NCBI GenBank assembly: GCA_028281665.1
Contig: JANQJK010000004.1
Span: 1 to 64,000, forward strand
Direction: 5' to 3'
Source of the DNA: Hyphococcus sp.
GTDB taxonomy: Bacteria; Pseudomonadota; Alphaproteobacteria; Caulobacterales; Parvularculaceae
DNA: 64,000 bases
Shown here one piece after another: positions 1 to 64,000 of this stretch. The position numbers and the translations under genes were made by a program. The notes under the pieces are model-generated. The model saw only the letters and a program-made list of their open reading frames with translations, did no database searches and was not told the origin of the DNA. Position 1 is the stretch's first letter. Each line of letters starts with the position of its first letter.

Positions 1-1
1 C

Positions 2-1045
2 ATTGAAGAGCGCGTTTCGGCGGATCATCCGCTGCGTGCGATCAAGGGACTGGTCAATGAAGCGCTTGCGACGCTTGATGGTGAGTTCGCAGCGATCTAT
101 GCGCACCGGATTGGCCGACCGTCAATTGCGCCTGAACGACTATTGCGAGCGATGCTGTTGCAGGCGATCTATTCGATCCGGTCTGAGCGCCAATTGATGG
201 AGCGGCTTGAGTTCGATCTTCTTTTTCGCTGGTTTGTTGGGCTGTCATTAGACGAGCCTCCATGGGATGCGTCGAGCTTTTCAAAGAATCGCGAACGATT
301 GCTTGAAGGCGAGATTGCGTCGAAGTTTCTTCTCGCTGTTCTCGCCAACTATCGAGTAAAGCGCCTTTTGTCCAACGATCACTTCAGCATAGACGGCACG
401 CTGATTGAAGCCTGGGCGGGAAAGAAAAGCTTCCGGCCGAAAGACATTGACGATCATGACAAGGGTTCAGGCGCCGGGGGCCGGAACAAGGAGCGGAACT
501 TTCACGGAGAGAAGTGGTCGAACAAGACTCATACCTCGACCACGGATCCGGATGCAAGGCTTTATCGCAAAGGCCGCGGCAAGCCGGCGCAGCTTTGCTA
601 TATGGGCCATGTGTTGATGGAGAACCGTCACGGTCTCGCCGTCGCGGCGCATTTAACGCACGCGAACGGGACTGCAGAACGAGAGGCGGCGCTGGCGATG
701 GTTTTAAGCGCACAGCTTAAAGACGGCGCAACGCTCGGCGCAGACAAGGCCTATAATGCCTGGACATTCAAGCGGGATCTCCAAGCCCATGGGGTCATCC
801 CGCACATTGCGCTCAGGTCGGAAACCGGCTGGGGCGGAGCAAAGATCATTCCCCCTGAGGGCTACGACATATCACAGCGAATCCGTAAGCGGATCGAAGA
901 GATTTTCGGCTGGATCGAGACCGCCGGCGGCTATGCGAAAACGAGATTTCGCGGGCGGCGGCGTGTAGCGCATGGCTTTGATATTGCCGTCGCCGCCTAC
1001 AACCTTGTTCGCCTGCCAAAACTTCTGGCAGGAGTCGCCTTATGA
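2..1045 (+). CDS. IS5-type DDE transposase (5' end outside window)
   Basis: Catalyses cut-and-paste movement of the surrounding IS. The reading frame is open from base 2, so the start codon lies before the window; the first visible residues (IEERVSADHPLRAIKGLVNE) match the usual N-terminal part of this family. The DDE residues are visible: D in SIDGTLIEAW (about nt 390), D in GADKAYN (about nt 740), and E in RKRIEEIFGW (about nt 890-915). The C-terminal YNLVRLPKLL is typical. I see no frameshift, so the enzyme could be active. The stop codon overlaps the next gene as ATGA, suggesting coupled translation. Confidence 0.9.
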   Translation: MEERVSADHPLRAIKGLVNEALATLDGEFAAIYAHRIGRPSIAPERLLRAMLLQAIYSIRSERQLMERLEFDLLFRWFVGLSLDEPPWDASSFSKNRERLLEGEIASKFLLAVLANYRVKRLLSNDHFSIDGTLIEAWAGKKSFRPKDIDDHDKGSGAGGRNKERNFHGEKWSNKTHTSTTDPDARLYRKGRGKPAQLCYMGHVLMENRHGLAVAAHLTHANGTAEREAALAMVLSAQLKDGATLGADKAYNAWTFKRDLQAHGVIPHIALRSETGWGGAKIIPPEGYDISQRIRKRIEEIFGWIETAGGYAKTRFRGRRRVAHGFDIAVAAYNLVRLPKLLAGVAL

Positions 1046-1329
1046 GTGCTCCGATGGGCTGCAGGCTGATCGGCCGCTGGCGCATCGTTGAGTCTGACCT
1101 GTGGGACCGCGATCATCTTGACCTGTGCGGCCCCGCTTCGCTTGTCGTTAACGCCGACGGATATGGCGAAATCGCCTTTGGCGCTTTGCAGGCTGGCCTC
1201 ACGCTGGAATACGCCAAAGACTCCGTCTGGTTCGAATGGGACGGCTATGATGAAATGGACGAAGTATGCGGCTCAGGATCGGCGCATGTGCAGAACAACA
1301 GCGGCCTCGAAATCGAATTTGCCTATTGA
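1042..1329 (+). CDS. small acidic protein carried inside the IS; possibly prematurely stopped
   Basis: A 95-aa soluble protein of unknown function, translationally coupled to the transposase by ATGA. It begins GCRLIGRWRIVESDLWDRDH and contains FEWDGYDEMDEVCGSG; I recognise this as a widespread family of uncharacterised small proteins. It ends EIEFAY followed by TGA at 1327-1329. The same frame then continues HGDEAILKAEKC to a second TGA at 1366-1368, and as I recall family members continue in just that way after FAY. The annotated stop is thus probably a nonsense mutation removing about 12 residues. It lies between transposase and terminal repeat, so it travels with the IS. Confidence 0.6.
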   Translation: MSAPMGCRLIGRWRIVESDLWDRDHLDLCGPASLVVNADGYGEIAFGALQAGLTLEYAKDSVWFEWDGYDEMDEVCGSGSAHVQNNSGLEIEFAY

Positions 1330-1414
1330 CATGGAGATGAGGCCATATTGAAGGCCGAAAAATGCTGACTTTTTCAGCAGCCTGCTAGGTCCCTTTCGCG
1401 ATTACAAAACACGA

Positions 1415-1444
1415 ACGGCGGGCCGGTAATGGCCCGCCGTTTTT
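1415..1444 (+). terminator. Rho-independent terminator of a gene left of the IS
   Basis: A perfect 10-bp stem (ACGGCGGGCC / GGCCCGCCGT) with a 6-nt loop is followed by five T. It lies just outside the IS end and upstream of hupB. It probably ended a gene that lies, or lay, to the left. lon is the usual neighbour of hupB, but no lon sequence is visible. Confidence 0.8.
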
Positions 1445-1712
1445 CGTGGCGATTCGAATCGGCTGGCGTCTTTTTTCCGTGTTGGGTCCCGAAAACCCTA
1501 GGAATCAAGCCATTTTCCGCTCGTCGCCGACTCCGAAAACGGGCGAAAAAGGTTATATATTTCAGTGTGTTGCGATCCCTGTGGAAAGGAAACCCTTATT
1601 TCATGCGGTTTTTCCTTGGCGGGCAGGCGCCAACAGCGCGATATATCGAGACGCTCCAAGAATTAGTTCCGTAGAGACGGTCTGATTAACAGCCAATAGA
1701 AAGGTCGGAGAA

Positions 1713-1985
1713 ATGAACAAGAACGAATTTATCGACAAGGTCGCCGACATGGCGGACATGAGCAAGTCCGACGCCGAACGCGCCGTCAATGCGGTCCTTG
1801 ACGCGATCTCCAACGCGTTGAAAGCGGGCGACGATGTTCGTCTGGTCGGCTTTGGCACGTTCTCGGCCGCAAAAAGGAAGGCGCGCGAGGGTCGCAACCC
1901 GCGCACCGGTGAAACGATCCAGATTGCGGCGTCGATCCAGCCGAAGTTCTCGGCCGGCAAAGGCCTCAAAGACGCGCTGAATTAG
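1713..1985 (+). CDS. hupB: DNA-binding protein HU (beta type)
   Basis: A 90-aa nucleoid protein that bends DNA without sequence specificity. It starts MNKNEFIDKVA, has the typical AERAVNAVLDAI helix, and has the signature loop VGFGTFSAAKRKAREGRNPRTGE with GFGTF and the arm-tip NPRTG. The length is exactly that of the family. A good ribosome-binding site (GGAG) stands about 6 nt before the ATG. The gene is monocistronic, with its own terminator downstream and about 270 bp of upstream DNA for the promoter. hupB followed by tRNA-Val is a conserved alphaproteobacterial order. Confidence 0.96.
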   Translation: MNKNEFIDKVADMADMSKSDAERAVNAVLDAISNALKAGDDVRLVGFGTFSAAKRKAREGRNPRTGETIQIAASIQPKFSAGKGLKDALN

Positions 1986-2012
1986 CACTGTAGACAATTC
2001 CGAGTTCAAAAC

Positions 2013-2053
2013 GCCGGCGTCGCGGGGCCGCCCCATCGCGACGCCGGCTTTTT
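2013..2053 (+). terminator. Rho-independent terminator of hupB
   Basis: A 12-bp stem GCCGGCGTCGCG / CGCGACGCCGGC with a GC-rich loop is followed by five T, 28 nt after the hupB stop codon. Confidence 0.9.
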
Positions 2054-2174
2054 GTACGGCGTTCGTCCATTAAGTGGTGTGCCGGCGCCGGCAATTACCG
2101 GGCCTGCGGCTCTTGCGCCGCTGGTGCGGCGGCGCTACGTATCGCGCCCCATAAGCGGCCAAGGCGCAAAAACA

Positions 2175-2250
2175 GGGCGGTTAGCTCAGCTGGTAGAGCA
2201 TCTCGTTTACACCGAGAGGGTCGGCGGTTCGAACCCGTCACCGCCCACCA
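2175..2250 (+). tRNA. tRNA-Val (anticodon TAC), CCA encoded
   Basis: A 76-nt cloverleaf. Acceptor GGGCGGT pairs with ACCGCCC, followed by discriminator A and CCA. The D arm is TAGCTCAGCTGGTAGAGCA. The anticodon stem TCTCG/CGAGA encloses loop TTTACAC, giving anticodon TAC. The T arm carries GGTTCGAACCC. Mobile-element debris starts about 340 bp downstream, which fits past use of this tRNA as an integration site, although I find no displaced copy of its 3' end in the window. Confidence 0.95.
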
Positions 2251-2590
2251 TTCCTGGTCAAAAATTGGCGACCTATTCGGTCTAGCGGCAAAGGCCCGAG
2301 TCTCAGGCGATTTCGGGCCAGAATTCTCCAATTTCAATGAATAATTGTCTCGGTAGGCAGAAGAAATCGTTGAATTGCGCGGAAATCTCTAATGGTTGAT
2401 TTCGGCGACCTATTCGCCGCTAAGGGGGGCAAAAACAAATGTTCTGCGTCGGCCATTCGCATCGAATAGTATCAGCAGATTTTGTAAGTAATTTTGCTTC
2501 GGACATCCGAGTTGTCGGCTACGTGCAACAACATCTACTACTGATTACGTATTTGTGCCCAATTTTCATTATGCGAATAAACGAATTCAC
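2251..2590. other. non-coding stretch after tRNA-Val
   Basis: No convincing gene. The stretch is rather AT-rich from 2460 on. It contains two copies of GGCGACCTATTCG, at about 2266 and 2403, the second followed by a run of six G. It ends where the serine-recombinase remnant becomes recognisable. Confidence 0.5.
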
Positions 2591-3198
2591 GGCTGTAAAA
2601 TAATCAGACCTTCAAGGCGGCTTGCAATGGCGTGTCAGCACCGATGGCGGAACTTGATGAAATCGTTCTCGGCGCGCTTGAAAATACGATCCTGAAACCG
2701 ACACGCCTTCAGAAAATGACCGAAGCGCTCGTCTCGCGCGCAAGCGAGCGCAATGAAGCCTTCGCCGCGCGTCGCAGTCAGCTCGACGGTGAACGGCGTC
2801 AGGCCAAACGCCAAGTCTCCGAGCTATACCGGCTTGTCGGCACCGGCGAGATATCGATGGACACAACGCTCTCGGCGCATGTCAAAGGAATTCAAGAGAA
2901 GGTGGAAACGCTTAACCGGCAAATCGCCCATCTCGACCGCGAACGGAGTTTACCGGTCGAAAGCATTGGCGCGGAAGCGGTCGAAGAGTTCGGCAAGGCC
3001 GTTTCCGTCGCTCTCAGAAATCCTGACAACCGGGCTTTCGCGCGCGTTTATGTCCAGGCCCTCATAAGCGATGTGACCGTGAGCGATAGCGAGGTTCAGA
3101 TTTCAGGACCAAAAGCGGCGCTGTTGCATCAAACAGCAGTCTTCGCCGCTATTTTTCCCGGTTCCCATATTATCCCATACGTGAAGAAATCCTTTTAA
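2590..3198 (+). pseudogene. C-terminal remnant of a large serine recombinase
   Basis: The frame from about 2605 encodes ACNGVSAPMAELDEIVLGAL followed by a long charged coiled coil. These are the zinc-ribbon end and coiled-coil region of large serine recombinases of the resolvase/invertase superfamily, which integrate or excise mobile elements. The catalytic resolvase domain and most of the recombinase domain (about 400 residues) are missing upstream, so the protein cannot be a working recombinase. Translation could begin at GTG 2632 (188 aa). After the segment SGPKAALLHQTAVF the sequence diverges (IFPGSHIIPYVKKSF), suggesting a second break near 3145. Together with the damaged integrase just downstream it marks decayed mobile DNA beside tRNA-Val. 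Confidence 0.7.
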
Positions 3199-3311
3199 AA
3201 TAAGGATAATTGAGTCCTTGATGTTTCTGTCAGTTCCTGCAGCATGGTAGCATAGTGGTAGCTTTCGGCTGTTTTGTGCTTGTGCTACCAACTTTGAAAC
3301 TGGGTGTACTT

Positions 3312-3970
3312 ATGGGCTCACGGCTCACGAAACGGCGTGTAGATGCGGCGCAGCCTGGCCAGACTATTTGGGACGGTGAGATCCCCGGACTAGGCTTACG
3401 TGTTTCGAAGGGGGGGGCGCTAAATCGTACGTTTTGAAGTATCGCCGGGGTACTGTTCAGCGTTGGTTGACGATTGGGCGTCATGGCGCGCCGTTTACTC
3501 CCGCGGCGGCAAGGATTGCCGCAATCAAACTCCTCGTTGAGGTAAACAAGGGGGGGCGATCCAGCACAGCGAAAGGCCTTGGATGGCAGGGCCGAAACGA
3601 TGAAGAACTTCGCCAATCGTTATCTCGTTGAACACGCAAGTATTCATAAAAAGCCGAGCACAGCGGCAGAGGACTCGCGTCTTCTCAAAAGCCCTGGCGC
3701 CGTATTCGAGCTGCCGCTGGTCTCGAAGACGTGCGCATTCATGATCTTCGGCATTCCTTCGCCAGTGTAGCAATCGCAGAAGGCATGAGCTTGCCCCTAA
3801 TCGGGTCGCTACTAGGCCATACACAGGCACAGACCACGCAGCGCTATGCTCACTTGGCTGACGATCCGCGTATCGCTGCAGCGGACGAGATAGCAACAGC
3901 TATCTTCTCTCAGCTGGATGCGAAAGACAGGGCATGCTTCGCCGTAGAACGGGACCGGCAGCAAAAATGA
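3312..3970 (+). pseudogene. decayed tyrosine integrase (two frameshifts and an internal deletion)
   Basis: Three frames together encode an integrase with an arm-binding N-terminal domain. Piece one is MGSRLTKRRVDAAQPGQTIW to GLRVSKGG. Piece two is KSYVLKYRRGTVQRWLTIGR to EVNKGG. Piece three is GDPAQRKALDGRAETMKNFA to about residue SRLL. The frame changes occur in two G runs, 3410-3417 (8 G) and 3550-3556 (7 G). Near 3690 the sequence jumps to WRRIRAAAGLEDVRIHDLRH and LLGHTQAQTTQRYAHL, the end of the catalytic domain, so roughly 130-150 residues with the first catalytic Arg and Lys are gone. The H-x-x-R and tyrosine motifs remain. Non-functional as it stands. Confidence 0.85.
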
Positions 3971-3988
3971 CGAAGAGATCAAACGAGA

Positions 3989-4768
3989 TTGATTACAACA
4001 CCCTTTGGACAAAACAGGCGGCCCCGAAGTCTTGTGGTGCGAACCAAAAAGGAAATATTTTCGGGTGCTTGCTTTCAGTACCCGTACAAAAAAGTCGCGC
4101 CTTTGTTGTTTAAGAATACAAAATGCTCTGAATTAGCAGCCATTAAACATTGGCCATGGGTAGCTTGGACGGTTGCGAATTATGTTCTGCGACGGACCGC
4201 AGACGCCGACGACGCTGAAAGTGGCGTCCTTGGCCCCAAGGAGTACGAAGCGGAACTTGTACGCCTTGAAAAATACAGCCTCGGCATCGCGAGAATTTTG
4301 CGTACGTTTTCACACGACGCGGTCAACATGGAGTTTCGGGATGCGCCGCGGAAAACACAACACTTAAGGCAGATTTGCCAGATCCTGGCCTCACGCCCTG
4401 CGGATAACGCTATAGATTCTAACGCAGCCGAGGTGGTTCTTTTCACTGAAACTATCAATGAGATGTATGAGTGTGCCGAATCCGCCAAGTGTGCTCAATT
4501 GGTGTTTCAAGGTGAATTGCTGGCCAGAAAACGTCGCGTAGACCCGGCGCTTCGGCAATTCATCACATTCATGGCAGTGATTTGGGCTTCACTTACGGGG
4601 AAGTCTGCGGCTGCATCACGAGTCCAGAACCGAGCTGATGAGAATCCGCCCTTTGTTCGCTTCGTCTTAGATTTATGTGCGCTGGATAAAGACGCTATCC
4701 AACCAACCGATGCGCAGTCCGAGATGACGCATCGGACCAAAGCGATGGGCCGGCTCCGGCGAGCATGA
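3989..4768 (+). CDS. hypothetical protein next to the integrase remnant
   Basis: A 259-aa open frame of unknown family. It is mostly alpha-helical and charged, without signal peptide or membrane segment. Recognisable text includes HWPWVAWTVANYVL, LGPKEYEAELVRLEKYSLGI and RQFITFMAVIWASLTGKSAA. The start is doubtful: TTG 3989 opens the frame, but ATG 3967 overlaps the integrase stop (ATGA) in another frame and reads MTKRSNEIDYNTLWTKQAAP for 48 codons before a stop. The original gene may therefore have begun there and suffered a frameshift. Codon use differs from the core genes (more AAA, TTG), as expected for transferred DNA. I cannot assign a function. Confidence 0.45.
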   Translation: MITTPFGQNRRPRSLVVRTKKEIFSGACFQYPYKKVAPLLFKNTKCSELAAIKHWPWVAWTVANYVLRRTADADDAESGVLGPKEYEAELVRLEKYSLGIARILRTFSHDAVNMEFRDAPRKTQHLRQICQILASRPADNAIDSNAAEVVLFTETINEMYECAESAKCAQLVFQGELLARKRRVDPALRQFITFMAVIWASLTGKSAAASRVQNRADENPPFVRFVLDLCALDKDAIQPTDAQSEMTHRTKAMGRLRRA

Positions 4769-4938
4769 CCTTCACGCTAAGGCACAGGGACCACCCTTGC
4801 TGCTTAGTGAGGGCTGTTCGTCCTATGCCTTCGCTCCGGACCTCACCAACAAGCATTTAAGGTAGATAAAAGAGAGGAAAGTAGGAGATGGAAGCCCAAG
4901 GACTCAATCCTCGATAGCGAATTTTCGTGTCGGAGTAT

Positions 4939-5427
4939 ATGGCCCTTACCAGAATGATGTTTTCAGCGGGCGCAATAATGGCCGCGCTGACTGGATGTGT
5001 TGCGTCCAGCCCTAAAACGAAATGGCACAACTCCAAATTTTCAGCTGTGATGGAAGAAAGGACGCTTTTTATCGACAACGCTGAGTGTGAGGCATACGCG
5101 GCGCAATCAATCGAAGTTCCGGTTTCGAGGCGGCCAGCGCTCCTTCCAACCAAAGAAACTCGCGAGTATGAGATATCTGGAAAGGTGAATAGTTACGGTG
5201 TCGGCAGGACGAGCGACAGGCAAACATTCAAAGCGCGTATTACGGACCGCCCTCGAAATAATGCGCTCAGCGCAAGCAGAGAGTCCTTTAACATGGGCGC
5301 AAGCATGGGGGCCGCCGCCCGCGCATCGAAGGAGAGACGCGAAGCTAAAAACCGACACAAGCGACTGGTACAGGCGTGCCTAATGCGCCGCGGCTGGGAG
5401 AAGCTTCCGGATAAATCGAAAAGGTAG
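4939..5427 (+). CDS. putative lipoprotein of unknown function
   Basis: A protein of about 162 aa starting MALTRMMFSAGAIMAALTGC. The hydrophobic stretch followed by LTGC is a lipobox, so it should be lipidated and envelope-anchored. The mature part is basic and hydrophilic, has one NMGASMGAAARASKER segment, and ends in a KR-rich tail. I recognise no domain. ATG 4939 is chosen because it gives the most compact lipoprotein signal; GTG 4927 in the same frame would add four residues, and a GGAG at 4932-4935 is too close to 4939 but too far from ATG 4954. It is not in an obvious operon. Confidence 0.55.
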   Translation: MALTRMMFSAGAIMAALTGCVASSPKTKWHNSKFSAVMEERTLFIDNAECEAYAAQSIEVPVSRRPALLPTKETREYEISGKVNSYGVGRTSDRQTFKARITDRPRNNALSASRESFNMGASMGAAARASKERREAKNRHKRLVQACLMRRGWEKLPDKSKR

Positions 5428-5708
5428 ACAGTGTACAAGTTCAAAAAATATCCATTGATGGGTTCGCGCTCGGTTCCTCATCGCGATTTCTGATGAGTAA
5501 CAAACGACGGAGAGTCATCCGCAGTGCCCGAATTACGGACGTTGTAAGAGTTATCGTCGGTTATTTTTATGGGCCGAAAGCCAGATAAGCAATCTGGTCG
5601 ATCTCTTGGCCGTCGCAAGCGTTGGAACTTAAAAACAGTGATTTGTAGTAAAGCGCGAAAATAGGATACCCTGCTACCTGAGAGACCGCATCAAACGGCG
5701 CGACGACA

Positions 5709-6281
5709 GTGACGACGGATTCGAACTCGAGGATTTTCGGCGTTTTTCAGGCCAACAAGGGCCTTATAGCCAGTGTTTTGCGCCGATTCCGATTGTCTCA
5801 AATTGATATTGCTGATCTTACGCAAGAGACGATATTGCGGGCGCTTGAGGCTGAAAAACGTACAGAAATCAGGGAGCCAAGGCGTTTTCTGGTCGGTATC
5901 GCAAAGAATGTAGCAAGGGCCGAGCTCGATAGGCGGTCGAAATTAACAACCAGCCTACTAGATGATTTTGACCCCGATTCCTACGTATCAGATGAGCCGG
6001 CTATCGATGACGCAGTTGATGCGCGGGATCGGATGGAAACATTTGGCGCTGCGGTGGCGATGCTGCCGCCGCAATGTCGGAAAGTGTTTTTGCTGAAGCA
6101 CGTTTACGGCGCGTCGCACAAGGAGATAGCCAAAAAACTTGGCATCGCATTGAGTACGGTAGAAAAACACGTCGCGCTTGGGTTGAAACGATGTCGCGAA
6201 CAAATGTTGAAGGAGCAAACCGCGGAAAACGCCGAATACCCTGAAACGAACGTATTGGGATTAGACGCCAATCGGCGATGA
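5709..6281 (+). CDS. ECF sigma factor, FecI type
   Basis: An extracytoplasmic-function RNA polymerase sigma factor of 190 aa. The sigma2 region contains IDIADLTQETILRALEAE and PRRFLVGIAKNVARAELDRR. Sigma4 contains LPPQCRKVFLLKHVYGASHK and the helix-turn-helix EIAKKLGIALSTVEKHVALG. It is followed 15 bp later by a FecR-type regulator and then a TonB receptor with an STN domain, which is the FecI-FecR-FecA arrangement for surface signalling. GTG 5709 is the start. GGAACTT at about 5623 could be the -35 of a self-regulated ECF promoter, but this is weak. Its target is presumably the receptor operon downstream. Confidence 0.9.
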   Translation: MTTDSNSRIFGVFQANKGLIASVLRRFRLSQIDIADLTQETILRALEAEKRTEIREPRRFLVGIAKNVARAELDRRSKLTTSLLDDFDPDSYVSDEPAIDDAVDARDRMETFGAAVAMLPPQCRKVFLLKHVYGASHKEIAKKLGIALSTVEKHVALGLKRCREQMLKEQTAENAEYPETNVLGLDANRR

Positions 6282-6296
6282 AGCAAAAGTTGCGTT

Positions 6297-7391
6297 ATGA
6301 ATAACCAGTCGACCATAGATACCGGCGGCGAGATTGTTTCCGAGGCGTGCGCCTGGATTGCCCAGCTCGAGTCAGGCGAGATGTCCGCCTCAGATATGGC
6401 TGCTTTGCGCGAATGGATGGGTCGTAGCCCGGCCCATGCCAGCGAAATTCGCAATGTCGCGGATCTTTCGGGGCAACTTTCCGTATTGACGGAGCTCGCA
6501 TCCGCGATCGATGCGACGGCAGGCGTTGGTCACGAGCTGCGAAAGCAGCCCAACGGTATTCGCGCCGCCGCGCCAATTTTTGCAGGGGCGTTGACGCTTA
6601 CGATCGTTTGCAGCATTGCGATCTTCGCATTGTGGATCCGCGCCGACGCAACGCCGAAAATCTACAAAACTGCTGTGGGCGAGTATCAGACAATCAGTCT
6701 TGCTGACGGCACCAGCGTTTCTCTCAATACCGCCAGTCAGATCGAGGTCGACTTCAATGATACTGAGCGCCGGGTGCGGTTGGTCGCCGGCGAAGCGTTG
6801 TTTGAGGTGGCGTCCAATCCAAAACGCCCGTTTGTCGTATATTCCAACACAGCGATTGCTGAGGCTGTCGGCACGTCATTTGTTGTGCGATTGCGTGAGG
6901 CGGTGACTGAACTCGCTGTCGTTGAGGGCGTTGTCGCGTTTTCGAAGCTGCCGTTGTCCGTTGAAGCGACGCCCATGCGGAATGCAAGGGAAAACGCTGT
7001 GGAACGTCCGCCTGCGGCCGATCCTGTTCCGCGGGTTATCGTCAGAGCTGGACAAGCGCTGACGTCGAAAGAGCTTTCCATTGTGACCGCATCAGAAGCG
7101 GAGTCAAAGATTCCGGTCCTCTCCGAGCGCGATTTGCAACGGAAACTCTCTTGGACAGATGGTTTTCTGGAGTTTTCTGAAACTCCGTTAGAGGAAGTAG
7201 TCGAAGAATTGACGCGTCATAATGCCGTATCAGTGGAAATTGCGGACCCGGCGCTCAAACAACTGAAATTCGGCGGGATTTTTCGCACGGGCGACGTCGA
7301 CCAACTGCTGAGCGCCCTTGAGGGGCTGGGCGTCGTCGTCGAAAAACAAAGCGACAACACTTACCAACTCCATTTGTCGGACACCGGCTAA
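6297..7391 (+). CDS. FecR-family anti-sigma / signal-transducing membrane protein
   Basis: A 364-aa inner-membrane regulator that should hold the neighbouring sigma factor inactive until the TonB receptor reports ligand. Residues 1-60 form the DUF4880-like sigma-binding domain (ACAWIAQLESGEMSASDMAA, ALREWMGRSPAHASEIRNVA). One membrane helix follows at about 85-110 (FAGALTLTIVCSIAIFALWI). The FecR domain is at about 125-215 (LADGTSVSLNTASQIEV, RRVRLVAGEALFEVA). The C-terminal domain (FSETPLEEVVEELTRHNAVS to the end) is STN/DUF4974-like. It lies 15 bp after the sigma gene, so the two are co-transcribed. Confidence 0.92.
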   Translation: MNNQSTIDTGGEIVSEACAWIAQLESGEMSASDMAALREWMGRSPAHASEIRNVADLSGQLSVLTELASAIDATAGVGHELRKQPNGIRAAAPIFAGALTLTIVCSIAIFALWIRADATPKIYKTAVGEYQTISLADGTSVSLNTASQIEVDFNDTERRVRLVAGEALFEVASNPKRPFVVYSNTAIAEAVGTSFVVRLREAVTELAVVEGVVAFSKLPLSVEATPMRNARENAVERPPAADPVPRVIVRAGQALTSKELSIVTASEAESKIPVLSERDLQRKLSWTDGFLEFSETPLEEVVEELTRHNAVSVEIADPALKQLKFGGIFRTGDVDQLLSALEGLGVVVEKQSDNTYQLHLSDTG

Positions 7392-7576
7392 TTGCGGCTG
7401 CAATAATCCAGCACAATGCGTGCTTGCTGCGGTGCAGTGACGTATTATTGCAACAGCCCTGATCTCTCACAAAAATTTATTCAATGCGACTGGTGGTTTT
7501 CTCAGTCGTCTCCGACGGGTTAACATGGCCGTCTCGTAACACGATGACGATCGCCATGACATTGAGTTTGGAAAAC

Positions 7577-10500
7577 ATGCGGTTGGCGCTTCGGTGCATA
7601 GCGTTGTGGGCGATAATTGGCGGATTGTTGGCGGGTGTTGCGATTGCGCAGCCCCTGAGCGGCGATCGGCTCACTCTCGATATTCCGGCGCAGAATGCGG
7701 AAGACGCCGTTAAAGCGCTTGCCCGCGCCAATCGGCGTTCTGCTTTATTCCAAACCGAAGATGTTGCGGCGGTAAAAACGAACCCGTTGAAGGGCGAATA
7801 CTCTCTTCAACATGCTCTCGACGAACTGTTTGAGGGCACAAGCCTTGAGGGCGGCCTGACGGACAGCGGTGCGATTATCGTGTCGCTACGCAAAGTAGAA
7901 AACACGTCGGGAGGGAATAGCCCTATGCCAAGGAAACGATCAGGATTCTTTTTAACGACTGCGCTTTCATCGCTCGCTGCCACAGCGGCGATTGCGCAGG
8001 ACACGACGCCCGCCAGCGAGAATCAAGACGTCATCGTCGTCGTTGGTTCGCAAATCAAAGGCGCTGACATTGCTGGCGCATTGCCCGTGACAGTATTGGG
8101 TGAGGATGAAATCGCTCTCACCGGCGCCGTTAGCGGTGATGAGCTTCTCGCGTCCATTCCGCAAATCGGGCAGGCGACGTTCAACGGTGTCGGATTTACC
8201 GGCGTCAATGGCGCACAGGGCGACGTTTCATCCATAAATTTACGTGCAATTGGAACAGGCAATACGCTCGTTCTGTTGAACGGGCGTCGCTTAGTCTTGC
8301 ATCCTGGCACGCAAGTTGAAAATCTCGTACCAGTGCAATCGGTCAATGCAAATGCGCTTCCTGTTACCGGCATTTCTCGCGTTGAGGTTCTACGCGATGG
8401 CGCTGCCGCGCTTTACGGCACAGATGCTGTCGCTGGCGTGATCAACACGGTACTCAAAGACGACTTCGAGGGACTTACCGCATCCGTACAGTACGGAACA
8501 TCAGAAGGAACATCGCTCGATGAATTGAGCGCGACCATCGAGGCTGGTCACACCTTCAATGACGGCCGAACAAATATCTCATTCTTCGGCAACTTCCTAA
8601 ACCGGAATGGCATGCCGGCGACTGATCTTATCAACTCATCGACGGAAGATTTGCGTGATTTCTTTGTTGGAACGCCTTTTGAGGGCGACACGCAACTTAG
8701 AAACTTGTCCACGCAAACGCCGTGGGGTGAGTTCCGCGCCCTAAACGGCTCTATTGCTGCAATTGGAGACGATGATTTTCATATACAACCGGATACGTTT
8801 TCCGGGTGCCTGGTCGCACTGCCGAACGGCGTCTGTGCAGACAATGGCGGCTCGATTGATACGGCGCTGCGTCTCGATCGCGCGCGTTATCGTGACCTCA
8901 TCGGCGATACGAAGCGCGGCAACGGATTCTTGTTCCTTAATCACGACCTGAACAATGATCTTGAGCTATTTGGCGAGGTTTCATACTATCGCTCAAGCTT
9001 CAATCGTCGCCGTGAGACGGCGCAGATGCTTTCAAGCAACCGTGTCGTTGTGCCGTCCACGAACTTCTACAATGTATTCGGAGACGATCTGCAAATCCGG
9101 GATCTACGGCCGATCGATACCGGTCAGCGCAACATCAACGTCGACAATGACAGCTACCGTATTCTGGGCGGCGTTCGCGGTGACATCGGCAGCGGCTGGG
9201 ACGTAGACAGTGCTCTCTTGTATTCTGAAGCGACCACAGAGAGCATCACGAACCGGATCAGTAATACGCTTTTTCAACAAGCCTTGGCGCTTTCAACGCC
9301 GGACGCCTATAATCCGTTTATTGGCGGCAATCCCGTCGATACGAACGCCCCGAACGCGGGACTGAACTCACAGGCCACAATCGACAGCTTCATCGTTGAC
9401 GTTTCCCGCCGAAGTAAAACATCGATTTTGCAGGGTGATATCAAGTTTTCAAACGCAAACTTGTTTGAGTTTCCTGCCGGCGGCGTTGGCGTTGCGGTTG
9501 GTGTCGAAGCGCGCCGCGAAACGTTCCTCGACGATCGTGATGATCGCCTCGATGGGACAATTACCTTTACTGACATCGTCACCGGCGTAACGAACCTGAG
9601 CGATGTGATGGGCACAAGTCCAACGCCGGATACGGACGGTTCTCGGTCCGTCTTTTCCGCGTTTGTCGAAACCGTGATTCCTGTTGTTAGCCCAGAAATG
9701 AATATTCCGTTGGTTGAAAGATTTGACGTCCAACTAGCCGGTCGATTTGAGAGTTATTCCGATGTTGGTGAAGTTGCAAAACCCAAAGTCGCAGTCTCCT
9801 GGTATCCGGCGTCATGGCTGCAAATCCGCGGCGCCTATGCACGCGGCTTCCGCGCGCCAAACCTTGAGCAGATCAACGCAACGGGCATTCGCCGAGTCAA
9901 TGGCGGCCGCGAAGACTGGATTCTTTGCGAAGCGACAGCGCGCGCAAACATGACAGCTTTTAGCACGGGCGATTGTGACGGCACGTCTGTCGAAAGTGTT
10001 CGAGCCGCCGGTCCGAATCTAATGCCGGAAAACAACCAGAACTTCTCGCTCGGCGCCGTTTTCCAGCCGGAGGGATCCGGTCTGACGATCACAGTAGATT
10101 ACTGGAAAATCAAACAGACCGATCTTGTCGGTATTTTTGGCGACCAGAACCAGATTTCCCTCGACTATTTGCTACGTGTGAATGGAAGCTCGAATCCGAA
10201 TGTTGTTCGCGACGCTCCGGATGCCGCGACGGTCGCGTTGTATACCGCAGCGGGCCTCGATCCGGCCGGCGAAATTCTTGAAGTTCGCGATAATTTCGTG
10301 AACCTCAACCCCCGAGAAGCATCAGGGCTGGACTTCGGTCTATATTATGACATCGATACAGACATCGGCGACTTCAGCTTCTCGGCGAACGCCGCGCACC
10401 TTCTCGACTTTTTCCAGGATCCGTCGCCTCCTGGCGCTGAAATTCTCGCTGCAATCGATTCAGGCGTAATTAGTGATGAAGTTGACGTTGGCGGCAGCGA

Positions 10501-10858
10501 GTCATTAGTTGAACAAAATGGTCGCCCAAAATGGCGCGGCACCGCGGGCCTGACATGGCGAAATGGTCCTTTCGGCGCCGGCGCATTTGGCCGATATATT
10601 GGTCCCGTGACCGATACTTCGGTCACAGGACCGGGTGGCGAAATCTTCCGCGTTGACGATTGGATGTCAGTCAACCTCTACGTTCAATACACCATTGATA
10701 ATGCCGGTCCGGTTTCGAACACACGGCTCCGCTTTGGCGTACGTAATGTCACCGACGAGGAGCCGCCGCTGGCGGACGAGTTCGCGACCGGTTTTTATGA
10801 AGAGCTCCACTCCAGTCGTGGCCGCTATTGGTATGGTTCAATCCGTAAGGAATTCTAA
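7577..10858 (+). CDS. TonB-dependent receptor with N-terminal STN signalling domain
   Basis: An outer-membrane beta-barrel for TonB-driven uptake, about 1093 aa from ATG 7577. Order: signal peptide (MRLALRCIALWAIIGGLLAG); STN domain at about 30-110 (LTLDIPAQNAEDAVKALARA, YSLQHALDELFEGTSL); a second signal-peptide-like stretch (PRKRSGFFLTTALSSLAATA); plug (GSQIKGADIAGALPVTVLG, VEVLRDGAAALYGTDAVAGV); and a barrel ending in RYWYGSIRKEF with the usual terminal Phe. ATG 7577 is preferred to 7484 because it starts directly at the signal peptide. The STN domain fits signalling to FecR upstream. The following peptidase, deacylase and symporter suggest peptides or D-amino-acid derivatives as ligand; this is inference. 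Confidence 0.9.
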   Translation: MRLALRCIALWAIIGGLLAGVAIAQPLSGDRLTLDIPAQNAEDAVKALARANRRSALFQTEDVAAVKTNPLKGEYSLQHALDELFEGTSLEGGLTDSGAIIVSLRKVENTSGGNSPMPRKRSGFFLTTALSSLAATAAIAQDTTPASENQDVIVVVGSQIKGADIAGALPVTVLGEDEIALTGAVSGDELLASIPQIGQATFNGVGFTGVNGAQGDVSSINLRAIGTGNTLVLLNGRRLVLHPGTQVENLVPVQSVNANALPVTGISRVEVLRDGAAALYGTDAVAGVINTVLKDDFEGLTASVQYGTSEGTSLDELSATIEAGHTFNDGRTNISFFGNFLNRNGMPATDLINSSTEDLRDFFVGTPFEGDTQLRNLSTQTPWGEFRALNGSIAAIGDDDFHIQPDTFSGCLVALPNGVCADNGGSIDTALRLDRARYRDLIGDTKRGNGFLFLNHDLNNDLELFGEVSYYRSSFNRRRETAQMLSSNRVVVPSTNFYNVFGDDLQIRDLRPIDTGQRNINVDNDSYRILGGVRGDIGSGWDVDSALLYSEATTESITNRISNTLFQQALALSTPDAYNPFIGGNPVDTNAPNAGLNSQATIDSFIVDVSRRSKTSILQGDIKFSNANLFEFPAGGVGVAVGVEARRETFLDDRDDRLDGTITFTDIVTGVTNLSDVMGTSPTPDTDGSRSVFSAFVETVIPVVSPEMNIPLVERFDVQLAGRFESYSDVGEVAKPKVAVSWYPASWLQIRGAYARGFRAPNLEQINATGIRRVNGGREDWILCEATARANMTAFSTGDCDGTSVESVRAAGPNLMPENNQNFSLGAVFQPEGSGLTITVDYWKIKQTDLVGIFGDQNQISLDYLLRVNGSSNPNVVRDAPDAATVALYTAAGLDPAGEILEVRDNFVNLNPREASGLDFGLYYDIDTDIGDFSFSANAAHLLDFFQDPSPPGAEILAAIDSGVISDEVDVGGSESLVEQNGRPKWRGTAGLTWRNGPFGAGAFGRYIGPVTDTSVTGPGGEIFRVDDWMSVNLYVQYTIDNAGPVSNTRLRFGVRNVTDEEPPLADEFATGFYEELHSSRGRYWYGSIRKEF
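7925..7927 (+). promoter_or_regulatory. internal in-frame translation start inside the TonB receptor gene
   Basis: ATG 7925 is in frame and preceded by GGGAGGG at 7909-7915, nine nt away, a stronger ribosome-binding site than that of the gene start. Initiation here would make a receptor beginning MPRKRSGFFLTTALSSLAAT with a complete signal peptide cut near AIAQ, but lacking the STN domain. One gene could therefore give a signalling and a non-signalling form. Alternatively the gene is a fusion in which an old start has survived. Confidence 0.55.
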
Positions 10859-10870
10859 TTGAACCTCCCA

Positions 10871-10906
10871 TGCGCCGGGTGATTGCGTTCTACATCGCCC
10901 GGCGCA
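10871..10906 (+). terminator. hairpin after the TonB receptor gene
   Basis: A 13-bp stem (TGCGCCGGGTGAT with ATCGCCCGGCGCA, one G-T pair) begins 12 nt after the stop. There is no clear T run, so it may be a weak terminator or an RNA-stabilising hairpin that lowers expression of the downstream peptidase genes. Confidence 0.5.
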
Positions 10907-10941
10907 GCTGTTCCTTCAATAAGCCTGCTTCCAGATAGATT

Positions 10942-12141
10942 ATGAATACAAATCTAACGGTTTCACTGTGCGCGGTCCTGCTAATGGCGACATGCAGTTT
11001 TGCATACGCATGCGAAAATGAACTCGCAACGTTGGACGCCGATTTTGAGGGCGCGCGTATGTCAGAATGCGGTGCGAAAAAAAACAGTTTCAATATTCGC
11101 ATTGACCCGGAGAATAAGCCCATCAATCCAAGCCCCTGGTATGCGTTTCGGGTAACGCCGAAACAGCCTGGTGAGCTAAAAATCGTCATGCGGTACTCCG
11201 ATTCCAAACACCGCTATCGTCCAAAACGAAGCGACAATGCTACGCATTGGCGTCTTATTGATTCCGACCGTGTTCGCGAACGGCGAAAGGGTAAGAAAGT
11301 AACGCTGCTTTTGAAAATGGAGGACACACCCTTCATTGTCGCCGCGCAGGAACTGCTTCTGACTGGCGCTTACCAAAAATGGACTGACGATATCGTCGAA
11401 CGTGCCGGGCTTCGCACGGAGACTATCGGCGAATCAGTTGAGGGACGCGCGCTTATCGCAATTATTTCGGAACCTGAAAACGAAACCGAAAAAAAAGAGC
11501 ACGTCCTGCTTGTCGGGCGTCAGCATCCGCCGGAACTGACTGGCGCATTTGCCATGCTGCCGTTCCTGGAAACGGTTTTCGCCGATACATCGCTTGCACA
11601 AGAGTTTCGCAATCGGTTTCATCTCACCGTGGTTCCGCTGATGAATCCAGACGGGGTCGTCAACGGCAACTGGCGACACAATGTGAACGGCGTTGATCTC
11701 AATCGAGATTGGGGACCGTTCACGCAACCAGAAACACAAGCCATCAAAAGAATTGTCGACGACATTGCTGCTGGTGAAAATAGTGAATTGCGTCTGATGC
11801 TGGACTTTCATTCCACGAACAGAAACGTCTTTTATACGCAATTCAAGAATGTCGAAACGGTTCCAGCTAAGTTCACCGATCATTGGATTGCGGGCGCTCG
11901 TGAACGGCTGGAAGGCTATGAGTTTGAACGCGCGGAACGCGAGACGACGGAACTCGCCACATCAAAGAACTATATCCATCGTCGATTTGGCGCGCCGGCG
12001 ATCACCTACGAACTTGGCGACCAAACGGACCGTCGTCTCATACGCGCCTCGGCGATCATTTTCGCCGAGGAAATGATGGAAACCTTATTGGCCAGCGATC
12101 CGTCGCTGGAAGATAAGGCCAAACCGGCTGCACAAGAGTAG
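10942..12141 (+). CDS. secreted M14-family zinc carboxypeptidase
   Basis: A 399-aa exported metallopeptidase. Signal peptide MNTNLTVSLCAVLLMATCSF is followed by an N-terminal beta domain (about 25-130) and the M14 catalytic domain. Zinc ligands lie in GRQHPPELTGA (H-x-x-E), with the third His in LDFHSTNRN. The substrate-binding region is PLMNPDGVVNGNWRHNVNGV followed by DLNRDWG, and the catalytic Glu is in ITYELGDQTDR. It would trim C-terminal residues from peptides in the periplasm. It follows the TonB receptor by 83 bp and precedes amino-acid genes, so it probably processes the imported ligand. The family assignment is firm; the substrate is unknown. Confidence 0.88.
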   Translation: MNTNLTVSLCAVLLMATCSFAYACENELATLDADFEGARMSECGAKKNSFNIRIDPENKPINPSPWYAFRVTPKQPGELKIVMRYSDSKHRYRPKRSDNATHWRLIDSDRVRERRKGKKVTLLLKMEDTPFIVAAQELLLTGAYQKWTDDIVERAGLRTETIGESVEGRALIAIISEPENETEKKEHVLLVGRQHPPELTGAFAMLPFLETVFADTSLAQEFRNRFHLTVVPLMNPDGVVNGNWRHNVNGVDLNRDWGPFTQPETQAIKRIVDDIAAGENSELRLMLDFHSTNRNVFYTQFKNVETVPAKFTDHWIAGARERLEGYEFERAERETTELATSKNYIHRRFGAPAITYELGDQTDRRLIRASAIIFAEEMMETLLASDPSLEDKAKPAAQE

Positions 12142-12144
12142 TTG

Positions 12145-12807
12145 ATGAAAGTCACCGTCCTTGGCGCAGGCGTCGTCGGGGTTACGACCGCATATTGTCT
12201 GGCGCGCCATGGCTGTCCGGTTACTGTCATTGATCGCCGAAACGAGCTCGCGGCGGAAGCGAGCTACGCGAATGGCGGACAACTATCTTATGATTTTGCA
12301 TCACCGGTGGATTCGCCGGGAGTCCTGAGGCGTTTAGCCGACTATCTCTTGGTGCGGCCGTTGGGCATAGCCGGTCCGATTCAGCCCATTCGCGGTTACT
12401 CCATCACCGCACCGGCGAAGTCCGGCGCCCCGCAGGTCGCGATCATATATCTGGGGCGCAAAATGGTTTTCTCGCGCATCGGTTTGAATATGTGCATCGC
12501 CGGTTTCGCAGACGCGAGCCCCCAATCGCCCAAATTCGCACAAGAGCGCCGTCAGGCTCTTGTGCATTGCGCGCAGAACACGCTTCCGCAAGTAGCGGAC
12601 TATCTGAGCATTTCATCAAAATGGGCTGACGTTCGACCATCCACACCGAACAGTTTGCCAATAGTTGGCGAAAGCAAGGTTCGTCGTCTTTTTCGCAATA
12701 TCGGTCATGGCATGTTTGGCTGGACGCTTTCGGCTGCGAGCGCCGAAGGAATTGTCCGTGAAATCTTTTGCGGCAAGGGCGCCGTCATTCAAGGAAAGGC
12801 GGCATAG
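12145..12807 (+). pseudogene. D-amino-acid dehydrogenase (DadA-like) with a large in-frame internal deletion
   Basis: The intact family is an FAD enzyme of about 415 aa that oxidises D-amino acids to keto acids. Here only 220 aa remain. The N-terminus has the FAD motif VTVLGAGVVGVTTAYCLARH and the typical EASYANGGQLSYDFASPV. The C-terminus has VRPSTPNSLPIVGESKVRRL and NIGHGMFGWTLSAASAEGIV. The middle, where the substrate domain should be, is replaced by a short unrelated-looking join around residues 70-100 (AGPIQPIRGYSITAPAKSGA). The frame stays open, so a protein may be made, but catalysis is unlikely. It sits 3 bp after the peptidase gene. It indicates that the locus was once able to oxidise D-amino acids. 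Confidence 0.75.
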
Positions 12808-12808
12808 C

Positions 12809-14389
12809 ATGGCGCTCCCTCCCAAGTACTTTCTACTGATGATCGCATGGTATGTGGTATTGTCCTGCGCTCCCCAAAGCGATGCACCCGAAAGGACCGT
12901 TGACGTCTTGATTTCCGGCGGCCTTGTTTACTCAGGCGCCGAGGGCGATCGCGGTGAACTTCAAGATGTTGGGATTACGGCGGATCGCATCGTCTTTGTG
13001 GGCGACGCAGATGCAGAGGATGTGAATGCGCAGGTAACAGTCAATGCCGAAAACCTTATTGTCGCGCCGGGGTTTATCGATCCACATACGCACAGTTTGA
13101 GCGACCTTCTTTCCGAGGCGGAGCGGCTTAACGCTAACTATCTGACCCAAGGCGTCACCACTGTCCTCGCCGGGAACGATGGTGACGGGCCGGTCGAGAT
13201 TGCATCGACGTTAAACCAACTTGAAAACAATGGCGTTGGAACGAATGTCGGACTGTTCGTCGGTCACAATACAATCCGTAAGTCTGTTATCGGTGGGGCG
13301 GATCGCACGCCGACGCAGCATGATACAGAACGAATGCAGGATGTTGTGCGCACCGCTATGGTGGAAGGCGCGCTCGGTCTGTCGTCGGGGCTGTATTATG
13401 CACCTGGCTCATTTGCTAGGACGGATGAGCTTGTCGCTTTGGCGAGTGTCGCTGCTCAGTATGGCGGCGTTTATGAAAGTCATATCCGAGACGAAAGTTC
13501 ATATTCGGTCGGACTTCTTGCTGCCGTTGACGAAGCGCTTGAAATTGGAATGAGAAGTAGTGCGCCCGTCCACATCGCCCACATAAAGGCGCTTGGGGTG
13601 GATGTCTGGGGGCAAAGCGCCGACGTAATTGAACGTATCGAAGGGGCCCGTCGCGCAGGCCAGCAGGTTACCGCCGATCAATATCCGTGGGCTGCGTCGG
13701 GAACGCACATTTCTAACGCGCTAATTCCCAACTGGGCGAAGGCGGGGTCTTTAGAAGAGCTGTACGCGCGGCTGCGCGATCCATCGCTGCGGCCGAAACT
13801 GGTTATGGACATTGAAGAGAATCTTCGCAAACGCGGCGGCGCCGATGCATTGCTTATCGTCGTCGGTCGCGAGGCATGGGTCGGAAAGACGCTTCTCGAA
13901 GTCGCGCAAGACCGCCAGGAAGACCCTGTTAAAACAGCAATTCATATCGTTATGGAGGGCGATGCGCGCGTTGCGTCGTTCAACATGCAGGAAAGCGATA
14001 TCGAAGCGTTCATGTCGCAAACCTGGGTCGCTACAAGCTCTGACGGAACTGACGGTCACCCTCGAAAGTTCGGCAGTTTTCCGCGGAAGTATCATCACTA
14101 CGTAGTCGAAAAGGGCACAATCTCTCAGGCGGAGTTTATCCGTCGCAGCACCGGGCTTGTCGCTGACATATTCGATCTTTGCAAACGCGGATACATTCGT
14201 GAGGACTTCATCGGGGATATTGTGGTTTTCGATCCCCAGCGTTTCGCCGAGAACGCAACTTTTTCCGAACCCAAGCGCATGTCGTCAGGCGTTGTTCATT
14301 TATTTGTAAACGGTGCAGCGGCGATTTCAAATGGAACATTGAACAAAACGCTGACAGGGAAACCTTTGCGGCGGGCGCAGTGTAATTAG
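12809..14389 (+). CDS. N-acyl-D-amino-acid deacylase (D-aminoacylase), lipoprotein
   Basis: A 526-aa amidohydrolase that removes acyl groups from N-acyl-D-amino acids. ATG 12809 is chosen over an upstream extension because it gives a signal sequence with lipobox VLSC (FLLMIAWYVVLSCAPQ) and leaves the previous gene's 3' end free. Metal-binding motifs are APGFIDPHTHS (H-x-H), YESHIRDES, VHIAHIKALG and SSDGTDGHPRKFGSFPRKYH; the last is characteristic of D-aminoacylases. It begins one base after the DadA-like stop. Being lipidated and exported, it should act in the periplasm, releasing free D-amino acids for the adjacent symporter. Confidence 0.88.
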   Translation: MALPPKYFLLMIAWYVVLSCAPQSDAPERTVDVLISGGLVYSGAEGDRGELQDVGITADRIVFVGDADAEDVNAQVTVNAENLIVAPGFIDPHTHSLSDLLSEAERLNANYLTQGVTTVLAGNDGDGPVEIASTLNQLENNGVGTNVGLFVGHNTIRKSVIGGADRTPTQHDTERMQDVVRTAMVEGALGLSSGLYYAPGSFARTDELVALASVAAQYGGVYESHIRDESSYSVGLLAAVDEALEIGMRSSAPVHIAHIKALGVDVWGQSADVIERIEGARRAGQQVTADQYPWAASGTHISNALIPNWAKAGSLEELYARLRDPSLRPKLVMDIEENLRKRGGADALLIVVGREAWVGKTLLEVAQDRQEDPVKTAIHIVMEGDARVASFNMQESDIEAFMSQTWVATSSDGTDGHPRKFGSFPRKYHHYVVEKGTISQAEFIRRSTGLVADIFDLCKRGYIREDFIGDIVVFDPQRFAENATFSEPKRMSSGVVHLFVNGAAAISNGTLNKTLTGKPLRRAQCN

Positions 14390-14405
14390 GGACGAGGACC
14401 CGGCA

Positions 14406-15650
14406 ATGCTCAAAAAATGGTTCGAAGTTAAGCTGTGGAAACGGATATTCGCTGCACTAGTTGCCGGTGTCATCGTGGGTTTGATCTGGGGTGAAGGCGC
14501 CGCCTCTATTCGCTGGATCGGCGATATTTTTGTCCGGCTGATCCGTATGCTCGTCGTTCCCCTAATTTTTACGACGCTCGTTTCCGGCGTTGTCGCTATG
14601 GGTGATCCAAAACGCCTTGGCTCAATAGGACTTAAAGCGTTTTGCCTTTACCTTTTCACAACTGCAGCGGCGATCACGATCGGACTTGCTATGGGCGCAG
14701 TATTGCAACCTGGCGCAAATGTTGATCTTGCTGGTGCCGAGGCCCGCGACCTCGGCCCCGCAGTAACGCTGCTTGAGCGGCTTTACGCGATCATACCACT
14801 CAATCCGGTGGCCGCGCTCGCAGAGGGCAACATTCTGGCGATCATCGTATTCGCTATCTTATTCGGCGTTGGCATCGTCCTTGCCGGCGATCAGGCGAAA
14901 ATTCTTGGCGACGTCTTTCATGCGGCTGCGGAAGCAATGCTAAAGGTGACATTCCTCGTCATGGAACTTGCGCCAATTGGCGTGTTCGCCCTGATTGCAT
15001 GGGTCGCCGGCACCCAAGGCGCAGCGACCCTATTGAATGTCTTCACATTAGCGATTGCAGTCTACGTGGGCTGCGCATTGCATATGATTATCGTACATGG
15101 CGGGGTTATTCGGTTTCTCGCCAACATGCCGCTGATGCCATTTGTGCGTGGCGCCGCAGACCCGCAGCTGGTCGCCTACTCAACGTCTTCAAGCGCGGCA
15201 ACGTTGCCCGTGACGATGGCTGCAGCAGAAGAGAATCTCGGCATCCGCGCACCAGTTCGATCATCGGTTTTGCCCCTCGGCGCTACTGTTAATATGGATG
15301 GAACGGCTCTTTATGTTGGCATCGTCGCCTTGTTCGCTGCGCAGGCATTCGGCGTGCCACTGTCTTTCTCCGACTATTTGATCATTGGCCTCACAACGAC
15401 ACTCGTTTCCATCGGCACTGCTTCCGTACCTTCTGCGTCGCTGTTTCTTCTGGCGGCTGTTCTTGAGGCAATCGGTGTTTCAGGCGCGCAAACAGCTATC
15501 GTTGTCGGCTTCATTCTACTTTTTGACCGAATTCTCGATATGATGCGCACCGTCATAAATGTAACGGGCGACCTAGCCGTCGCAACGACTGTCGCTAAAT
15601 GGGAGAGTGAATTGGATGAGGATACTTATCGGAAACGACCTATGATTTAG
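14406..15650 (+). CDS. dicarboxylate/amino acid:cation symporter (DAACS family)
   Basis: A 414-aa inner-membrane secondary transporter of the GltP/DctA type, importing acidic or neutral amino acids or dicarboxylates with Na+ or H+. It shows several hydrophobic segments and the two re-entrant hairpin signatures: the serine-rich AYSTSSSAATLPVTMAAAEE and GATVNMDGTALYVGIVALFA with NMDGT. The end GDLAVATTVAKWE is also typical. It follows the D-aminoacylase by 16 bp and is the last gene of the locus. In context it probably carries the amino acids freed by the peptidase and deacylase; substrate specificity cannot be read directly. Confidence 0.9.
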   Translation: MLKKWFEVKLWKRIFAALVAGVIVGLIWGEGAASIRWIGDIFVRLIRMLVVPLIFTTLVSGVVAMGDPKRLGSIGLKAFCLYLFTTAAAITIGLAMGAVLQPGANVDLAGAEARDLGPAVTLLERLYAIIPLNPVAALAEGNILAIIVFAILFGVGIVLAGDQAKILGDVFHAAAEAMLKVTFLVMELAPIGVFALIAWVAGTQGAATLLNVFTLAIAVYVGCALHMIIVHGGVIRFLANMPLMPFVRGAADPQLVAYSTSSSAATLPVTMAAAEENLGIRAPVRSSVLPLGATVNMDGTALYVGIVALFAAQAFGVPLSFSDYLIIGLTTTLVSIGTASVPSASLFLLAAVLEAIGVSGAQTAIVVGFILLFDRILDMMRTVINVTGDLAVATTVAKWESELDEDTYRKRPMI

Positions 15651-15981
15651 GCAAAAACGGAAATGCCCGCGAAAGGCAACCGGCACATTTTCGATGGCTG
15701 GCGTTTTCCGAATCGGCTTTGATCAATGCGGCTTTGCTTTCGAATGTGACGTCGGGACCGGCATGTGAGTTTACCAAGCCGACAATAAAACACCTGTTCT
15801 GCCGCTATCGAGAAGCCGACGATCTGAAACCCATAATGGCCAGACCAGGGATGTAATGTAATATCCGGGTTGCGCGCAAATCCGGACATAAAGGTCTATT
15901 ATGTGAAAAACTTAATTCTAATGGACTTTACCAGCGCTCCAGAGTTGATGTCTGCTTAAGTTGAAGGGGGCGGGCCGGCAA
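15651..15981. other. gap between convergent symporter and TetR genes
   Basis: No supported gene. An open frame on the minus strand (15647-15889, 80 aa) has no recognisable domain and no clear ribosome-binding site. The segment GATGTCTGCTTAAG at about 15942 resembles half of the AATGTCYGCTTTKGG repeat found in the island gaps. Confidence 0.5.
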
Positions 15982-16596
15982 TCATGCAGCCTCTACGGCT
16001 GCGAATATGAAGTCATTCAGCCCGCCCAGTATTTTTCGCACGGGAATTTCGCTCAGAACACTGCGATAGGCGCTGGCGTCGACGAGTTCGATGATCAGTT
16101 GAGAAACCTCGTTTGGTTTTAGGCCTTTGCGAAAATCGCCGGCTTCGACGCCGCGCTGCATAACTGACGTCAAGGCTGTAACAAGCTCCTCGCGGTTGGC
16201 GACAAAAAGCTCGCCTATGTCCGGCTTACGCACCGCCTCACTGCTGATTTCTATTGAAAGAATGATGTTTTCGGGTGCTGCGAGATAAGTCGCATATGCT
16301 TTAATGAACTTCTCCAGGACAATTCGTGCTGGCTGAGGTTTCGCCAACATTTTCAGAAAAGGCTCAAGGTCCGCCCGCTCCATGGCGGCGATTTCCACCA
16401 GCACGTCATGCTTCCCCGGAAAGTGATTGTAGAGGTTGCCGAGACTCACACCGGCGCGTTTAGCGATGTCGCGCACGCCCGTCTGGTGATACCCGTTCTC
16501 AAGGAAGCAAATTAACGCCGCCTCCAGGATTTTGGCCCGCCTTTGGGCCGCCGCTTTCTCTCGCTTGCCTTCCGGTTCTGATAGATTTTGAGCCAA
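15982..16596 (-). CDS. TetR-family repressor of the adjacent RND efflux operon
   Basis: A 204-aa regulator. The N-terminal helix-turn-helix domain (residues 20-65) contains ILEAALICFLENGYHQTGVR and DIAKRAGVSLGNLYNHFPGK, the TetR signature. The C-terminal half is the usual helical ligand-binding and dimerisation domain. It is divergent from the efflux genes with 107 bp between them. That gap holds a GAACGATCGTTC palindrome inside a good promoter, so it very probably represses both itself and the pump. The inducer is unknown. Confidence 0.92.
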   Translation of the reverse strand: MAQNLSEPEGKREKAAAQRRAKILEAALICFLENGYHQTGVRDIAKRAGVSLGNLYNHFPGKHDVLVEIAAMERADLEPFLKMLAKPQPARIVLEKFIKAYATYLAAPENIILSIEISSEAVRKPDIGELFVANREELVTALTSVMQRGVEAGDFRKGLKPNEVSQLIIELVDASAYRSVLSEIPVRKILGGLNDFIFAAVEAA

Positions 16597-16611
16597 TTTT
16601 TGATTTTCCTA

Positions 16612-16641
16612 TTGAACGAACGATCGTTCATTATATATAAG
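16612..16641 (+). promoter_or_regulatory. efflux-operon promoter overlapping a TetR operator
   Basis: The -35 TTGAAC (16612-16617) is followed by an AT-rich -10 around 16635-16641 (ATATAA/TATAAG, spacing 17-18). Between them lies the perfect 12-bp palindrome GAACGATCGTTC (16618-16629). A repressor bound there would block the promoter. The minus-strand TetR gene starts 15 bp from the palindrome, so autoregulation is likely as well. Confidence 0.75.
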
Positions 16642-16703
16642 CGCGATAATAGCCGGAACAAGTGGGCTTGCCGGCGGAAATTGCGGGCAGAGACGCGTAG
16701 CAA

Positions 16704-17918
16704 ATGTCAGTAAAAGCTAGCAGAGATTCGTCCAAACCCCGATGGCGCTGGCTATGGGTCTTCTTTTCCCTGGTCGTTTTCGTTGGTGTCGTGGTCCTCT
16801 TGTTCTCGACCGAGGACACCGCAAACGTTACACGTACAAATTCACCGCCTGCCTTGCCCATCGTCACCGTCATCGACGCGACATCAGCGGAGGCGGTTGC
16901 AAGGATCTCCGCATTTGCAGAATTACGCTCCCGCTGGGATGCGGAAATTCGCGCCGCTGTGTCAGGGCGGATCATGGTAGTTCATGATGCAGCGCTTGCC
17001 GGCGAACGCGTGGAAGTCGGAGCGCCATTGTTCTCAATTGAGAAAACGCCATACGAAACAAGGCTTGCAGCCGCTGAGCTGAGCCTCGAACAGGCAAAGC
17101 TCGCGCTTTTGCAGGCAAGGAATGATGCCGAGCTTGCCCGGGAAGACATCGCTCTCCTGAAGATATCGGAGCCAAACGAACTTGCCCTGCGTCTTCCGCA
17201 ACTGAGCATCGCAGAGCGCACCGTCGCGTCAGCTGAAGCACAGTTGGCTGAGGCGCAGCGTCAATTAGCCGATACTGAAGTAACAGCGCCCTTTTCCGGC
17301 ATTACCACGAATAGAATGGTCAGCCTGGGTCAGACGGTTGCAGTCGGGGAAGCGCTCTTACATCTGTCCGACGATCGTCAATATGAGCTCATCGTTGAAC
17401 TGAACGAGACCGATTGGGCGCTGCTTGAACACCCCATTGCCGGCCAAAACGCCCAATTGATACACAGAAATGGGACCCTGCTTGGTGAAGCGCGCATCCG
17501 CCAAGGCGGCGGTTATCTGGATAAGCAAACTCGTCAGCCACGTATTTTCCTCACTGTTGCAGATCCGAGCGCGGGCCTGGTTGCTGGAGATTTCGTTCGT
17601 GTGGAATTCGCCGGCCGCACTATCGCCAATACCCTTACCATTCCTGAGGCGGCTCTAACTCGGGCGGGGCATATCTGGATGGTCGATGCGGATGACTTGC
17701 TTGTGCGAATCGCACCGGAAATCCTGTTCCGCGCTGACGGCATGCTTGTCATTGCTGCGCCTGAAGGCGCCGGCCCGTGGCGTGTCGCGACAACACCGCT
17801 GGCTTCATTTCTCCCCGGAGTAAAGGTGGCGCCGCAGACGCTGAATGAGATTGTCGCCCCCGACCAACTCGCCAAGCGGCAAGGGGAAACAACGCCGAAT
17901 ATACAGAACAGGCGCTAG
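16704..17918 (+). CDS. RND efflux periplasmic adaptor (membrane fusion protein)
   Basis: A 404-aa adaptor linking an RND pump to an outer-membrane channel. One N-terminal membrane anchor (WLWVFFSLVVFVGVVVLLFS) is followed by a lipoyl half-domain (AAVSGRIMVVHDAALAGERV). Next comes an alpha-helical hairpin (LSLEQAKLALLQARNDAELA, SAEAQLAEAQRQLADTEV), the second lipoyl half (TAPFSGITTNRMVSLGQTVA), and beta-barrel and membrane-proximal domains. It is the first gene of the operon, three bases before the pump gene. No outer-membrane channel gene is present nearby, so a shared TolC-like protein must serve. Confidence 0.93.
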   Translation: MSVKASRDSSKPRWRWLWVFFSLVVFVGVVVLLFSTEDTANVTRTNSPPALPIVTVIDATSAEAVARISAFAELRSRWDAEIRAAVSGRIMVVHDAALAGERVEVGAPLFSIEKTPYETRLAAAELSLEQAKLALLQARNDAELAREDIALLKISEPNELALRLPQLSIAERTVASAEAQLAEAQRQLADTEVTAPFSGITTNRMVSLGQTVAVGEALLHLSDDRQYELIVELNETDWALLEHPIAGQNAQLIHRNGTLLGEARIRQGGGYLDKQTRQPRIFLTVADPSAGLVAGDFVRVEFAGRTIANTLTIPEAALTRAGHIWMVDADDLLVRIAPEILFRADGMLVIAAPEGAGPWRVATTPLASFLPGVKVAPQTLNEIVAPDQLAKRQGETTPNIQNRR

Positions 17919-17921
17919 GTC

Positions 17922-20900
17922 ATGCACGCCCTGACCAGTTGGTTCATTCGCAATCCTGTCGCCGCAAACCTTATGATGGCGTTGATCCTGTTTTTGGGCG
18001 TGCAAACAGCGCTTTCGATTCGTATCGAAGGTTTCCCGCGCATTCCTCCCGAAACCGTCGAGATCACCATTGAGTATCCGGAAGCGACCGCTGAACAAGT
18101 CGATGAGTTGGTAACCCAAAAGGTCGAACAAGCGCTGGAGGGGCTTGAAGGCGTGCGTTCCATCAGGTCACAGTCCGTGAATGGCTTTGCAACGATTTCA
18201 GTGCGCCGGGCGGGCGGCGAACAACTTCAGGACGTGCTCGACCGCGTGCGTCTCCGTGTCGATAGCCTTACGGACCTGCCCAGCAAAACCCGACGGCCTG
18301 TTATTGAGACCTCGGCCTTCGATTTCCCCGCCCTCTACGTCAATCTACATGGGCCCGCTGACCCGGCGACGCTGCACACCGTTGCACAACGCCTGAAGGA
18401 AGAATTGCTGGCGCAACCTGAGCTGTCGCGCCTGCAAATATGGGGTCTTATCCCGCGCAATTTGCGTATAGAAGTCGACCCAGACCGGCTTCGTCATTAC
18501 GGGCTGACAGTCGCGGATGTAACGAATGCAATCCAGGCCAACTCACTGGATTTCCAGGCCGGCCAGTTGCGAACAGAAGGTGGCGCGATCTTTCTGCGCG
18601 CTGATGATCGGGCGCTCTATGCGCCTGAATACGCCGCGCTTCCAATCATCGAACGACGAGACGGGTCACATGTCTCGCTTGGCGACGTAGCGAGCATCGA
18701 AGACGGATTCCTGGAAGGGGATTTCCTGTTCCGTCTCAATGGCGAACCGACGATCGGCATGGAAGTGTTGGTCGGGCAAAAGGAAAACCTTCTGGATATC
18801 AGCCGCGTCGTGCGCGAGGTTGTCGAAGACTTCGAACCTCAATTGCCTGCGAACATCACAGCCAGCGTCTGGGGCGACAGCGCCGGCTATATCTCGGACA
18901 GATTGGCGCTCCTGCGGTCTAACGGCGTGCAGGGCCTCCTGCTTGTCATGCTCATGCTCTCAATTTTCCTTAATGTGCGATTGGCGTTCTGGGTCGCCAT
19001 GGGCATTCCCGTCTCGGTCTTGGGCGCAATCGCCGTTTCCGGATCGAAATGGGTGGATTACTCGCTCAATGACGTAACCACATTTGGTCTCATCATTGCA
19101 CTCGGCATATTGGTCGACGACGCCGTTGTTGTCGGCGAAAGCGTTTTTGAAGAACGGCGCAAGTTCAAAGACCCCATCAAGGGTACGGAACGCGGCGTGC
19201 AGCGCGTCGCAGTCGCCACGATATTTGGTGTACTGACTACTATTGCTGCCTTCTACCCAATGCTGCTGATCGACAATCCGCTGGGTAAAGTCCTCGCCGG
19301 GTTTTCCGGCATTGTGATCTTTGCACTTATATTTTCACTGATCGAAAGCAAGTTCATTCTGCCGGCGCATCTGGCGCATGTGCCGCTTGACGAAGAAAGG
19401 CGCGGTTCGCTCGCGCGGGCCTGGGGCATGGTGCAGGATTGGGCGCAAGCAGGGCTGAACTGGTTTCGCGATAAAATCTACCAACCGGTGCTGGTTCAGG
19501 CCGTGCGTCACCGATATGCCGCGCTGATCTTGTTCGTCGCCGCCGCCACGGCGGGCATCGGATTGATGATGAAAGGTAAAGTGCAGACCGTTTTCTTTCC
19601 CGATGTGCCTGGTCAGGTGATTACGGTCAGCATTGAAATGGACGCCCGGGCGCCGTTTGCGCTTACCAAGTCCAATATCGACCGGATCGAACGGGTTGGC
19701 CGTGCATTGAACGAAGATTTGCGCGATCGAGAGGGCATGGACGCCGCGCCGATCCAGACTTTCTTCACCATCGTCAATAGTGCGGGCAGCGCGCAGATGT
19801 ACGCCGAAATGCTGCCGGTCGCCGAACGGCCGAGCGTACAAATTCTCGACGTCGTACGCGAATGGCGCAAACGGGTCGGCGACGCCGAAGGGGCGACAGA
19901 GCTTCAATTCACCGGCTCCGAGGCGCTGGCCGGCGGATTTCAGATCCGTCTGATTTCGAAAGATACGGACCTGTTGCAACGAGCCAGCAGTGAGATGCGC
20001 GCCTTTCTGGGCGCGCTCGATGGCGTGTCAAATATTCGCGACAGTCTTAAAGGCGGTCAACCCGAACTCAAACTGCGCCTGCGGCCGGAGGCGCGCAATC
20101 TTGGTTTTACCGCTGAGACATTGGCTGCTCAGATCGGCTTAGGCTATGGCGGTTCAGAAGTTGCGCGCGTGCGCCGCGATGGAGCAGAGTTGCGCGTGGT
20201 CGTGCAAAACGCCCACGAAGCTCGCGACACCATTGATGACCTATTGGACGCCCGCGTGCGCAGCGCGACCGGCGCCTGGACGCCGCTTACGACAGTGGCC
20301 GAGATCGAAGGCTCCTATGCGTCCGGCGCCGTGAACCGCCGTGATGGCAAGCGCGTCAACACGGTTTTTGCTTCAATCGACCGCAGCGTTGTGGCGCCGG
20401 AAGAAGTCGGACAGGCCGTGTTCGAACAATTAGCGCCTGAACTGAACGCCAAATATCCAAGCGTCCAGATTATCGCAGCAGGCGAACTTGAGGAAATGGG
20501 CGAAATCCGGGGCGGTCTTGTCAATGCGCTCATCCTTGCCGCCGTAATGATCTATGTATTGATGGCCATTCCGCTGAAAAGCTACTGGCAGCCCTTCGTC
20601 ATCCTCGCTATCGTTCCTTTCGGGTTCGTTGCGGCCGCTGTCGGACACATGATCATGGGCGTGTCGCTGTCGCTCTTGTCCTTCTTCGGTATGCTGGCCC
20701 TGACCGGCGTGATCGTGAACGACAGTCTGGTGATGATCACGCGGTACAACCAGGCGCGTGAGGGAGGCGAAACTGTACCCGATGCGCTTCATGCCGCCGG
20801 CGTTGGCCGCTTTCGAGCGATTTTCTTGACCACCGCCACGACGGTCATCGGCCTCACGCCGCTGCTCACTGAAACATCGGAACAGGCGCAATACCTGATC

Positions 20901-21050
20901 CCGGCTGCGGTCTCTTTGGCGTTCGGCGAACTATTTGGAACCGCGCTCATGCTGATCCTTGTGCCGGTTCTGATTGCCATCGCGGAAGACGCGATCAGGT
21001 TCTTCAAACCCACTCCGCAATTCCAGAAAACAAAGGCGATAGCAACATGA
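17922..21050 (+). CDS. RND-family efflux pump, inner-membrane permease
   Basis: A 1042-aa proton-driven exporter with the duplicated layout of twelve membrane helices and two large periplasmic loops. Visible signatures are an N-terminal TSWFIRNPVAANLMMALILF, the helix-4 acidic pair in IIALGILVDDAVVVGESVFE, and the symmetrical second-half helix GMLALTGVIVNDSLVMITRY. The length is normal. Substrates of this branch cannot be deduced; the DD pair in helix 4 supports proton coupling. The stop overlaps the next gene as ATGA, so the two are translationally coupled. Confidence 0.94.
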   Translation: MHALTSWFIRNPVAANLMMALILFLGVQTALSIRIEGFPRIPPETVEITIEYPEATAEQVDELVTQKVEQALEGLEGVRSIRSQSVNGFATISVRRAGGEQLQDVLDRVRLRVDSLTDLPSKTRRPVIETSAFDFPALYVNLHGPADPATLHTVAQRLKEELLAQPELSRLQIWGLIPRNLRIEVDPDRLRHYGLTVADVTNAIQANSLDFQAGQLRTEGGAIFLRADDRALYAPEYAALPIIERRDGSHVSLGDVASIEDGFLEGDFLFRLNGEPTIGMEVLVGQKENLLDISRVVREVVEDFEPQLPANITASVWGDSAGYISDRLALLRSNGVQGLLLVMLMLSIFLNVRLAFWVAMGIPVSVLGAIAVSGSKWVDYSLNDVTTFGLIIALGILVDDAVVVGESVFEERRKFKDPIKGTERGVQRVAVATIFGVLTTIAAFYPMLLIDNPLGKVLAGFSGIVIFALIFSLIESKFILPAHLAHVPLDEERRGSLARAWGMVQDWAQAGLNWFRDKIYQPVLVQAVRHRYAALILFVAAATAGIGLMMKGKVQTVFFPDVPGQVITVSIEMDARAPFALTKSNIDRIERVGRALNEDLRDREGMDAAPIQTFFTIVNSAGSAQMYAEMLPVAERPSVQILDVVREWRKRVGDAEGATELQFTGSEALAGGFQIRLISKDTDLLQRASSEMRAFLGALDGVSNIRDSLKGGQPELKLRLRPEARNLGFTAETLAAQIGLGYGGSEVARVRRDGAELRVVVQNAHEARDTIDDLLDARVRSATGAWTPLTTVAEIEGSYASGAVNRRDGKRVNTVFASIDRSVVAPEEVGQAVFEQLAPELNAKYPSVQIIAAGELEEMGEIRGGLVNALILAAVMIYVLMAIPLKSYWQPFVILAIVPFGFVAAAVGHMIMGVSLSLLSFFGMLALTGVIVNDSLVMITRYNQAREGGETVPDALHAAGVGRFRAIFLTTATTVIGLTPLLTETSEQAQYLIPAAVSLAFGELFGTALMLILVPVLIAIAEDAIRFFKPTPQFQKTKAIAT

Positions 21051-21472
21051 TGAAAGCCCTGAAACAGATTAGCGCCGTAGCGGCGGTGACCATGATCGCG
21101 ACGCCTGCTCTTGCAGACGGCCTGAACCTTACTGTCGATGGCGTCCGCAATACGAACGGCTCAATTATCGTTCTCGTCTTCGACAAGAAGCGCGCATTCG
21201 AACAGCTTAACTGGCGCAATGCCGTTCAATATGCAGACATTCCCGCGCGTACTGGGAGCCTGTCGTACAGCTTCCCTGATCTCACGACGGGCCCCTACGC
21301 GATCTTCGTTTTCCATGACGAAAACGGCGATCGGGATCTGAACTATAACGACGAGCGCTTTCTTGAAGGCGTCGGCGCTTCCGGCGCGACGGCGTCAATC
21401 CCCGAGCCCACATTTGCCCAAGCTGCTGTGACGCCGGGCGATGTTACCGTGCAAATACACTACGACGAATAG
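21047..21472 (+). CDS. secreted DUF2141 protein
   Basis: A 141-aa exported protein. Signal peptide KALKQISAVAAVTMIATPAL is cleaved near ALAD. The mature part is a small beta-sandwich typical of DUF2141: LNLTVDGVRNTNGSIIVLVF, then SFPDLTTGPYAIFVFHDENG followed by DRDLNYNDERFLEGVG. The function of the family is not known. It overlaps the pump gene by 4 bp (ATGA), so it belongs to the efflux operon and may act on its periplasmic side. Confidence 0.85.
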   Translation: MMKALKQISAVAAVTMIATPALADGLNLTVDGVRNTNGSIIVLVFDKKRAFEQLNWRNAVQYADIPARTGSLSYSFPDLTTGPYAIFVFHDENGDRDLNYNDERFLEGVGASGATASIPEPTFAQAAVTPGDVTVQIHYDE

Positions 21473-21478
21473 ATCCAT

Positions 21479-22354
21479 ATGCTAAACAGCCGCGACCTCA
21501 CGATTGCAACGCTTTTACGCGTCTTTCCCGGCCGCATATCGCTAACCTGGGGCATGACCCTGTGCGAAACCGGCCTGATGGCGTTGATACCGCTGTTTAT
21601 CGGTTTCGCCATCGATGGCTTGCTGGCGGGAAGTGCGCTTGAATTATTCCGCCTGGCTGGACTCATGGGGATCTTGATCGTCGTGGCGGTGATACGCCGT
21701 ATCTATGATACCAGGGCCTACGGAACGATACGTGTCGAATTGGGCAAGACCCAGGCGGCCCGGTCACACAACGTTTCCGTTTCGTCATTGAACGCACGTC
21801 TTGGCATGGGACGGGAACTTGTGGATTTCCTGGAACAGACATTGCCCGCCGCGATTGCTGCGAGCGTTCAATTGGTTGTTTCGGTCGTCATTCTTTACGC
21901 CTTTTCGCCAATACTGGCGCTTGCAGGCGGCATCGCGGCAACTGCTATGGCGGCCGTCTACGCCCTGTTTCACCATCGTTTCTATTCTTTGAACGGCGCG
22001 TTGAATCAACAAACGGAACGACAGGTCTGGATTCTGCAAAAACGCAAAACAACGCCGACGGTTGAGCATCTAATGCGGCTGCGCCGCCTTGAGGTTCGTT
22101 TGTCAGACACCGAAGCCATACTCTATGGCGCAATCTTTTTTGTGCTTTTGGGATTGATCCTGTTCAACCTCTGGTTCGCGACGATTGAACTCAATAATAC
22201 GGTCGGCGCAACATTCTCCATCATCAGCTACTCTTGGGAATTTGTCGAAAGCGCGTTGGCGCTACCCATAACCCTTCAGAGCTGGTCAAGGCTCTCGGAA
22301 ATCATGCGGCGACTCAACGCGCAAACCGCGTCAGTGGAGGCGGCAGCTCAATAA
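21479..22354 (+). CDS. ABC-transporter-type six-helix membrane domain without ATPase
   Basis: A 291-aa membrane protein resembling the transmembrane half of an ABC exporter: LTWGMTLCETGLMALIPLFI, GLMGILIVVAVIRRIYDTRA, LPAAIAASVQLVVSVVILYA, FFVLLGLILFNLWFATIELN. It ends after SWSRLSEIMRRLNAQTASVE with no Walker A, signature or Walker B motif, and no ATPase gene follows. I recall stand-alone proteins annotated as ABC transporter six-transmembrane domain-containing protein. It is 6 bp from the DUF2141 gene and is the last of the RND operon. Its role is unknown; it may have lost its partner or may act as a scaffold. Confidence 0.8.
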   Translation: MLNSRDLTIATLLRVFPGRISLTWGMTLCETGLMALIPLFIGFAIDGLLAGSALELFRLAGLMGILIVVAVIRRIYDTRAYGTIRVELGKTQAARSHNVSVSSLNARLGMGRELVDFLEQTLPAAIAASVQLVVSVVILYAFSPILALAGGIAATAMAAVYALFHHRFYSLNGALNQQTERQVWILQKRKTTPTVEHLMRLRRLEVRLSDTEAILYGAIFFVLLGLILFNLWFATIELNNTVGATFSIISYSWEFVESALALPITLQSWSRLSEIMRRLNAQTASVEAAAQ

Positions 22355-22546
22355 AGGGCCTGTTGCTAAGTGCGTATGCTTTGATCTGTCGCGCCAGTGA
22401 TCACCAGTCTTTTGGGCGCCAAGTCTTTGTAGCAAACTGTGCATGCTAACGTCCGGTTTGAGGATTTTCACGTCATTTCGCAACTCACGAGAAAAACGGC
22501 AGCCTCCGTTTGTTGAGGGCCGCCGCTTTCGCGCGTAGCCGTCTGG

Positions 22547-22906
22547 CTAGATGTTTTTGTGGTAGTATTTCTCGTCGATAATTTTACCGTCTTTCCATGT
22601 GGTGACGACGGCCTGCTGCTGCTTCACGTGTTGTCCGTCTTTGGTTTTGAACTCCATTGTGGCTTCATAGAAAGTTTTGTCGTCGCCGGCGCCTTTTGTA
22701 TGGGCGGTGTACTGGATAAATTCCGATACGCCGCTTAACAGTTCCTCTTCGACGGCGATACAGTGTGCTTTACCGCTTTTCGGCGCCTGTCCGACTTCCT
22801 GAATCGTGACTGCATCATCGAAATAGGTTTCCATGCCGTTGATGAATTCGCCTTTTTCGAGCAGAGCAAGCAGTGCATTAAGGTGATTTAGATTTTCCTG
22901 AGTCAT
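22547..22906 (-). CDS. SnoaL/NTF2-like small protein
   Basis: A cone-fold protein of 119 aa. ATG 22906 is chosen because GGAG stands six to seven bases upstream; the open frame extends 14 codons further without support. Typical segments are LNALLALLEKGEFINGMETY with FDDAVTIQEVGQAP, then FYEATMEFKTKDGQHVKQQQ and TTWKDGKIIDEKYYH, matching the pattern of polyketide-cyclase-like or steroid-isomerase-like proteins whose substrates vary. It is downstream of the DUF417 gene on the same strand (gap about 70 bp), so it is probably in the same TetR-controlled unit. Confidence 0.8.
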   Translation of the reverse strand: MTQENLNHLNALLALLEKGEFINGMETYFDDAVTIQEVGQAPKSGKAHCIAVEEELLSGVSEFIQYTAHTKGAGDDKTFYEATMEFKTKDGQHVKQQQAVVTTWKDGKIIDEKYYHKNI

Positions 22907-22974
22907 TGTATTACTCCGTTTGGTGATTGAATTGTAATTACCCGGCACACGATGAGTACACCGGGTGTGAATTC

Positions 22975-23499
22975 TTATTTTTCATCAGTGACACGCTTGA
23001 GGGCGTCACCAGCGAGGAAGACTGCCGCCGCCAGAAGGACGATGTCTTTCAGGAGGAATTGTCCGGGCAGGACCGACAGGGCTGGAAATCCGCCGAGGCT
23101 TTGCTCCCAAACCGGCGCTGTGAGCAGAAAGCTGGCCGTCAGTAAGAAGGTGAATACGGCGGAAATGGCGCCAGCGAGAGCGGCTTTGGGGAATTTGGCG
23201 CCCAGGAGGATCAGCGCGGCAGTGACGATTTCAATCGTTCCGATTAAAACGGACGCGCCCCGCACACTGAAGAGATTATATAGCCAGCTGATAAGCGGAC
23301 TCGACTGTACAAGGCCTTGAATGGCGCCCGCCTCATATGCAGTGAACTTCATTGCGCCGATCCAGCCCAACACTGTTGCTGTGGTGAAACGCAGGCCATG
23401 ATGGCCGATCGTCCAGATTTTCTCGCCAAGAGCGGTGGCGTCCTGATGCGTGACAAGGCCGAAGAGGGGTGAGCTTTCGGTTACGTTTGTTGCGGTCAT
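22975..23499 (-). CDS. DUF417 inner-membrane protein (YkgB/RclC type)
   Basis: A 174-aa membrane protein with four hydrophobic segments: TTATVLGWIGAMKFTAYEAG, the segment around SVLIGTIEIVTAALILLGAK, AGAISAVFTFLLTASFLLTA and LLKDIVLLAAAVFLAGDALK. The text WIGAMKFTAYEAGAIQGLV with SSPLISWLYNLFS is characteristic of DUF417; Escherichia coli RclC and YkgB belong here and are linked to reactive-chlorine defence. It is divergent from a TetR gene and has an operator directly upstream of its ribosome-binding site (AGGAG). Confidence 0.88.
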   Translation of the reverse strand: MTATNVTESSPLFGLVTHQDATALGEKIWTIGHHGLRFTTATVLGWIGAMKFTAYEAGAIQGLVQSSPLISWLYNLFSVRGASVLIGTIEIVTAALILLGAKFPKAALAGAISAVFTFLLTASFLLTAPVWEQSLGGFPALSVLPGQFLLKDIVLLAAAVFLAGDALKRVTDEK

Positions 23500-23516
23500 T
23501 TAGTGTGCTCCTTATA

Positions 23517-23536
23517 TATTGACCAATTGGTCCATA
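23517..23536 (-). promoter_or_regulatory. TetR operator 1, in front of the DUF417 gene
   Basis: Reads TATGGACCAATTGGTCAATA on the minus strand. The core GACCAATTGGTC is a perfect palindrome. It lies 18 bp upstream of the DUF417 start. It matches operator 2 in all 16 positions outside the central four bases. Confidence 0.8.
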
Positions 23537-23586
23537 AATGCCTAAAAAGAAAGCGGCGAGTTCGCCGGTGAGTGTTTACTACAGAA

Positions 23587-23606
23587 TATGGACCGAACGG
23601 TCAATA
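23587..23606 (+). promoter_or_regulatory. TetR operator 2, in front of the TetR gene
   Basis: Reads TATGGACCGAACGGTCAATA, the same outer bases as operator 1 (TATGGACC, four variable bases, GGTCAATA). It lies 15 bp before ATG 23622, which supports that start for the regulator; a start at 23538 would put the operator inside the gene. Confidence 0.8.
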
Positions 23607-23621
23607 ATAGGATTATCACAC

Positions 23622-24230
23622 ATGCGTGTGTATCAAGACTCTTCAGTTCAGCCCGGTCGTCCCCGCGAATTCGACGAGGAAAAGGTCCTTTTAGAGATCA
23701 TGCAGTTGTTCTGGCGATACGGATATGAAGGAACCGGTCTAAGCGAGATATTGAAGGCGACGGGGCTCGGCAAAGCCAGCCTTTACGCCGCATATGGCAA
23801 CAAGCATTCGATCTATTTGCGTGCACTCGGTCACTACGAAGCGCTGATGGTCAATGGCGCCGTTGACGCCTTGCGCGACAAAAGCCGGCCCGCCTTGTCG
23901 CGGCTGGACACGTTTTTGAGTTCGCCGATCGCTGCGGTTAAATCCGGAGATAGACGAGGGTGCTTTCTCTGTAACGCCTCGTCAGATCGCGCCTCGTTTG
24001 ATGAAGAAACCAGCGAGCTTGTTCGCCGAGGCTACGCCAAGATGCGCGACGCGCTGGAGCAGGCGGTTCGGGAAGTTAGTGACGCGCACACGACCAGGTC
24101 TGCGAAAGGCGGGGCTCAACTCGCGCTGACGGTCTATGCCGGGTTGCGCACGATGGCCCGCTCCGGCATCGAATCATCGGTCCTTGCCACGGCGAAAACC
24201 GCTTGCCTAAAGGCGCTGAAGAATCCCTAA
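23622..24230 (+). CDS. TetR-family regulator of the DUF417/SnoaL genes
   Basis: A 202-aa repressor. The N-terminal DNA-binding domain contains GRPREFDEEKVLLEIMQLFW followed by RYGYEGTGLSEILKATGLGK and SLYAAYGNKHSIYLRALGHY. The later text RRGCFLCNASSDRASFDEET resembles the AcuR/YxaF-like branch; its two Cys might sense oxidants or electrophiles, which is speculation. The start at 23622 is decided by operator 2 just upstream. It is divergent from DUF417, and the two near-identical operators argue for autoregulation plus control of the neighbour. Confidence 0.88.
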   Translation: MRVYQDSSVQPGRPREFDEEKVLLEIMQLFWRYGYEGTGLSEILKATGLGKASLYAAYGNKHSIYLRALGHYEALMVNGAVDALRDKSRPALSRLDTFLSSPIAAVKSGDRRGCFLCNASSDRASFDEETSELVRRGYAKMRDALEQAVREVSDAHTTRSAKGGAQLALTVYAGLRTMARSGIESSVLATAKTACLKALKNP

Positions 24231-24602
24231 ATCATACGTTGTCGAGTTGCGCTGTCGATTTTTCAGTTGGTGGATTGACGACCCCGAAACGAGTTTAATG
24301 TTCGCAACTTGAATGAAATTTGAAATCGGCTACGCAACGACCGCGTTTCGAAAACAGTTCGTTTTGCAGCAAATTTACCTTACTTCGCTAATGTCGGGTT
24401 TGAGGATAGTGGCGTCGTTAGCGATTGGCCTACCGGCTGTGCAAGAAGGGCCAATAAGTGTTTTCTAATTTGAACCAAAATCTGCGCCTTTTTTGCGAGA
24501 ACTATTCTTCGCTAAATGGTAGCGCGCGGGTAGCACGCACTTTGGTGCATCATATGCCTGTATGTGCGGTGCATTCCAACGTACTGGTTTCGTTTTGGAA
24601 TT
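24231..24602. other. non-coding stretch left of the island
   Basis: No gene supported. At about 24388 the text TAATGTCGGGTTTGAGGAT resembles CTAACGTCCGGTTTGAGGAT near 22446 and TAATGTCCGGTTCGAGGAT near 30190, so it probably belongs to a dispersed repeat. The stretch ends at the tRNA-Arg fragment. Confidence 0.5.
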
Positions 24603-24647
24603 TGGCGCGCCCGAAAGGATTCGAACCTCTGACCCCCAGATTCGTAG
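24603..24647 (-). repeat. attachment site, left end of island (3' fragment of tRNA-Arg)
   Basis: These 45 bp are identical to the last 45 bases of the tRNA-Arg gene at 42727-42771, from the anticodon loop to the encoded CCA. The match stops abruptly on both sides. There is no 5' half here, so this is a displaced 3' end and not a tRNA gene. That is the classic scar of a tyrosine-recombinase element integrated into a tRNA. Confidence 0.92.
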
Positions 24648-25071
24648 GCGGGTATTTTTTGAATCAAATCAAACAGCTGGATGTAAACGATAGCGAACGA
24701 CGCCGCCGGAAATTCAAATGGTTTCAGGTCAAATGTAAACGCGAAATCGAATAAATTCTTCGACAAATTGGGGCTAGATCCCGGCGAATCCGTATCTTCG
24801 CTTCAGAGCATATAGTGCCATAACTTGCTTCGGTTCGAACGTTGCAAATGCACACAATACTTTGAGCCCATCAGCGTCTGCAATGCGCGCAAGACCAGAC
24901 GTTAGAATTGGTTGGTTCGAACAGGCATTTTTGGCCCAAAGTAGACATTAGATGCGGCCCCACACTCCGTAGCGATATAAAATAGCGAAATGAGTTGTCA
25001 GTGACTATGGCAATTCAGTGTCAGTTAGTCTCCGAAGCGTTCAACATTCAATTGGTTGTTTCAACAAGCAC
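24648..25071. other. island left margin, non-coding
   Basis: No gene supported. It holds the two TGTAAACG motifs and, at 24926-24949, an AATGTCTACTTTGGGCCAAA-type repeat on the minus strand. Base composition is more AT-rich than the core genes. Confidence 0.5.
24682..24741 (+). repeat. candidate integrase arm sites near attL
   Basis: TGTAAACG occurs at 24682-24689 and 24734-24741, 34 and 86 bp inside the left attachment core. The same eight bases occur twice next to the right core (42655 and 42666). All four are in the same orientation, as expected for arm-type sites of one attP split by integration. Confidence 0.55.
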
Positions 25072-26628
25072 TTAAAACTGCTCAGCGATACTCAGGAGTG
25101 TGGCGTCAATCTGACGTGTGGCAGCGGGCGAATCCAGCGGCCGGTCATTTACAATAATTGAGAAAACCAGAGTTTTTCCGCTGCGAGCCAGCATGTAACC
25201 GGACAATGCATCGACGTGGTTTAGGGTTCCCGTCTTGGCAAATACTTTCCCTTCCAGCGCTGACCCTCGGAACCGATACTTAAGCGTCCCAACCGAGTCA
25301 CCGCCAACTGGCAAGCTGGCGCGAAAGATGTCTCCCCATGACGCGGAAGCCGCGTAGCGCAGAAGGGTTGTAATGGTGGCTGGGCTTGCGCGATTGTAGT
25401 TCGACAGACCCGAACCGTCAGCAATACTATAAGATCCGCGTGGCACGCCGACGCCATCTAAGAATTTTTGTATCTGCAATAATCCGCAAAAGGAAGATCC
25501 TGTTCCAGCCGCGCGGCCCAATTGACGAAGCAGAACCTCAGCATACAGATTTTGACTTTCGCGATTGACCTCGATCACGATATCGCGGGTAGAAGCGGGT
25601 TGGAGCGACGCGATGACGATTTCATTCGATGTATTCTGATTGCGTTGGGCGCATTGCGATTGAGCGGCGGGGTCGTTCGGATCAACTGGTATCGGTTCGT
25701 CTGCAAATTGGAGAGGCCGACTACGCGTCCGCAACTTCCCCGAAACCGATACGCCCTTAGCCTCCAGCGCTCTTTTGAGGTACCACGCGGCCAAATGCGC
25801 GGGGTCGTCGACTGCCAGATCCAGTGTCACCGATTTCGATGCCATGGGTAGTTCTCCGTAGAGCCGAGCCGTCTGATGGCCTATACGCCGCTCCAACCGA
25901 AGCGCCCTTGGCGCCTCTGCGTCGCTGGTCTTCGCCTCATTGTGGAGATCGAAATAACTTGGTCCGGCGTCGATCCACGAAGCGTTTGCGTCCTCGCCTG
26001 GCTCATTGGACGGCGTTATTCTCAGAGGAAGGACATTATCGTTTACAGCGATCGCCGAAATAGATGTTCCGTGGCCGAATTTCAGGTCGTCCCAGTTCCA
26101 CCCCAGAGGCTTCCGTTCGTCGGCAAACCATCTGTCATCGCCGACAATATCACCGACTTCAGTGATCCCGGATTCCGCCACTGCTTTCGCCAGGGCTTCA
26201 ATGCATCGCATCTTGCAGTTCTCTCCGAAGCCGATGGTTGGGTCGCCACGTCCTACTAACGCAAGGGTCGGCGGTCCCAAGTCTGTCGGCTCCGATACGA
26301 CTCGTAGTGCACGATCTAAGGCGGACAACTCTTCTTCTGCCGCGAGAGCGGCAGCCGTTACGAACAATTTAACGTTCGAGGCTGGAGCAAACCGTTCATC
26401 CGCTCGATGTGCTACAAGAATATTACCGTCTAGGTCGGTCACCGAGATTCCGTATCGAAACCCGCCAAGTTCCGGGTGGGCTGTTGCTTTGCCTTGTTCT
26501 CGACTATGCGCTGGCGCAGTCGCAACAGCCATAGTGACGACCCCAACAACGATCATCAGCCAAAAACGAAATACAACGCACGAGGACATCATATAGTTCT
26601 TATTCATCGATGAGAGGAACTCACACAT
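25072..26628 (-). CDS. dacB: D-alanyl-D-alanine carboxypeptidase/endopeptidase (PBP4, S13 family)
   Basis: A 518-aa periplasmic peptidoglycan hydrolase that trims the terminal D-Ala or cuts cross-links. The three active-site motifs are visible: SxxK in FAPASNVKLFVTAAALAAEE, SxN in SIADGSGLSNYNRASPATIT, and KTG in GKVFAKTGTLNHVDALSGYM. The signal peptide around FRFWLMIVVGVVTMAVATAP is preceded by a long N-terminal tail, so the true start may lie further in. ATG 26628 is chosen because AAGGA stands seven bases upstream, which the GTG at 26649 lacks. The length is normal for PBP4. It is a lone gene on the island; a chromosomal copy probably exists elsewhere. Confidence 0.9.
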   Translation of the reverse strand: MCEFLSSMNKNYMMSSCVVFRFWLMIVVGVVTMAVATAPAHSREQGKATAHPELGGFRYGISVTDLDGNILVAHRADERFAPASNVKLFVTAAALAAEEELSALDRALRVVSEPTDLGPPTLALVGRGDPTIGFGENCKMRCIEALAKAVAESGITEVGDIVGDDRWFADERKPLGWNWDDLKFGHGTSISAIAVNDNVLPLRITPSNEPGEDANASWIDAGPSYFDLHNEAKTSDAEAPRALRLERRIGHQTARLYGELPMASKSVTLDLAVDDPAHLAAWYLKRALEAKGVSVSGKLRTRSRPLQFADEPIPVDPNDPAAQSQCAQRNQNTSNEIVIASLQPASTRDIVIEVNRESQNLYAEVLLRQLGRAAGTGSSFCGLLQIQKFLDGVGVPRGSYSIADGSGLSNYNRASPATITTLLRYAASASWGDIFRASLPVGGDSVGTLKYRFRGSALEGKVFAKTGTLNHVDALSGYMLARSGKTLVFSIIVNDRPLDSPAATRQIDATLLSIAEQF

Positions 26629-26649
26629 TAGTATATCCTTTTCAACCAC

Positions 26650-27044
26650 GCCAATACCATTGTTCGTAGGCGGTGCGGCTATTACAAACCGGTCTGTGAT
26701 TGTGATAGACCTGCGTCTTTTCTTTTGTTCTCATTGATCTAGGCGTCGAGCCTCAAATCATAGGAATACCTTATTCCAATATCCGCTTCGGCGTAAGCGA
26801 ACAGGTTTGGCCGACTCACGTGCGTATCACCCGGAACAATCTGAACGGGCTTGGGGGCGCATGCTCGCGCTATTTGAAACGCAACCTGCAGCGTAGTAGC
26901 CATCGCGTCTTGTGTCTAAGAAGGCCTCAGCATTAACTTCAATTATATCTCCGACGAGTGCAGAGAGCGGGCACCGGAGAGAGATGACGGAGTAACTCAA
27001 GAGTCTGAGGTCGGTAGAGCGCACTGTGAAGGCTCCCTCCTAAT
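26650..27044. other. non-coding stretch between dacB and the M28 gene
   Basis: I see no gene and no clear hairpin. The only open frame (26827-27024, minus) has no domain and no ribosome-binding site. Confidence 0.5.
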
Positions 27045-28691
27045 CTAGTCGCGCGCCTCCGCACTCGCATCGCGTAGCGCCTTGAACTCGCTGCCCTCCG
27101 CCCAGTTGGGCCACGCCTTGCTATTGCCCAAACGTTTGGTGACCGCGTGGATCAGTTCGGCGTCATGTACGATGCCGCTTAGATCCCAGTCCGTCGACCA
27201 TTCATCGCTCTGCTGGTGATAGTCGTTCGCTGCGTAATCCGCCGCGATCTGCGCCGCCCGTTCGGCGCCGCCATCGACAAGATTGCGCCCCGAGTTGAAG
27301 CTGACGGCGGGGACGCCGACCTGGGCGAACGCGAAATGGTCCGACCGGAAGAAGCTGCCCGCGGCCGGGTTGGGGTCCGGCGAATAGCTCCGGCCCTTTT
27401 TTGCGGCTTCTTCGATCATAATATCGAGCAAACCGAGCTTGGCGCTGCCAGAGATTGAGAAATCCCGGGTCGGACCATGAACGCCAGGCGCGTCAACATT
27501 TATCACGCCGGCCGTCTTTTCCAGCGGATAGAGAGGATTGGCGGCATAATACTTCGCGCCTAACAGTCCGCTTTCTTCTGCTCCGACGGCGAGAAAGACG
27601 AGGCTGCGTTCGGTCCCTTCATCCTGCACGAACGCGCGGCCCATTTCGATCATGAACCCCATTCCCGTGGCATTGTCGATCGCACCGTTATAAATCGTGT
27701 CGCCCGTTTCGTCGGGTTCGCCGATCCCGAGATGGTCGTGGTGTCCGGTGAATACGACATATTCATCGGGACGCTTCGTCCCCGGAAGAATGCCGACAAC
27801 ATTCTTCACAGCGATTTCTTCGCTGCGGGCGTTAATTGTAGCGTCGATGGTTGCGCCGAGTTCCATCGGCTGGAAATCGCGGCGTTGCGCCTTGGCCTTG
27901 GCTTGTTCATAGCTTGTGCCTGCCGCCTCGAAAATCCGGCTGGCGACATCGACATGCATCCAGCCCTGAAGCGCGGAATGCGCCGCAGCCGGATCCTCGC
28001 GAACAATATCTAACGTTACATCGTTGCCATTGGAGATAACGCCCCACGGATAGCTTGCCGGCTTGGTCTCATGGATGACTAGAATACCCGCCGCGCCGCG
28101 ACGCGCGGCTTCCTCGTATTTGTAGGTCCAACGACCGTAATAGGTCATGGCCTCGCCGCCGAAATCGCCTTCGCCGCCTTCAAAATCCGGGTCGTTGACA
28201 AGGGCTACAATCACCTTGCCCGCAACATCGACATCCTTGAAATCGGACCAGTCGCGCTCCGGCGCGTGCGTGCCATACCCGACGAACAACAGGGGCGCGT
28301 CTTCAAGCTTCACCGCCGACATGCCGTTGACGGGCGATCGCACGGCGAGATCCTGATCTTGCACCATGGCGACGTCGTTACCGCCAATAGTGATGGAAAG
28401 TTTTGGAGCATCGGTCATGGTCGAACGATTGAGGATCACGTCCTGCGTCCAGGCCCGCGATCCGTCGGCCCGCAAGTCGCCGCCGGGCTCTAGCCCCACG
28501 CTGGCGAAGGCGCCGGACAGGTAAGCGACCGTTTTGTCTTCACCTGCCGTCCCCGGCGCCCGGCCTTCGAACCAATCGTCCGATAAGGTCCGGATATGAT
28601 GGTCGATGCGCTGAATGGAAAAATCCTGCGCGGCGGCGGGCAGGGATGTGGCTAGCGCCAAGGCACTGCCGGCGGCAAACAATCGTGTCAT
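27045..28691 (-). CDS. secreted M28-family zinc aminopeptidase with PA domain
   Basis: A 548-aa exported metallopeptidase. ATG 28691 is chosen because AGGAG is seven bases upstream and it starts the signal peptide (TRLFAAGSALALATSLPAAA). A protease-associated insert lies at about 130-240. The M28 zinc ligands are visible: TGHHDHLGIG (H and D), GAIDNATGMGFMIEMG (D), FLAVGAEESGLLGAKYYA (catalytic Glu and ligand Glu), NVDAPG and FRSDHFAFAQVGVPAVSF. It removes N-terminal residues from peptides in the periplasm or outside. It is on the same strand as the other island peptidases but well separated, so it is probably transcribed on its own. Confidence 0.92.
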   Translation of the reverse strand: MTRLFAAGSALALATSLPAAAQDFSIQRIDHHIRTLSDDWFEGRAPGTAGEDKTVAYLSGAFASVGLEPGGDLRADGSRAWTQDVILNRSTMTDAPKLSITIGGNDVAMVQDQDLAVRSPVNGMSAVKLEDAPLLFVGYGTHAPERDWSDFKDVDVAGKVIVALVNDPDFEGGEGDFGGEAMTYYGRWTYKYEEAARRGAAGILVIHETKPASYPWGVISNGNDVTLDIVREDPAAAHSALQGWMHVDVASRIFEAAGTSYEQAKAKAQRRDFQPMELGATIDATINARSEEIAVKNVVGILPGTKRPDEYVVFTGHHDHLGIGEPDETGDTIYNGAIDNATGMGFMIEMGRAFVQDEGTERSLVFLAVGAEESGLLGAKYYAANPLYPLEKTAGVINVDAPGVHGPTRDFSISGSAKLGLLDIMIEEAAKKGRSYSPDPNPAAGSFFRSDHFAFAQVGVPAVSFNSGRNLVDGGAERAAQIAADYAANDYHQQSDEWSTDWDLSGIVHDAELIHAVTKRLGNSKAWPNWAEGSEFKALRDASAEARD

Positions 28692-28777
28692 ATTCTTCTC
28701 CTGGTCATGAACCGCCACAATCCGCAGGGTCGATGCGTAATCGTGCGTCGTCAGACTTTTTTGTAACAGAACAATCG

Positions 28778-30043
28778 CTATTTCAGAACATCGGGCGATT
28801 CAAGGGTGGCCGTTTGGGCGGCTTCGACGTCCCGCATCAATCGAAGCAGGTTGCCGCTCCACACTTTCTCAATGTCTTCTTCGCTGTGCCCGGCCTTCGA
28901 GAGGGCCTGCGTAATCTTTGGTACAGCGGTAACGTCGGCCATACCATCGACACCGCCGCCGCCATCCCAATCGGCGCCGATCCCAACATGATCAATGCCG
29001 ACGAGATCAATGGTGTAGAACAAATGCTCCAAATACTTTTCAAAGCTGGAGCGCGGCGGCGGAAACGCGTCGTCAATCGCTTGCCGAGCCGCCCGATAGG
29101 CGCGCATCTCTTCGTCTGATCGCGGATCAAAAAAGGACCCATTCTCAGCCTCGAAGGCCTCTAAAGCTGCTCGTCGTTCGGGTGTTGGCTCAAGCGCTTC
29201 AAGATAACCTCCAAACGCGTTGACATGAATCACGCCGCCGCTCTCGGCGAGTTGGATAAGAAGATCGTCCGGCACATTGCGGGCGTGCTCAAACACACCA
29301 TCAGGACCACTATGGGAAAGGATTACGGGTGTTGAAGAAACGGCCATCATGTCCCGAAGCGCAGCGTCTGACGCATGAGAGGCGTCAACGATCAGTCCAA
29401 GCCGATTGGCCTCGCGAACGAGTTGCTTGCCCAACTCGCTCAATCCGCCATGCAAGGGGTCATCGGTCGAGCTGTCGGCGAATTGATTGCTGCGGAAATG
29501 AACCAATCCGAGCATGCGCAGACCACCCGCATAAAAAACTTCGAGAAGCGAGATATCGTCTCCCAGCGGGTAGGCGTTCTCCATGCTCTGGAACACAACG
29601 ATTTTGCCTTCGTCGTGAATACGGGAGGCGTCATCTGCTTCGAAGGCCAGCTCGACTGAGTCGGCGTATTTCGCCGCCAATTCGCGGATCGACATTTGTC
29701 TCAACAGGGCGGACGTCCGCGCTTTTCTATATGACGCCTCGTCTAGGGGGCCGGGCGCAGTATAGATCACCCAAAATCCGCCATCGAGCCGCCCTTCCTG
29801 CAAGCGCGGCAGATCGACATTGGTCCGGTCTTTCTCGAATGAGCCACTGACGGAGAAATCATATCCAGGCCGATGGAAAAGAGCCGGCGTATCGAGATGA
29901 GCGTCAAGGGTGAGAAGCTTTTCATGCAGAGCTGCCTCTGCCGCACTAAGCCCGAGTGAATCTGGAATTTGGGATTCATGTTGAGTTGAGGCGCAAGATG
30001 TGCACACGCCAATCAGCAGTCCAGCCAAACTTTGTCTGATCAT
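28778..30043 (-). CDS. membrane dipeptidase (M19, renal-dipeptidase family), lipoprotein
   Basis: A 421-aa zinc dipeptidase; relatives split dipeptides, often with a D-residue at the C-terminal position. ATG 30043 is chosen for its ribosome-binding site GGAGG and because it begins a lipoprotein signal (IRQSLAGLLIGVCTSCAS, lipobox TSC). Metal-site motifs are LTLDAHLDTP (H-x-D), VFQSMENAYP (Glu), VDASHASDAA (His), ILSHSGPDG (His) and GIDHVGIGADWDGGGG (Asp). It fits a role in breaking peptides imported through a TonB receptor or shed from the cell wall. Confidence 0.92.
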   Translation of the reverse strand: MIRQSLAGLLIGVCTSCASTQHESQIPDSLGLSAAEAALHEKLLTLDAHLDTPALFHRPGYDFSVSGSFEKDRTNVDLPRLQEGRLDGGFWVIYTAPGPLDEASYRKARTSALLRQMSIRELAAKYADSVELAFEADDASRIHDEGKIVVFQSMENAYPLGDDISLLEVFYAGGLRMLGLVHFRSNQFADSSTDDPLHGGLSELGKQLVREANRLGLIVDASHASDAALRDMMAVSSTPVILSHSGPDGVFEHARNVPDDLLIQLAESGGVIHVNAFGGYLEALEPTPERRAALEAFEAENGSFFDPRSDEEMRAYRAARQAIDDAFPPPRSSFEKYLEHLFYTIDLVGIDHVGIGADWDGGGGVDGMADVTAVPKITQALSKAGHSEEDIEKVWSGNLLRLMRDVEAAQTATLESPDVLK

Positions 30044-30519
30044 TATAGTCCTCCACTGAATAAGTATTGAATACGAAGCAGCCGAGATACGCAATCAAAA
30101 TTGCGGTGTTAGAAAATTGCTGAAGGGTCGTGCAAAAAAACACAATTTCGATGTCTGCTTTTGGCGATAATTTTCCGTTCGCTGAGGGCGCCGTTAATGT
30201 CCGGTTCGAGGATCTACCGGTTATTGGATCCGTTGCTCTCGCAATGTACACTATTCGCCAAAAGCGGACATTCGCGGGACGCCTCCCGAACGCCTGAATT
30301 GCGCGCAATACCGCACTTGTGAAAAGACTACCGTTATGCTAGAAAAGCCAACAATTTAACGCTTAAATGCGTGGATAGTTCTTTCGTTGCGCAACATATT
30401 ATTTCTTAGTCAAACAAGTAGCAAACAACAGCGACATACGACGAGCCATGCCGATTGTTGACCGAAGGAAGTCGGATACCTGATGGCTTTAGGCGGATCG
30501 TCGGCTCGACGAACGCTGA
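30044..30519. other. non-coding gap carrying a dispersed repeat
   Basis: Holds the promoter region of the M19 gene and the inverted repeat described at 30149-30274. No gene is supported. The 3' side (30300-30500) shows nothing recognisable. Confidence 0.5.
30149..30274. repeat. 125-bp element with inverted ends (AATGTCYGCTTTTGGCG type)
   Basis: The left arm CGATGTCTGCTTTTGGCGAT (30149-30168) and the right arm, read on the minus strand as GAATGTCCGCTTTTGGCGAA (30254-30273), are inverted copies. Between them lies TAATGTCCGGTTCGAGGAT, which recurs near 22446 and 24388. It is non-coding and resembles a MITE-like or REP-like unit. Related half-sites are at 24926 and 39145. Confidence 0.55.
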
Positions 30520-32598
30520 TCAATCTCGTTCAGTTCCATCACCAATGTAACGGTCCAGCCAGCCGAGCACTTCGCGGTGCCATTGGACCGAGTTCTGCGG
30601 CTTGAGAACCCAATGGTTTTCGTCCGGGAAGATGAGCAGCTGACTTTCGATGTCCTGACGCTGGAGTGCGGTGAAGGCGGCGAAGCTCTGTTCGGGCGGC
30701 ACGCGGTAATCCTTGAGTCCTTGGATCACCATCATGGGTGTTTCCCAATTCCCAATATGTGTGACTGGGTTCCAGCGTTCGTAGAGTTCAGCATTCTCAA
30801 AGTAGGCGCCGGAGAAATCCCATTCGGGAAACCAGAGTTCCTCGGTTGAGTAATAGAAAGAGCGTAGGTCGAAGAGCCCGTCGTGATTGACGAGACAGTC
30901 GAACCGGTCCGGCCAGTTTCCGGCGATCCAATTGATCATGTAGCCGCCATAGGAGGCGCCGAGTGCACAGACCTTCTCACCGTTAAGCCAGTCATATTGG
31001 TCGACGGCTGCAGCGAGCCCTAATTGAAGATCCACAAGCGGCTTGCCGCCCCAATCTTCATTGATCGAGTCAGTAAACTCCTGTCCGTATCCCGTCGATC
31101 CATGGAAATCGACAAACACGACGGCGTAGCCGGCGCCAGCGTAAACTTGCGGGTTCCAGCGATATGACCAGCCTTCAGAAAAACTCCCCTGGGGTCCGCC
31201 ATGGATAATGAAAGCCACCGGGTAACGCCCGCCTTCTTCGTAGCCCGCCGGCTTCATGACGTAACCGTAAACCGTCGCACCTTCGGCCCCGTCAAAAGAG
31301 AACTGTTCGTATGCGCCCATTTCGACGCCGGCGAGGGAGTCGGAATTTATATCCGTAAGCTGACGTTTTTCTCCGCCATCTAGAGGAACGGCGAAAAGTT
31401 CCGCCGGGCGGTCCAGCGCCCGCTCTGTAAAGATAACATGGTCTCCGGCGACCGCCGGCGCGCTTGCGTTAAATCCTTTGGTGAGACGGCTGACCTCGCC
31501 ATCGGAGACCGATGCGGTAAAGACTGGATGCGTCCCTACATCGCCCGCCGTGAAAACCACACTCTCGCCATCGGCGGTAAAGGTCAGCTCACCAACGGAG
31601 CGGTCGAAGCCTTCGGTGAGGTTACGCATTTCCCCGTTCGAAAGGTTCATCAGCATCAGGTCGGTCTGGTCGGACTCGTATCCTGCGCGCGCCATGGACG
31701 TGAAGGCGAGCGTGCCGCCATCAGGAGACAGGGTCGGCTCGCGATCCTTGCCGTCCATGCCCTCAGTCAACAGGATCGGTTCTTCGTCGCCGGTCAGGAC
31801 TGTGCTGTAAATGTCGAAATCAGTTGAGCGCGGCTCGTCCGGGCCGGCCTTCCGCATCGAAAAATAAACAGTTTCGTTGTCCGGGGAGATGGCGAATGCG
31901 TCCCTTCCGCCAAAGGGAACGCTCGGCACATCGCCAACCAGGCCGCCCATCAGGCGCACCGGTTCGCCCGCGGTCATGCGTCGTCCCACGATCGGCGCGG
32001 CGAATAGCGTATTGCGGCGGCCGTCTTTAAAACTGTCCCAGTGTCTGACGAAGAGGCTTTCGTAAAGTATGCCTGTCTCGGGGCTATCTTCAACATTCTG
32101 AAAACGGTCCGCCGTACACTGAAGAGTGGCGCATTCGGGATAAATAGCGGCGGCGAATACGATATGCGTGGCGTCGTGCGCAAGCCTGAATGTTGCAATG
32201 TCCACGGGATAGTCGGTTACCTGCCGCGCCCGGCCGCCGGCGGCCGGCTTGCGCCAGACCTGGCTTGAACCCGAGCGGGAGGAAAGAAAGAAGATGGTTT
32301 CGCCGTCAGGACTCCATTGCGGCTCGCTGTCGCTTTCCGGCGCATTGGTCAGCCGCTGCGGCGCACTGCCTTCCGCAAGGGCGAGAATGAAGATATTCGA
32401 GTCTCCGCGATTTCTTTCGAGATCGGCCTCGCGCACGACAAAGGCGACTTTGTCGCCGCCAGGATTCGCTACCGGGCCGCTCACACGGTCGAGGCTATGA
32501 AGCGTCTCGATGGTCAGGCCCTCGGCGGCCGCGCCGCTAAGCCCGCAAAGCGCCGCCGCTGATAGTAGCGCGGCGAGCCGCGTGAAACTGCGAAACAT
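30520..32598 (-). CDS. exported S9-family prolyl-oligopeptidase-type peptidase
   Basis: A 692-aa serine peptidase. ATG 32598 is chosen because it starts the signal peptide (MFRSFTRLAALLSAAALCGL) with GAAGGA upstream. Residues 30-400 form a WD40-like PD40 propeller (PQWSPDGETIFFLSSRSGSS, PTLSPDGGTLAFTSM). The C-terminal alpha/beta-hydrolase domain has VAFIIHGGPQGSFSEGWSYR, the catalytic Ser in CALGASYGGYMINWIAGNWP, Asp in QGLKDYRVPPEQS and His in PDENHWVL. The enzyme would be a dipeptidyl- or acylaminoacyl-peptidase acting on short peptides in the periplasm. It is the third exported peptidase gene in a row on this strand. Confidence 0.93.
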   Translation of the reverse strand: MFRSFTRLAALLSAAALCGLSGAAAEGLTIETLHSLDRVSGPVANPGGDKVAFVVREADLERNRGDSNIFILALAEGSAPQRLTNAPESDSEPQWSPDGETIFFLSSRSGSSQVWRKPAAGGRARQVTDYPVDIATFRLAHDATHIVFAAAIYPECATLQCTADRFQNVEDSPETGILYESLFVRHWDSFKDGRRNTLFAAPIVGRRMTAGEPVRLMGGLVGDVPSVPFGGRDAFAISPDNETVYFSMRKAGPDEPRSTDFDIYSTVLTGDEEPILLTEGMDGKDREPTLSPDGGTLAFTSMARAGYESDQTDLMLMNLSNGEMRNLTEGFDRSVGELTFTADGESVVFTAGDVGTHPVFTASVSDGEVSRLTKGFNASAPAVAGDHVIFTERALDRPAELFAVPLDGGEKRQLTDINSDSLAGVEMGAYEQFSFDGAEGATVYGYVMKPAGYEEGGRYPVAFIIHGGPQGSFSEGWSYRWNPQVYAGAGYAVVFVDFHGSTGYGQEFTDSINEDWGGKPLVDLQLGLAAAVDQYDWLNGEKVCALGASYGGYMINWIAGNWPDRFDCLVNHDGLFDLRSFYYSTEELWFPEWDFSGAYFENAELYERWNPVTHIGNWETPMMVIQGLKDYRVPPEQSFAAFTALQRQDIESQLLIFPDENHWVLKPQNSVQWHREVLGWLDRYIGDGTERD

Positions 32599-32815
32599 AA
32601 ATTGTGTTCCTTCTTCTTGCTGGGCCTGCTGTTGAACTAAGTCCTGGCGGGCTGCTGGTGGGCTCGGGTAACTTAACCAATAACGAGATTTGTACAAATC
32701 GCATTCGAGTTCTTGTATCGGTCCCTCGTCTGCCGTCGATGTAGAGATATCGTGACGTCAATCGCAAAAGGACCAAACCAAAACAATTGATCGGCTTGCG
32801 CACGCCGAACAACGG

Positions 32816-32849
32816 CGAAAAAGGGCGGTGCTCAAGATTGAGCACCGCC
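32816..32849 (-). terminator. Rho-independent terminator of the ZnuD-like receptor gene
   Basis: On the minus strand a perfect 12-bp stem GGCGGTGCTCAA / TTGAGCACCGCC with a 2-nt spacer is followed by CTTTTT. It begins 14 bp after the receptor stop codon. Confidence 0.9.
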
Positions 32850-32862
32850 GACTATTCCTGCA

Positions 32863-34971
32863 TTAAAAGTCCGCCGAAACCGCAATGCGGAAATTGCGGC
32901 CGCGGAGCGGCAATACATCCTTCAAGAAGGATGAGTGAATACGCGCTTCTTGGTCGGCGAGGTTCGTCGCCGTCAATTGGACAGCGAATGGGCTGTCCGC
33001 ACCCATCGGGCGGATCGTCGCGTAAAGATTGATCAATTCATAACCATCCGTCGCCAACTCAAACGCCGCGACGTCGTCTTGATCAGGCACAACCTCAACC
33101 TCGAAACGAAGGTCGCCATATTCATGGCGCGCTTCAAGTCCGAGCACGGCGGAGAGCGGCGGGATCCGCGGCATATCTTCGTCAAGGCCGCCGTCTCGGG
33201 TCGCTCTGACATAGTCAACGCCGACATCGCCGAAAAAGCCAAGGCCGCCGCTGCGGAAGAGCTCCGCCTGGGCTTCCGCTTCGAAGCCGCGGAAATCTAC
33301 ATCATCCTGCAGGAACGTGAAGACCGGCAAGCCGTCCTCCTCGTCTCCGGTCTCATCCAGAATGATGAAGTCTTGATAGGAGGTATAAAAACCATTGAGC
33401 GAAAGGCGAAGGCGTTCGGTCGTATAACGGATTGTGCCTTCAACCCCGGCGCCGACTTCCTCATCGAGATTGACATCGCCGATTTCGAAAGCGTCTGTCG
33501 CGAGGTGCGGTCCATTGGCGAAGAGCGCCGTTGACGACGGCGCACGCTCGGTGCGGAAACCGTTGACGCCGATGAAGACGTCTTCGGTCGCCTGATAGCC
33601 AACGCCCCCGGAGACAGAAAAGCCATCAAACTCCCGGCTTACCCCTGCGACGATGTTTTCTTGTTTGGTGCGTTCATAGCGACCGCCGAGGTCGATCCGC
33701 CAGGGCCCGTTCGAGTATTCCTGCAACGCGAAGAAACCATACTGGGAGGTATCCGAAGGCGGTACAAACGCCTCTTCACCGATGGCGGAAAACTCTGAGA
33801 ATCGCAATTGAACGCCTTGGGCGCCGCGCAACTTGCCGCCGAGGAATTCTCTTTCCCGGTTGACCAATTCTATGCGGCCTTCCCAACCTTCATTCGAAAA
33901 GACGGTGCCGATTTCGCCCGGACCCTCGAACTCCGCATGCTCATAGTCCGCATAGCCAACGCGGAGTTTCACCTTTTCGAGCCAGCCGTTGAAACGGTAT
34001 TCACCAGCGAAGTCGATGCGACGTTGCTGGAGGTCGATGAAGCCGCCTTCTTCTTCCTCTTCTCCTTCTTCCTCCTCCTCTTCGCCCTCTTCATGACCAT
34101 GACCACCCGGAAGGCCATACTCGCTGTCGATCAGCGTGCCGGATACGCCAAAAAACCCGTTCTCACCGATCCAGGACATGCCGCCTGAACCGCCGTAGGT
34201 TTCAAAGAAGGTGTTTTCGGCCGTTCCAAACACTTCTTCCTCTTCTTCGTGTTCTTCGCCCTCTTCTTCTTCCTCGGCCTCTTCTAGAGCCCGCAGCCGG
34301 GCTGATTCCGCAAAGCCTGGAATGTCGTAATCTTCGGCCTCGCGATAGAAACCGTCGCCATGAAGGACGATGGCGCCGCCGCCAACTTCGCCGATTTTCA
34401 AGTCGAATGCGCCTGAACCGTCGAAACCGTCATCGACGGTTGTCACGCCGACCGTTCCCGTCAGATCAAAGCCATCTTCCGGGACCTCGTTTGGAATGCG
34501 GCCGGAAACGACGTTGACGACGCCGCCGGCAGCGGACGATCCGTAAAGCAACATCGATGTGCCGCGGACGATCTCGACCTGGTCAGCGGTCGCAGGGTCA
34601 ATCGAGACGGCGTGGTCAGGGCTTGTAACACTAGCGTCAATTGCTCCTATGCCATTGTCGAGAACGCGGATACGGTCGTCGCCAAGACCGCGAATGATCG
34701 GCCGGCTGGCAGCGGCGCCGAAATAGGTCGTTGAAACACCCGGTTCGTGCGCGATGGTTTCCGCGACGGTATTCTGGAAGTTTCGCGCAAGCTCTTCTTT
34801 GTCTACGACCGACGTACCGATGATAGTCTCATCGATGGAACGCTCCAGCGGCGAGGCGGTGACAACGATTTCGTCTCTTCTGACGTCTTCTGCATTCGCG
34901 GCGCCGCAGATTGCGCATGAAATGGCCAACGCGGATGCGCTGGCCGAAATACTATTCTTAAAGGATTGCAT
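32863..34971 (-). CDS. znuD: ZnuD-like TonB-dependent receptor with Glu/His-rich loops
   Basis: A 702-aa outer-membrane receptor, probably for zinc. ATG 34971 is chosen because GGAGGGG is upstream and a signal peptide follows (SASALAISCAICGAANA). TonB box DEIVVTASPLE; plug motifs RPIIRGLGDDRIRVLDNG and VEIVRGTSMLLYGSSAAGGV; C-terminal LRGRNFRIAVSADF. Two long loops consist almost only of Glu with His and Gly, one after ESARLRALEEA (nt ~34220-34290) and one after LPGGHGHEEG (nt ~34030-34110). Such loops are known from ZnuD-type zinc receptors. The neighbouring Fur/Zur gene and COG0523 GTPase support zinc, though nickel or another metal is possible. Confidence 0.87.
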   Translation of the reverse strand: MQSFKNSISASASALAISCAICGAANAEDVRRDEIVVTASPLERSIDETIIGTSVVDKEELARNFQNTVAETIAHEPGVSTTYFGAAASRPIIRGLGDDRIRVLDNGIGAIDASVTSPDHAVSIDPATADQVEIVRGTSMLLYGSSAAGGVVNVVSGRIPNEVPEDGFDLTGTVGVTTVDDGFDGSGAFDLKIGEVGGGAIVLHGDGFYREAEDYDIPGFAESARLRALEEAEEEEEGEEHEEEEEVFGTAENTFFETYGGSGGMSWIGENGFFGVSGTLIDSEYGLPGGHGHEEGEEEEEEGEEEEEGGFIDLQQRRIDFAGEYRFNGWLEKVKLRVGYADYEHAEFEGPGEIGTVFSNEGWEGRIELVNREREFLGGKLRGAQGVQLRFSEFSAIGEEAFVPPSDTSQYGFFALQEYSNGPWRIDLGGRYERTKQENIVAGVSREFDGFSVSGGVGYQATEDVFIGVNGFRTERAPSSTALFANGPHLATDAFEIGDVNLDEEVGAGVEGTIRYTTERLRLSLNGFYTSYQDFIILDETGDEEDGLPVFTFLQDDVDFRGFEAEAQAELFRSGGLGFFGDVGVDYVRATRDGGLDEDMPRIPPLSAVLGLEARHEYGDLRFEVEVVPDQDDVAAFELATDGYELINLYATIRPMGADSPFAVQLTATNLADQEARIHSSFLKDVLPLRGRNFRIAVSADF

Positions 34972-35028
34972 GATCCCCTCCATAAAAAACAGAACGAGGC
35001 ACCGCGAAACACGGCGCACTAAAGGCGA

Positions 35029-35046
35029 CGCTTTGAATTCAAAGCG
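35029..35046 (-). promoter_or_regulatory. 18-bp perfect palindrome upstream of the ZnuD-like gene
   Basis: CGCTTTGAATTCAAAGCG lies 58 bp before the receptor start and inside the 90-bp gap after the small Cys/His gene. It could be an operator for separate control of the receptor, or an RNA hairpin. It does not resemble the Zur-like site at 35835. Confidence 0.45.
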
Positions 35047-35061
35047 ATGTCTACTCTTCGT

Positions 35062-35340
35062 TCAGATGAGAGGGGGTGCGCGCGGATTTGCCGAACCGAC
35101 TTTTTTTTCCGAAACGAGTTCCGTGACGAACAAACTCGAAAGGACAGTAATATTCGCACACGTCCCATGAGAAAATTGAACCGGCGCTAGGGCGTCGCCG
35201 TCGCGTTCGGCGAGGTGGCAGATCTGACAGAAATGCCCCTCATGATCTGCTTCGTCCGCACACTCAAAAGCATGCGCCGCGAGTATCGCCTGAGCCAGGA
35301 CGAATATAAGTATGAGAAAGGCGTGCTTTGAAGACGTCAT
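35062..35340 (-). CDS. small exported Cys/His-rich protein coupled to zur
   Basis: A 92-aa protein. ATG 35340 overlaps the regulator's stop as ATGA, which decides the start. The signal peptide is SKHAFLILIFVLAQAILAAH. The mature part begins FECADEADHEGHFCQICHLA with four His/Cys pairs, then has one further Cys in SHGTCANITVLSS. The CxxCH segment resembles metal-binding parts of DUF2946-like proteins, but I do not firmly recognise the family. Its position between regulator and metal receptor suggests periplasmic metal binding or sensing. Confidence 0.7.
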   Translation of the reverse strand: MTSSKHAFLILIFVLAQAILAAHAFECADEADHEGHFCQICHLAERDGDALAPVQFSHGTCANITVLSSLFVTELVSEKKVGSANPRAPPLI

Positions 35341-35816
35341 GATGCTTGCTGACACGGCGCGCACAAGCCTGACATCTCAACAACACGGTGCTTAACAGCG
35401 AAGCCGAGACGCTTTGCGTCTTCGCCGATCAGTTTTTCGACTTTCGGATTTTCGATCTCGGTAGCGTCACCGCAAGCTTCGCAAACGAGGAAAACACAAG
35501 CGTGATCGTGCTCCGGGTGGGTGCAAGCGACATAAGCATTGCGGCTCTCTATGCGCGCCGCCACACCTTGTTCACAAAGAAAATCGAGGGTCCGGTAGAT
35601 ACTCGGTGCGGGGATCTGACGATCAAACGCCTTCTCAATCAGATCGCGTAAATCATAGGCGCCAAGTGGGCGATCCGCCGACCACAAAGCTCTTAAGACC
35701 GCTTGTCGCAACGGCGTAACTTGCGCGCCTCGCAATCGACAAACATCGATTGCCGAGTTGAGCCCCGATAGGGGCTCCAGCGTCGGATCCGCGGATGGGT
35801 GCTTGCTGCGCGGCAT
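35337..35816 (-). CDS. zur: Fur-family metal regulator, probably Zur
   Basis: A 159-aa repressor. The N-terminal winged helix contains TPLRQAVLRALWSADRPLGA followed by YDLRDLIEKAF and IPAPSIYRTLDFLCEQGVA. The dimerisation domain carries metal-site residues HPEHDHACVFLVCEACGDAT and a second Cys pair, CAPC, near the end, giving the structural four-Cys zinc site. The gene context (ZnuD-like receptor, COG0523 GTPase, DUF1826, DUF3299) points to zinc and not to iron. It is divergent from the GTPase gene with overlapping promoters, so it probably represses both directions when zinc is plentiful. Confidence 0.85.
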   Translation of the reverse strand: MPRSKHPSADPTLEPLSGLNSAIDVCRLRGAQVTPLRQAVLRALWSADRPLGAYDLRDLIEKAFDRQIPAPSIYRTLDFLCEQGVAARIESRNAYVACTHPEHDHACVFLVCEACGDATEIENPKVEKLIGEDAKRLGFAVKHRVVEMSGLCAPCQQAS

Positions 35817-35834
35817 AAAAGATCCAGGCGGCTA

Positions 35835-35872
35835 AATGATATATTGTTGCATTCAGTGATACAAAGTACTAT
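35835..35872. promoter_or_regulatory. divergent zur / COG0523 promoters with candidate Zur box
   Basis: Plus strand: -35 TTGTTG (35844-35849), 17 bp, -10 TACTAT (35867-35872). Minus strand: -35 TTGTAT (35864-35859), 17 bp, -10 TATCAT (35841-35836). Overlapping both is AATGATATATTGTTGCATT (35835-35853), which matches 14 of 18 defined bases of AATGTTATANTATAACATT, the alphaproteobacterial Zur-box type as I remember it. A repressor there would shut both promoters. Confidence 0.55.
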
Positions 35873-35919
35873 TGGCCTGGTCAATCCTCTGCTCACGTCT
35901 CCCTAGATGGAAAAAACCG

Positions 35920-37155
35920 ATGACAACCCTTTCGACAAGCCCGACTACTGACAATCGTTTGCCCGTCACTGTGCTTTCGGGGTTCCTTGGCGCGGGCAAA
36001 ACCACATTGCTGAACCGCGTCTTGAACAATCGCGACGGCCGAAGGGTCGCGGTGATCGTCAACGACATGTCTGAAGTGAACATCGACGCCGACCTTGTGC
36101 GCGCCGGTTCAGAATTGAGCCGAACGGACGAAACCCTTGTCGAGATGTCGAATGGATGCATCTGCTGCACCTTACGAGATGATCTGCTCGCCGAAGTAAG
36201 ACGGCTCGCATCCGAAGGTCGCTTTGATTACCTGCTGATTGAATCGACGGGTATCTCAGAGCCATTGCCAGTTGCCGCGACGTTTGATTTTCGTACTGAG
36301 GAGGGGGAGAGCCTCTCCGATGTCGCGCGTATCGATACAATGGCCACCGTCGTTGATGCGGTAAATCTACTCAAGGATTTTTCAAGCCACGACTTCCTGC
36401 GCGATCGCGGCGAGGTTATGGGCGAAGAAGACGAGCGCACGCTCGTTCATCTGCTGACCGACCAGATCGAGTTTTCCGACATCGTGATTCTCAACAAAGT
36501 CGACGACGCGCGCTCCGAGCAGGTCGATGCCGCCAGAAAAATTATCCGCAGCTTGAACGCGGATGTTCGCATTATTGAAACGAATTACTCAGACGTACCT
36601 GCGGATGCGATCCTCGACACCGGCCTTTTCGATTTCGAGAAAGCGCACGAACACCCCATGTGGGCGAAGGAACTTTATGGATTTGCCGATCACACGCCCG
36701 AAACCGAGGAATACGGCGTAACGTCTTATGTCTACCGCGCCCGACGTCCGTTTCAACCGCAGGCAATACATGCGATTTTAAACGGCTCGTTGCCTGGAGT
36801 CATCCGCGCCAAGGGCCATTTCTGGATGGCGACACGACCGGAGTGGGTTATCGAATATTCGCTGGCGGGCGCGCTATCCAGCGTAACCCCGCTCGGAACC
36901 TGGTGGGCGAGTGTTCCGCTCGAACGTTGGCCAACGGGCGAACAGATCGACGCTTATATGGATAAGCATTGGTTAGAACCGTATGGCGACCGCCGTCAGG
37001 AAATTGTTTTTATTGGCGCAGGGATCGATTGGCCCGCGCTGAAGACGCGTCTCGATTCCGCCTTGCTACCAGAAAATTTCACGTATTCGCCCGACGCACC
37101 GCCTAACTTGCCTGATCCGTTTCCGCTTTGGCGCCGAACCGAGACGGCTGCGTGA
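35920..37155 (+). CDS. COG0523 (CobW/ZNG1-type) GTPase, zinc-linked metallochaperone
   Basis: A 411-aa G3E-family GTPase. Start ATG 35920 fits the family N-terminus ([20 protein letters not shown], Walker A). Other motifs are the CxCC metal site in [20 protein letters not shown], the metal-hinge [12 protein letters not shown] and NKVDD for guanine recognition. The C-terminal CobW domain contains [20 protein letters not shown]. Members next to Zur genes deliver zinc to proteins during zinc starvation; cobalamin synthesis genes are absent here. It is the first gene of the operon with MerC-like, DUF1826 and two further genes. Confidence 0.88.
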
Positions 37156-37184
37156 TCGGTGATGCATAGTTTAAGAGAAGCATT

Positions 37185-37571
37185 GTGAAAGCAAGCGCAT
37201 CCACCTTGGACGGACCAGCGGTTGGCCTCTCGTTCTTGTGCCTGGTCCACTGCCTCGCATTGCCGGTGATGGGCGCCTTTCTGCCTCTCGCGGGCGTCAT
37301 GGCGGAAGCGGAATGGATCCATCAGCTCCTGGTGCTGACCGCCCTTCCGATCACCGCGCTGGCCGTTTTGCGTCACAGGAAAAGCAAGGTGCCTTTTTCT
37401 TTCGCGGTGCCTGCGGTGCTCGGGCTTGCGTTCTTATTCGCAGCGGGATTCGTAGAAGCGCTCCACGATTTTGAAACGCCGCTGACGATAGCCGGTGCAA
37501 TTCTTTTGGCTTCGGCGCATGCGTGGCGCTGGATGAACCGGTATTCAATCGATCTGGGAAGCAGCGCATGA
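37185..37571 (+). CDS. MerC-domain membrane protein
   Basis: A 128-aa inner-membrane protein with four hydrophobic segments (GLSFLCLVHCLALPVMGAFL, HQLLVLTALPITALAVL, FAVPAVLGLAFLFAAGFVEA, LTIAGAILLASAHAWRWM). The CLVHC motif in the first helix is typical of MerC-like proteins, which move thiol-bound metal across the membrane. No other mercury-resistance gene is nearby. In a zinc-starvation operon it may carry zinc or another soft metal. It starts with GTG, 29 bp after the GTPase gene. Confidence 0.82.
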   Translation: MKASASTLDGPAVGLSFLCLVHCLALPVMGAFLPLAGVMAEAEWIHQLLVLTALPITALAVLRHRKSKVPFSFAVPAVLGLAFLFAAGFVEALHDFETPLTIAGAILLASAHAWRWMNRYSIDLGSSA

Positions 37572-38191
37572 AGACCGCAGCTGCCTCGGCGACAGGGACC
37601 AATCTCCCTGTACGGACAGTTCACGACTTGATGGATTTTGATATTTTTCTTGGTCATGGGACAGATGCGGTAATCTGGAGCCGGCAACTGCCTCAGTTGG
37701 TAAGAGAGACGTTGAAATGTCTGCCAACCCATTCAGTTTCAAATGGACGTTTTCAGATTTCGGCGAATGAAGCAGCCGGTTGTGTGCGTGGACTTTTCCG
37801 TGAGTGGGGAATTGATGCGAGTGAAACTACGGATTGGCTCGCTGCCGATGTGGGAGCGCTTGCAGGCCAGATGGCGCACTTGCTTTCCGTTTCTCAACTC
37901 CTCCTGCGTGTCGAGCTTGTGCGGGATGACGCGTGCCGGAAGTTTCATCGTGATACCGTTAAGGCCCGCCTGATCTGTACCTATAGCGGTACGGGGACGG
38001 AATTTGGGCTGGCGGAAGGTGACGAGCAGCCAATCCATATCGACAGCGCGCCGACAGGCTGCCCCATTCTGCTGAAAGGCAAGCTATGGCCGGGTTACGT
38101 CAATCGATCCGTGGTGCATCGTTCGCCACCAATCGAGGGCGCCAATAGTTCGCGGTTAGTCGTCGTATTGAACGAAGCGCAAAACTCATGA
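37568..38191 (+). CDS. DUF1826 protein of the zinc operon
   Basis: A 207-aa soluble protein of unknown function. ATG 37568 overlaps the MerC-like stop (ATGA), so translation is coupled. Characteristic text is LLRVELVRDDACRKFHRDTV with KARLICTYSGTGTEF, and GCPILLKGKLWPGYVNRSVV followed by HRSPPIEGANSSRLVVVL. The conserved FHRD, YSG-GT and HRSPP segments suggest a cupin-like or dioxygenase-like metal pocket, which is inference. DUF1826 genes are known as companions of CobW/Zur genes. Confidence 0.82.
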   Translation: MKTAAASATGTNLPVRTVHDLMDFDIFLGHGTDAVIWSRQLPQLVRETLKCLPTHSVSNGRFQISANEAAGCVRGLFREWGIDASETTDWLAADVGALAGQMAHLLSVSQLLLRVELVRDDACRKFHRDTVKARLICTYSGTGTEFGLAEGDEQPIHIDSAPTGCPILLKGKLWPGYVNRSVVHRSPPIEGANSSRLVVVLNEAQNS

Positions 38192-38388
38192 AGACGTACG
38201 AAGAATGGAAGCATTGCATTACTGTGCTATGCGGAATCCCTTTAACATCGGCATATGTAAAGGAACGCCTCGTTGCACTTCGCAACCCGGCTGATGACAA
38301 AACGGAAAAGTTCCGCCAATTCTGGGGCGAGCCTCATCTTGAGCGCGTTATCGACTGCTTTGAGCAGGCTGAGCGCGAATTGCAATGA
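38188..38388 (+). CDS. 66-aa protein coupled to DUF1826
   Basis: It starts at ATG 38188, overlapping the DUF1826 stop by four bases. A small, mostly helical protein (KTYEEWKHCITVLCGIPLTS, KTEKFRQFWGEPHLERVIDC) with three Cys and two His. I do not recognise the family. The tight coupling argues that it is real and shares the regulation of the zinc operon. Confidence 0.65.
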   Translation: MKTYEEWKHCITVLCGIPLTSAYVKERLVALRNPADDKTEKFRQFWGEPHLERVIDCFEQAERELQ

Positions 38389-38515
38389 ACCTCAATGTGC
38401 ACAGCAGACATCGCTCTATCTCTAAATTCAAACGCCCTTACTGAGACTAGCCCGGTGGCAAGGGGGGGTAGACAAGGGATAACCGCTCGTGCTCGGCATA
38501 CGCATTAAAACGCAT

Positions 38516-39100
38516 ATGAGATTGCTATTGCTCTTCGCCGTGCTTTTCGCCGCCGCCTGCTCCGGGCCTGCAGAGCCGGTTGCTGAAAAGCCGCTTACGA
38601 TCAATTGGGACACTTTGCTGCCCGAAGGCGAGAGCGCAGCAATCGACCGCTTATATGACGAGTACTTCGCTACGCTCGACGAAAAACTTCAGTCACAGCC
38701 GTCACAAAGCCTGTTTGACGCGGCGAAAGCCGACAACTACGCGAGTATCCCGGAGGGGTCCGCGCTCGACTACATGCCGCAAATCGGTACATTTAATGTC
38801 GTCGAAGAGCTTGATGGTGCACGCGTGCGTATTCCCGGCTACGTTCTTCCGTTCGAGTTTGCCGAGGCCGGCCAAATCTCGGAATTTCTACTCGTGCCGT
38901 ATTTTGGCGCCTGCATTCACACGCCGCCTCCGCCGCCAAATCAGCTTGTGTATGTAACATCCGAGACGCCGATGACGCTCGGAAATCAGTGGGATGCGAT
39001 CTGGGCGGTTGGCGTTCTCCGTGCGAAAAGCAAGATGAATAACCTTGGCGACGCCGCTTACACATTGGAGATCGAGTCGTGGGAATCCTACGACTCATAA
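38516..39100 (+). CDS. DUF3299 lipoprotein
   Basis: A 194-aa lipoprotein. ATG 38516 begins the signal (RLLLLFAVLFAAACSGPAEP, lipobox AAAC). The mature domain has the DUF3299 hallmarks: VRIPGYVLPFEFAEAGQISE, FLLVPYFGACIHTPPPPPNQ and a final AYTLEIESWES. GACIHTPPPPPNQ is the most conserved stretch, and its Cys and His could bind metal. DUF3299 genes are often found with zinc or other metal uptake systems. It lies 127 bp after the 66-aa gene, so it may have its own promoter. Confidence 0.85.
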   Translation: MRLLLLFAVLFAAACSGPAEPVAEKPLTINWDTLLPEGESAAIDRLYDEYFATLDEKLQSQPSQSLFDAAKADNYASIPEGSALDYMPQIGTFNVVEELDGARVRIPGYVLPFEFAEAGQISEFLLVPYFGACIHTPPPPPNQLVYVTSETPMTLGNQWDAIWAVGVLRAKSKMNNLGDAAYTLEIESWESYDS

Positions 39101-39144
39101 TGTCTTTTTTGAGGATATAATCGGTCGTTCGATCGACCTCAGCG

Positions 39145-39240
39145 GAATGACAGCTTTGGGCCAACAACAGTCATTCGGATGATTGGCCGGCTGGAGTGGC
39201 CGTCGCTTGTCTGAATGACGTTATTGGCAAAAGCACTATG
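39145..39240. repeat. non-coding repeat with GAATGAC/GTCATTC arms
   Basis: GAATGACAGCTTTGGGCCAA starts at 39145, GTCATTC follows at 39170-39176 and GAATGAC recurs at 39213-39219, giving two nested hairpins. The arm resembles AATGTCTACTTTGGGCCAAA at 24926-24949 (minus strand) and the arms at 30149-30274. It lies between the DUF3299 gene and the convergent ParB-like gene. Confidence 0.5.
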
Positions 39241-39323
39241 TCAGGAATAAATGTCCGATACCTTTTAGTTTCGGCCTTAGATACAGATTGCGTGCTGCAG
39301 TTGGATGCGACCGCAATTTTTAA

Positions 39324-40181
39324 CTATTCAACAATTGGCCTTGAAAGCGTCTTCCAGAATTCGTGAACTGGATTTTGTCCGTTCGGCGTAGGCAACTGAG
39401 TTTGCTGCGCAGCCGCTGCTTCTGCAACCATCTCTTCGAACTCTACGTCAGAAATCTCACCCGCGATGATCTCGCGGATGACTTGGCATCCATACCGTTG
39501 ATCGCATCGTTTAAGGTCAAAAGCGCCCTCATGCGCTTCCGCTATTAAACCGTCGATGAGGTCAGTGTCGCCGCCGCTGCGTTTTATAATTTCTTTTTGC
39601 CAATTTGCATTGAAACCTTCGACTTTGCTATAGACTTGGATGGCGTCATCGCCGCTATAAGTCTTCGACAGCTCAAACAACGGTCCAACGGGAATATTGG
39701 TCTCGGCTGAACTGATATGTTCTTTAAGCTCTAATGGTAGTTGATTTAAGCTGACATACTTCTTGATCGTTTGCGGCGATAAGCCAGTTTCTTTTGCGAC
39801 TCGCGCGTATGAGCCGTGGGTTTCGTACAGCGCTTGCAATCCGTCGGCTTTGTCGAGCGGATGCATGTCCGCACGTTGAATATTTTCTATCAGTGAGATC
39901 GAGAGCGCACTTTCGTCAGTACAGTTACTAAGGGCGTTGCAGGGTACCGTAGACATTTGAAGTTCCTTGCAAGCTGTTAACCGACGTTGACCGGCAACGA
40001 CCTCATACTTCTCGCCGGCAATTTTGCGCACGACCAAAGGCTGCAATAGTCCTTGCTCGGCAATGCTGTTAGCGAGGTCATGGATCTCGGCGTCTTCCTG
40101 TCCGGATTCCAAATTTTTTCGGGCGTTTTGTGGTGAAAGCACGAGGCTGCCGATGGGCACATCGATCTGGTGCATCGTCAT
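39324..40181 (-). CDS. ParB-like DNA-binding protein without a ParA partner
   Basis: A 285-aa protein with the ParB CTPase/nuclease-like domain (EIHDLANSIAEQGLLQPLVV, KYEVVAGQRRLTACKELQMS, SLIENIQRADMHPLDKADGL) and a KorB-type helix-turn-helix (SYARVAKETGLSPQTIKKYV). The C-terminal part is acidic. No ParA ATPase gene is on the island, so plasmid-type partition is unlikely. It may regulate transcription or stabilise an excised form. It is divergent from the XRE regulator, with an AT-rich 83-bp gap in between. Confidence 0.88.
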   Translation of the reverse strand: MTMHQIDVPIGSLVLSPQNARKNLESGQEDAEIHDLANSIAEQGLLQPLVVRKIAGEKYEVVAGQRRLTACKELQMSTVPCNALSNCTDESALSISLIENIQRADMHPLDKADGLQALYETHGSYARVAKETGLSPQTIKKYVSLNQLPLELKEHISSAETNIPVGPLFELSKTYSGDDAIQVYSKVEGFNANWQKEIIKRSGGDTDLIDGLIAEAHEGAFDLKRCDQRYGCQVIREIIAGEISDVEFEEMVAEAAAAQQTQLPTPNGQNPVHEFWKTLSRPIVE

Positions 40182-40264
40182 CTAGAAACTCCTTTACGCA
40201 ACAAAAGTACAAATGTTGAATATAATCCGTGGATTAATATTCTGCAAATTGATTCTGCTAGGAT

Positions 40265-40543
40265 ATGGAATCAAGGCGGCTCATTGCGAAAAATCTAAAG
40301 GAAATAAGGCTTTCTAAGCGAATTTCGCAGGAAGAATTAGCGTTTTCAGCTGACATCGACCGAACTTATGTGAGTGGATTGGAGCGTTGCGTCAGGAATC
40401 CGACCGTCGATTTGCTGGATAAGTTGGCCGCCGTCCTGGATATCAAAACAGCCGATTTGTTTGCTGAAAAATCGATCAATCCATCACCAATGCCGCTACC
40501 GCGCGGGCGACGAGTGAAATCTGCGAAAAAGCGGAAAAAATAA
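40265..40543 (+). CDS. XRE-family transcriptional regulator
   Basis: A 92-aa repressor-like protein. The helix-turn-helix domain is at residues 8-65 (NLKEIRLSKRISQEELAFSA, DIDRTYVSGLERCVRNPTVD, LLDKLAAVLDIKTADLFAEK). The C-terminal tail is very basic (RGRRVKSAKKRKK). It probably controls itself and the divergent ParB-like gene, a common arrangement in integrative elements. Confidence 0.88.
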   Translation: MESRRLIAKNLKEIRLSKRISQEELAFSADIDRTYVSGLERCVRNPTVDLLDKLAAVLDIKTADLFAEKSINPSPMPLPRGRRVKSAKKRKK

Positions 40544-41097
40544 GTGCACGATGCGCAGTAACAAACTCCAAAGGCGCACAGTTGCTACTGATACCTTCGA
40601 CTGAGTCCTTCGAAAAACGTACGATTTGTCTTCAATTGCCGTTCGTTTGAGCTTCGAACGACCTTCGATTGACCTACGATGACACCTTCGATTTTTGCTT
40701 GCATGAATTGGCCATATAAGCCCGTCTATAAGAGCGTATATGCTCGTATCTAAGGCGATTTATAATGGGTGAATTGGTCCGACAGCGTTCGGCTAAGTTC
40801 GAAAGGGGTAATGTCGGGGCGTTGGCCCATCATTCGACGGGTAAATCGTGAAATTGCCAATACCGTTCGCGCCATGATCGTCGGCTTACCTATAGAGGCG
40901 CCTAAAGGTCTTCGAGTATCGCTAGCATAGGTCATTTAAAGCGATACCATAGTCATACCTATTGCACGGGATGGTAGTTCCGTTGACCCTATAGCCGTTT
41001 TTGTCGAAATCAGTCGTTGCAACGCAGAAAAAGTTTCTCGTCGTTGACATGCGAATTTAGTTGGCATATATGAATTGCAGGGTAAGTTGGGACCGGT
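40544..41097. other. 554-bp gap with short direct repeats upstream of the excisionase-like gene
   Basis: No gene supported. The left half holds repeated ACCTTCGAT-type motifs, listed separately. Near 40690-40760 AT-rich text such as TATAAGCCCGTCTATAAG and GCGTATATGCTCGTATC may contain promoters. The open frame on the minus strand (40936-41442) is a shadow of the excisionase-like gene. Confidence 0.5.
40594..40692 (+). repeat. iteron-like CCTTCGA direct repeats
   Basis: ACCTTCGAC at 40594, TCCTTCGAA at 40607, CTTCGAACG at 40652, ACCTTCGAT at 40661, ACCTACGAT at 40672 and ACCTTCGAT at 40684. The last three begin 11 and 12 bp apart, about one helical turn, so a protein could bind them on one face. 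They could serve the ParB-like protein, the XRE regulator or the recombination proteins. Confidence 0.55.
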
Positions 41098-41415
41098 ATG
41101 TATCTCCAATCGGCATTGGCGAGTGATCGAACCCCGATACGGCCAAAAGTCGATGTGGCGACGAGGGAAGGACGTTGCCGGGTTTATGCGGAACCTAAGG
41201 AGCGGCCATTTTCGAAGCTGCCGAATAATGCGCTGCTCGATACGGGTGATATTGGACGTCTTTTGGGTGCCGCGCCGCGCACCGTCTATCGTTGGATCAA
41301 AGAATATAACTTGAACCCAACGGTCAAAATCGGCCGCGAATATCTGTTCCGAAAGAGCGAAATCATCCGTTGGTACGAAAACGACAGGCCTGTCATGGGC
41401 CGTCCACGGTTGTAG
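41098..41415 (+). CDS. excisionase-like MerR-type helix-turn-helix protein
   Basis: A 105-aa DNA-binding protein. The central domain LLDTGDIGRLLGAAPRTVYR followed by WIKEYNLNPTVKIGREYLFR is a winged helix of the excisionase/HTH_17 type, ending KSEIIRWYENDRP. It is placed just upstream of the integrase, as recombination directionality factors are. The N-terminal 40 residues are unusual for the family, so a later start is possible. Confidence 0.72.
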   Translation: MYLQSALASDRTPIRPKVDVATREGRCRVYAEPKERPFSKLPNNALLDTGDIGRLLGAAPRTVYRWIKEYNLNPTVKIGREYLFRKSEIIRWYENDRPVMGRPRL

Positions 41416-41441
41416 CAGTTTGTGGGAGTGGGACTGGTGCA

Positions 41442-41660
41442 ATGCAAAAACGAGCGCCCATCCTCCTGACTCGCAAAGAGGCCCGTGAATATCTCTGCGG
41501 CGTCGATCCGGAGAAGGTTGCGCCGCCTTTACGCTATGGTCGCAATGTCCGCTGGGCCCGCTGGGCGCTTGACGCCAAAATCAGAGCCGACGCAGGATTG
41601 GGCGAGGGGGAAGGTGGAGACGCTTATGACGCGTGGCGGCGGGGTCGTGGTGAGACTTAA
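41442..41660 (+). CDS. small protein overlapping the integrase start
   Basis: A 72-aa protein beginning RAPILLTRKEAREYLCGVDP and continuing PLRYGRNVRWARWALDAKIR. I recognise this as a small conserved gene that commonly precedes integrases of alphaproteobacterial islands; it looks like a degenerate helix-turn-helix of the excisionase kind. ATG 41442 follows a GGGAG ribosome-binding site. It overlaps the integrase start by 35 bp in another frame. Confidence 0.65.
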   Translation: MQKRAPILLTRKEAREYLCGVDPEKVAPPLRYGRNVRWARWALDAKIRADAGLGEGEGGDAYDAWRRGRGET

Positions 41661-42650
41661 GGGACTTCATAAAGTCCGACGCAAGCTCGCGGACGGTTCA
41701 TTCCGCACGCACTATTACGCATGGCGCGGCGGGCCTCGGGTCGAGGGCATACCAGGAACGCCGGAGTTCATCGCGAGCTACAATGCGACCGTAGCGGCGC
41801 GCAAAACTCCGCCGAAAGACACATTCACTGCTTTGATTGTTGGCTATCGACAGTCGCAGAAACACCTTTCTCTACGCCAAAACTCCCGTCGCGAAGAGGC
41901 TCGTCATCTGGATACTATTGTTGATGCGTTTGGTGCTGCGCCGCTTGCGGCGTTTGACGACACCCGGATGCGAAAGGACATTCGACAATGGCATGAAGGA
42001 ATGATCACGACACTGCGCAAAGCTGACTTAGCGCTCGGTGTTCTTCGAAAAGTTTTGGATTTTGCCCGCCAAGATGGCCTGTTAAGCTTGAACGCCGCTG
42101 CGGGCCACCCACAACTTCACAGGGCTAACCGATCTGAAATTGTATGGAGTCCGGAAGAAATTGAGGCGGTTTGTGCGGTAAGTTCACCGGAGCTTGCTCG
42201 GGTGATCCTGATGTCTGCGCATTCTGGGATGGCGCGTATTGATCTATGCAGCCTACGCTGGAGCGAAGTTGACGAACATTCAATACAATATATGCGCTCA
42301 AAGACGGGGGCGCTTGCGACCGTACCAATTTATCCGCCGATACGTGCGGTATTGAATGATGCGCCGAGACGAGGGCCATGTGTATTTACAAATACTCGTG
42401 GACGACGGGCGGTTTCAGTACGGCGTTTCAAAAAGCCAAGAGAGTTGCGGGGATTTCAAATCTCCGCTTTCACGATTTGCGTGGAAGTGCTGTTACTTAT
42501 CTTTATACGGAGGGCCTGTCTGACTTGGAGGTGGCTGATATCGTGGGGTGGAGCGAAGAAAGCGTGCGACAGATCAAGAAACGATATGTCAGTCGGAAAG
42601 CCGTGGCGAGCGCGTTAATAGAGCGCTTGAAAAGAACAAAACGCGTCTAA
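41626..42650 (+). pseudogene. tyrosine integrase of the island, frameshifted near the catalytic end
   Basis: A site-specific recombinase of about 340 aa if the frame is restored. The first frame runs from ATG 41626 (TRGGGVVVRLKGLHKVRRKL) through the core-binding domain to the first catalytic Arg region (MSAHSGMARIDLCSLRWSEV) and CVFTNTRG. Around 42393-42400 the homologous reading moves to another frame: WTTGGFSTAFQKAKRVAGIS, then FHDLRGSAVTYLYTEGLS (HxxR), VADIVGWSEESVRQIKKRYV (Trp and catalytic Tyr). A single lost base explains the shift. Without it the protein lacks HxxR and Tyr and is inactive. It points at tRNA-Arg, whose 3' end is its attachment site. Confidence 0.85.
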
Positions 42651-42653
42651 AAA

Positions 42654-42674
42654 CTGTAAACGGCCTGTAAACGG
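42654..42674 (+). repeat. candidate integrase arm sites near attR
   Basis: Two tandem copies of CTGTAAACGG begin at 42654 and 42665, 11 bp apart and about 53 bp from the attachment core. The TGTAAACG core recurs just inside the left end of the island (24682, 24734). Confidence 0.55.
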
Positions 42675-42726
42675 TCCAAAGCGCGAACGGCAAGTGTATA
42701 ATTTCTCTAATAATTTCAATTGAGAA

Positions 42727-42803
42727 TGGCGCGCCCGAAAGGATTCGAACCTCTGACCCCCAGATTCGTAGTCTGGTGCTCTATCCAGCTGAGCTACGGG
42801 CGC
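42727..42803 (-). tRNA. tRNA-Arg (anticodon ACG), CCA encoded; island attachment site
   Basis: A 77-nt cloverleaf on the minus strand. Acceptor GCGCCCG pairs with CGGGCGC, followed by discriminator G and CCA. The anticodon stem CCAGA/TCTGG encloses loop CTACGAA, anticodon ACG. The T arm carries GGTTCGAATCC. Its last 45 bases (42727-42771) are duplicated exactly at 24603-24647, so the island restores the 3' end of the tRNA on integration. Confidence 0.95.
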
Positions 42804-43024
42804 GCGCCTTTGTGTTGGCGTCCGGGCGCCGGTTTTCCGGCGCCGGAGCGCGGGGTTTAGCCCAAGGGCGCGGTTGATTGCAAGCGCGGCGGAAACAGGC
42901 CGCCATAGGCGGGCGCCGGGTCTGCTGGGACGGCTTGCGGGGGGAGACGAACTGGTCGCCGCCTGGGGTCGCATCCATCGGCGTATCACTTTAAGAAGGC
43001 CGCGATCACGACGCCGAGGGGTTC

Positions 43025-44797
43025 ATGCGACACTTATTGCCTATTGCTGCCTTATTGCTTTCCGCGTGCGGCGGGGACGCGGTCGAACGGGACGACGCTA
43101 TTGCCGTCGCCGAGCCGGAAAAACGCTGGTTCGTCGCCGCCGCCAGCCCTTATGCGGCGCAGGCGGGCGCTGCGGTCCTGCGTCGCGGCGGATCGGCCGT
43201 GGACGCGGCGGTGGCGACGCAGGCCGTCCTTGGCCTTGTCGAGCCGCAGTCCTCCGGCCTCGGCGGCGGCGGCTTTCTCATCCACTACGACCCGGCGTCG
43301 AACACCCTTGAGACGTATAACGGCCGAGAGACCGCGCCGGCATCTGCGACCCCGGACCGTTTTCTCACCGACGGCGGCGAGCCGATGAACTTTTACGACG
43401 CCGTCGCCGGCGGTCTGTCTGTCGGCGTGCCGGGTGCGGTGCGCATGCTTGACCTTGCTCATCGCGAGCATGGGCGCTTGCCCTGGGACGCGTTGTTTAC
43501 CGACGCCATTGCGCTGTCGGAGGAGGGGTTTGAGGTGTCGTCGCGCCTCAACAATCTGCTCGGCCGGTTTCACCGCGTAAAAACCATGCCGGCCGCGGCG
43601 GACTATTTCTATGATGAAAGCGGCGCTCCCTGGCCGGTCGGACATGTTTTGAAAAATCCCGCCTATGCGGAAACACTCACGGCTATTGCGACGTCGGGCG
43701 CCGATGCGTTTTACGAGGGCCCTATTGCCGAGGCGATCGTCGACGCGGTGAACGCGGCCCCCAATCCGGGCGGCATGACCCTTGACGACATGGCCGCCTA
43801 CCGGCCTGAGAAGGTTGATCCCGTTTGTTCGGGCTATCGCAGCTACCAGATCTGCTCCATGGCGCCGCCGAGTTCGGGCGGGGTGACCACATTGCAGATT
43901 CTGTCGATGCTGGAGCCGTTCGATCTCGCCGGGGCGGGCGCGTTTTCAGTGGAGGCGCTGCATCTTCTCTTTGAGGCAAGCCGGCTTGCCTATGCGGACC
44001 GCGATGAGTTTCTCGCTGACAACAAGCAGCTTGCCGAGCAGGGCGGTTTAACGCCCGCGCAGGTGATTTCCGGTCTGCTCAGCCCGGACTATCTGACCAT
44101 GCGCGCCGCCCTGATTGACGCCGCCGCGGCCGCTGAGGAAGTCGCAGCCGGCGACCCGTCGCAATACGCTGATGACGGCGCCGGCGTGTGGGAACCCATG
44201 GGCAAGGACGCATCGCCCGAGCCGCCGTCGACAAGTCACTTTGTCATTGTCGATGGCGACGGCAATGTCGTTTCGATGACGGCGACGGTCGAATTCGCCT
44301 TCGGCAGCCATCTGATGGCCGGCGGCATGATCCTGAACAATCAGCTTACGGACTTTTCGTTCCTGCCGGAGCGCGACGGCCGGCCCGTCGCCAACGCCGT
44401 CGGCCCGGGCAAGCGCCCGCGCAGTTCAATGAGCCCGGTTATCGTGTTTGACGATGAGGGCGACTTTTACGCAGCGCTCGGCTCTCCGGGCGGGCCGGCG
44501 ATCATCGGGTTCGTGGTGAAAACCCTGATTGCGCTGATTGACTGGGAGATGCCCATGCAGGCGGCGGTCGATGCGCCGAATGTCGTTTATCCGCGCGGGC
44601 AGGCCGTTATTGAAGAAGACGCCATCGACGATCAGGTGATTGCGGGGCTGGAGGCGAAAGGTCACTCCATCCTTGAGCGCGCGCTGGCGAGCGGCGTTCA
44701 GGCCGTGCGCGTTCGCGAAGACGGAACCTTTGAGGGCGCCGCGGACCCGCGCCGGGAAGGCGTCTGGCTGACGGGCGTTGTGGAGGCGGACAACTAA
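43025..44797 (+). CDS. ggt: gamma-glutamyltransferase (glutathione hydrolase), lipoprotein
   Basis: A 590-aa enzyme that splits glutathione and other gamma-glutamyl compounds in the periplasm. It begins with a lipoprotein signal (RHLLPIAALLLSACGGD). The large-subunit region has ASPYAAQAGAAVLRRGGSAV with DAAVATQAVLGLVEP and the oxyanion part GLGGGGFLIHYD. The autoprocessing Thr starts the small subunit at PPSTSHFVIVDGDGNVVSMT. Later PRSSMSPVIVFDDEGDFYAA and LGSPGGPAIIGFVVKT are conserved. The gene is first right of the island and overlaps the convergent histidine kinase by four bases. Confidence 0.93.
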   Translation: MRHLLPIAALLLSACGGDAVERDDAIAVAEPEKRWFVAAASPYAAQAGAAVLRRGGSAVDAAVATQAVLGLVEPQSSGLGGGGFLIHYDPASNTLETYNGRETAPASATPDRFLTDGGEPMNFYDAVAGGLSVGVPGAVRMLDLAHREHGRLPWDALFTDAIALSEEGFEVSSRLNNLLGRFHRVKTMPAAADYFYDESGAPWPVGHVLKNPAYAETLTAIATSGADAFYEGPIAEAIVDAVNAAPNPGGMTLDDMAAYRPEKVDPVCSGYRSYQICSMAPPSSGGVTTLQILSMLEPFDLAGAGAFSVEALHLLFEASRLAYADRDEFLADNKQLAEQGGLTPAQVISGLLSPDYLTMRAALIDAAAAAEEVAAGDPSQYADDGAGVWEPMGKDASPEPPSTSHFVIVDGDGNVVSMTATVEFAFGSHLMAGGMILNNQLTDFSFLPERDGRPVANAVGPGKRPRSSMSPVIVFDDEGDFYAALGSPGGPAIIGFVVKTLIALIDWEMPMQAAVDAPNVVYPRGQAVIEEDAIDDQVIAGLEAKGHSILERALASGVQAVRVREDGTFEGAADPRREGVWLTGVVEADN

Positions 44798-46215
44798 TGC
44801 GCGGCGCCCGGCAGGGATATCCTGAATTCCGTTCCGTCTGCGCCGGTTCGCGACAGCGATAACCCGCCGCCATGGGCGCGGGCGATTTCCGCGGCGATGG
44901 CAAGGCCAAGCCCCGATCCGCCGGGCTTTTGCGAGCCCTTAAACGGCTCGAACAAATCCGCCCGGGCGTGTTCGGGCAAGCCCGGGCCGCTATCGGCAAC
45001 GCAAATTTTGACGTCGCGGTCATTCACGTCCGCGCAAATGGTAAGTTTGCCAATGCTTGCGTCCGTCACGTCCTGTTCCTTAGGCGCGATTGCTTCAACC
45101 GCATTGCGCGCAAGATTAAACAGGCACCGATAGAGCTGCGCGCGATCGGCATTGATGGTAAGGTCGCGCGGGCACTCATTCTCCCCGACAACATAGGTCG
45201 ACGCGGTATCTTCAAGGACTTCGTCGACGAGATCGTGCAGAAGAAACGACGAATGATCGAGATTGCGGGCTTCCATGCCGCCGAATGACAAGGTGTCCCG
45301 GCTTAATGCGATCGCGCGATCAAGGGCGCTGATCAGGCGCGGGCTGAGTTTGCGCACGGCCGGATCATCTGACTTTGCGAGGCGGTCGGACATCAATTGC
45401 GCAGACGCCAGGATGTTGCGCAAATCATGACTGATTTTGGAAATGCCGGCGCCGAGCGCCGCCAGGCGCCGTCGTTCGCCGAGCAGTTCGTTGATGCGTT
45501 GCTGCATCATGGCGAGGCTGCGTTCGGCGGCGCCGATTTCGTCGTCGCGCTGGCTCGGAACATGGATCAGCGTTGCGCGATCGGGATCGGATTCGAATGC
45601 CGCCATGTTCCTCGTAAGACGCTGTACGGGATGCACGATCATGCGGTTAAAGACGTAGAACAGTAACGCTGCGGTCATTGAAGAGATGATCAGCGACAGG
45701 AAAAGTATGTTCCGCGCGTACACCCGCAGATCGTCGCGAAGGTCGGCCTGTGAAACGACAATGTCCAGGATTTCTTCCGATGCTTCCATCGGCCGCGCCG
45801 TGACCTGAATAAGAGACTGCCCGTCTGAAAAGATGGCGCCCCAGGCGTCCGCAATCAGCGACGTCGGCAGCATGTTGTCCATATCGACGCGGTGAATTTT
45901 TTGCGAGCCGTGCGGGTCGATCTCCGGCGCCAGGATCAGAACGCGCACATCGCCCCGCTTTGCCGTAACGCCCCGAACGCCGGCGGTCTCAAAAAGCATC
46001 TTGGCGTCTTCTTCGGTAATCATCCGGCCGCGAGGGCCTTCCAGCGCGACACTGACGAGATAGGCCGTCTCGATGCGGGCGTTGAACCAGTCGATGCGCC
46101 GTTTCGATACGGACGGGATCATCACGACCATTTCCGCCAGCAGGACGAACAGAACCGTCAGAAACAGGAGGCGCGTCGTTAACGATCGTGACGGAATGGT
46201 CGGGCGCGCGGTCAT
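44794..46215 (-). CDS. membrane sensor histidine kinase without an adjacent response regulator
   Basis: A 473-aa two-component kinase. ATG 46215, eleven bases after the upstream stop, is chosen; the frame runs on into the oxidoreductase gene. Helix 1 is LLFLTVLFVLLAEMVVMIP and a periplasmic sensor region (about 45-165) follows. Helix 2 is NILFLSLIISSMTAALLFYV, then a HAMP domain. The phospho-acceptor His is in GISKISHDLRNILASAQLMS. The ATPase domain shows CLFNLARNAVEAIAP (N box), CVADSGPGLPEHARADLFEP (G1) and SGLGLAIAAEIARAHGGGL (G2). It is third in an operon with TVP38 and the disulfide oxidoreductase; its partner regulator is not in view. Confidence 0.92.
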   Translation of the reverse strand: MTARPTIPSRSLTTRLLFLTVLFVLLAEMVVMIPSVSKRRIDWFNARIETAYLVSVALEGPRGRMITEEDAKMLFETAGVRGVTAKRGDVRVLILAPEIDPHGSQKIHRVDMDNMLPTSLIADAWGAIFSDGQSLIQVTARPMEASEEILDIVVSQADLRDDLRVYARNILFLSLIISSMTAALLFYVFNRMIVHPVQRLTRNMAAFESDPDRATLIHVPSQRDDEIGAAERSLAMMQQRINELLGERRRLAALGAGISKISHDLRNILASAQLMSDRLAKSDDPAVRKLSPRLISALDRAIALSRDTLSFGGMEARNLDHSSFLLHDLVDEVLEDTASTYVVGENECPRDLTINADRAQLYRCLFNLARNAVEAIAPKEQDVTDASIGKLTICADVNDRDVKICVADSGPGLPEHARADLFEPFKGSQKPGGSGLGLAIAAEIARAHGGGLSLSRTGADGTEFRISLPGAAH

Positions 46216-46226
46216 CGTTTTGTTGC

Positions 46227-47645
46227 TTAGTCGAAAATCGAGAGGAGAGAAACGAGTTTTCGCGTGCGGCCTGAAAAGAGCGCCGGCGTGTACCATTGGC
46301 CGGCGGCGCGTTTCGATATCTCGCCGCGGGTGGGGTAGGGGGCGATGTAATTGGTGAACGACTTTATCTTTTGACGGTTCGCCAGCGCATAGGCCCATGG
46401 CTGGATCAGATCGCCGGCGTCCTTGCCGACAATCGATGCGCCGAGGATCTCGCCGTTTTTCTTCGTCATGACCTTGATCAGGCCGCGCGTGTCGCGTTCC
46501 GTCTGGGCCCTGTCGTTTTCATCGGCGCGCCAATAGACGGTTTTTGCGTCGTCGTGGCGTTCCTTCGCTTCGCGCTCGGTGAGGCCGGCCTGCGCCAGTT
46601 CGGGATCGCTGTAGGTGACCCATGGCGCGAGATGTTCGTTGTTTTTCGTAAACGGCAATTTGAAAAGGATTTTCGAAACAAGAACTGATGCGTGATAGCC
46701 GGCGACATGGGTAAACTGTCGCCCGCCGGCGACGTCGCCCATGGCGTAAACCCGCTTGTTTGTTGTGCGAAGGCCGTTGTCGACCTTGATTCCTTTTTGG
46801 TCGTACTCAACGCCCGCGGCTTCGAGATTTAACCCGTCGACCGTGGGCGTGCGTCCGACCGCAACGAGGAGGTGCGTGCCCGATACCGTTTGCTGGCCTG
46901 CGCGCACGGTGACGCCGTCTTCGTCCCCGGAAACATTTTCGACCATTGCGCCTTCGATGAGGCGCACGCCGTCTTCTTTCAGTTGTGCACGGACGACTTC
47001 CACCAGCTCCGGATCGTCCTTGCCGAGAATGCTTGGCGCGCCTTCGATGATCGTTGCCTCCGATCCGAGGCGTGCATGGGCCTGGGCCAGTTCTACGCCG
47101 ATCGGGCCCCCGCCGATGACGATGAGATGCTTAGGCTGTTTGCGGTTTTCAAAGATGGTTTCGTTGGTGAGATAGGGCGTCCCTTTGAGCCCTTCGATCG
47201 GCGGGACGAAGGCGCGCGATCCCGTGGCGACGACAATATGCTTGGCGTTGACGGTGACGCCGCCGCCTTCAACGGTTCGCTCGCCAGTAAAGGCCGCATG
47301 GTCGCGAATGACGTTGACGCCGAAGCCTTCAAACCGTTCCTGACTGTCGACCGGCGCGATCGCGGCGATCACGCCGTGAACGTGATCCATGACGGCGGCG
47401 AAATCGATTTCCGGTTCGACCGGTTGCACGCCGAACCTGGCCGAATTGCGCATGGCGTGCGCGCGGGACGCCGCGGCGATAAGCGCCTTTGAGGGCACGC
47501 AGCCGGTATTGAGGCAGTCTCCGCCCATTTCGCCTTTTTCGAAAAGGACGACTTTGCGGCCCAGTTGCGCTGCGCCTGCGGCGAGGGAAAGCCCGCCCGA
47601 GCCGGCCCCGATAATGCAAAGGTCAGCCTTGATCTTCTTAGTCAT
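46227..47645 (-). CDS. FAD-dependent disulfide oxidoreductase (dihydrolipoyl dehydrogenase / mercuric reductase-like)
   Basis: A 472-aa flavoenzyme. FAD site ADLCIIGAGSGGLSLAAGAA, redox-active pair in GGDCLNTGCVPSKALIAAAS, NAD(P) site HLIVIGGGPIGVELAQAHAR, and a second FAD contact VYAMGDVAGGRQFTHVAG. The dimerisation domain has PWVTYSDPELAQAGLTEREA. The end lacks the HxxxxE of true dihydrolipoyl dehydrogenases, and no 2-oxoacid dehydrogenase genes are near. It therefore belongs to the group often paired with TVP38-family genes, whose substrate is uncertain. It overlaps TVP38 by eight bases. Confidence 0.88.
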   Translation of the reverse strand: MTKKIKADLCIIGAGSGGLSLAAGAAQLGRKVVLFEKGEMGGDCLNTGCVPSKALIAAASRAHAMRNSARFGVQPVEPEIDFAAVMDHVHGVIAAIAPVDSQERFEGFGVNVIRDHAAFTGERTVEGGGVTVNAKHIVVATGSRAFVPPIEGLKGTPYLTNETIFENRKQPKHLIVIGGGPIGVELAQAHARLGSEATIIEGAPSILGKDDPELVEVVRAQLKEDGVRLIEGAMVENVSGDEDGVTVRAGQQTVSGTHLLVAVGRTPTVDGLNLEAAGVEYDQKGIKVDNGLRTTNKRVYAMGDVAGGRQFTHVAGYHASVLVSKILFKLPFTKNNEHLAPWVTYSDPELAQAGLTEREAKERHDDAKTVYWRADENDRAQTERDTRGLIKVMTKKNGEILGASIVGKDAGDLIQPWAYALANRQKIKSFTNYIAPYPTRGEISKRAAGQWYTPALFSGRTRKLVSLLSIFD

Positions 47646-48378
47646 TTGCCTGCTTGCCTAACGCCGCCGCCTGCTTGTTGAGACGCTTCAGGACAACCGG
47701 CAACAAGGCGAGCAGCGCCAGGCCGACGATCGGCAGCAGGGTCTGCGGTTGCAGGAGAATGCCCGACAGGGTGACGTCTTCGCCGGCGTCAAAGGCCGCG
47801 CCGGCGGCGGCGCCGATGCTGGCGTAAACGAACGTGCCCGGAATAATGCCGAAAAAGGTGCCGACGACAAAGTTGCGCAATGAGACGCCGAGAAGACCGG
47901 CGGCGATGTTGATCGCCCAGAAGGGAAACGCGGGAATAAGACGAAGCACGAACATGTAGTTCAGCTCGTCTTCGTGAAACCCCCGTTCCATCTTTTTCAC
48001 GAAGCCGCCGGCGCGTTCGTGCAGGAAGTCGGCGAGCGCCGTTTTCGCGGCGAGAAAAATTGCCGTTGCGCCGAGGGTTGCGGCAAAAACGATGGCGGGA
48101 ACGCCAACGGTCAGCCCGAAGAGATAGCCGCCGAAAATGGTCAGGATCGAAGCGCCCGGGAAGGATATCGCCACGGCGGCGGCGTAGACGGCGATGAATA
48201 TAGTGACGGCGAGGACTGGCCGCGCGTTCACAACGTCCTGGAGCAAGTCGCGATTGTCTCTAAGCGATGCCAAGGTGAACCAGTGATGCAAATCCAAGGC
48301 GAAAAACGCCGCGAGCGCGACGCCGGCGACAGCGATGGGCAGAAAGCGTTTGAGCGTTGATTTTCCGGCGTCGGCCAT
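47638..48378 (-). CDS. TVP38/TMEM64 (VTT-domain) inner-membrane protein
   Basis: A 246-aa membrane protein. Hydrophobic segments include FLPIAVAGVALAAFFALDLH and RPVLAVTIFIAVYAAAVAIS. The VTT motif region has FPGASILTIFGGYLFGLTVG and FVLRLIPAFPFWAINIAAGL with LGVSLRNFVVGTFFGIIPGT. The family moves or flips lipids in eukaryotes and in DedA relatives; the bacterial role is unclear. It is first in an operon with the oxidoreductase and the kinase, which suggests an envelope-redox function. Confidence 0.9.
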   Translation of the reverse strand: MADAGKSTLKRFLPIAVAGVALAAFFALDLHHWFTLASLRDNRDLLQDVVNARPVLAVTIFIAVYAAAVAISFPGASILTIFGGYLFGLTVGVPAIVFAATLGATAIFLAAKTALADFLHERAGGFVKKMERGFHEDELNYMFVLRLIPAFPFWAINIAAGLLGVSLRNFVVGTFFGIIPGTFVYASIGAAAGAAFDAGEDVTLSGILLQPQTLLPIVGLALLALLPVVLKRLNKQAAALGKQAND

Positions 48379-48538
48379 GGTCTTTCCTCAAATGACGGGA
48401 TCGCGTCGCCATGCGCCGGATCGGGGCCCTACCTAACTGGCGGGGGCCGCGGGCCCAAGTCAACTTAGAGGCGCGTCTGCTCACAAAGCCGCGAAGCACG
48501 AAATCCGGCAAAACCGCTGATTTTCGCGCTTTCGCCGG

Positions 48539-48566
48539 TTGACGGGGCTGGGTCTTGGGGCTATCT
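48539..48566 (+). promoter_or_regulatory. promoter of the rpmH-rnpA-yidC run
   Basis: A -35 TTGACG (48539-48544), a 16-bp spacer and -10 CTATCT (48561-48566) stand about 48 bp before rpmH. Confidence 0.6.
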
Positions 48567-48614
48567 CCCCGCGCTCGCGCAAGGATTATGAGACGAATCT
48601 AAGGAACGGGACCC

Positions 48615-48749
48615 ATGAAACGGACCTTTCAACCGAGCCGGCTAAAACGCAAGCGCCGCCATGGTTTTCGTGCGCGCAAGGCCACTGCGGCCGGCCGCAA
48701 GGTTCTGGCGCGCCGTCGCTCCAAGGGCCGCAAAAAGCTCTCCGCATAG
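48615..48749 (+). CDS. rpmH: 50S ribosomal protein L34
   Basis: A 44-aa, extremely basic ribosomal protein. It begins [20 protein letters not shown] and ends [12 protein letters not shown], the exact family pattern and length. AGGAACGG is the ribosome-binding site. It is followed after 59 bp by rnpA, the universal bacterial order. Confidence 0.98.
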
Positions 48750-48808
48750 GCGGGACGCGAAAATTGCCGGAAAATCAATCCGGTAACGACAATCATTCGA
48801 GGCTGACC

Positions 48809-49144
48809 GTGGTCACGCTCAAGAAACGGCGGGACTTTTTGGCGTTGCGCAATGCGTCGAAGACCGGCACGCCGGCATTCCTGCTGGCCGGTCGCCGAAA
48901 CCGGGAGGCCGGCGACACGGCCCGGGTGGGGCTGACGGTTACCAAAAAACTGGGCGGGGCGGTTGTACGCAACCGGATTCGCCGCCGCCTGAGGGCCGCC
49001 GTCCGGGAGGTTTTTCCCGGTGCGGCCTCGCCGGGCATGGATTATGTTCTCATCGCCAGAGGGGCGGCGGAGACGCGATCTTACGCCGCGATCCTTGACG
49101 ATATGAAGCGGGCCCTTTTAAGGCTCGCTCGCGATATTAAATAA
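48809..49144 (+). CDS. rnpA: ribonuclease P protein component
   Basis: A 111-aa protein that assists the catalytic RNA in maturing tRNA 5' ends. The signature is GGAVVRNRIRRRLRAAVREV. The N-terminus TLKKRRDFLALRNASK is typical. GTG 48809 is chosen because GAGG lies six bases upstream and the open frame above it runs through rpmH. It lies 63 bp before yidC. Confidence 0.95.
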   Translation: MVTLKKRRDFLALRNASKTGTPAFLLAGRRNREAGDTARVGLTVTKKLGGAVVRNRIRRRLRAAVREVFPGAASPGMDYVLIARGAAETRSYAAILDDMKRALLRLARDIK

Positions 49145-49207
49145 CGCCGGCGTGAAGGCCCGGCGCTTCGATTACCGGAACCATCCAGGACAGCCTCAGG
49201 ACAACCC

Positions 49208-51019
49208 ATGGACCGCAATCTCATCCTAGCCATCGCGCTCTCCATGGGCGTGCTTTTGTTCTGGGACATCTTCATTTCCGGCCCCCAGCGCGAGGCCTTT
49301 CGGGAGGCCCAGGAAACGGCGGAAGCGGAAGCAGCCGCCGACGAGGAAGGCGGGGAAATCGACGACGCCGACATAGCCGGACTTACCAGGAATACGGAGG
49401 CCGGGGCCGCGGTGTCTCTGGAAGAGGCGCTGGCCGAATCGTCGGGCCGCGTGCCGATCCGCACCGAAACCCTTGAAGGCTCCATCAACCTCACTGGCGG
49501 TCGCATCGACGATCTGACGCTGTTGCAGTATCGCGAGACCCTTGACGAGGACAGCGCTAATATTCGCCTTCTCAACCCGCGATCGGCCGCGCACGGACAT
49601 TACGTGCAACTGGGCTGGATCGCCGGCGGCGACGCCGCGCAGGCTGCCGTCTGGACCGTACCCAACGGAGCGGAGCTGACGCCGCAAACGCCCGTTACCA
49701 TGACCCGGCGTCAGGGCGATCTGGTTTTCGAGAAAACGATTTCGATCGACGAGAACTACATGTTCGAGGTCGACCAGACCGTGCGCAACGAAGGGAGCGA
49801 CGCGTTGTTGCTGACGCCTTATGCGCTCGTCATCCAGCGCGGCATTCCCGAAGACTTTACGAACTTCATGATCCTCCATGAGGGTCCGCTCGGCGTCATC
49901 GGCAAGGCGCTTTATGAGCGCAAGTACAAAAAGCTCGCCAAGAACCCCGACAAGAAAGTCGAGGAATCCGGCGCCGGCGGGTGGGTCGGCATCACCAACA
50001 AATACTGGCTCGCCGCTGCGGTGCCGCCGCAGGACGAAGAGATGAAGGCGACGCTCGATAATATTGGCAGCGCCGACGAACCAGTCTTTCGGGCGACATA
50101 CGCACTGCCGCAACGAGGCCTTGCCGCCGGCGAGACGCTGACGCTCACCTCTCACATTTTCGGCGGGCCGAAAGACGTTGATATCCTGCAATCCTACGAG
50201 GCGAAACCGGAAGACGGCGGCCTTGGGGTTTACGACTTCGACAAGGCGGTCGACTGGGGCCATCTCTTCATCCTGACGCGCCCGATTTTCTATACGCTCA
50301 ATTTCTTCGGCGATCTCACGGGTAATTTCGGCGTCGCGATTTTGATCCTGACCCTGATCGTCAAGGGCCTTCTCTTCCCGATCGCCAATAAGGGCTTTGA
50401 GTCCATGGCGAAGATGAAAAAATTGCAGCCGGAAGTTGAAGCCTTGCGTAAGCGTTATCCTGACGACCGCATGAAGATGCAGCAGGAGATGATGGCGCTC
50501 TACAAGAAAGAGAAAATGAATCCGCTCGCAGGGTGCCTGCCGATTCTGATTCAGATGCCGATTTTCTACGCGCTTTACAAAACGCTGTTCGTGACTCTCG
50601 AAATGCGTCACGAGCCGTTTATTTTCTGGATCAAGGATTTGTCGGCGCCCGATCCGACGACGATTTTCAATCTCTTTGGCATCCTGCCGTTCGACCCGAC
50701 GGCGGCGCCGGTTGTCGGCGCATTTCTCGGCATCGGCGTTCTGCCGATCCTCATGGGCGTTTCCATGTGGTTCCAGACAAAGCTGAACCCGCCGCCCACC
50801 GATCCGGTCCAGGCGCAGGTTTTCGCCATGCTGCCATTTGTCTTTGTCTTTATTTTCGCGCCGTTTGCTGCGGGCCTTGTGCTTTACTGGTTCTGGAACA
50901 CCTTCCTCGGCATCCTCCAGCAGATGCTGATCATGAAAAAGAACGGCGTCGAAGTGGACTGGGGCGAGCGCCTGCCATTCATGAAGCCGAAGAAGAAGGC
51001 ACCGGCGCCGGGGGAGTGA
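49208..51019 (+). CDS. yidC: membrane protein insertase YidC
   Basis: A 603-aa inner-membrane insertase and foldase. N-terminal helix LILAIALSMGVLLFWDIFIS is followed by a large periplasmic beta-domain (about 60-350) and the conserved core. That core is FGVAILILTLIVKGLLFPIA with NKGFESMAKMKKLQPEVEAL, then KKEKMNPLAGCLPILIQMPI with FYALYKTLFVTLEMRHEPFI, and FAPFAAGLVLYWFWNTFLGI. The basic C-terminal tail (KPKKKAPAPGE) helps ribosome contact. It is third in the rpmH operon. Confidence 0.97.
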   Translation: MDRNLILAIALSMGVLLFWDIFISGPQREAFREAQETAEAEAAADEEGGEIDDADIAGLTRNTEAGAAVSLEEALAESSGRVPIRTETLEGSINLTGGRIDDLTLLQYRETLDEDSANIRLLNPRSAAHGHYVQLGWIAGGDAAQAAVWTVPNGAELTPQTPVTMTRRQGDLVFEKTISIDENYMFEVDQTVRNEGSDALLLTPYALVIQRGIPEDFTNFMILHEGPLGVIGKALYERKYKKLAKNPDKKVEESGAGGWVGITNKYWLAAAVPPQDEEMKATLDNIGSADEPVFRATYALPQRGLAAGETLTLTSHIFGGPKDVDILQSYEAKPEDGGLGVYDFDKAVDWGHLFILTRPIFYTLNFFGDLTGNFGVAILILTLIVKGLLFPIANKGFESMAKMKKLQPEVEALRKRYPDDRMKMQQEMMALYKKEKMNPLAGCLPILIQMPIFYALYKTLFVTLEMRHEPFIFWIKDLSAPDPTTIFNLFGILPFDPTAAPVVGAFLGIGVLPILMGVSMWFQTKLNPPPTDPVQAQVFAMLPFVFVFIFAPFAAGLVLYWFWNTFLGILQQMLIMKKNGVEVDWGERLPFMKPKKKAPAPGE

Positions 51020-51079
51020 TGTCGCCCCAAACGATGCGCGCACGCCTGTCGTGCTACAGAGTAACTCGTTCTCCGTTCT

Positions 51080-51151
51080 TCCCGGCGAAAGCCGGAATCC
51101 AGAGCGGCGCGCCTCAGCTTATACGTTTCTGGGCCCCGGCTTTCGCCGGGG
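51080..51151. repeat. paired inverted palindromic repeats between yidC and ysxC
   Basis: Two palindromic units face each other: TTCTTCCCGGCGAAAGCCGG... and ...CCGGCTTTCGCCGGGGACA, each with CCGGC/GCCGG arms. The loop between them is about 25 bp. The unit is of the same sequence type as the ends of the GIY-YIG unit at 51836-52217, but without the gene. Confidence 0.65.
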
Positions 51152-51175
51152 ACATCGGATCGTTAGGTTTGCGCG

Positions 51176-51814
51176 ATGGTTTCTGATGAATTTTCGCCAG
51201 CCGAAATCGAAGCCGGCCGCAAACTGTTCGCGCAGGAAGCGACCTTCATGCTCGGCGTCGTTAAACTCGACGACTTGCCTGACGAGGGGCCCGCGGAAGT
51301 TGCGTTCGCCGGCCGGTCAAATGTCGGCAAATCAACGCTGCTGAACGCGCTGACCAATCAGAGCGGTCTTGCGCGCGCATCCAACACGCCCGGCCGCACG
51401 CGGGAGATCAACTATTTCGATCTCGACCGGAAGCTGCGCCTCGTCGATCTGCCGGGCTATGGCTATGCGAAAGTCTCAAGAAAGGAATCGGAGGCGTGGA
51501 ATCGCCTGACCCGCGACTTTCTCCGGGGGCGCTCTGTGTTGCGTCGCGTTTGCGTCCTCGTCGATTCCCGGCACGGGCTGAAACCAGGCGACCATGAAAT
51601 CATGGATATGCTCGACGAGGCGGCGGTGAACTATCAGATCGTTCTGACCAAGACCGACAAGGTGAAGCCGACGGCGCTCAACATGCTGATCGAAAAAACG
51701 GCGCAGTCCATCGTAAAGCGCCCGGCCGCGCACCCGGTCGTGCGCGCAACGTCGTCGGAAAAGGGCGACGGCATCCCCGAGCTGCGCGCCGAACTCGCGG
51801 CGCTGGCGGAATAG
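51176..51814 (+). CDS. ysxC: ribosome biogenesis GTPase YsxC/EngB
   Basis: A 212-aa GTPase of large-subunit assembly. G1 is VAFAGRSNVGKSTLLNALTN, G2 NTPGRTREINYF, G3 RLVDLPGYGYAKVSRKE, G4 VLTKTDKVKP and G5 RATSSEKGDG. Length and motif spacing are normal. It is separated from yidC only by the palindromic repeat pair, so it is probably part of the same transcription unit. ATG 51176 opens the family's usual N-terminus. Confidence 0.95.
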   Translation: MVSDEFSPAEIEAGRKLFAQEATFMLGVVKLDDLPDEGPAEVAFAGRSNVGKSTLLNALTNQSGLARASNTPGRTREINYFDLDRKLRLVDLPGYGYAKVSRKESEAWNRLTRDFLRGRSVLRRVCVLVDSRHGLKPGDHEIMDMLDEAAVNYQIVLTKTDKVKPTALNMLIEKTAQSIVKRPAAHPVVRATSSEKGDGIPELRAELAALAE

Positions 51815-51835
51815 CTTTTTTTGATCAAAAAAAAT

Positions 51836-52217
51836 CCGCTCATCCCGGCGGAAGCCGGGATCTCGGGCGACAAACACTGCGGTCAAATCAACTCTTCAGC
51901 TAAATCATTCCAGCTTGGATTCATATTTTCTATCATTTCGATTTTCCACGCGCGCTTCCATTCCTTGATTTGCCGCTCGCGCGTGAAAGCGTTTTCGCGA
52001 GACTCGTGAACTTCGTACCATACAAGTCTCTCGCAATTATATTTGTCACTGAACCCGGGCAGGATATGTTCGCGATGCATCCACGCCCGTTTGTTTATGT
52101 CGTCGGTCATTCCCGTGTAAAGGACGCCATATTTTTTGTTTGTGACGATGTAGACGTAAAACGCCATTAATCTTCGCGCCTGCCTCATGAGATCCCGGCT
52201 TTCGCCGGGATGAGCGG
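51836..52217. mobile_element. GIY-YIG unit 1: nuclease gene between 29-bp inverted palindromic ends
   Basis: The left end (51836-51864, starting CCGCTCATCCCGGCGGAAGC) and the right end (52189-52217) are inverted copies matching at 28 of 29 bases. Each end is itself a palindrome (ATCCCGGC/GCCGGGAT). Between them lies only the GIY-YIG gene, so the unit is 382 bp. It sits between ysxC and the alanine symporter gene. Confidence 0.75.
51883..52167 (-). CDS. small GIY-YIG endonuclease (unit 1)
   Basis: A 94-aa protein that is only the GIY-YIG catalytic domain. FYVYIVTNKKYGVLYTGMTD gives the two Tyr strands. The catalytic Arg is probably in NKRAWMHRE. The metal-binding Glu is in FTRERQIKEWKRAWKIEMIE, and the conserved Asn is in NMNPSWNDLAEEL. 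The family is often annotated UPF0213 or excinuclease-like, with unknown targets. ATG 52167 removes seven residues that run into the terminal repeat. The gene is enclosed by inverted repeats and is about 40% identical by eye to the copy at 55590. Confidence 0.9.
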   Translation of the reverse strand: MAFYVYIVTNKKYGVLYTGMTDDINKRAWMHREHILPGFSDKYNCERLVWYEVHESRENAFTRERQIKEWKRAWKIEMIENMNPSWNDLAEELI

Positions 52218-52306
52218 AGAGAAAATATTAGCGCGAAATCCCGACGCCTGACACAACCAAAAACCCCCAAATCCTCCCGCATTCGGTGCGTGTATATGCA
52301 AGCCGA

Positions 52307-53725
52307 TCAGATTCCCTTCTTCGCCTCATACGCCTTCACATCTCGCCGCAGCTCCGGCAGCAACAGATAAAGCGCGATGATGTTCGGGATCGCCATGCCG
52401 AAGAGCATGGAGTCGATGAAGTTGAGGATTGCCGAGAGCGACACCGCTGCGCCCGTCGACAAGAGGAAGCAGAGCGTCAGCTTGAACACAATGTCGGTCG
52501 TGCGCGACGGTCCGAAGAGATAAGCGGCCGCCTGCGCGCCGTAGAAGGCCCAGCCCACAAGGGTTGAAAACGCGAACAATGCGGATGCTACGAGCAGGAG
52601 ATAGGGAAACCAGCCGAAGGCGCTTTCAAAGGCGGCGGACGTGATCTCGATGCCGACCACATCCGGATTGTAAAGGAACGGCTCGTAAACGCCCGTCACC
52701 ACGACGACGAGTCCCGTCAGCGTACAGACGACGACCGTGTCGATGAAGGGTTCGAGGAGGGCCACATAGCCCTCGGTCATCGGTTCTTTGGTGCGCACTT
52801 GCGCGTGTGCGATCGCGGCGGACCCGACGCCGGCCTCGCTGGAATAGGTTGCGCGCTTCATGCCGTTGATCAGCGCGCCCACAAGCCCGCCGCCGGCGGC
52901 GTCGAGGCCGAAGGCGCTTTCAAAGATTGTCTGAAGCGCCGCGGGGATTGCCGGGACATTGAGCGCAAGGATGATGAGCGCCGCCCCGACATAGAGAACG
53001 CCCATAGACGGGACGATGATGCGCATGGCGTTGCCGATGCGCTTGATGCCGCCGAGGATGATGATGGCGACGCCTGTCGCCATGATGATCCCGTATGTGA
53101 GGGGCGCTGAAACGCCGGTGACGTTGGCGAACTGCGCGTGAGACTGATTGACCTGAAAGACGCTGACCGAAGCGCCCATGGCCATGATGGCGAAGAAGAT
53201 TGCCGCGGCCTTGCCGAGGGTTTTCATACCGATGCGATTGAAAACCTCTTCTATGTAATACATCGGTCCGCCGAGAATGCGTCCGTCCGGCATGACCTTG
53301 CGATACTTCACGGCGAGAGAGCATTCGGCGAATTTCGCGGACATGCCGAAAAACCCGGCAAGGATCATCCAGAAAATTGCGCCGGGTCCGCCCAGCGCCA
53401 CGGCGACGGGCACCGAGGCGATATTGCCAAGCCCGACCGTGCCGGAGAGGGCGGCGGACAGCGCCTGAAAATGCGAAATGGCGCCCGGCGAATCGAAGTG
53501 CTTCTGCGGGTTCCAGATGAGGTTCCAGCCATGGGCGAAGCCGCGGATGTTCACGAAGCGATTGGCGAAGGTGAGGATCACCGCCGCCGCCATCAGCCAG
53601 ACGACAACGAGGGGAAGCGACACGCCGAAGACATCGACCGAGAAAAAGATAATCGACGACACCCAGTCGGAAACCGGCGTCAGCGTGTCGTTAATACGGT
53701 CGGCGAGGGAAGGATCGTCGGCCAC
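52307..53725 (-). CDS. alanine/glycine:cation symporter (AGCS family)
   Basis: A 472-aa Na+-coupled importer of alanine or glycine (AlsT/DagA type) with about ten membrane helices. The family signature is in GTVGLGNIASVPVAVALGGP followed by GAIFWMILAGFFGMSAKFAE. Other typical text is GGPMYYIEEVFNRIGMKTLG, ATYSSEAGVGSAAIAHAQVR, and TLVGWAFYGAQAAAYLFG. It is flanked on one side by a GIY-YIG unit and on the other by an empty repeat pair, so it is probably transcribed alone. Confidence 0.93.
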   Translation of the reverse strand: MADDPSLADRINDTLTPVSDWVSSIIFFSVDVFGVSLPLVVVWLMAAAVILTFANRFVNIRGFAHGWNLIWNPQKHFDSPGAISHFQALSAALSGTVGLGNIASVPVAVALGGPGAIFWMILAGFFGMSAKFAECSLAVKYRKVMPDGRILGGPMYYIEEVFNRIGMKTLGKAAAIFFAIMAMGASVSVFQVNQSHAQFANVTGVSAPLTYGIIMATGVAIIILGGIKRIGNAMRIIVPSMGVLYVGAALIILALNVPAIPAALQTIFESAFGLDAAGGGLVGALINGMKRATYSSEAGVGSAAIAHAQVRTKEPMTEGYVALLEPFIDTVVVCTLTGLVVVVTGVYEPFLYNPDVVGIEITSAAFESAFGWFPYLLLVASALFAFSTLVGWAFYGAQAAAYLFGPSRTTDIVFKLTLCFLLSTGAAVSLSAILNFIDSMLFGMAIPNIIALYLLLPELRRDVKAYEAKKGI

Positions 53726-53766
53726 AAAACCTGTCCATTATTCGGGGAGGGCCAGAAAGAAAGCAG

Positions 53767-53839
53767 TGTCATGCCCGGACTTGTTCCGGGCATCCAGTCT
53801 AAGCCGCTCTGGATTGCCAGGACAAGCCCGGCAATGACA
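53767..53839. repeat. empty inverted palindrome pair, unit-2 type
   Basis: TGTCATGCCCGGACTTGTTC... (53767-53796) and its inverted partner (53810-53839) are 30-bp palindromic units only 13 bp apart. They have the same ends as GIY-YIG unit 2 at 55544-55932 but contain no gene. This looks like a deletion or non-autonomous form. Confidence 0.75.
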
Positions 53840-53847
53840 GGAGAAAT

Positions 53848-55014
53848 TCAAAGCCCTGCAAGCGCCTGTTCGAGGTCAGACTTGAGATCGTCAAACGCCT
53901 CGACGCCCACTGACAGACGGACGAGCGCGTCGTCGACGCCGAGTTGCGCCCGTCTTTCCGGCGGGATCGATGCGTGGGTCATAATGCCGGGGTGCTCGAT
54001 GAGGCTTTCGACGCCGCCGAGGGACTCTGCCAGGGTGAAAAGATCGACCCGTTCGAGCATGGTCTTCGCCGCATCGAGGCCGCCCTTCAGGAAGATTGTG
54101 ATCATGCCGCCGAAGGCGTCCATCTGGCGCGCGGCGAGGGCATGACCGGGATGGGATTTGAGGCCCGGATAATTGACCCGCGCAATCGCCGGGTGCGCTT
54201 CCAGCCACTCGGCGAGGCCCATGGCGTTCTGCGACGATCGCTCAAGGCGCAGCGCCAGTGTCTTCAGTCCGCGCAAGGCAAGAAAGGAATCGAACGGTCC
54301 CTGTATGCCGCCCACGGAATTTTGCAGGAAGGCGAGGCGCTCGCCGAGGTCGTTGTCTTTAACGACAAGCACGCCGCCAATGACATCGGAATGACCGCCG
54401 AGATACTTGGTCGCCGAATGCATCACGATGTCGGCGCCGAAATCGAGCGGGCGCTGGCAGTAAGGCGAGGCGAATGTGTTGTCGCAGCCGACGAGAAGCC
54501 CGCGCGATTTTGCAATCTTCGATACCGCTTCGATGTCGACGATCTTCAACAGCGGGTTGGTGGGCGTTTCGATCCAGACCATCTTCGTTGCGTCGGTAAT
54601 GACGCGTTCGAGATTCTCCGGGTCGGTCAGGTCGACATAGGTGAACGACATTGCCGCGGAGTCTTTTCGCACGCGTTCGAACAGACGAAACGTGCCGCCA
54701 TAGACATCGTCCATGGCGACGATGTTCGACCCGGCGGGGAGTAACTCCAGCATGGTCGAGATCGCCGCCATACCGGAGGCGAAGGCAAAGCCACGCGTTC
54801 CGTTTTCGAGGTCGGCAATGCAGCGCTCATAGGCGTGGCGGGTCGGGTTTGCGCCGCGGGCGTAGACGAAGCCTTTGTGAACGCCGGGGCTTTCCTGGGC
54901 GTAGGTCGACGTCTGGTAGATCGGCTGCATGACGGCGCCGGTCGTCGGGTCGTGCTCCTGGCCGGCGTGGATGACGCGGGTGGCGAAGGCGGGTCGGTTT
55001 TTCTTGTCGTTCAT
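53848..55014 (-). CDS. cystathionine gamma-synthase/gamma-lyase family PLP enzyme
   Basis: A 388-aa Cys/Met-metabolism enzyme. The PLP lysine is in DIVMHSATKYLGGHSDVIGG, the phosphate-binding residues in GTRGFAFASGMAAISTMLEL, and the Tyr in PIYQTSTYAQESPG and GFVYARGANPTRHAYERC. ATG 55014 is chosen for its GGAAAG ribosome-binding site. Gene neighbours include cystathionine beta-synthase 1.3 kb upstream on the same strand, so a gamma-lyase completing reverse transsulfuration is the most likely role; gamma-synthase activity cannot be excluded. Confidence 0.9.
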   Translation of the reverse strand: MNDKKNRPAFATRVIHAGQEHDPTTGAVMQPIYQTSTYAQESPGVHKGFVYARGANPTRHAYERCIADLENGTRGFAFASGMAAISTMLELLPAGSNIVAMDDVYGGTFRLFERVRKDSAAMSFTYVDLTDPENLERVITDATKMVWIETPTNPLLKIVDIEAVSKIAKSRGLLVGCDNTFASPYCQRPLDFGADIVMHSATKYLGGHSDVIGGVLVVKDNDLGERLAFLQNSVGGIQGPFDSFLALRGLKTLALRLERSSQNAMGLAEWLEAHPAIARVNYPGLKSHPGHALAARQMDAFGGMITIFLKGGLDAAKTMLERVDLFTLAESLGGVESLIEHPGIMTHASIPPERRAQLGVDDALVRLSVGVEAFDDLKSDLEQALAGL

Positions 55015-55052
55015 GGCGACTTTCCAATTGGTGCGATGTTGCACGCGTCCTA

Positions 55053-55529
55053 TCACATCTCGCGGCGCAGTTTCACCAGCGCTTCGTCCAGGGCAGACAG
55101 GAAGCGCGAGCGATCCTCTTTGCGGAAGGGCGCCGGGCCGCCGAGATTGTCGCCCGTGGCGCCGGCGCGAAGGTCCGCCATGATGGCGCGGGTAGCGATC
55201 GACGCGCCGATGGAGTCGCCGGTAAACGGTTTGCCGTTGGGCGCGATGACGGTTGCGCTTGTTTTGAGCGCGCGGTCCGCCAGCAATATGTCTGCGGTAA
55301 TGACCACGGCGGTCGCGTCAGCGTTTTCCGCGATCCAGTCATCGGCGGCGTCCATCGCGTCGCCAACCACAATGCGGGAGATCAGTTCGTGATCGGGAAC
55401 GCGAATGCGCTGGTTGGCGACGATCACGACCGGCGTTTCGGTGCGGAAGGCGACCTTGTAGACTTCCTCCTTGACCGGACAGGCGTCTGCGTCGACGAGA
55501 ATGCGGATATCGTCTGTCTTTTGAATCAT
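55053..55529 (-). CDS. YaiI/YqxD (DUF188) family protein
   Basis: A 158-aa protein of unknown function with a PIN-like fold. Hallmarks are IRILVDADACPVKEEVYKVA, NQRIRVPDHELISRIVVGDA with DAADDWIAENADA, and VITADILLADRALKTSATVI; the Asp residues could bind metal. The end PFRKEDRSRFLSALDEAL is also typical. ATG 55529 is chosen because the upstream part of the frame is palindromic-repeat DNA. It lies 38 bp before the PLP-enzyme gene. Confidence 0.9.
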   Translation of the reverse strand: MIQKTDDIRILVDADACPVKEEVYKVAFRTETPVVIVANQRIRVPDHELISRIVVGDAMDAADDWIAENADATAVVITADILLADRALKTSATVIAPNGKPFTGDSIGASIATRAIMADLRAGATGDNLGGPAPFRKEDRSRFLSALDEALVKLRREM

Positions 55530-55543
55530 GTCATGACATACTC

Positions 55544-55932
55544 TGTCATTGCCGGGCTTGTCCCGGCAATCCATTGATCGCCGCTGACTTTAGAGAAACA
55601 AATCGTCATAAAGATCGCGCCACGTCGGGTTCATCTTCTCAATCTCGTTTATCTTCCACTGTCGCGGCCACTTTTTCATGGTTTTCTCGCGTTGAATCGC
55701 CACGGTGACATCATCGAAATTTTCGTACCAGACGAGCATCGACACACTATACCTTTTTGTGAATCCGTTATGGACGTGATTTTTGTGCTGCCAGATGCGT
55801 CCCGCAAGGTCGGACGTGACGCCGATATACAAAGTTCCATTTCGCCGGCTCGCCAGCATGTAAACAAAGTAATTGCGGTCCGGCATTGTTTGTTCGATTT
55901 TCTGGATTGCCGGAACAAGTCCGGCAATGACA
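55544..55932. mobile_element. GIY-YIG unit 2: nuclease gene between 30-bp inverted palindromic ends
   Basis: The left end (55544-55573, starting TGTCATTGCCGGGCTTGTCC) and the right end (55903-55932) are inverted copies matching at 28 of 30 bases. Each contains a TTGCCGG/CCGGCAA palindrome. The only content is the GIY-YIG gene, total 389 bp. The right end is four bases from the ArsC-like stop and the left end 14 bases from the YaiI start, so the unit fills the gap between two genes exactly. Confidence 0.78.
55590..55886 (-). CDS. small GIY-YIG endonuclease (unit 2)
   Basis: A 98-aa single-domain GIY-YIG protein. The Tyr strands are in YFVYMLASRRNGTLYIGVTS, Arg in DLAGRIWQHKN, Glu in AIQREKTMKKWPRQWKINEI and Asn in KMNPTWRDLYDDL. 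It has the same length, orientation and flanking inverted repeats as the copy at 51883, yet is only moderately similar (SVSMLVWYE against NCERLVWYE). The two units therefore did not arise by recent duplication of one another. Confidence 0.9.
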   Translation of the reverse strand: MPDRNYFVYMLASRRNGTLYIGVTSDLAGRIWQHKNHVHNGFTKRYSVSMLVWYENFDDVTVAIQREKTMKKWPRQWKINEIEKMNPTWRDLYDDLFL

Positions 55933-55936
55933 CCGG

Positions 55937-56284
55937 TTATGACCCCAGCACCACAGCCTGAACGTCTTTCGACCAGCCGGCGAAAACCTGCGTGGGGCCG
56001 TTTTCAATCACCGGCCGTTTGATCAGCGTCGAGTGCTCGGCCATCAGGGCTATGGCCTTTTTCTCGTTGACGCCGTCTTTCTCAGCGTCAGCGAGACCAC
56101 GCCAGGTCGTTGAGGATTTGTTGAGCAGCTTCTCCCAGCCGACAACCTTCGCCCATTTAGTAAGCTGCGCCTTCGTAACGCCGTCGGCGCGAACGTCTTT
56201 ATACGTGTATTCGACACCCGCTTCATCGAGCGCTTTGCGCGCCTTGCGGCAGGTGTCGCAGGTTTTGAGGCCGTAGAACTGCAT
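55937..56284 (-). CDS. Spx/ArsC-family (YffB-like) thioredoxin-fold protein
   Basis: A 115-aa protein of the arsenate-reductase-like superfamily. The active-site region is KTCDTCRKARKALDEAGVEY (CxxC), with the conserved Arg in TLIKRPVIENG. Lacking any ars genes nearby, it is more like YffB, a glutathione-dependent reductase candidate, than a true arsenate reductase. Its ATG follows directly on the stop codon of cystathionine beta-synthase (TAGATG), so the two are co-translated. Confidence 0.87.
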   Translation of the reverse strand: MQFYGLKTCDTCRKARKALDEAGVEYTYKDVRADGVTKAQLTKWAKVVGWEKLLNKSSTTWRGLADAEKDGVNEKKAIALMAEHSTLIKRPVIENGPTQVFAGWSKDVQAVVLGS

Positions 56285-57673
56285 CTACGCCACCTGCAAT
56301 CTCAGATAATTCAGCAAGTCGGTCCGCGTAATCAGACCCTCGAACTTTCCGTCGTCCAGCACTACGGCGACATGGCCCTTGGTGAAGATCGGGAGCAGGT
56401 CTTCCAGCTTGCGCGACGCCTCGACCGTTTCGACGCGATAGGTCATGGCGGATTTTACCGGGTCCTGGAACTTGTCTCGATTGCGCACGACGGCGAAGAG
56501 AAGGTCTTCTTCGTCTAACAGTCCTTCGACTTTTCCATCGCCGTCAAGAACCGGCAGTTGCGAGATGTCGTAAAGCTTCATCTTGCCGTAGGCCTGCATC
56601 AGCGTGTCGTCGGGTTTGACGGTCACGGTCGCGCGCTCGGAATGGCGCCGCGAAATCAGATCGGTGAGATCGCCCTTGGGCGGGCGTTTCAAGAACCCCT
56701 GATCATACATCCAGTAGTCGTTGAACATTTTTGAGAGGTACTTGTCGCCGCGATCGCAGACAAAGGCGACGACGCGTTTCGGCGCCGACTGCGTGCGGCA
56801 ATATTTAAGCGCCGCGGCGAGGATGGTGCCTGAAGACGATCCGCCCAGAATGCCTTCTTTTTTGAGAAGATCCCGCGCGGCCTCGAAGCTTTCCTTGTCC
56901 GATATCGCATAAGCTTTCTTGACGTGAGAGAGATCGGCGATGTCGGGAATAAAGTCCTCGCCAATCCCTTCGACGAGCCATGACCCGAGTTCGTTCGGAA
57001 TCTTGCCGGTATTCACATAGTCGGTGAGGATCGAACCCTTGGGGTCCGCGAGAATGATGTCCGTATCCGGAGAATTTTCCTTGTAGAAGCGCGACAGCCC
57101 CGTGATCGTCCCCGCCGATCCGACGCCGCAGACGATGGCGTCCACCTTGCCGTCAAGCTGGCCGAGAATTTCCGGGCCCGTCGATTCCACATGGGCTTTC
57201 GGGTTCGCGGCGTTGCCGAACTGATTGACGTAAAAGGCGCCGGTTTCCTCGGCGATCTTTTCGGCCATATCCTGGTAGTATTCCGGGTGCCCCTTGCCGA
57301 CATCGGAGCGGGTCAGGCGCACATCGGCGCCCAGCGCCTTCAGGTGGAAAATCTTTTCCTGCGCCATCTTGTCGGGCACGACGATGATGGTCTTGTAGCC
57401 TTTCTGCGCGGCCACCAGCGCCAGGGCGAGGCCGGTATTGCCGGCTGTCGCTTCGATGATCGTGCCGCCTGGCTTCAGCTTGCCTTCCTTTTCCGCCGCT
57501 TCGATCATGGCGACGCCGATTCGGTCCTTGATCGAGCCGCCCGGATTGTTGGCTTCAAGTTTCAGAAAAAGTTCGCACGGTCCGGTGTCGATGTTCGAGA
57601 CCTTGACGATTGGCGTTTTGCCAATGCCTTCGAGAACATTGTCATAGACGGGGCCGTAGGGTGTATCCTTCAT
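56285..57673 (-). CDS. cystathionine beta-synthase with two CBS domains
   Basis: A 462-aa PLP enzyme joining serine (or O-acetylserine) and homocysteine to cystathionine. ATG 57673 is used. The PLP lysine is in ANNPGGSIKDRIGVAMIEAA, the substrate loop in ATAGNTGLALALVAAQKGYK, and the PLP phosphate loop in VCGVGSAGTITGLSRF. GGSSSGTILAAALKY is also present. The C-terminal 120 residues are a CBS-domain pair (ISQLPVLDGDGKVEGLLDEE, GHVAVVLDDGKFEGLITRTD) that may bind adenosyl ligands. With the PLP lyase downstream it supports cysteine formation from methionine. Confidence 0.92.
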   Translation of the reverse strand: MKDTPYGPVYDNVLEGIGKTPIVKVSNIDTGPCELFLKLEANNPGGSIKDRIGVAMIEAAEKEGKLKPGGTIIEATAGNTGLALALVAAQKGYKTIIVVPDKMAQEKIFHLKALGADVRLTRSDVGKGHPEYYQDMAEKIAEETGAFYVNQFGNAANPKAHVESTGPEILGQLDGKVDAIVCGVGSAGTITGLSRFYKENSPDTDIILADPKGSILTDYVNTGKIPNELGSWLVEGIGEDFIPDIADLSHVKKAYAISDKESFEAARDLLKKEGILGGSSSGTILAAALKYCRTQSAPKRVVAFVCDRGDKYLSKMFNDYWMYDQGFLKRPPKGDLTDLISRRHSERATVTVKPDDTLMQAYGKMKLYDISQLPVLDGDGKVEGLLDEEDLLFAVVRNRDKFQDPVKSAMTYRVETVEASRKLEDLLPIFTKGHVAVVLDDGKFEGLITRTDLLNYLRLQVA

Positions 57674-57731
57674 GGCGCGTCCTTCGATTTGTTTGCGCCC
57701 CGCATAGCGCGGGCGCGCCCACGCCCGCAAC

Positions 57732-59633
57732 CTATCGATTTCGTTTCAGATCACGAATGTGGAACCGCGCCGGATGGAGGGCTTCGGCAATGTCCGCTTC
57801 CACAGGCGCCGGCGCGCCGGAAATCTCGGCGGCGATCATGGCGGCGCAGAGCGGGGCCGTGACAAGGCCCCGCGAGCCGAGGCCAGTCAGAGCGTAAAGG
57901 CCGGGCAGGGCGACGCCTTGCGGGTAGTCGGCTTGCCGCCCGGTTCTTAGTCCGTCATAGGCGCCGGCGTAGAAGTCCCGGTCGGGGATGGGTCCGACGA
58001 CGGGCAGGCGATCCGGTGTTGTGCAGCGAACCGAGACACGCGCCCGCGACGCGGCGGGATCAAGGCCGGCGGCGAGATCGGGCAGGATTTTTGCGACAGC
58101 GGCAATGTTTGATTCGGTCGCCTCCGGCGAAAAGCGCCGGATCGCCCCGATGGAAACCGGGGCGTAGGTTGCGCCGATGACCACGCCGCCGCCGGGCGCC
58201 GGCGCAGCGTAGGGTCCGAAGGCGCAAGCCGTTCCAGGCGCCCGCGCCTCCGGAAACCAGTCGATCTGGCCGGCCGAGCCGGATAAGGGCGCGCCCCGCA
58301 ATTGCTGGAAACGGGATGCATCAAGCGCATTTGCCAGGACGACCGCGTCGTAATGCTCGGCGCCGTCGCCCGTTGCAACGCGCCAGCGTGCGCCGTCCGA
58401 ACTGATGTCGGTCACTGTCGCCGCAATGATTGGCGTTTCGCCGATCAGTGCCCGAACAAGAGCGGGCGGATCGACGACGCCGGCTTGGCGGTAATGCACG
58501 CCATCGTTGGTCGCCGACATCCATCCATCGGGAAGCGCGTGACCGTCCAGCAGCTTTTGCTGACGCGCCCTCTCTTTGTCCGACGTCGCGAGACGTCGAA
58601 CGCCGCATGGGTTGAAAATGGCCTCAGGCAAATCCGTCAGTAGGCGGATTGTATGGAGATAGGCGGCGGCGTGGAAGCGGCCGGCCGGCGTGTCGCCAAC
58701 GTCAAGACGCGGCATGACGAGACCCGCCGCATTGCCGGACGCGCCGCTGGCCGGGCTTTTCGCTTCAAAGATGACAGGCGCGTATCCTAATCGGCGCAGC
58801 GCGTGGGCGAGAGAGGCGCCGGCGATCCCGGCGCCGATGATGGCGATGCGCGCCGACGGGGCGAGGGGCGGGGGCCTGCGCGTGTCGAACCACGGTGCGC
58901 GCGGTCTTGCATGGTCGGACGATCGCGCCAGTCGCCCCGCAAGCATTTCCCGTTTCCGCCCGTATCCGGCGCATTTTTCCAGATCAAAGCCTGCGTCCTG
59001 AAGCGCGCGCCGAACCGCGCCTGCGACGGTGAAGGTTGCGAGCGTCGCGCCGGGCGCCGACAGGCGCGCCAGTTCCTTCATGAGATCCGGGCGCCACATC
59101 TCCGGGTTTTTCGCGGGCGAGAAACCGTCGAGGAACCAGGCGTCGACGGAAGCCTCCGTCTGCTCCAGCGTAACGCGCGCGTCGCCGTAAAGAAACGTCA
59201 GCGTCACGTCGTCGGCGACCTCGGTGCGATGAACGCCCGGAAAGGCGGGCGGCAGGCTTGCGCGCAGTCTCGCGCATTCTGTCGCAAGCTCCGGCCACGC
59301 GGCGTGCGCCTTTTCAAGGTCGTTCGGCGAGAGCGGAAACTTTTCTACCGAGAGAAAGTGGAGGTGCGCGCGCGCCGGCTTTTTCGCTTGCGTCCACGCC
59401 GCCCACGCGGTCAGGAAATTGAGCCCTGTGCCGAAGCCAAGCTCGCCGATCGTGAACGTCCTTGCCCCTGCAAATCTCGCAGGCAGGTCATTGCCGGCGA
59501 TAAACACATGCCGGCTTTCCGCAGGGCCGTCTCCGGAAAAATAGACATCGTCAAAAGAAAAGGACCGGGGCGCGCCCTCTGATTGGCGAGGGCCGCTCCA
59601 GTCCAGTTCCGCATGCTCAATTCGTTTGCTCAC
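57732..59633 (-). CDS. mnmC: bifunctional tRNA wobble-uridine modification enzyme MnmC
   Basis: A 633-aa fusion that completes the mnm5U34 modification. The N-terminal methyltransferase half has FTIGELGFGTGLNFLTAWAA and DAWFLDGFSPAKNPEMWRPD. The C-terminal FAD oxidoreductase half begins RIAIIGAGIAGASLAHALRR and has RFSPEATESNIAAVAKILPD and LTGLGSRGLVTAPLCAAMIA. Both halves are intact and the length is normal. It is 58 bp upstream of cystathionine beta-synthase on the same strand. Confidence 0.95.
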   Translation of the reverse strand: MSKRIEHAELDWSGPRQSEGAPRSFSFDDVYFSGDGPAESRHVFIAGNDLPARFAGARTFTIGELGFGTGLNFLTAWAAWTQAKKPARAHLHFLSVEKFPLSPNDLEKAHAAWPELATECARLRASLPPAFPGVHRTEVADDVTLTFLYGDARVTLEQTEASVDAWFLDGFSPAKNPEMWRPDLMKELARLSAPGATLATFTVAGAVRRALQDAGFDLEKCAGYGRKREMLAGRLARSSDHARPRAPWFDTRRPPPLAPSARIAIIGAGIAGASLAHALRRLGYAPVIFEAKSPASGASGNAAGLVMPRLDVGDTPAGRFHAAAYLHTIRLLTDLPEAIFNPCGVRRLATSDKERARQQKLLDGHALPDGWMSATNDGVHYRQAGVVDPPALVRALIGETPIIAATVTDISSDGARWRVATGDGAEHYDAVVLANALDASRFQQLRGAPLSGSAGQIDWFPEARAPGTACAFGPYAAPAPGGGVVIGATYAPVSIGAIRRFSPEATESNIAAVAKILPDLAAGLDPAASRARVSVRCTTPDRLPVVGPIPDRDFYAGAYDGLRTGRQADYPQGVALPGLYALTGLGSRGLVTAPLCAAMIAAEISGAPAPVEADIAEALHPARFHIRDLKRNR

Positions 59634-59673
59634 GGCCTTTGATTAGCCGCAAGGAACGAAAATGTCGCGTGTG

Positions 59674-60180
59674 TCAGGCTTTCGCCGGGAAGCTGAAAAA
59701 CTTCTCGAAGGCCGACGTGTCGAACGGCGTCGGAAACTCGGCTTTGAACGGCGCGAAAGCTTCTTTCGCAGCGTCTACCGACTTGGAGGTCAACTCCTGC
59801 GTGCGCGCGACGCGCGTTTCGAAAAGCTTGGTCCAGTAGGCTTGCTGGACTTCGAGCGCATCGGCGACCGTTTTCGCCTTGCCAAGATCGCTTGCGAACT
59901 GAACGGCGTCGGAAACTTCCTTTTTCGTCGCTTCGGCAATCTCCGCATTGACGTCGGCAGCGAGCTTTTGCTGCGTTTCAAACCGCGCGCGCATATCTTC
60001 GGCGATCTCTTCCGCCTGCTCGCGCATGTCTTCGGTCGCGTCGGACATTTTCGTCACGAATTCCGAGAAATACTCCTGTGCGTTCTCTGCGAACGCGCCC
60101 GCCGTCTCGAATGCGGTGTCGCTGGTCTTCGCCTCGGCCTTCTTGGCCGGGGCTTTCTTCGTCGGTGTTGCAGTCGCCAT
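59674..60180 (-). CDS. phasin family protein
   Basis: A 168-aa polyhydroxyalkanoate-granule surface protein. It has an Ala/Lys-rich N-terminus (ATATPTKKAPAKKAEAKTSD), then a long amphipathic coiled region (AGAFAENAQEYFSEFVTKMS, LEVQQAYWTKLFETRVARTQ) with the phasin motif FASDLGKAKTVADALEVQ. ATG 60180 follows GGGAGG. It indicates that the organism stores polyester. No polymerase gene is in the window. Confidence 0.88.
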   Translation of the reverse strand: MATATPTKKAPAKKAEAKTSDTAFETAGAFAENAQEYFSEFVTKMSDATEDMREQAEEIAEDMRARFETQQKLAADVNAEIAEATKKEVSDAVQFASDLGKAKTVADALEVQQAYWTKLFETRVARTQELTSKSVDAAKEAFAPFKAEFPTPFDTSAFEKFFSFPAKA

Positions 60181-60214
60181 AGTGGCCTCCCGTTGCAATC
60201 AATCTGGTCTGCAC

Positions 60215-60270
60215 CGGGGTTTTGTGCGGCGCAGCATTGCAGCCACATAGGTGATTTTGTGCACTGCAAC
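60215..60270 (-). promoter_or_regulatory. TGC-rich repeats in the phasin upstream region
   Basis: On the minus strand the text TTGCAGTGCACAA, GGCTGCAATGCTGCGCC and GGTGCAG follows in sequence. Repeated CTGC/TGCA-type motifs upstream of phasins are typical for binding of the granule regulator PhaR. This is inference from motif type only. Confidence 0.35.
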
Positions 60271-60287
60271 AAGAGCTGGGGAGAAAA

Positions 60288-61481
60288 TTATTGGCGCAGA
60301 GCCTCAAGAATCGCCGCCGAGGCATAGCCATCGGCCGGCCGACCCGTATTTTTCTGCCATTTTCTGAGGGCCGCCTTGGTTCCGGCCCCGATAATCCCGT
60401 CCACGGGGCCGGGATTATAGCCGAGATCGGCAAGGGCCTGCTGGAGCGCCTTCCGCTCGTCGAGGCTCAACGGCCTGTCTTCCCGCGGCCAAAGCGTCGC
60501 CGCCCGGCCGGACCGGCCGGCCACCTCGTCCGACAGCATGGCGACCGCCAGAGCATAGGCCGTTGAGCGGTTGTATTTGAGGATCGCCTCGAAATTCTCG
60601 AACACCAGAAACGCCGGTCCGCGGGCGCCGGCCGGCACGACCAGCCGGGCGCGCAGATTTGGATCGAACGATGAGAGCAAGTCGCGGCGCACGCCTTCGA
60701 CGCCGAGCGAGGCCCATTCGACGATGGGTCTTTTGTTGGAGGCGGTTGCGAGGGAATAGTCGAACGCCCCGGGCAGCCGCGCCTCAACGCCCCAGCCCTC
60801 ATTGGCGCGATATCCCGAAACCGACAGATAATTCGCGGTCGAGGCGAAGACGTCGCCAAGGTCGGACCAGATATTGCGTCTGCCGTCGCCGTCATGATCG
60901 ACCGCGTAGGCGAGATAGGTCGTCGGAATGAACTGCGTATGGCCCATGGCGCCGGCCCAGGAGCCTTTCAGCTCGCTCCGGGCGGCATATCCGTTCTGGA
61001 TAATTTTCAGCGCGCCGATGAGCTGCGACCGGCCATAGGCGGTGCGCCGCCCTTCGAACCCCAGCGTCGCCAGCGCCTGGATGGCGTCGTAATCGCCGAG
61101 AACCCTTCCGTATGCGGATTCAAGGCCCCAGATGGCGACAATCGTTTCGGCGTCGACGCCGTAAGCGGCCTCGATCAGTGAAAGCACGATACGGTTTTCC
61201 GCGAGCGCGGCGCGGCCGTCGGTGATCCGTCTCTCCGAAACCGCCGTGTCGAGATAATCCCAGATGGCGCGGGAAAACTCCGGCTGGTTGTCGTTCAGCT
61301 CGAAGACCCGCTGATTGACCGTCACATTTGCGAAGGCTTCGTCCAGCACCGTTTCGCTGATCCCTGCGGCGGAGGCTTCTGCGCGAAAGCTCTCCAGCCA
61401 GATATCGAAATCATTCGACTGCGCGCTGGCCGTCGAAAACGCAGCGCATAGCGAAGCGATCCCGGCGAATAGTCGTTTCAT
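60288..61481 (-). CDS. lytic murein transglycosylase, MltB family, with peptidoglycan-binding domain
   Basis: A 397-aa periplasmic enzyme that cleaves glycan strands to form anhydro-muropeptides. The signal peptide is KRLFAGIASLCAAFSTASAQ. The SLT_2 catalytic domain has Glu in VAIWGLESAYGRVLGDYDAI, ELKGSWAGAMGHTQFIPTTY and AYAVDHDGDGRRNIWSDLGD. The C-terminal peptidoglycan-binding domain contains LADLGYNPGPVDGIIGAGTK with AALRKWQKNTG. No lipobox, so it is soluble. It is divergent from the M49 peptidase. Confidence 0.93.
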   Translation of the reverse strand: MKRLFAGIASLCAAFSTASAQSNDFDIWLESFRAEASAAGISETVLDEAFANVTVNQRVFELNDNQPEFSRAIWDYLDTAVSERRITDGRAALAENRIVLSLIEAAYGVDAETIVAIWGLESAYGRVLGDYDAIQALATLGFEGRRTAYGRSQLIGALKIIQNGYAARSELKGSWAGAMGHTQFIPTTYLAYAVDHDGDGRRNIWSDLGDVFASTANYLSVSGYRANEGWGVEARLPGAFDYSLATASNKRPIVEWASLGVEGVRRDLLSSFDPNLRARLVVPAGARGPAFLVFENFEAILKYNRSTAYALAVAMLSDEVAGRSGRAATLWPREDRPLSLDERKALQQALADLGYNPGPVDGIIGAGTKAALRKWQKNTGRPADGYASAAILEALRQ

Positions 61482-61678
61482 TCAAATTCCCCTCATGCGA
61501 ACGCGACAAACGGCCACTTTTATCCCTACTGCGAAGCATAACGCCGGTGCAAGGCGGGAATGTGGCGGCTGCGTCACGGCGGTCTTTATGGGCGCAGCGC
61601 GACACGGTAGTGTCCCCGACAAATCAGGCGTTTCGGCGCCGCACGTCAACGTTCGTCAGGGCGTTTCAGGAGAAACCA

Positions 61679-63394
61679 ATGAAAAAGATCGTCGCCTCGT
61701 TACTTGTCGTCGCTATAGCCGCCTGTTCCGGCGAAGAGGCCGGGGACACCGCCGGCGCGCCTGCCGCTGACGCCGCTAAGGAAATGCCCTCCGCCGAAGC
61801 GCCTGCCGCGACCGCCGCATCGCGCGCCGACCTTGAACGCATGCGCGCGCAATTCGCCGTGGTCGATATGGATGTGGACGCGACCTTTCTCAGCGAGGAA
61901 GAGGCCGCGGTGGTGAACAAGCTCAACCAGGTCGGCAATTACATGTCGGAGATCTATTTTCGACAGCGTTCGGAAAGGAATCCTGCCTGGCGCGATGAAA
62001 TTGCCTCCAGCGACCTTTCTGACAAGGATCTCGTGCTGCAACTCTTTGAGTTGCATTTCGGTCCCTGGGACTCCCTCGATAACAACAAACCGTTTTACGG
62101 CTCGATGCCGATGCCGGCGGGCGCGGCGTTTTATCCGGCCGATATTACGAAGGAGGAGTTCGAAGCGTGGATTGCCAAACACCCGGAAGACGAAGACGCC
62201 TTCCGGAGCGGTTACACGGTTGTCCGCCGCGACGGGGACAGCCTCATTGCGATCCCGTACTCCGAGCACTATCGCGAGTGGCTGGAGCCGGCGGCGGCGT
62301 TAATGCGCGAGGCCGCAGAGATGACGTCGAATGAGTCGTTGAAAAACTTTTTGACGCTGCGCGCTGAAGCGTTTCTCACAGACGATTACTATGAGTCTGA
62401 AATCGCATGGATGGATCTCGACGGTCCCATCGAAGCGGCGATCGGTCCTTATGAAGTTTATACGGATACGCTCTACGGCTACAAAACAGCCTTTGAGGCG
62501 TTTATCACCATCAAAAACCCTGAAGAATCTGCCGCGCTCGCGAAGTACAAGGATTTCCTGCGCGACATGGAAGCAAACCTTCCCGTTGACGAATCCTACA
62601 AGAATTTCCGGCGCGGCTTTGAATCGCCCATCGTTGTGGCCGATCAGGTTCATGGAGGCGGCGACAACGTGCCGGGCGTGCAGACGATTGCCTTTAATCT
62701 GCCGAATGACGAACGCGTGCGCGAGGCGAAAGGCGCAAAGAAAGTCATCCTGAATAATGTGCTCGGCGCCAAGTTCGACCGCATTCTTGCGCCCATGGCC
62801 GAGCACGTGCTCGTTGCCGAGCAGGCCCCCTTGCTGATGAAAAAGTACATGGCCGGCGGAACGCTGTTCCATGAACTCGCCCACAGTCTTGGGCCGGGGA
62901 CGATCATGAAGGACGGCGAGGAGACGACGGTCGGCGCCGAACTCAAGGAACTCTATACCGGTACGGAAGAGGGCAAGGCCGATGTGATGGGCGCCTACAA
63001 CATTCTTTACATGATGGAGCGCGGCGACATGCCCGTGGCGGAGAAAGAGAACTTTCTCGCCACCTATTTTGTCGGCCTCTTTCGCTCCATGCGTTTCGGA
63101 ACCAATGCGGCCCACGGGAAAGGCGCGGCGTTCCAGTACTCCTATTTCAGGGAAGCCGGCGCCTTCGAATGGGATGCTGTCGAAGAACGGTTTCGCATTG
63201 ATTTCGCTGCGCTCGAACAGGCGATTTCAGACCTCACCCGCGACGTGGTGATCGTGCAGGGCGACGGCGACTACGATGCGGCGAAAGCGTTCCTCGACAA
63301 ATACGCCAAACTCGACGCAGACGCCGAGGCCGTCATCGCATCGCTGACGGACGTGCCGGTGGATATCCAGCCCGTTTATCAAGAGCGCCTCTAG
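61679..63394 (+). CDS. M49-type (dipeptidyl-peptidase III-like) zinc peptidase, lipoprotein
   Basis: A 571-aa exported metalloprotein. ATG 61679 follows GGAG and opens a lipoprotein signal (KKIVASLLVVAIAACSGEEA, lipobox AAC). The zinc site is GGTLFHELAHSLGPG (HELAH) with the third ligand in EEGKADVMGAYN. M49 enzymes usually carry HExxGH; the five-residue HExxH form is a known variant in some bacterial members. The upstream frame to 61547 is not supported. Likely substrates are short peptides in the periplasm. Confidence 0.85.
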   Translation: MKKIVASLLVVAIAACSGEEAGDTAGAPAADAAKEMPSAEAPAATAASRADLERMRAQFAVVDMDVDATFLSEEEAAVVNKLNQVGNYMSEIYFRQRSERNPAWRDEIASSDLSDKDLVLQLFELHFGPWDSLDNNKPFYGSMPMPAGAAFYPADITKEEFEAWIAKHPEDEDAFRSGYTVVRRDGDSLIAIPYSEHYREWLEPAAALMREAAEMTSNESLKNFLTLRAEAFLTDDYYESEIAWMDLDGPIEAAIGPYEVYTDTLYGYKTAFEAFITIKNPEESAALAKYKDFLRDMEANLPVDESYKNFRRGFESPIVVADQVHGGGDNVPGVQTIAFNLPNDERVREAKGAKKVILNNVLGAKFDRILAPMAEHVLVAEQAPLLMKKYMAGGTLFHELAHSLGPGTIMKDGEETTVGAELKELYTGTEEGKADVMGAYNILYMMERGDMPVAEKENFLATYFVGLFRSMRFGTNAAHGKGAAFQYSYFREAGAFEWDAVEERFRIDFAALEQAISDLTRDVVIVQGDGDYDAAKAFLDKYAKLDADAEAVIASLTDVPVDIQPVYQERL

Positions 63395-63411
63395 GCTCGG
63401 GGAACAACGCC

Positions 63412-63637
63412 GCCGCCGCCGTGGACATGCCGGCGGTCGTCTCTTTCACGGTCGAGACCGACGGGCGCCTGCCGTCCGGTCAGCCCCTGGGCGAAGCCAT
63501 TATGGAAACGGATTTGGAGGCGAGAAAAGCGCCGGCTGCCGACGCTGACCGTTTTTGGCGGTTGCTGCGGCACGGATGTTCGGCATACCGAAAAAATCGC
63601 CGACGCGCTGGATCGCGTGGACGCGCGGGCCGCCTAA
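63412..63637 (+). pseudogene. remnant of a homocysteine S-methyltransferase
   Basis: Two pieces in different frames match this family. 63412-63510 encodes AAVDMPAVVSFTVETDGRLP then SGQPLGEAI. 63535-63637 encodes LPTLTVFGGCCGTDVRHTEK then IADALDRVDARAA and a stop; GGCCGTD carries the zinc-binding Cys pair. The N-terminal half and the segment between the pieces are gone. The stop overlaps the end of the convergent carboxylase gene. It is therefore a dead gene squeezed between two live ones. Confidence 0.75.
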
Positions 63638-64000
63638 ACACTCTCTTCGAATTCGACCAGGAGATCGCCGTCTTTAACCTGGTCTCCGGGTTTGAATTTG
63701 TAGGATTTGATCACGCCGTCAAAGGGCGCTTTGACGGCGTGTTCCATTTTCATCGCTTCCATGACGAGGAGCGGATCGCCCGCGTCGACGGCGTCGCCGG
63801 GCTTTGCGGAAAGGATCGTGATAACGCCGGGCATGGGCGCCGTCAGCGTGCCTTCGCTTGAATGATGGGCCGAGGCGCCGGCCAGCGGGTCCGGCAGGGC
63901 CACATCCCAGTGCGCGGCGCCGATCCAGACGCGCAAGCCGCCGAGATGTTGCGCGACGTGAGCGGTATACTGTTCATCGTTTACACTCAGCGCGTAGGCG
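63634..64000 (-). CDS. biotin-containing acyl-CoA carboxylase alpha subunit, C-terminal part
   Basis: The frame is open to the right edge, so only the last 122 residues are visible. The biotinyl domain is clear: LTAPMPGVITILSAKPGDAV then DPLLVMEAMKMEHAVKAPFD, with biotin lysine in AMKM, and a last GDQVKDGDLLVEFEE. The preceding AAHWDVALPDPLAGASAH resembles the linker of 3-methylcrotonyl-CoA carboxylase alpha subunits; propionyl- or geranyl-CoA carboxylase is possible. Confidence 0.88.
   Translation of the reverse strand, partial: AYALSVNDEQYTAHVAQHLGGLRVWIGAAHWDVALPDPLAGASAHHSSEGTLTAPMPGVITILSAKPGDAVDAGDPLLVMEAMKMEHAVKAPFDGVIKSYKFKPGDQVKDGDLLVEFEESV

What the first reader, a model, noticed from the sequence alone, without database searches (positions are those of the whole stretch)
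51836..52217. GIY-YIG nuclease gene enclosed by 29-bp inverted palindromes: candidate minimal mobile unit
A 94-aa nuclease gene is bracketed by ends that match at 28/29 bases in inverted orientation, and each end is itself a hairpin. The whole unit is 382 bp and fills the gap after ysxC. This recalls REP sequences mobilised by RAYT transposases, but with a GIY-YIG nuclease as the only protein. I do not recall a described mobile element of this build, though I cannot search.
Basis: partly seen in the sequence, partly recalled or inferred. Interest (0 to 1): 0.85.

Follow-up and report, generated by a model that had tools for sequence, protein, structure and literature searches.

The report
Nuclease gene bracketed by REP palindromes
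A tiny nuclease gene sits between two copies of a short hairpin-forming repeat, and the same build recurs at unrelated places in many bacteria, so it looks like a minimal mobile unit and a candidate for the missing enzyme behind a widespread family of bacterial repeats.

Summary
In detail: 28/29-bp inverted palindromes bracket a 94-aa GIY-YIG gene at 51836-52217. The ends are a dispersed repeat of CGTC-REP geometry (stem 8, loop 4, outward tag, here the variant CGCTC). The host genome holds 65 near-matches, against 0 for a reversed control. A second unit lies at 55544-55932.

The build is general. Inverted arms scoring >=15 flank 116 of 150 relatives, against 0 of 1200 random positions; for named loci 66 of 79, against 13 of 877 other ORFs. 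In one genus, homologous ~380-bp units sit at five unrelated sites, with homology to the reference unit ending exactly at the REP tags in three comparisons, and orthologous gaps lack them. REP type follows nuclease clade rather than host genome. RAYT/IS200 transposases are undetected in 17 of 24 nuclease-bearing genomes, the host included.

Best reading: a REPtron-like mobile unit with a GIY-YIG nuclease in place of RAYT. Di Nocera et al. [quoted passage not shown] That the nuclease drives movement is inferred; no exact-edged empty site was found.

The parts
51836..52217 (.). whole unit: REP - GIY-YIG gene - inverted REP (382 bp)
51836..51864 (+). left REP, tag CGCTC outward, stem 8, loop 4
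51883..52167 (-). GIY-YIG nuclease gene, 94 aa
   Evidence: PF01541 E 3.4e-13; model pLDDT 95.8
52189..52217 (-). right REP, inverted, tag outward
55544..55573 (+). left REP of a second unit (stem 9, loop 5)
55599..55871 (-). second GIY-YIG nuclease gene (matched part), 42% identical to the first
55903..55932 (-). right REP of the second unit
53767..53839 (.). gene-less REP pair, tags outward: 53767-53796 (+) and 53810-53839 (-), related to the second unit's REP
51074..51098 (+). related REP upstream of ysxC (a second palindrome is visible by eye near 51130-51160)

Best explanation
The unit is a minimal mobile element built like a REPtron: two CGTC-type REPs, tags outward, around one gene. Here the gene is a small SLX1/UPF0213-like GIY-YIG nuclease instead of a RAYT. 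SHOWN by sequence: homologous units with ends at the REP tags at unrelated sites in congeners; patchy, multi-copy distribution; gene-less REP pairs with the same outward orientation; REP type that follows nuclease clade. INFERRED: the nuclease recognises the hairpin and tag of its own REP, exposed as a hairpin or cruciform, and cuts there. That break lets the unit, and in trans the gene-less REP pairs, be copied or excised to new sites with host repair. GIY-YIG enzymes hydrolyse DNA (recalled) and no clear target duplication is seen, so movement is probably repair-dependent: either REPtron-like hairpin processing or homing into existing REPs. I cannot tell these apart.
For: Inverted arms in both flanks: 116/150 vs 0/1200 random positions; 66/79 vs 13/877 other ORFs in the same loci; longest ORF, taken as UvrC, 0 of 15. 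In comparisons of L184 with L260, L261 and L263 the homology is exactly tag to tag; other pairs run up to about 5 nt beyond, and L262 and L264 match over a shorter stretch. Flanks are unrelated except that L263 and L264 share a site and one 28-nt match L184/L264. Orthologous gaps lack the unit. Within one genus, nuclease groups carry their own REP types. Same-genome paralogues with normalised score <0.6 share a REP in 0 of 20 pairs (2 of 7 at 0.6-0.7, 2 of 3 above); pairs >=0.7 coded as different families share it in 67% of 141 (each named locus was coded as its own family, so many of these are congeners). REP labels need 20 changes on the nuclease tree vs mean 51, minimum 44, in 100 shuffles. 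The variant tag CGCTC groups nucleases (3 of 5000 permutations as high; host relatedness not removed). REP-rich genomes carry the nuclease: 11/15 vs 15/56, Fisher p 0.0018. Own-genome REP pairs within 400 bp: 21 tag-outward (one is this unit), 2 inward, 1 direct. Y1 transposases undetected in 17 of 24 nuclease-bearing genomes (a 25th genome searched, G442, has none but is not known to carry the nuclease). Twelve columns are invariant in 75 rows, among them Y17, R27 and E64 (that these are catalytic is recalled).
Against: No exact-edged empty site: at the L184 site about 7-22 nt stay unaligned and the right anchor is a motif that recurs in that genus. Target duplication: 51 of 72 units have none, with a small excess of 2-nt (9 vs 3.7 expected) and 4-nt (2 vs 0.4) matches, so neither shown nor excluded. 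4 of 15 REP-rich genomes lack a detected nuclease, among them G081 with 100 copies and 100% completeness, and 15 of 26 nuclease genomes have few REPs of the one type searched. For L010 the nearest REPs are in direct orientation and the inverted match lies 163 nt away. 34 of 150 loci score below 15. Of six plasmid loci scored later, two (L195, L196) are not bracketed. REP/nuclease concordance is partly confounded by host relatedness. No biochemical data.
Confidence: 0.68

Rival explanations
1. Homing variant: the nuclease is a homing endonuclease whose target is the REP or REP pair itself. It cuts gene-less REP pairs, and gene conversion copies the gene between the two REPs.
For: Same outward geometry in gene-less pairs and in units; no clear target duplication; two Sphingobium orthologues without the gene carry a double-tagged palindrome at the site; sub-threshold TIGR01453 intron-endonuclease matches.
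Against: In the L184-site and L263-site stretches read (9 loci) no REP of the unit's own type was found. The double-tagged palindrome also occurs in L313, a different site and genus, so it is not a specific precursor.
Confidence: 0.25
2. Ordinary host nuclease in REP-rich intergenic DNA: the REPs are terminators or landed around it by chance, and the nuclease has no role in REP spread.
For: REPs are common in intergenic DNA; a repair role has been proposed for COG2827 proteins (PMC1839093, passages); 34 of 150 relatives score below 15.
Against: Other ORFs in the same loci 13/877; UvrC-length ORFs 0/15. Units recur at unrelated sites with ends at the tags; 1-11 copies in 140 of 385 genomes.
Confidence: 0.12
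3. Passenger: the REP-bounded unit is moved by another enzyme in trans (RAYT/IS200 or an unknown transposase), and the nuclease rides along or regulates.
For: GIY-YIG enzymes are not known as transposases (recalled). 7 of 25 genomes searched do have a Y1 transposase.
Against: No Y1 transposase detected in 17 of 24 nuclease-bearing genomes including the host; Di Nocera 2013 reports no RAYT flanked by CGTC units (section 17 part 2); REP type tracks the nuclease. Other transposase families were not searched.
Confidence: 0.12
4. Domesticated REP-control enzyme: the nuclease resolves cruciforms at REPs for the host's benefit, with flanking REPs as autoregulatory sites.
For: Nearest folds are UPF0213 and Slx1; one C. 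crescentus homologue has an SOS box (PMC1839093, passage).
Against: Patchy distribution, several divergent paralogues per genome, homologous units at unrelated sites.
Confidence: 0.1

Closest known systems
REPtron / RAYT with GTAG REPs (Nunvar 2010 PMC2817692, passages; Di Nocera 2013 PMC3733652, sections)
   Same: one gene between two inverted REPs, dispersed gene-less REP copies and pairs, REP type follows the enzyme
   Different: the enzyme is a GIY-YIG nuclease, not an HUH tyrosine transposase; REPs carry CGTC-type, not GTAG, tags
CGTC-tagged REPs (Di Nocera 2013)
   Same: stem 8/loop 4 or stem 9/loop 5, outward CGTC/TGTC tag in most relatives, CCA-like tail, dimers, common in Alphaproteobacteria
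   Different: that paper reports no dedicated transposase; this unit supplies a candidate. In the window's first unit the tag is CGCTC and the tail CTC
GIY-YIG homing endonucleases such as I-TevI (recalled; 1mk0)
   Same: GIY-YIG fold and a possible break-and-repair spread
   Different: no intron or intein seen and no room for a separate DNA-binding domain in 94 aa; bounded by REPs
SLX1 / UPF0213 (COG2827) nucleases
   Different: no zinc-finger domain or SLX4 partner in the unit; here linked to REPs
REPINs / MITEs
   Same: gene-less inverted REP pairs
   Different: the candidate partner enzyme is not a RAYT or a DDE transposase

Membership tests
CGTC-tagged REP | 8-9 bp stem, 4-5 nt loop | tested here: met
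   8/4 for both ends, 9/5 for the second unit's left REP
CGTC-tagged REP | CGTC (or TGTC/CCTC) tag and CCA-like tail | tested here: inconclusive
   CGCTC tag and CTC tail at 51836; TGTC tag and CCA tail at 55544; CGTC/TGTC in most relatives whose arms were read
CGTC-tagged REP | dispersed, multi-copy, often dimers | tested here: met
   65 matches, 21 tag-outward pairs within 400 bp, one of them this unit
REPtron (RAYT) | gene flanked by two inverted REPs | tested here: met
REPtron (RAYT) | encodes a Y1 (HUH) REP-associated tyrosine transposase | tested here: not met
   the protein is GIY-YIG; no PF01797 match in the host genome
GIY-YIG nuclease | GIY-YIG domain with conserved Tyr, Arg, Glu | tested here: met
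   residue roles recalled
GIY-YIG nuclease | DNA cleavage | not testable with these tools
   needs purified protein
Insertion sequence | target site duplication | tested here: inconclusive
   72 units with both tags located: 51 none, 9 of 2 nt (3.7 expected), 2 of 4 nt (0.4 expected)
Insertion sequence | same element at different sites, absent from orthologous sites | tested here: met
   edges of the empty sites not exact
SLX1/UPF0213 | URI (GIY-YIG) fold of that kind | tested here: inconclusive

The most novel reading that the evidence does not exclude
Small GIY-YIG nucleases are the long-missing dedicated mobility enzymes of CGTC REPs, and other small GIY-YIG genes (such as L012) do the same for a second palindrome type (CCTTCATCCTGAG...GAAGGA). 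Bacteria would then have two unrelated enzyme classes, HUH and GIY-YIG, that independently evolved REP-based selfish systems, with the GIY-YIG one common in Alphaproteobacteria and present in several other phyla.
Probability: 0.5. Interest if true: 0.92.

Novelty: new variant of a known kind. Interest (0 to 1): 0.84.

Why it matters
CGTC REPs occur in all alphaproteobacterial orders and in five phyla (Di Nocera 2013, section 6), and that paper left their mover unknown. A nuclease that brackets itself with the REP it may act on turns this open question into a simple cleavage assay. It would also be a very small candidate mobile unit (about 380 bp, one gene of about 94 codons) and a case of unrelated enzymes converging on the REPtron plan.

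Tried and rejected
A loose scan of the window for any tagged hairpin gave 52 sites against 51 in the window read backwards: uninformative. Reading the Sphingobium double-tagged palindrome (L199, L200) as an excision scar: weakened, since the same kind of palindrome stands at an unrelated site in L313. The ysxC site as a precise empty-site test: only L094 keeps synteny (by eye), and it has almost no intergenic DNA. Rhizobium tumorigenes plasmids: the 8 records covering the site all carry the nuclease, and the two loci scored are not bracketed (L195, L196); they showed a REP-dimer polymorphism instead. Rhizobium CIAT894 and Shinella sites: gene absent in relatives listed, but the gaps are too diverged for edges. 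Rfam: no match in window 51000-56500. NCBIfam: only sub-threshold matches for 4 proteins. Structure comparison: no transposase among the rows shown; that absence is not evidence. My first UvrC control was invalid, because those genes ran off the fetched loci; it was redone with longer stretches: 16 fetched, 15 with full flanks, 0 at score 13 or more; the longest ORF was taken as UvrC without checking each.

Literature: searches listed no paper that I could see linking GIY-YIG nucleases to REPs. The library holds only CC-licensed PMC papers and no preprints, so this does not prove novelty. Seen: PMC3733652 (abstract, sections 6 and 14, section 17 part 2, passages); PMC12306157 (abstract, passages); PMC6006769, PMC1839093, PMC2817692, PMC10969869, PMC7017083, PMC5082802 (passages); all others as listings with the start of the abstract.

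Rows dropped before counts: L082 and L128 (flank under 150 nt); 1 of 80; loci with arms under 15 left out of the specificity tests (124 of 161 kept), and 72 of these had both tags located for the target-duplication test. L265, L267 and L269 fell out of the within-genus matrix for low arm score. The plasmid loci L193-L198 are not in the 150; scored later, 4 of 6 reach 15.

Full report
Observation. Arms 51835-51864 and 52189-52218 match at 29 of 30 in inverted orientation. Each end folds as a perfect 8-bp stem with a 4-nt loop. Between them lies a 94-aa ORF on the minus strand with a GIY-YIG domain (PF01541, E 3.4e-13).

The ends are a dispersed repeat. The host genome (3.35 Mb) holds 65 matches with up to three mismatches and none for the reversed pattern. 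Among neighbours within 400 bp, 21 pairs have tags outward (one is this unit), 2 inward and 1 direct; start-to-start distances cluster at 43-50 and 58-59 bp. The unit has the same outward geometry with a gene inside.

The host genome has five PF01541 hits: four small genes and one 646-aa frame, taken to be UvrC. All four small genes have inverted palindromes in their two flanks, of three types (scores 27.5, 17.5, 25.0; 16.0; sequences). L010 is the least tidy: its nearest REPs are in direct orientation and the inverted partner is 163 nt away. L011 is a second complete unit in the window, 55544-55932, whose REP pattern has 11 matches in the genome.

The build is general. With 3 own genes and 69 loci from unnamed alphaproteobacterial genomes this gave 152 loci, 150 usable. 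Inverted arms scoring 15 or more flank 116 of 150, against 0 of 1200 random positions in the same loci; at 13 or more, 125 of 150 against 14 of 1200. The unnamed-genome loci alone gave 47 of 68 usable at 15. Against other ORFs of 80 aa or more in the same named loci: 66 of 79 versus 13 of 877. Bracketed examples come, by record title, from Alpha-, Beta-, Gamma- and Deltaproteobacteria, Nitrospira(e), Planctomycetaceae, Tenacibaculum and Acidobacteriaceae; many are MAGs.

Controls within GIY-YIG proteins. UvrC-length ORFs: 0 of 15 (the first version was invalid). Of the 24 other GIY-YIG loci, chosen from genomes with weaker hits plus L012, 12 reach 15. These 12 have a different palindrome style (often CCTTCATCCTGAG...GAAGGA), while five genes of 79-89 aa have none. 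That length split is post hoc and I made no tree of these genes.

Mobility. In a class sample 140 of 385 genomes carry the nuclease, with 1 to 11 copies. In the genus of G281 (40 genomes) the 380-bp unit of L184 recurs in five congeners away from the orthologous gap. Compared with L184, the homology of L260, L261 and L263 runs exactly from tag to tag. Other pairs overrun by up to about 5 nt, and L262 and L264 match over a shorter stretch. The flanks do not match, except that L263 and L264 share a site and one 28-nt match joins L184 and L264; so six genomes give five sites. At the orthologous gap of L184 nine congeners were read, seven with both flanks located, none with a match to the unit. 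In G442 and G456 the flanks meet with about 7-22 unaligned nt, and the right anchor is a motif that recurs in the genus. At the L263 site, G426, G444 and G432 show no unit among the listed matches and no REP of that type in the stretches read. On Sphingobium plasmids the fnrL gap holds the unit in 3 and lacks it in 5 of the 8 loci aligned. Target duplications are not clear: 51 of 72 units have none, with a slight excess of 2-nt and 4-nt matches.

Specificity. Nuclease similarity and REP similarity correlate (Mantel rho 0.24; largest of 999 permutations 0.16). Host relatedness confounds this, so further tests were made. Same-genome paralogues with score below 0.6 share a REP in 0 of 20 pairs (2 of 7 at 0.6-0.7, 2 of 3 above), while nucleases scoring 0.7 or more in genomes coded as different families share it in 67% of 141 pairs (each named locus was coded as its own family, so many are congeners). 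Within one genus, nuclease groups carry distinct REP types (10 loci). REP labels fit the nuclease tree far better than shuffles (20 changes versus a minimum of 44 in 100). The variant tag CGCTC of the window's REP marks a nuclease group of 8 loci (3 of 5000 permutations).

Co-occurrence and rivals. In 71 genomes, one per family label, 11 of 15 REP-rich genomes and 15 of 56 others carry the nuclease (Fisher p 0.0018). The pattern covers one REP type only; G081, complete and with 100 copies, lacks a detected nuclease. Y1 transposases (RAYT/IS200) are undetected in 17 of 24 nuclease-bearing genomes, including the host, in line with PMC6006769 (passage), which says that Alphaproteobacteria have none or few.

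Reading. Nunvar et al. 2010 describe RAYT genes as always flanked by two inverted REPs (abstract passage). Di Nocera et al. 2013 describe CGTC REPs with the same stem and loop sizes and state that they 'apparently lack a dedicated transposase' (abstract; section 17). The units here have the REPtron plan with a GIY-YIG nuclease in the enzyme's place. That the nuclease moves the unit is inferred; a cleavage assay would decide.

Noticed in passing
window 55544-55932: A second complete REP-nuclease-REP unit with a different REP type, 3.3 kb from the first.
   Followed up: yes
L012; L284-L305 (part): Other small GIY-YIG genes flanked by another palindrome style (often CCTTCATCCTGAG...GAAGGA): 12 of 24 non-UvrC loci score 15 or more.
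   Followed up: partly
L199, L200, L313: Symmetrical double-tagged palindromes (CGTCACCCCGGG...CCCGGGGTGACG, L200 with mismatches); L199 and L200 stand at a site where relatives carry the nuclease unit, L313 at an unrelated site.
   Followed up: partly
L184 and L263/L264 sites: Two unrelated unit sites in genus g213 lie beside the motif TGTAGGAAAG, which recurs in that genus; possible insertion hot spot.
   Followed up: no
G161 (L129, L153-L160): One genome with 11 matches to the nuclease profile; the 9 fetched have varied flanks, several without clear inverted arms.
   Followed up: partly
L195, L309, L310: Rhizobium plasmids: about 150-bp REP dimers with a conserved structured spacer, one copy polymorphic between strains.
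   Followed up: no
PMC1839093 passage: Caulobacter crescentus has three COG2827 genes, one (CC3518) with an SOS box, so some of these nucleases may be damage-induced.
   Followed up: no
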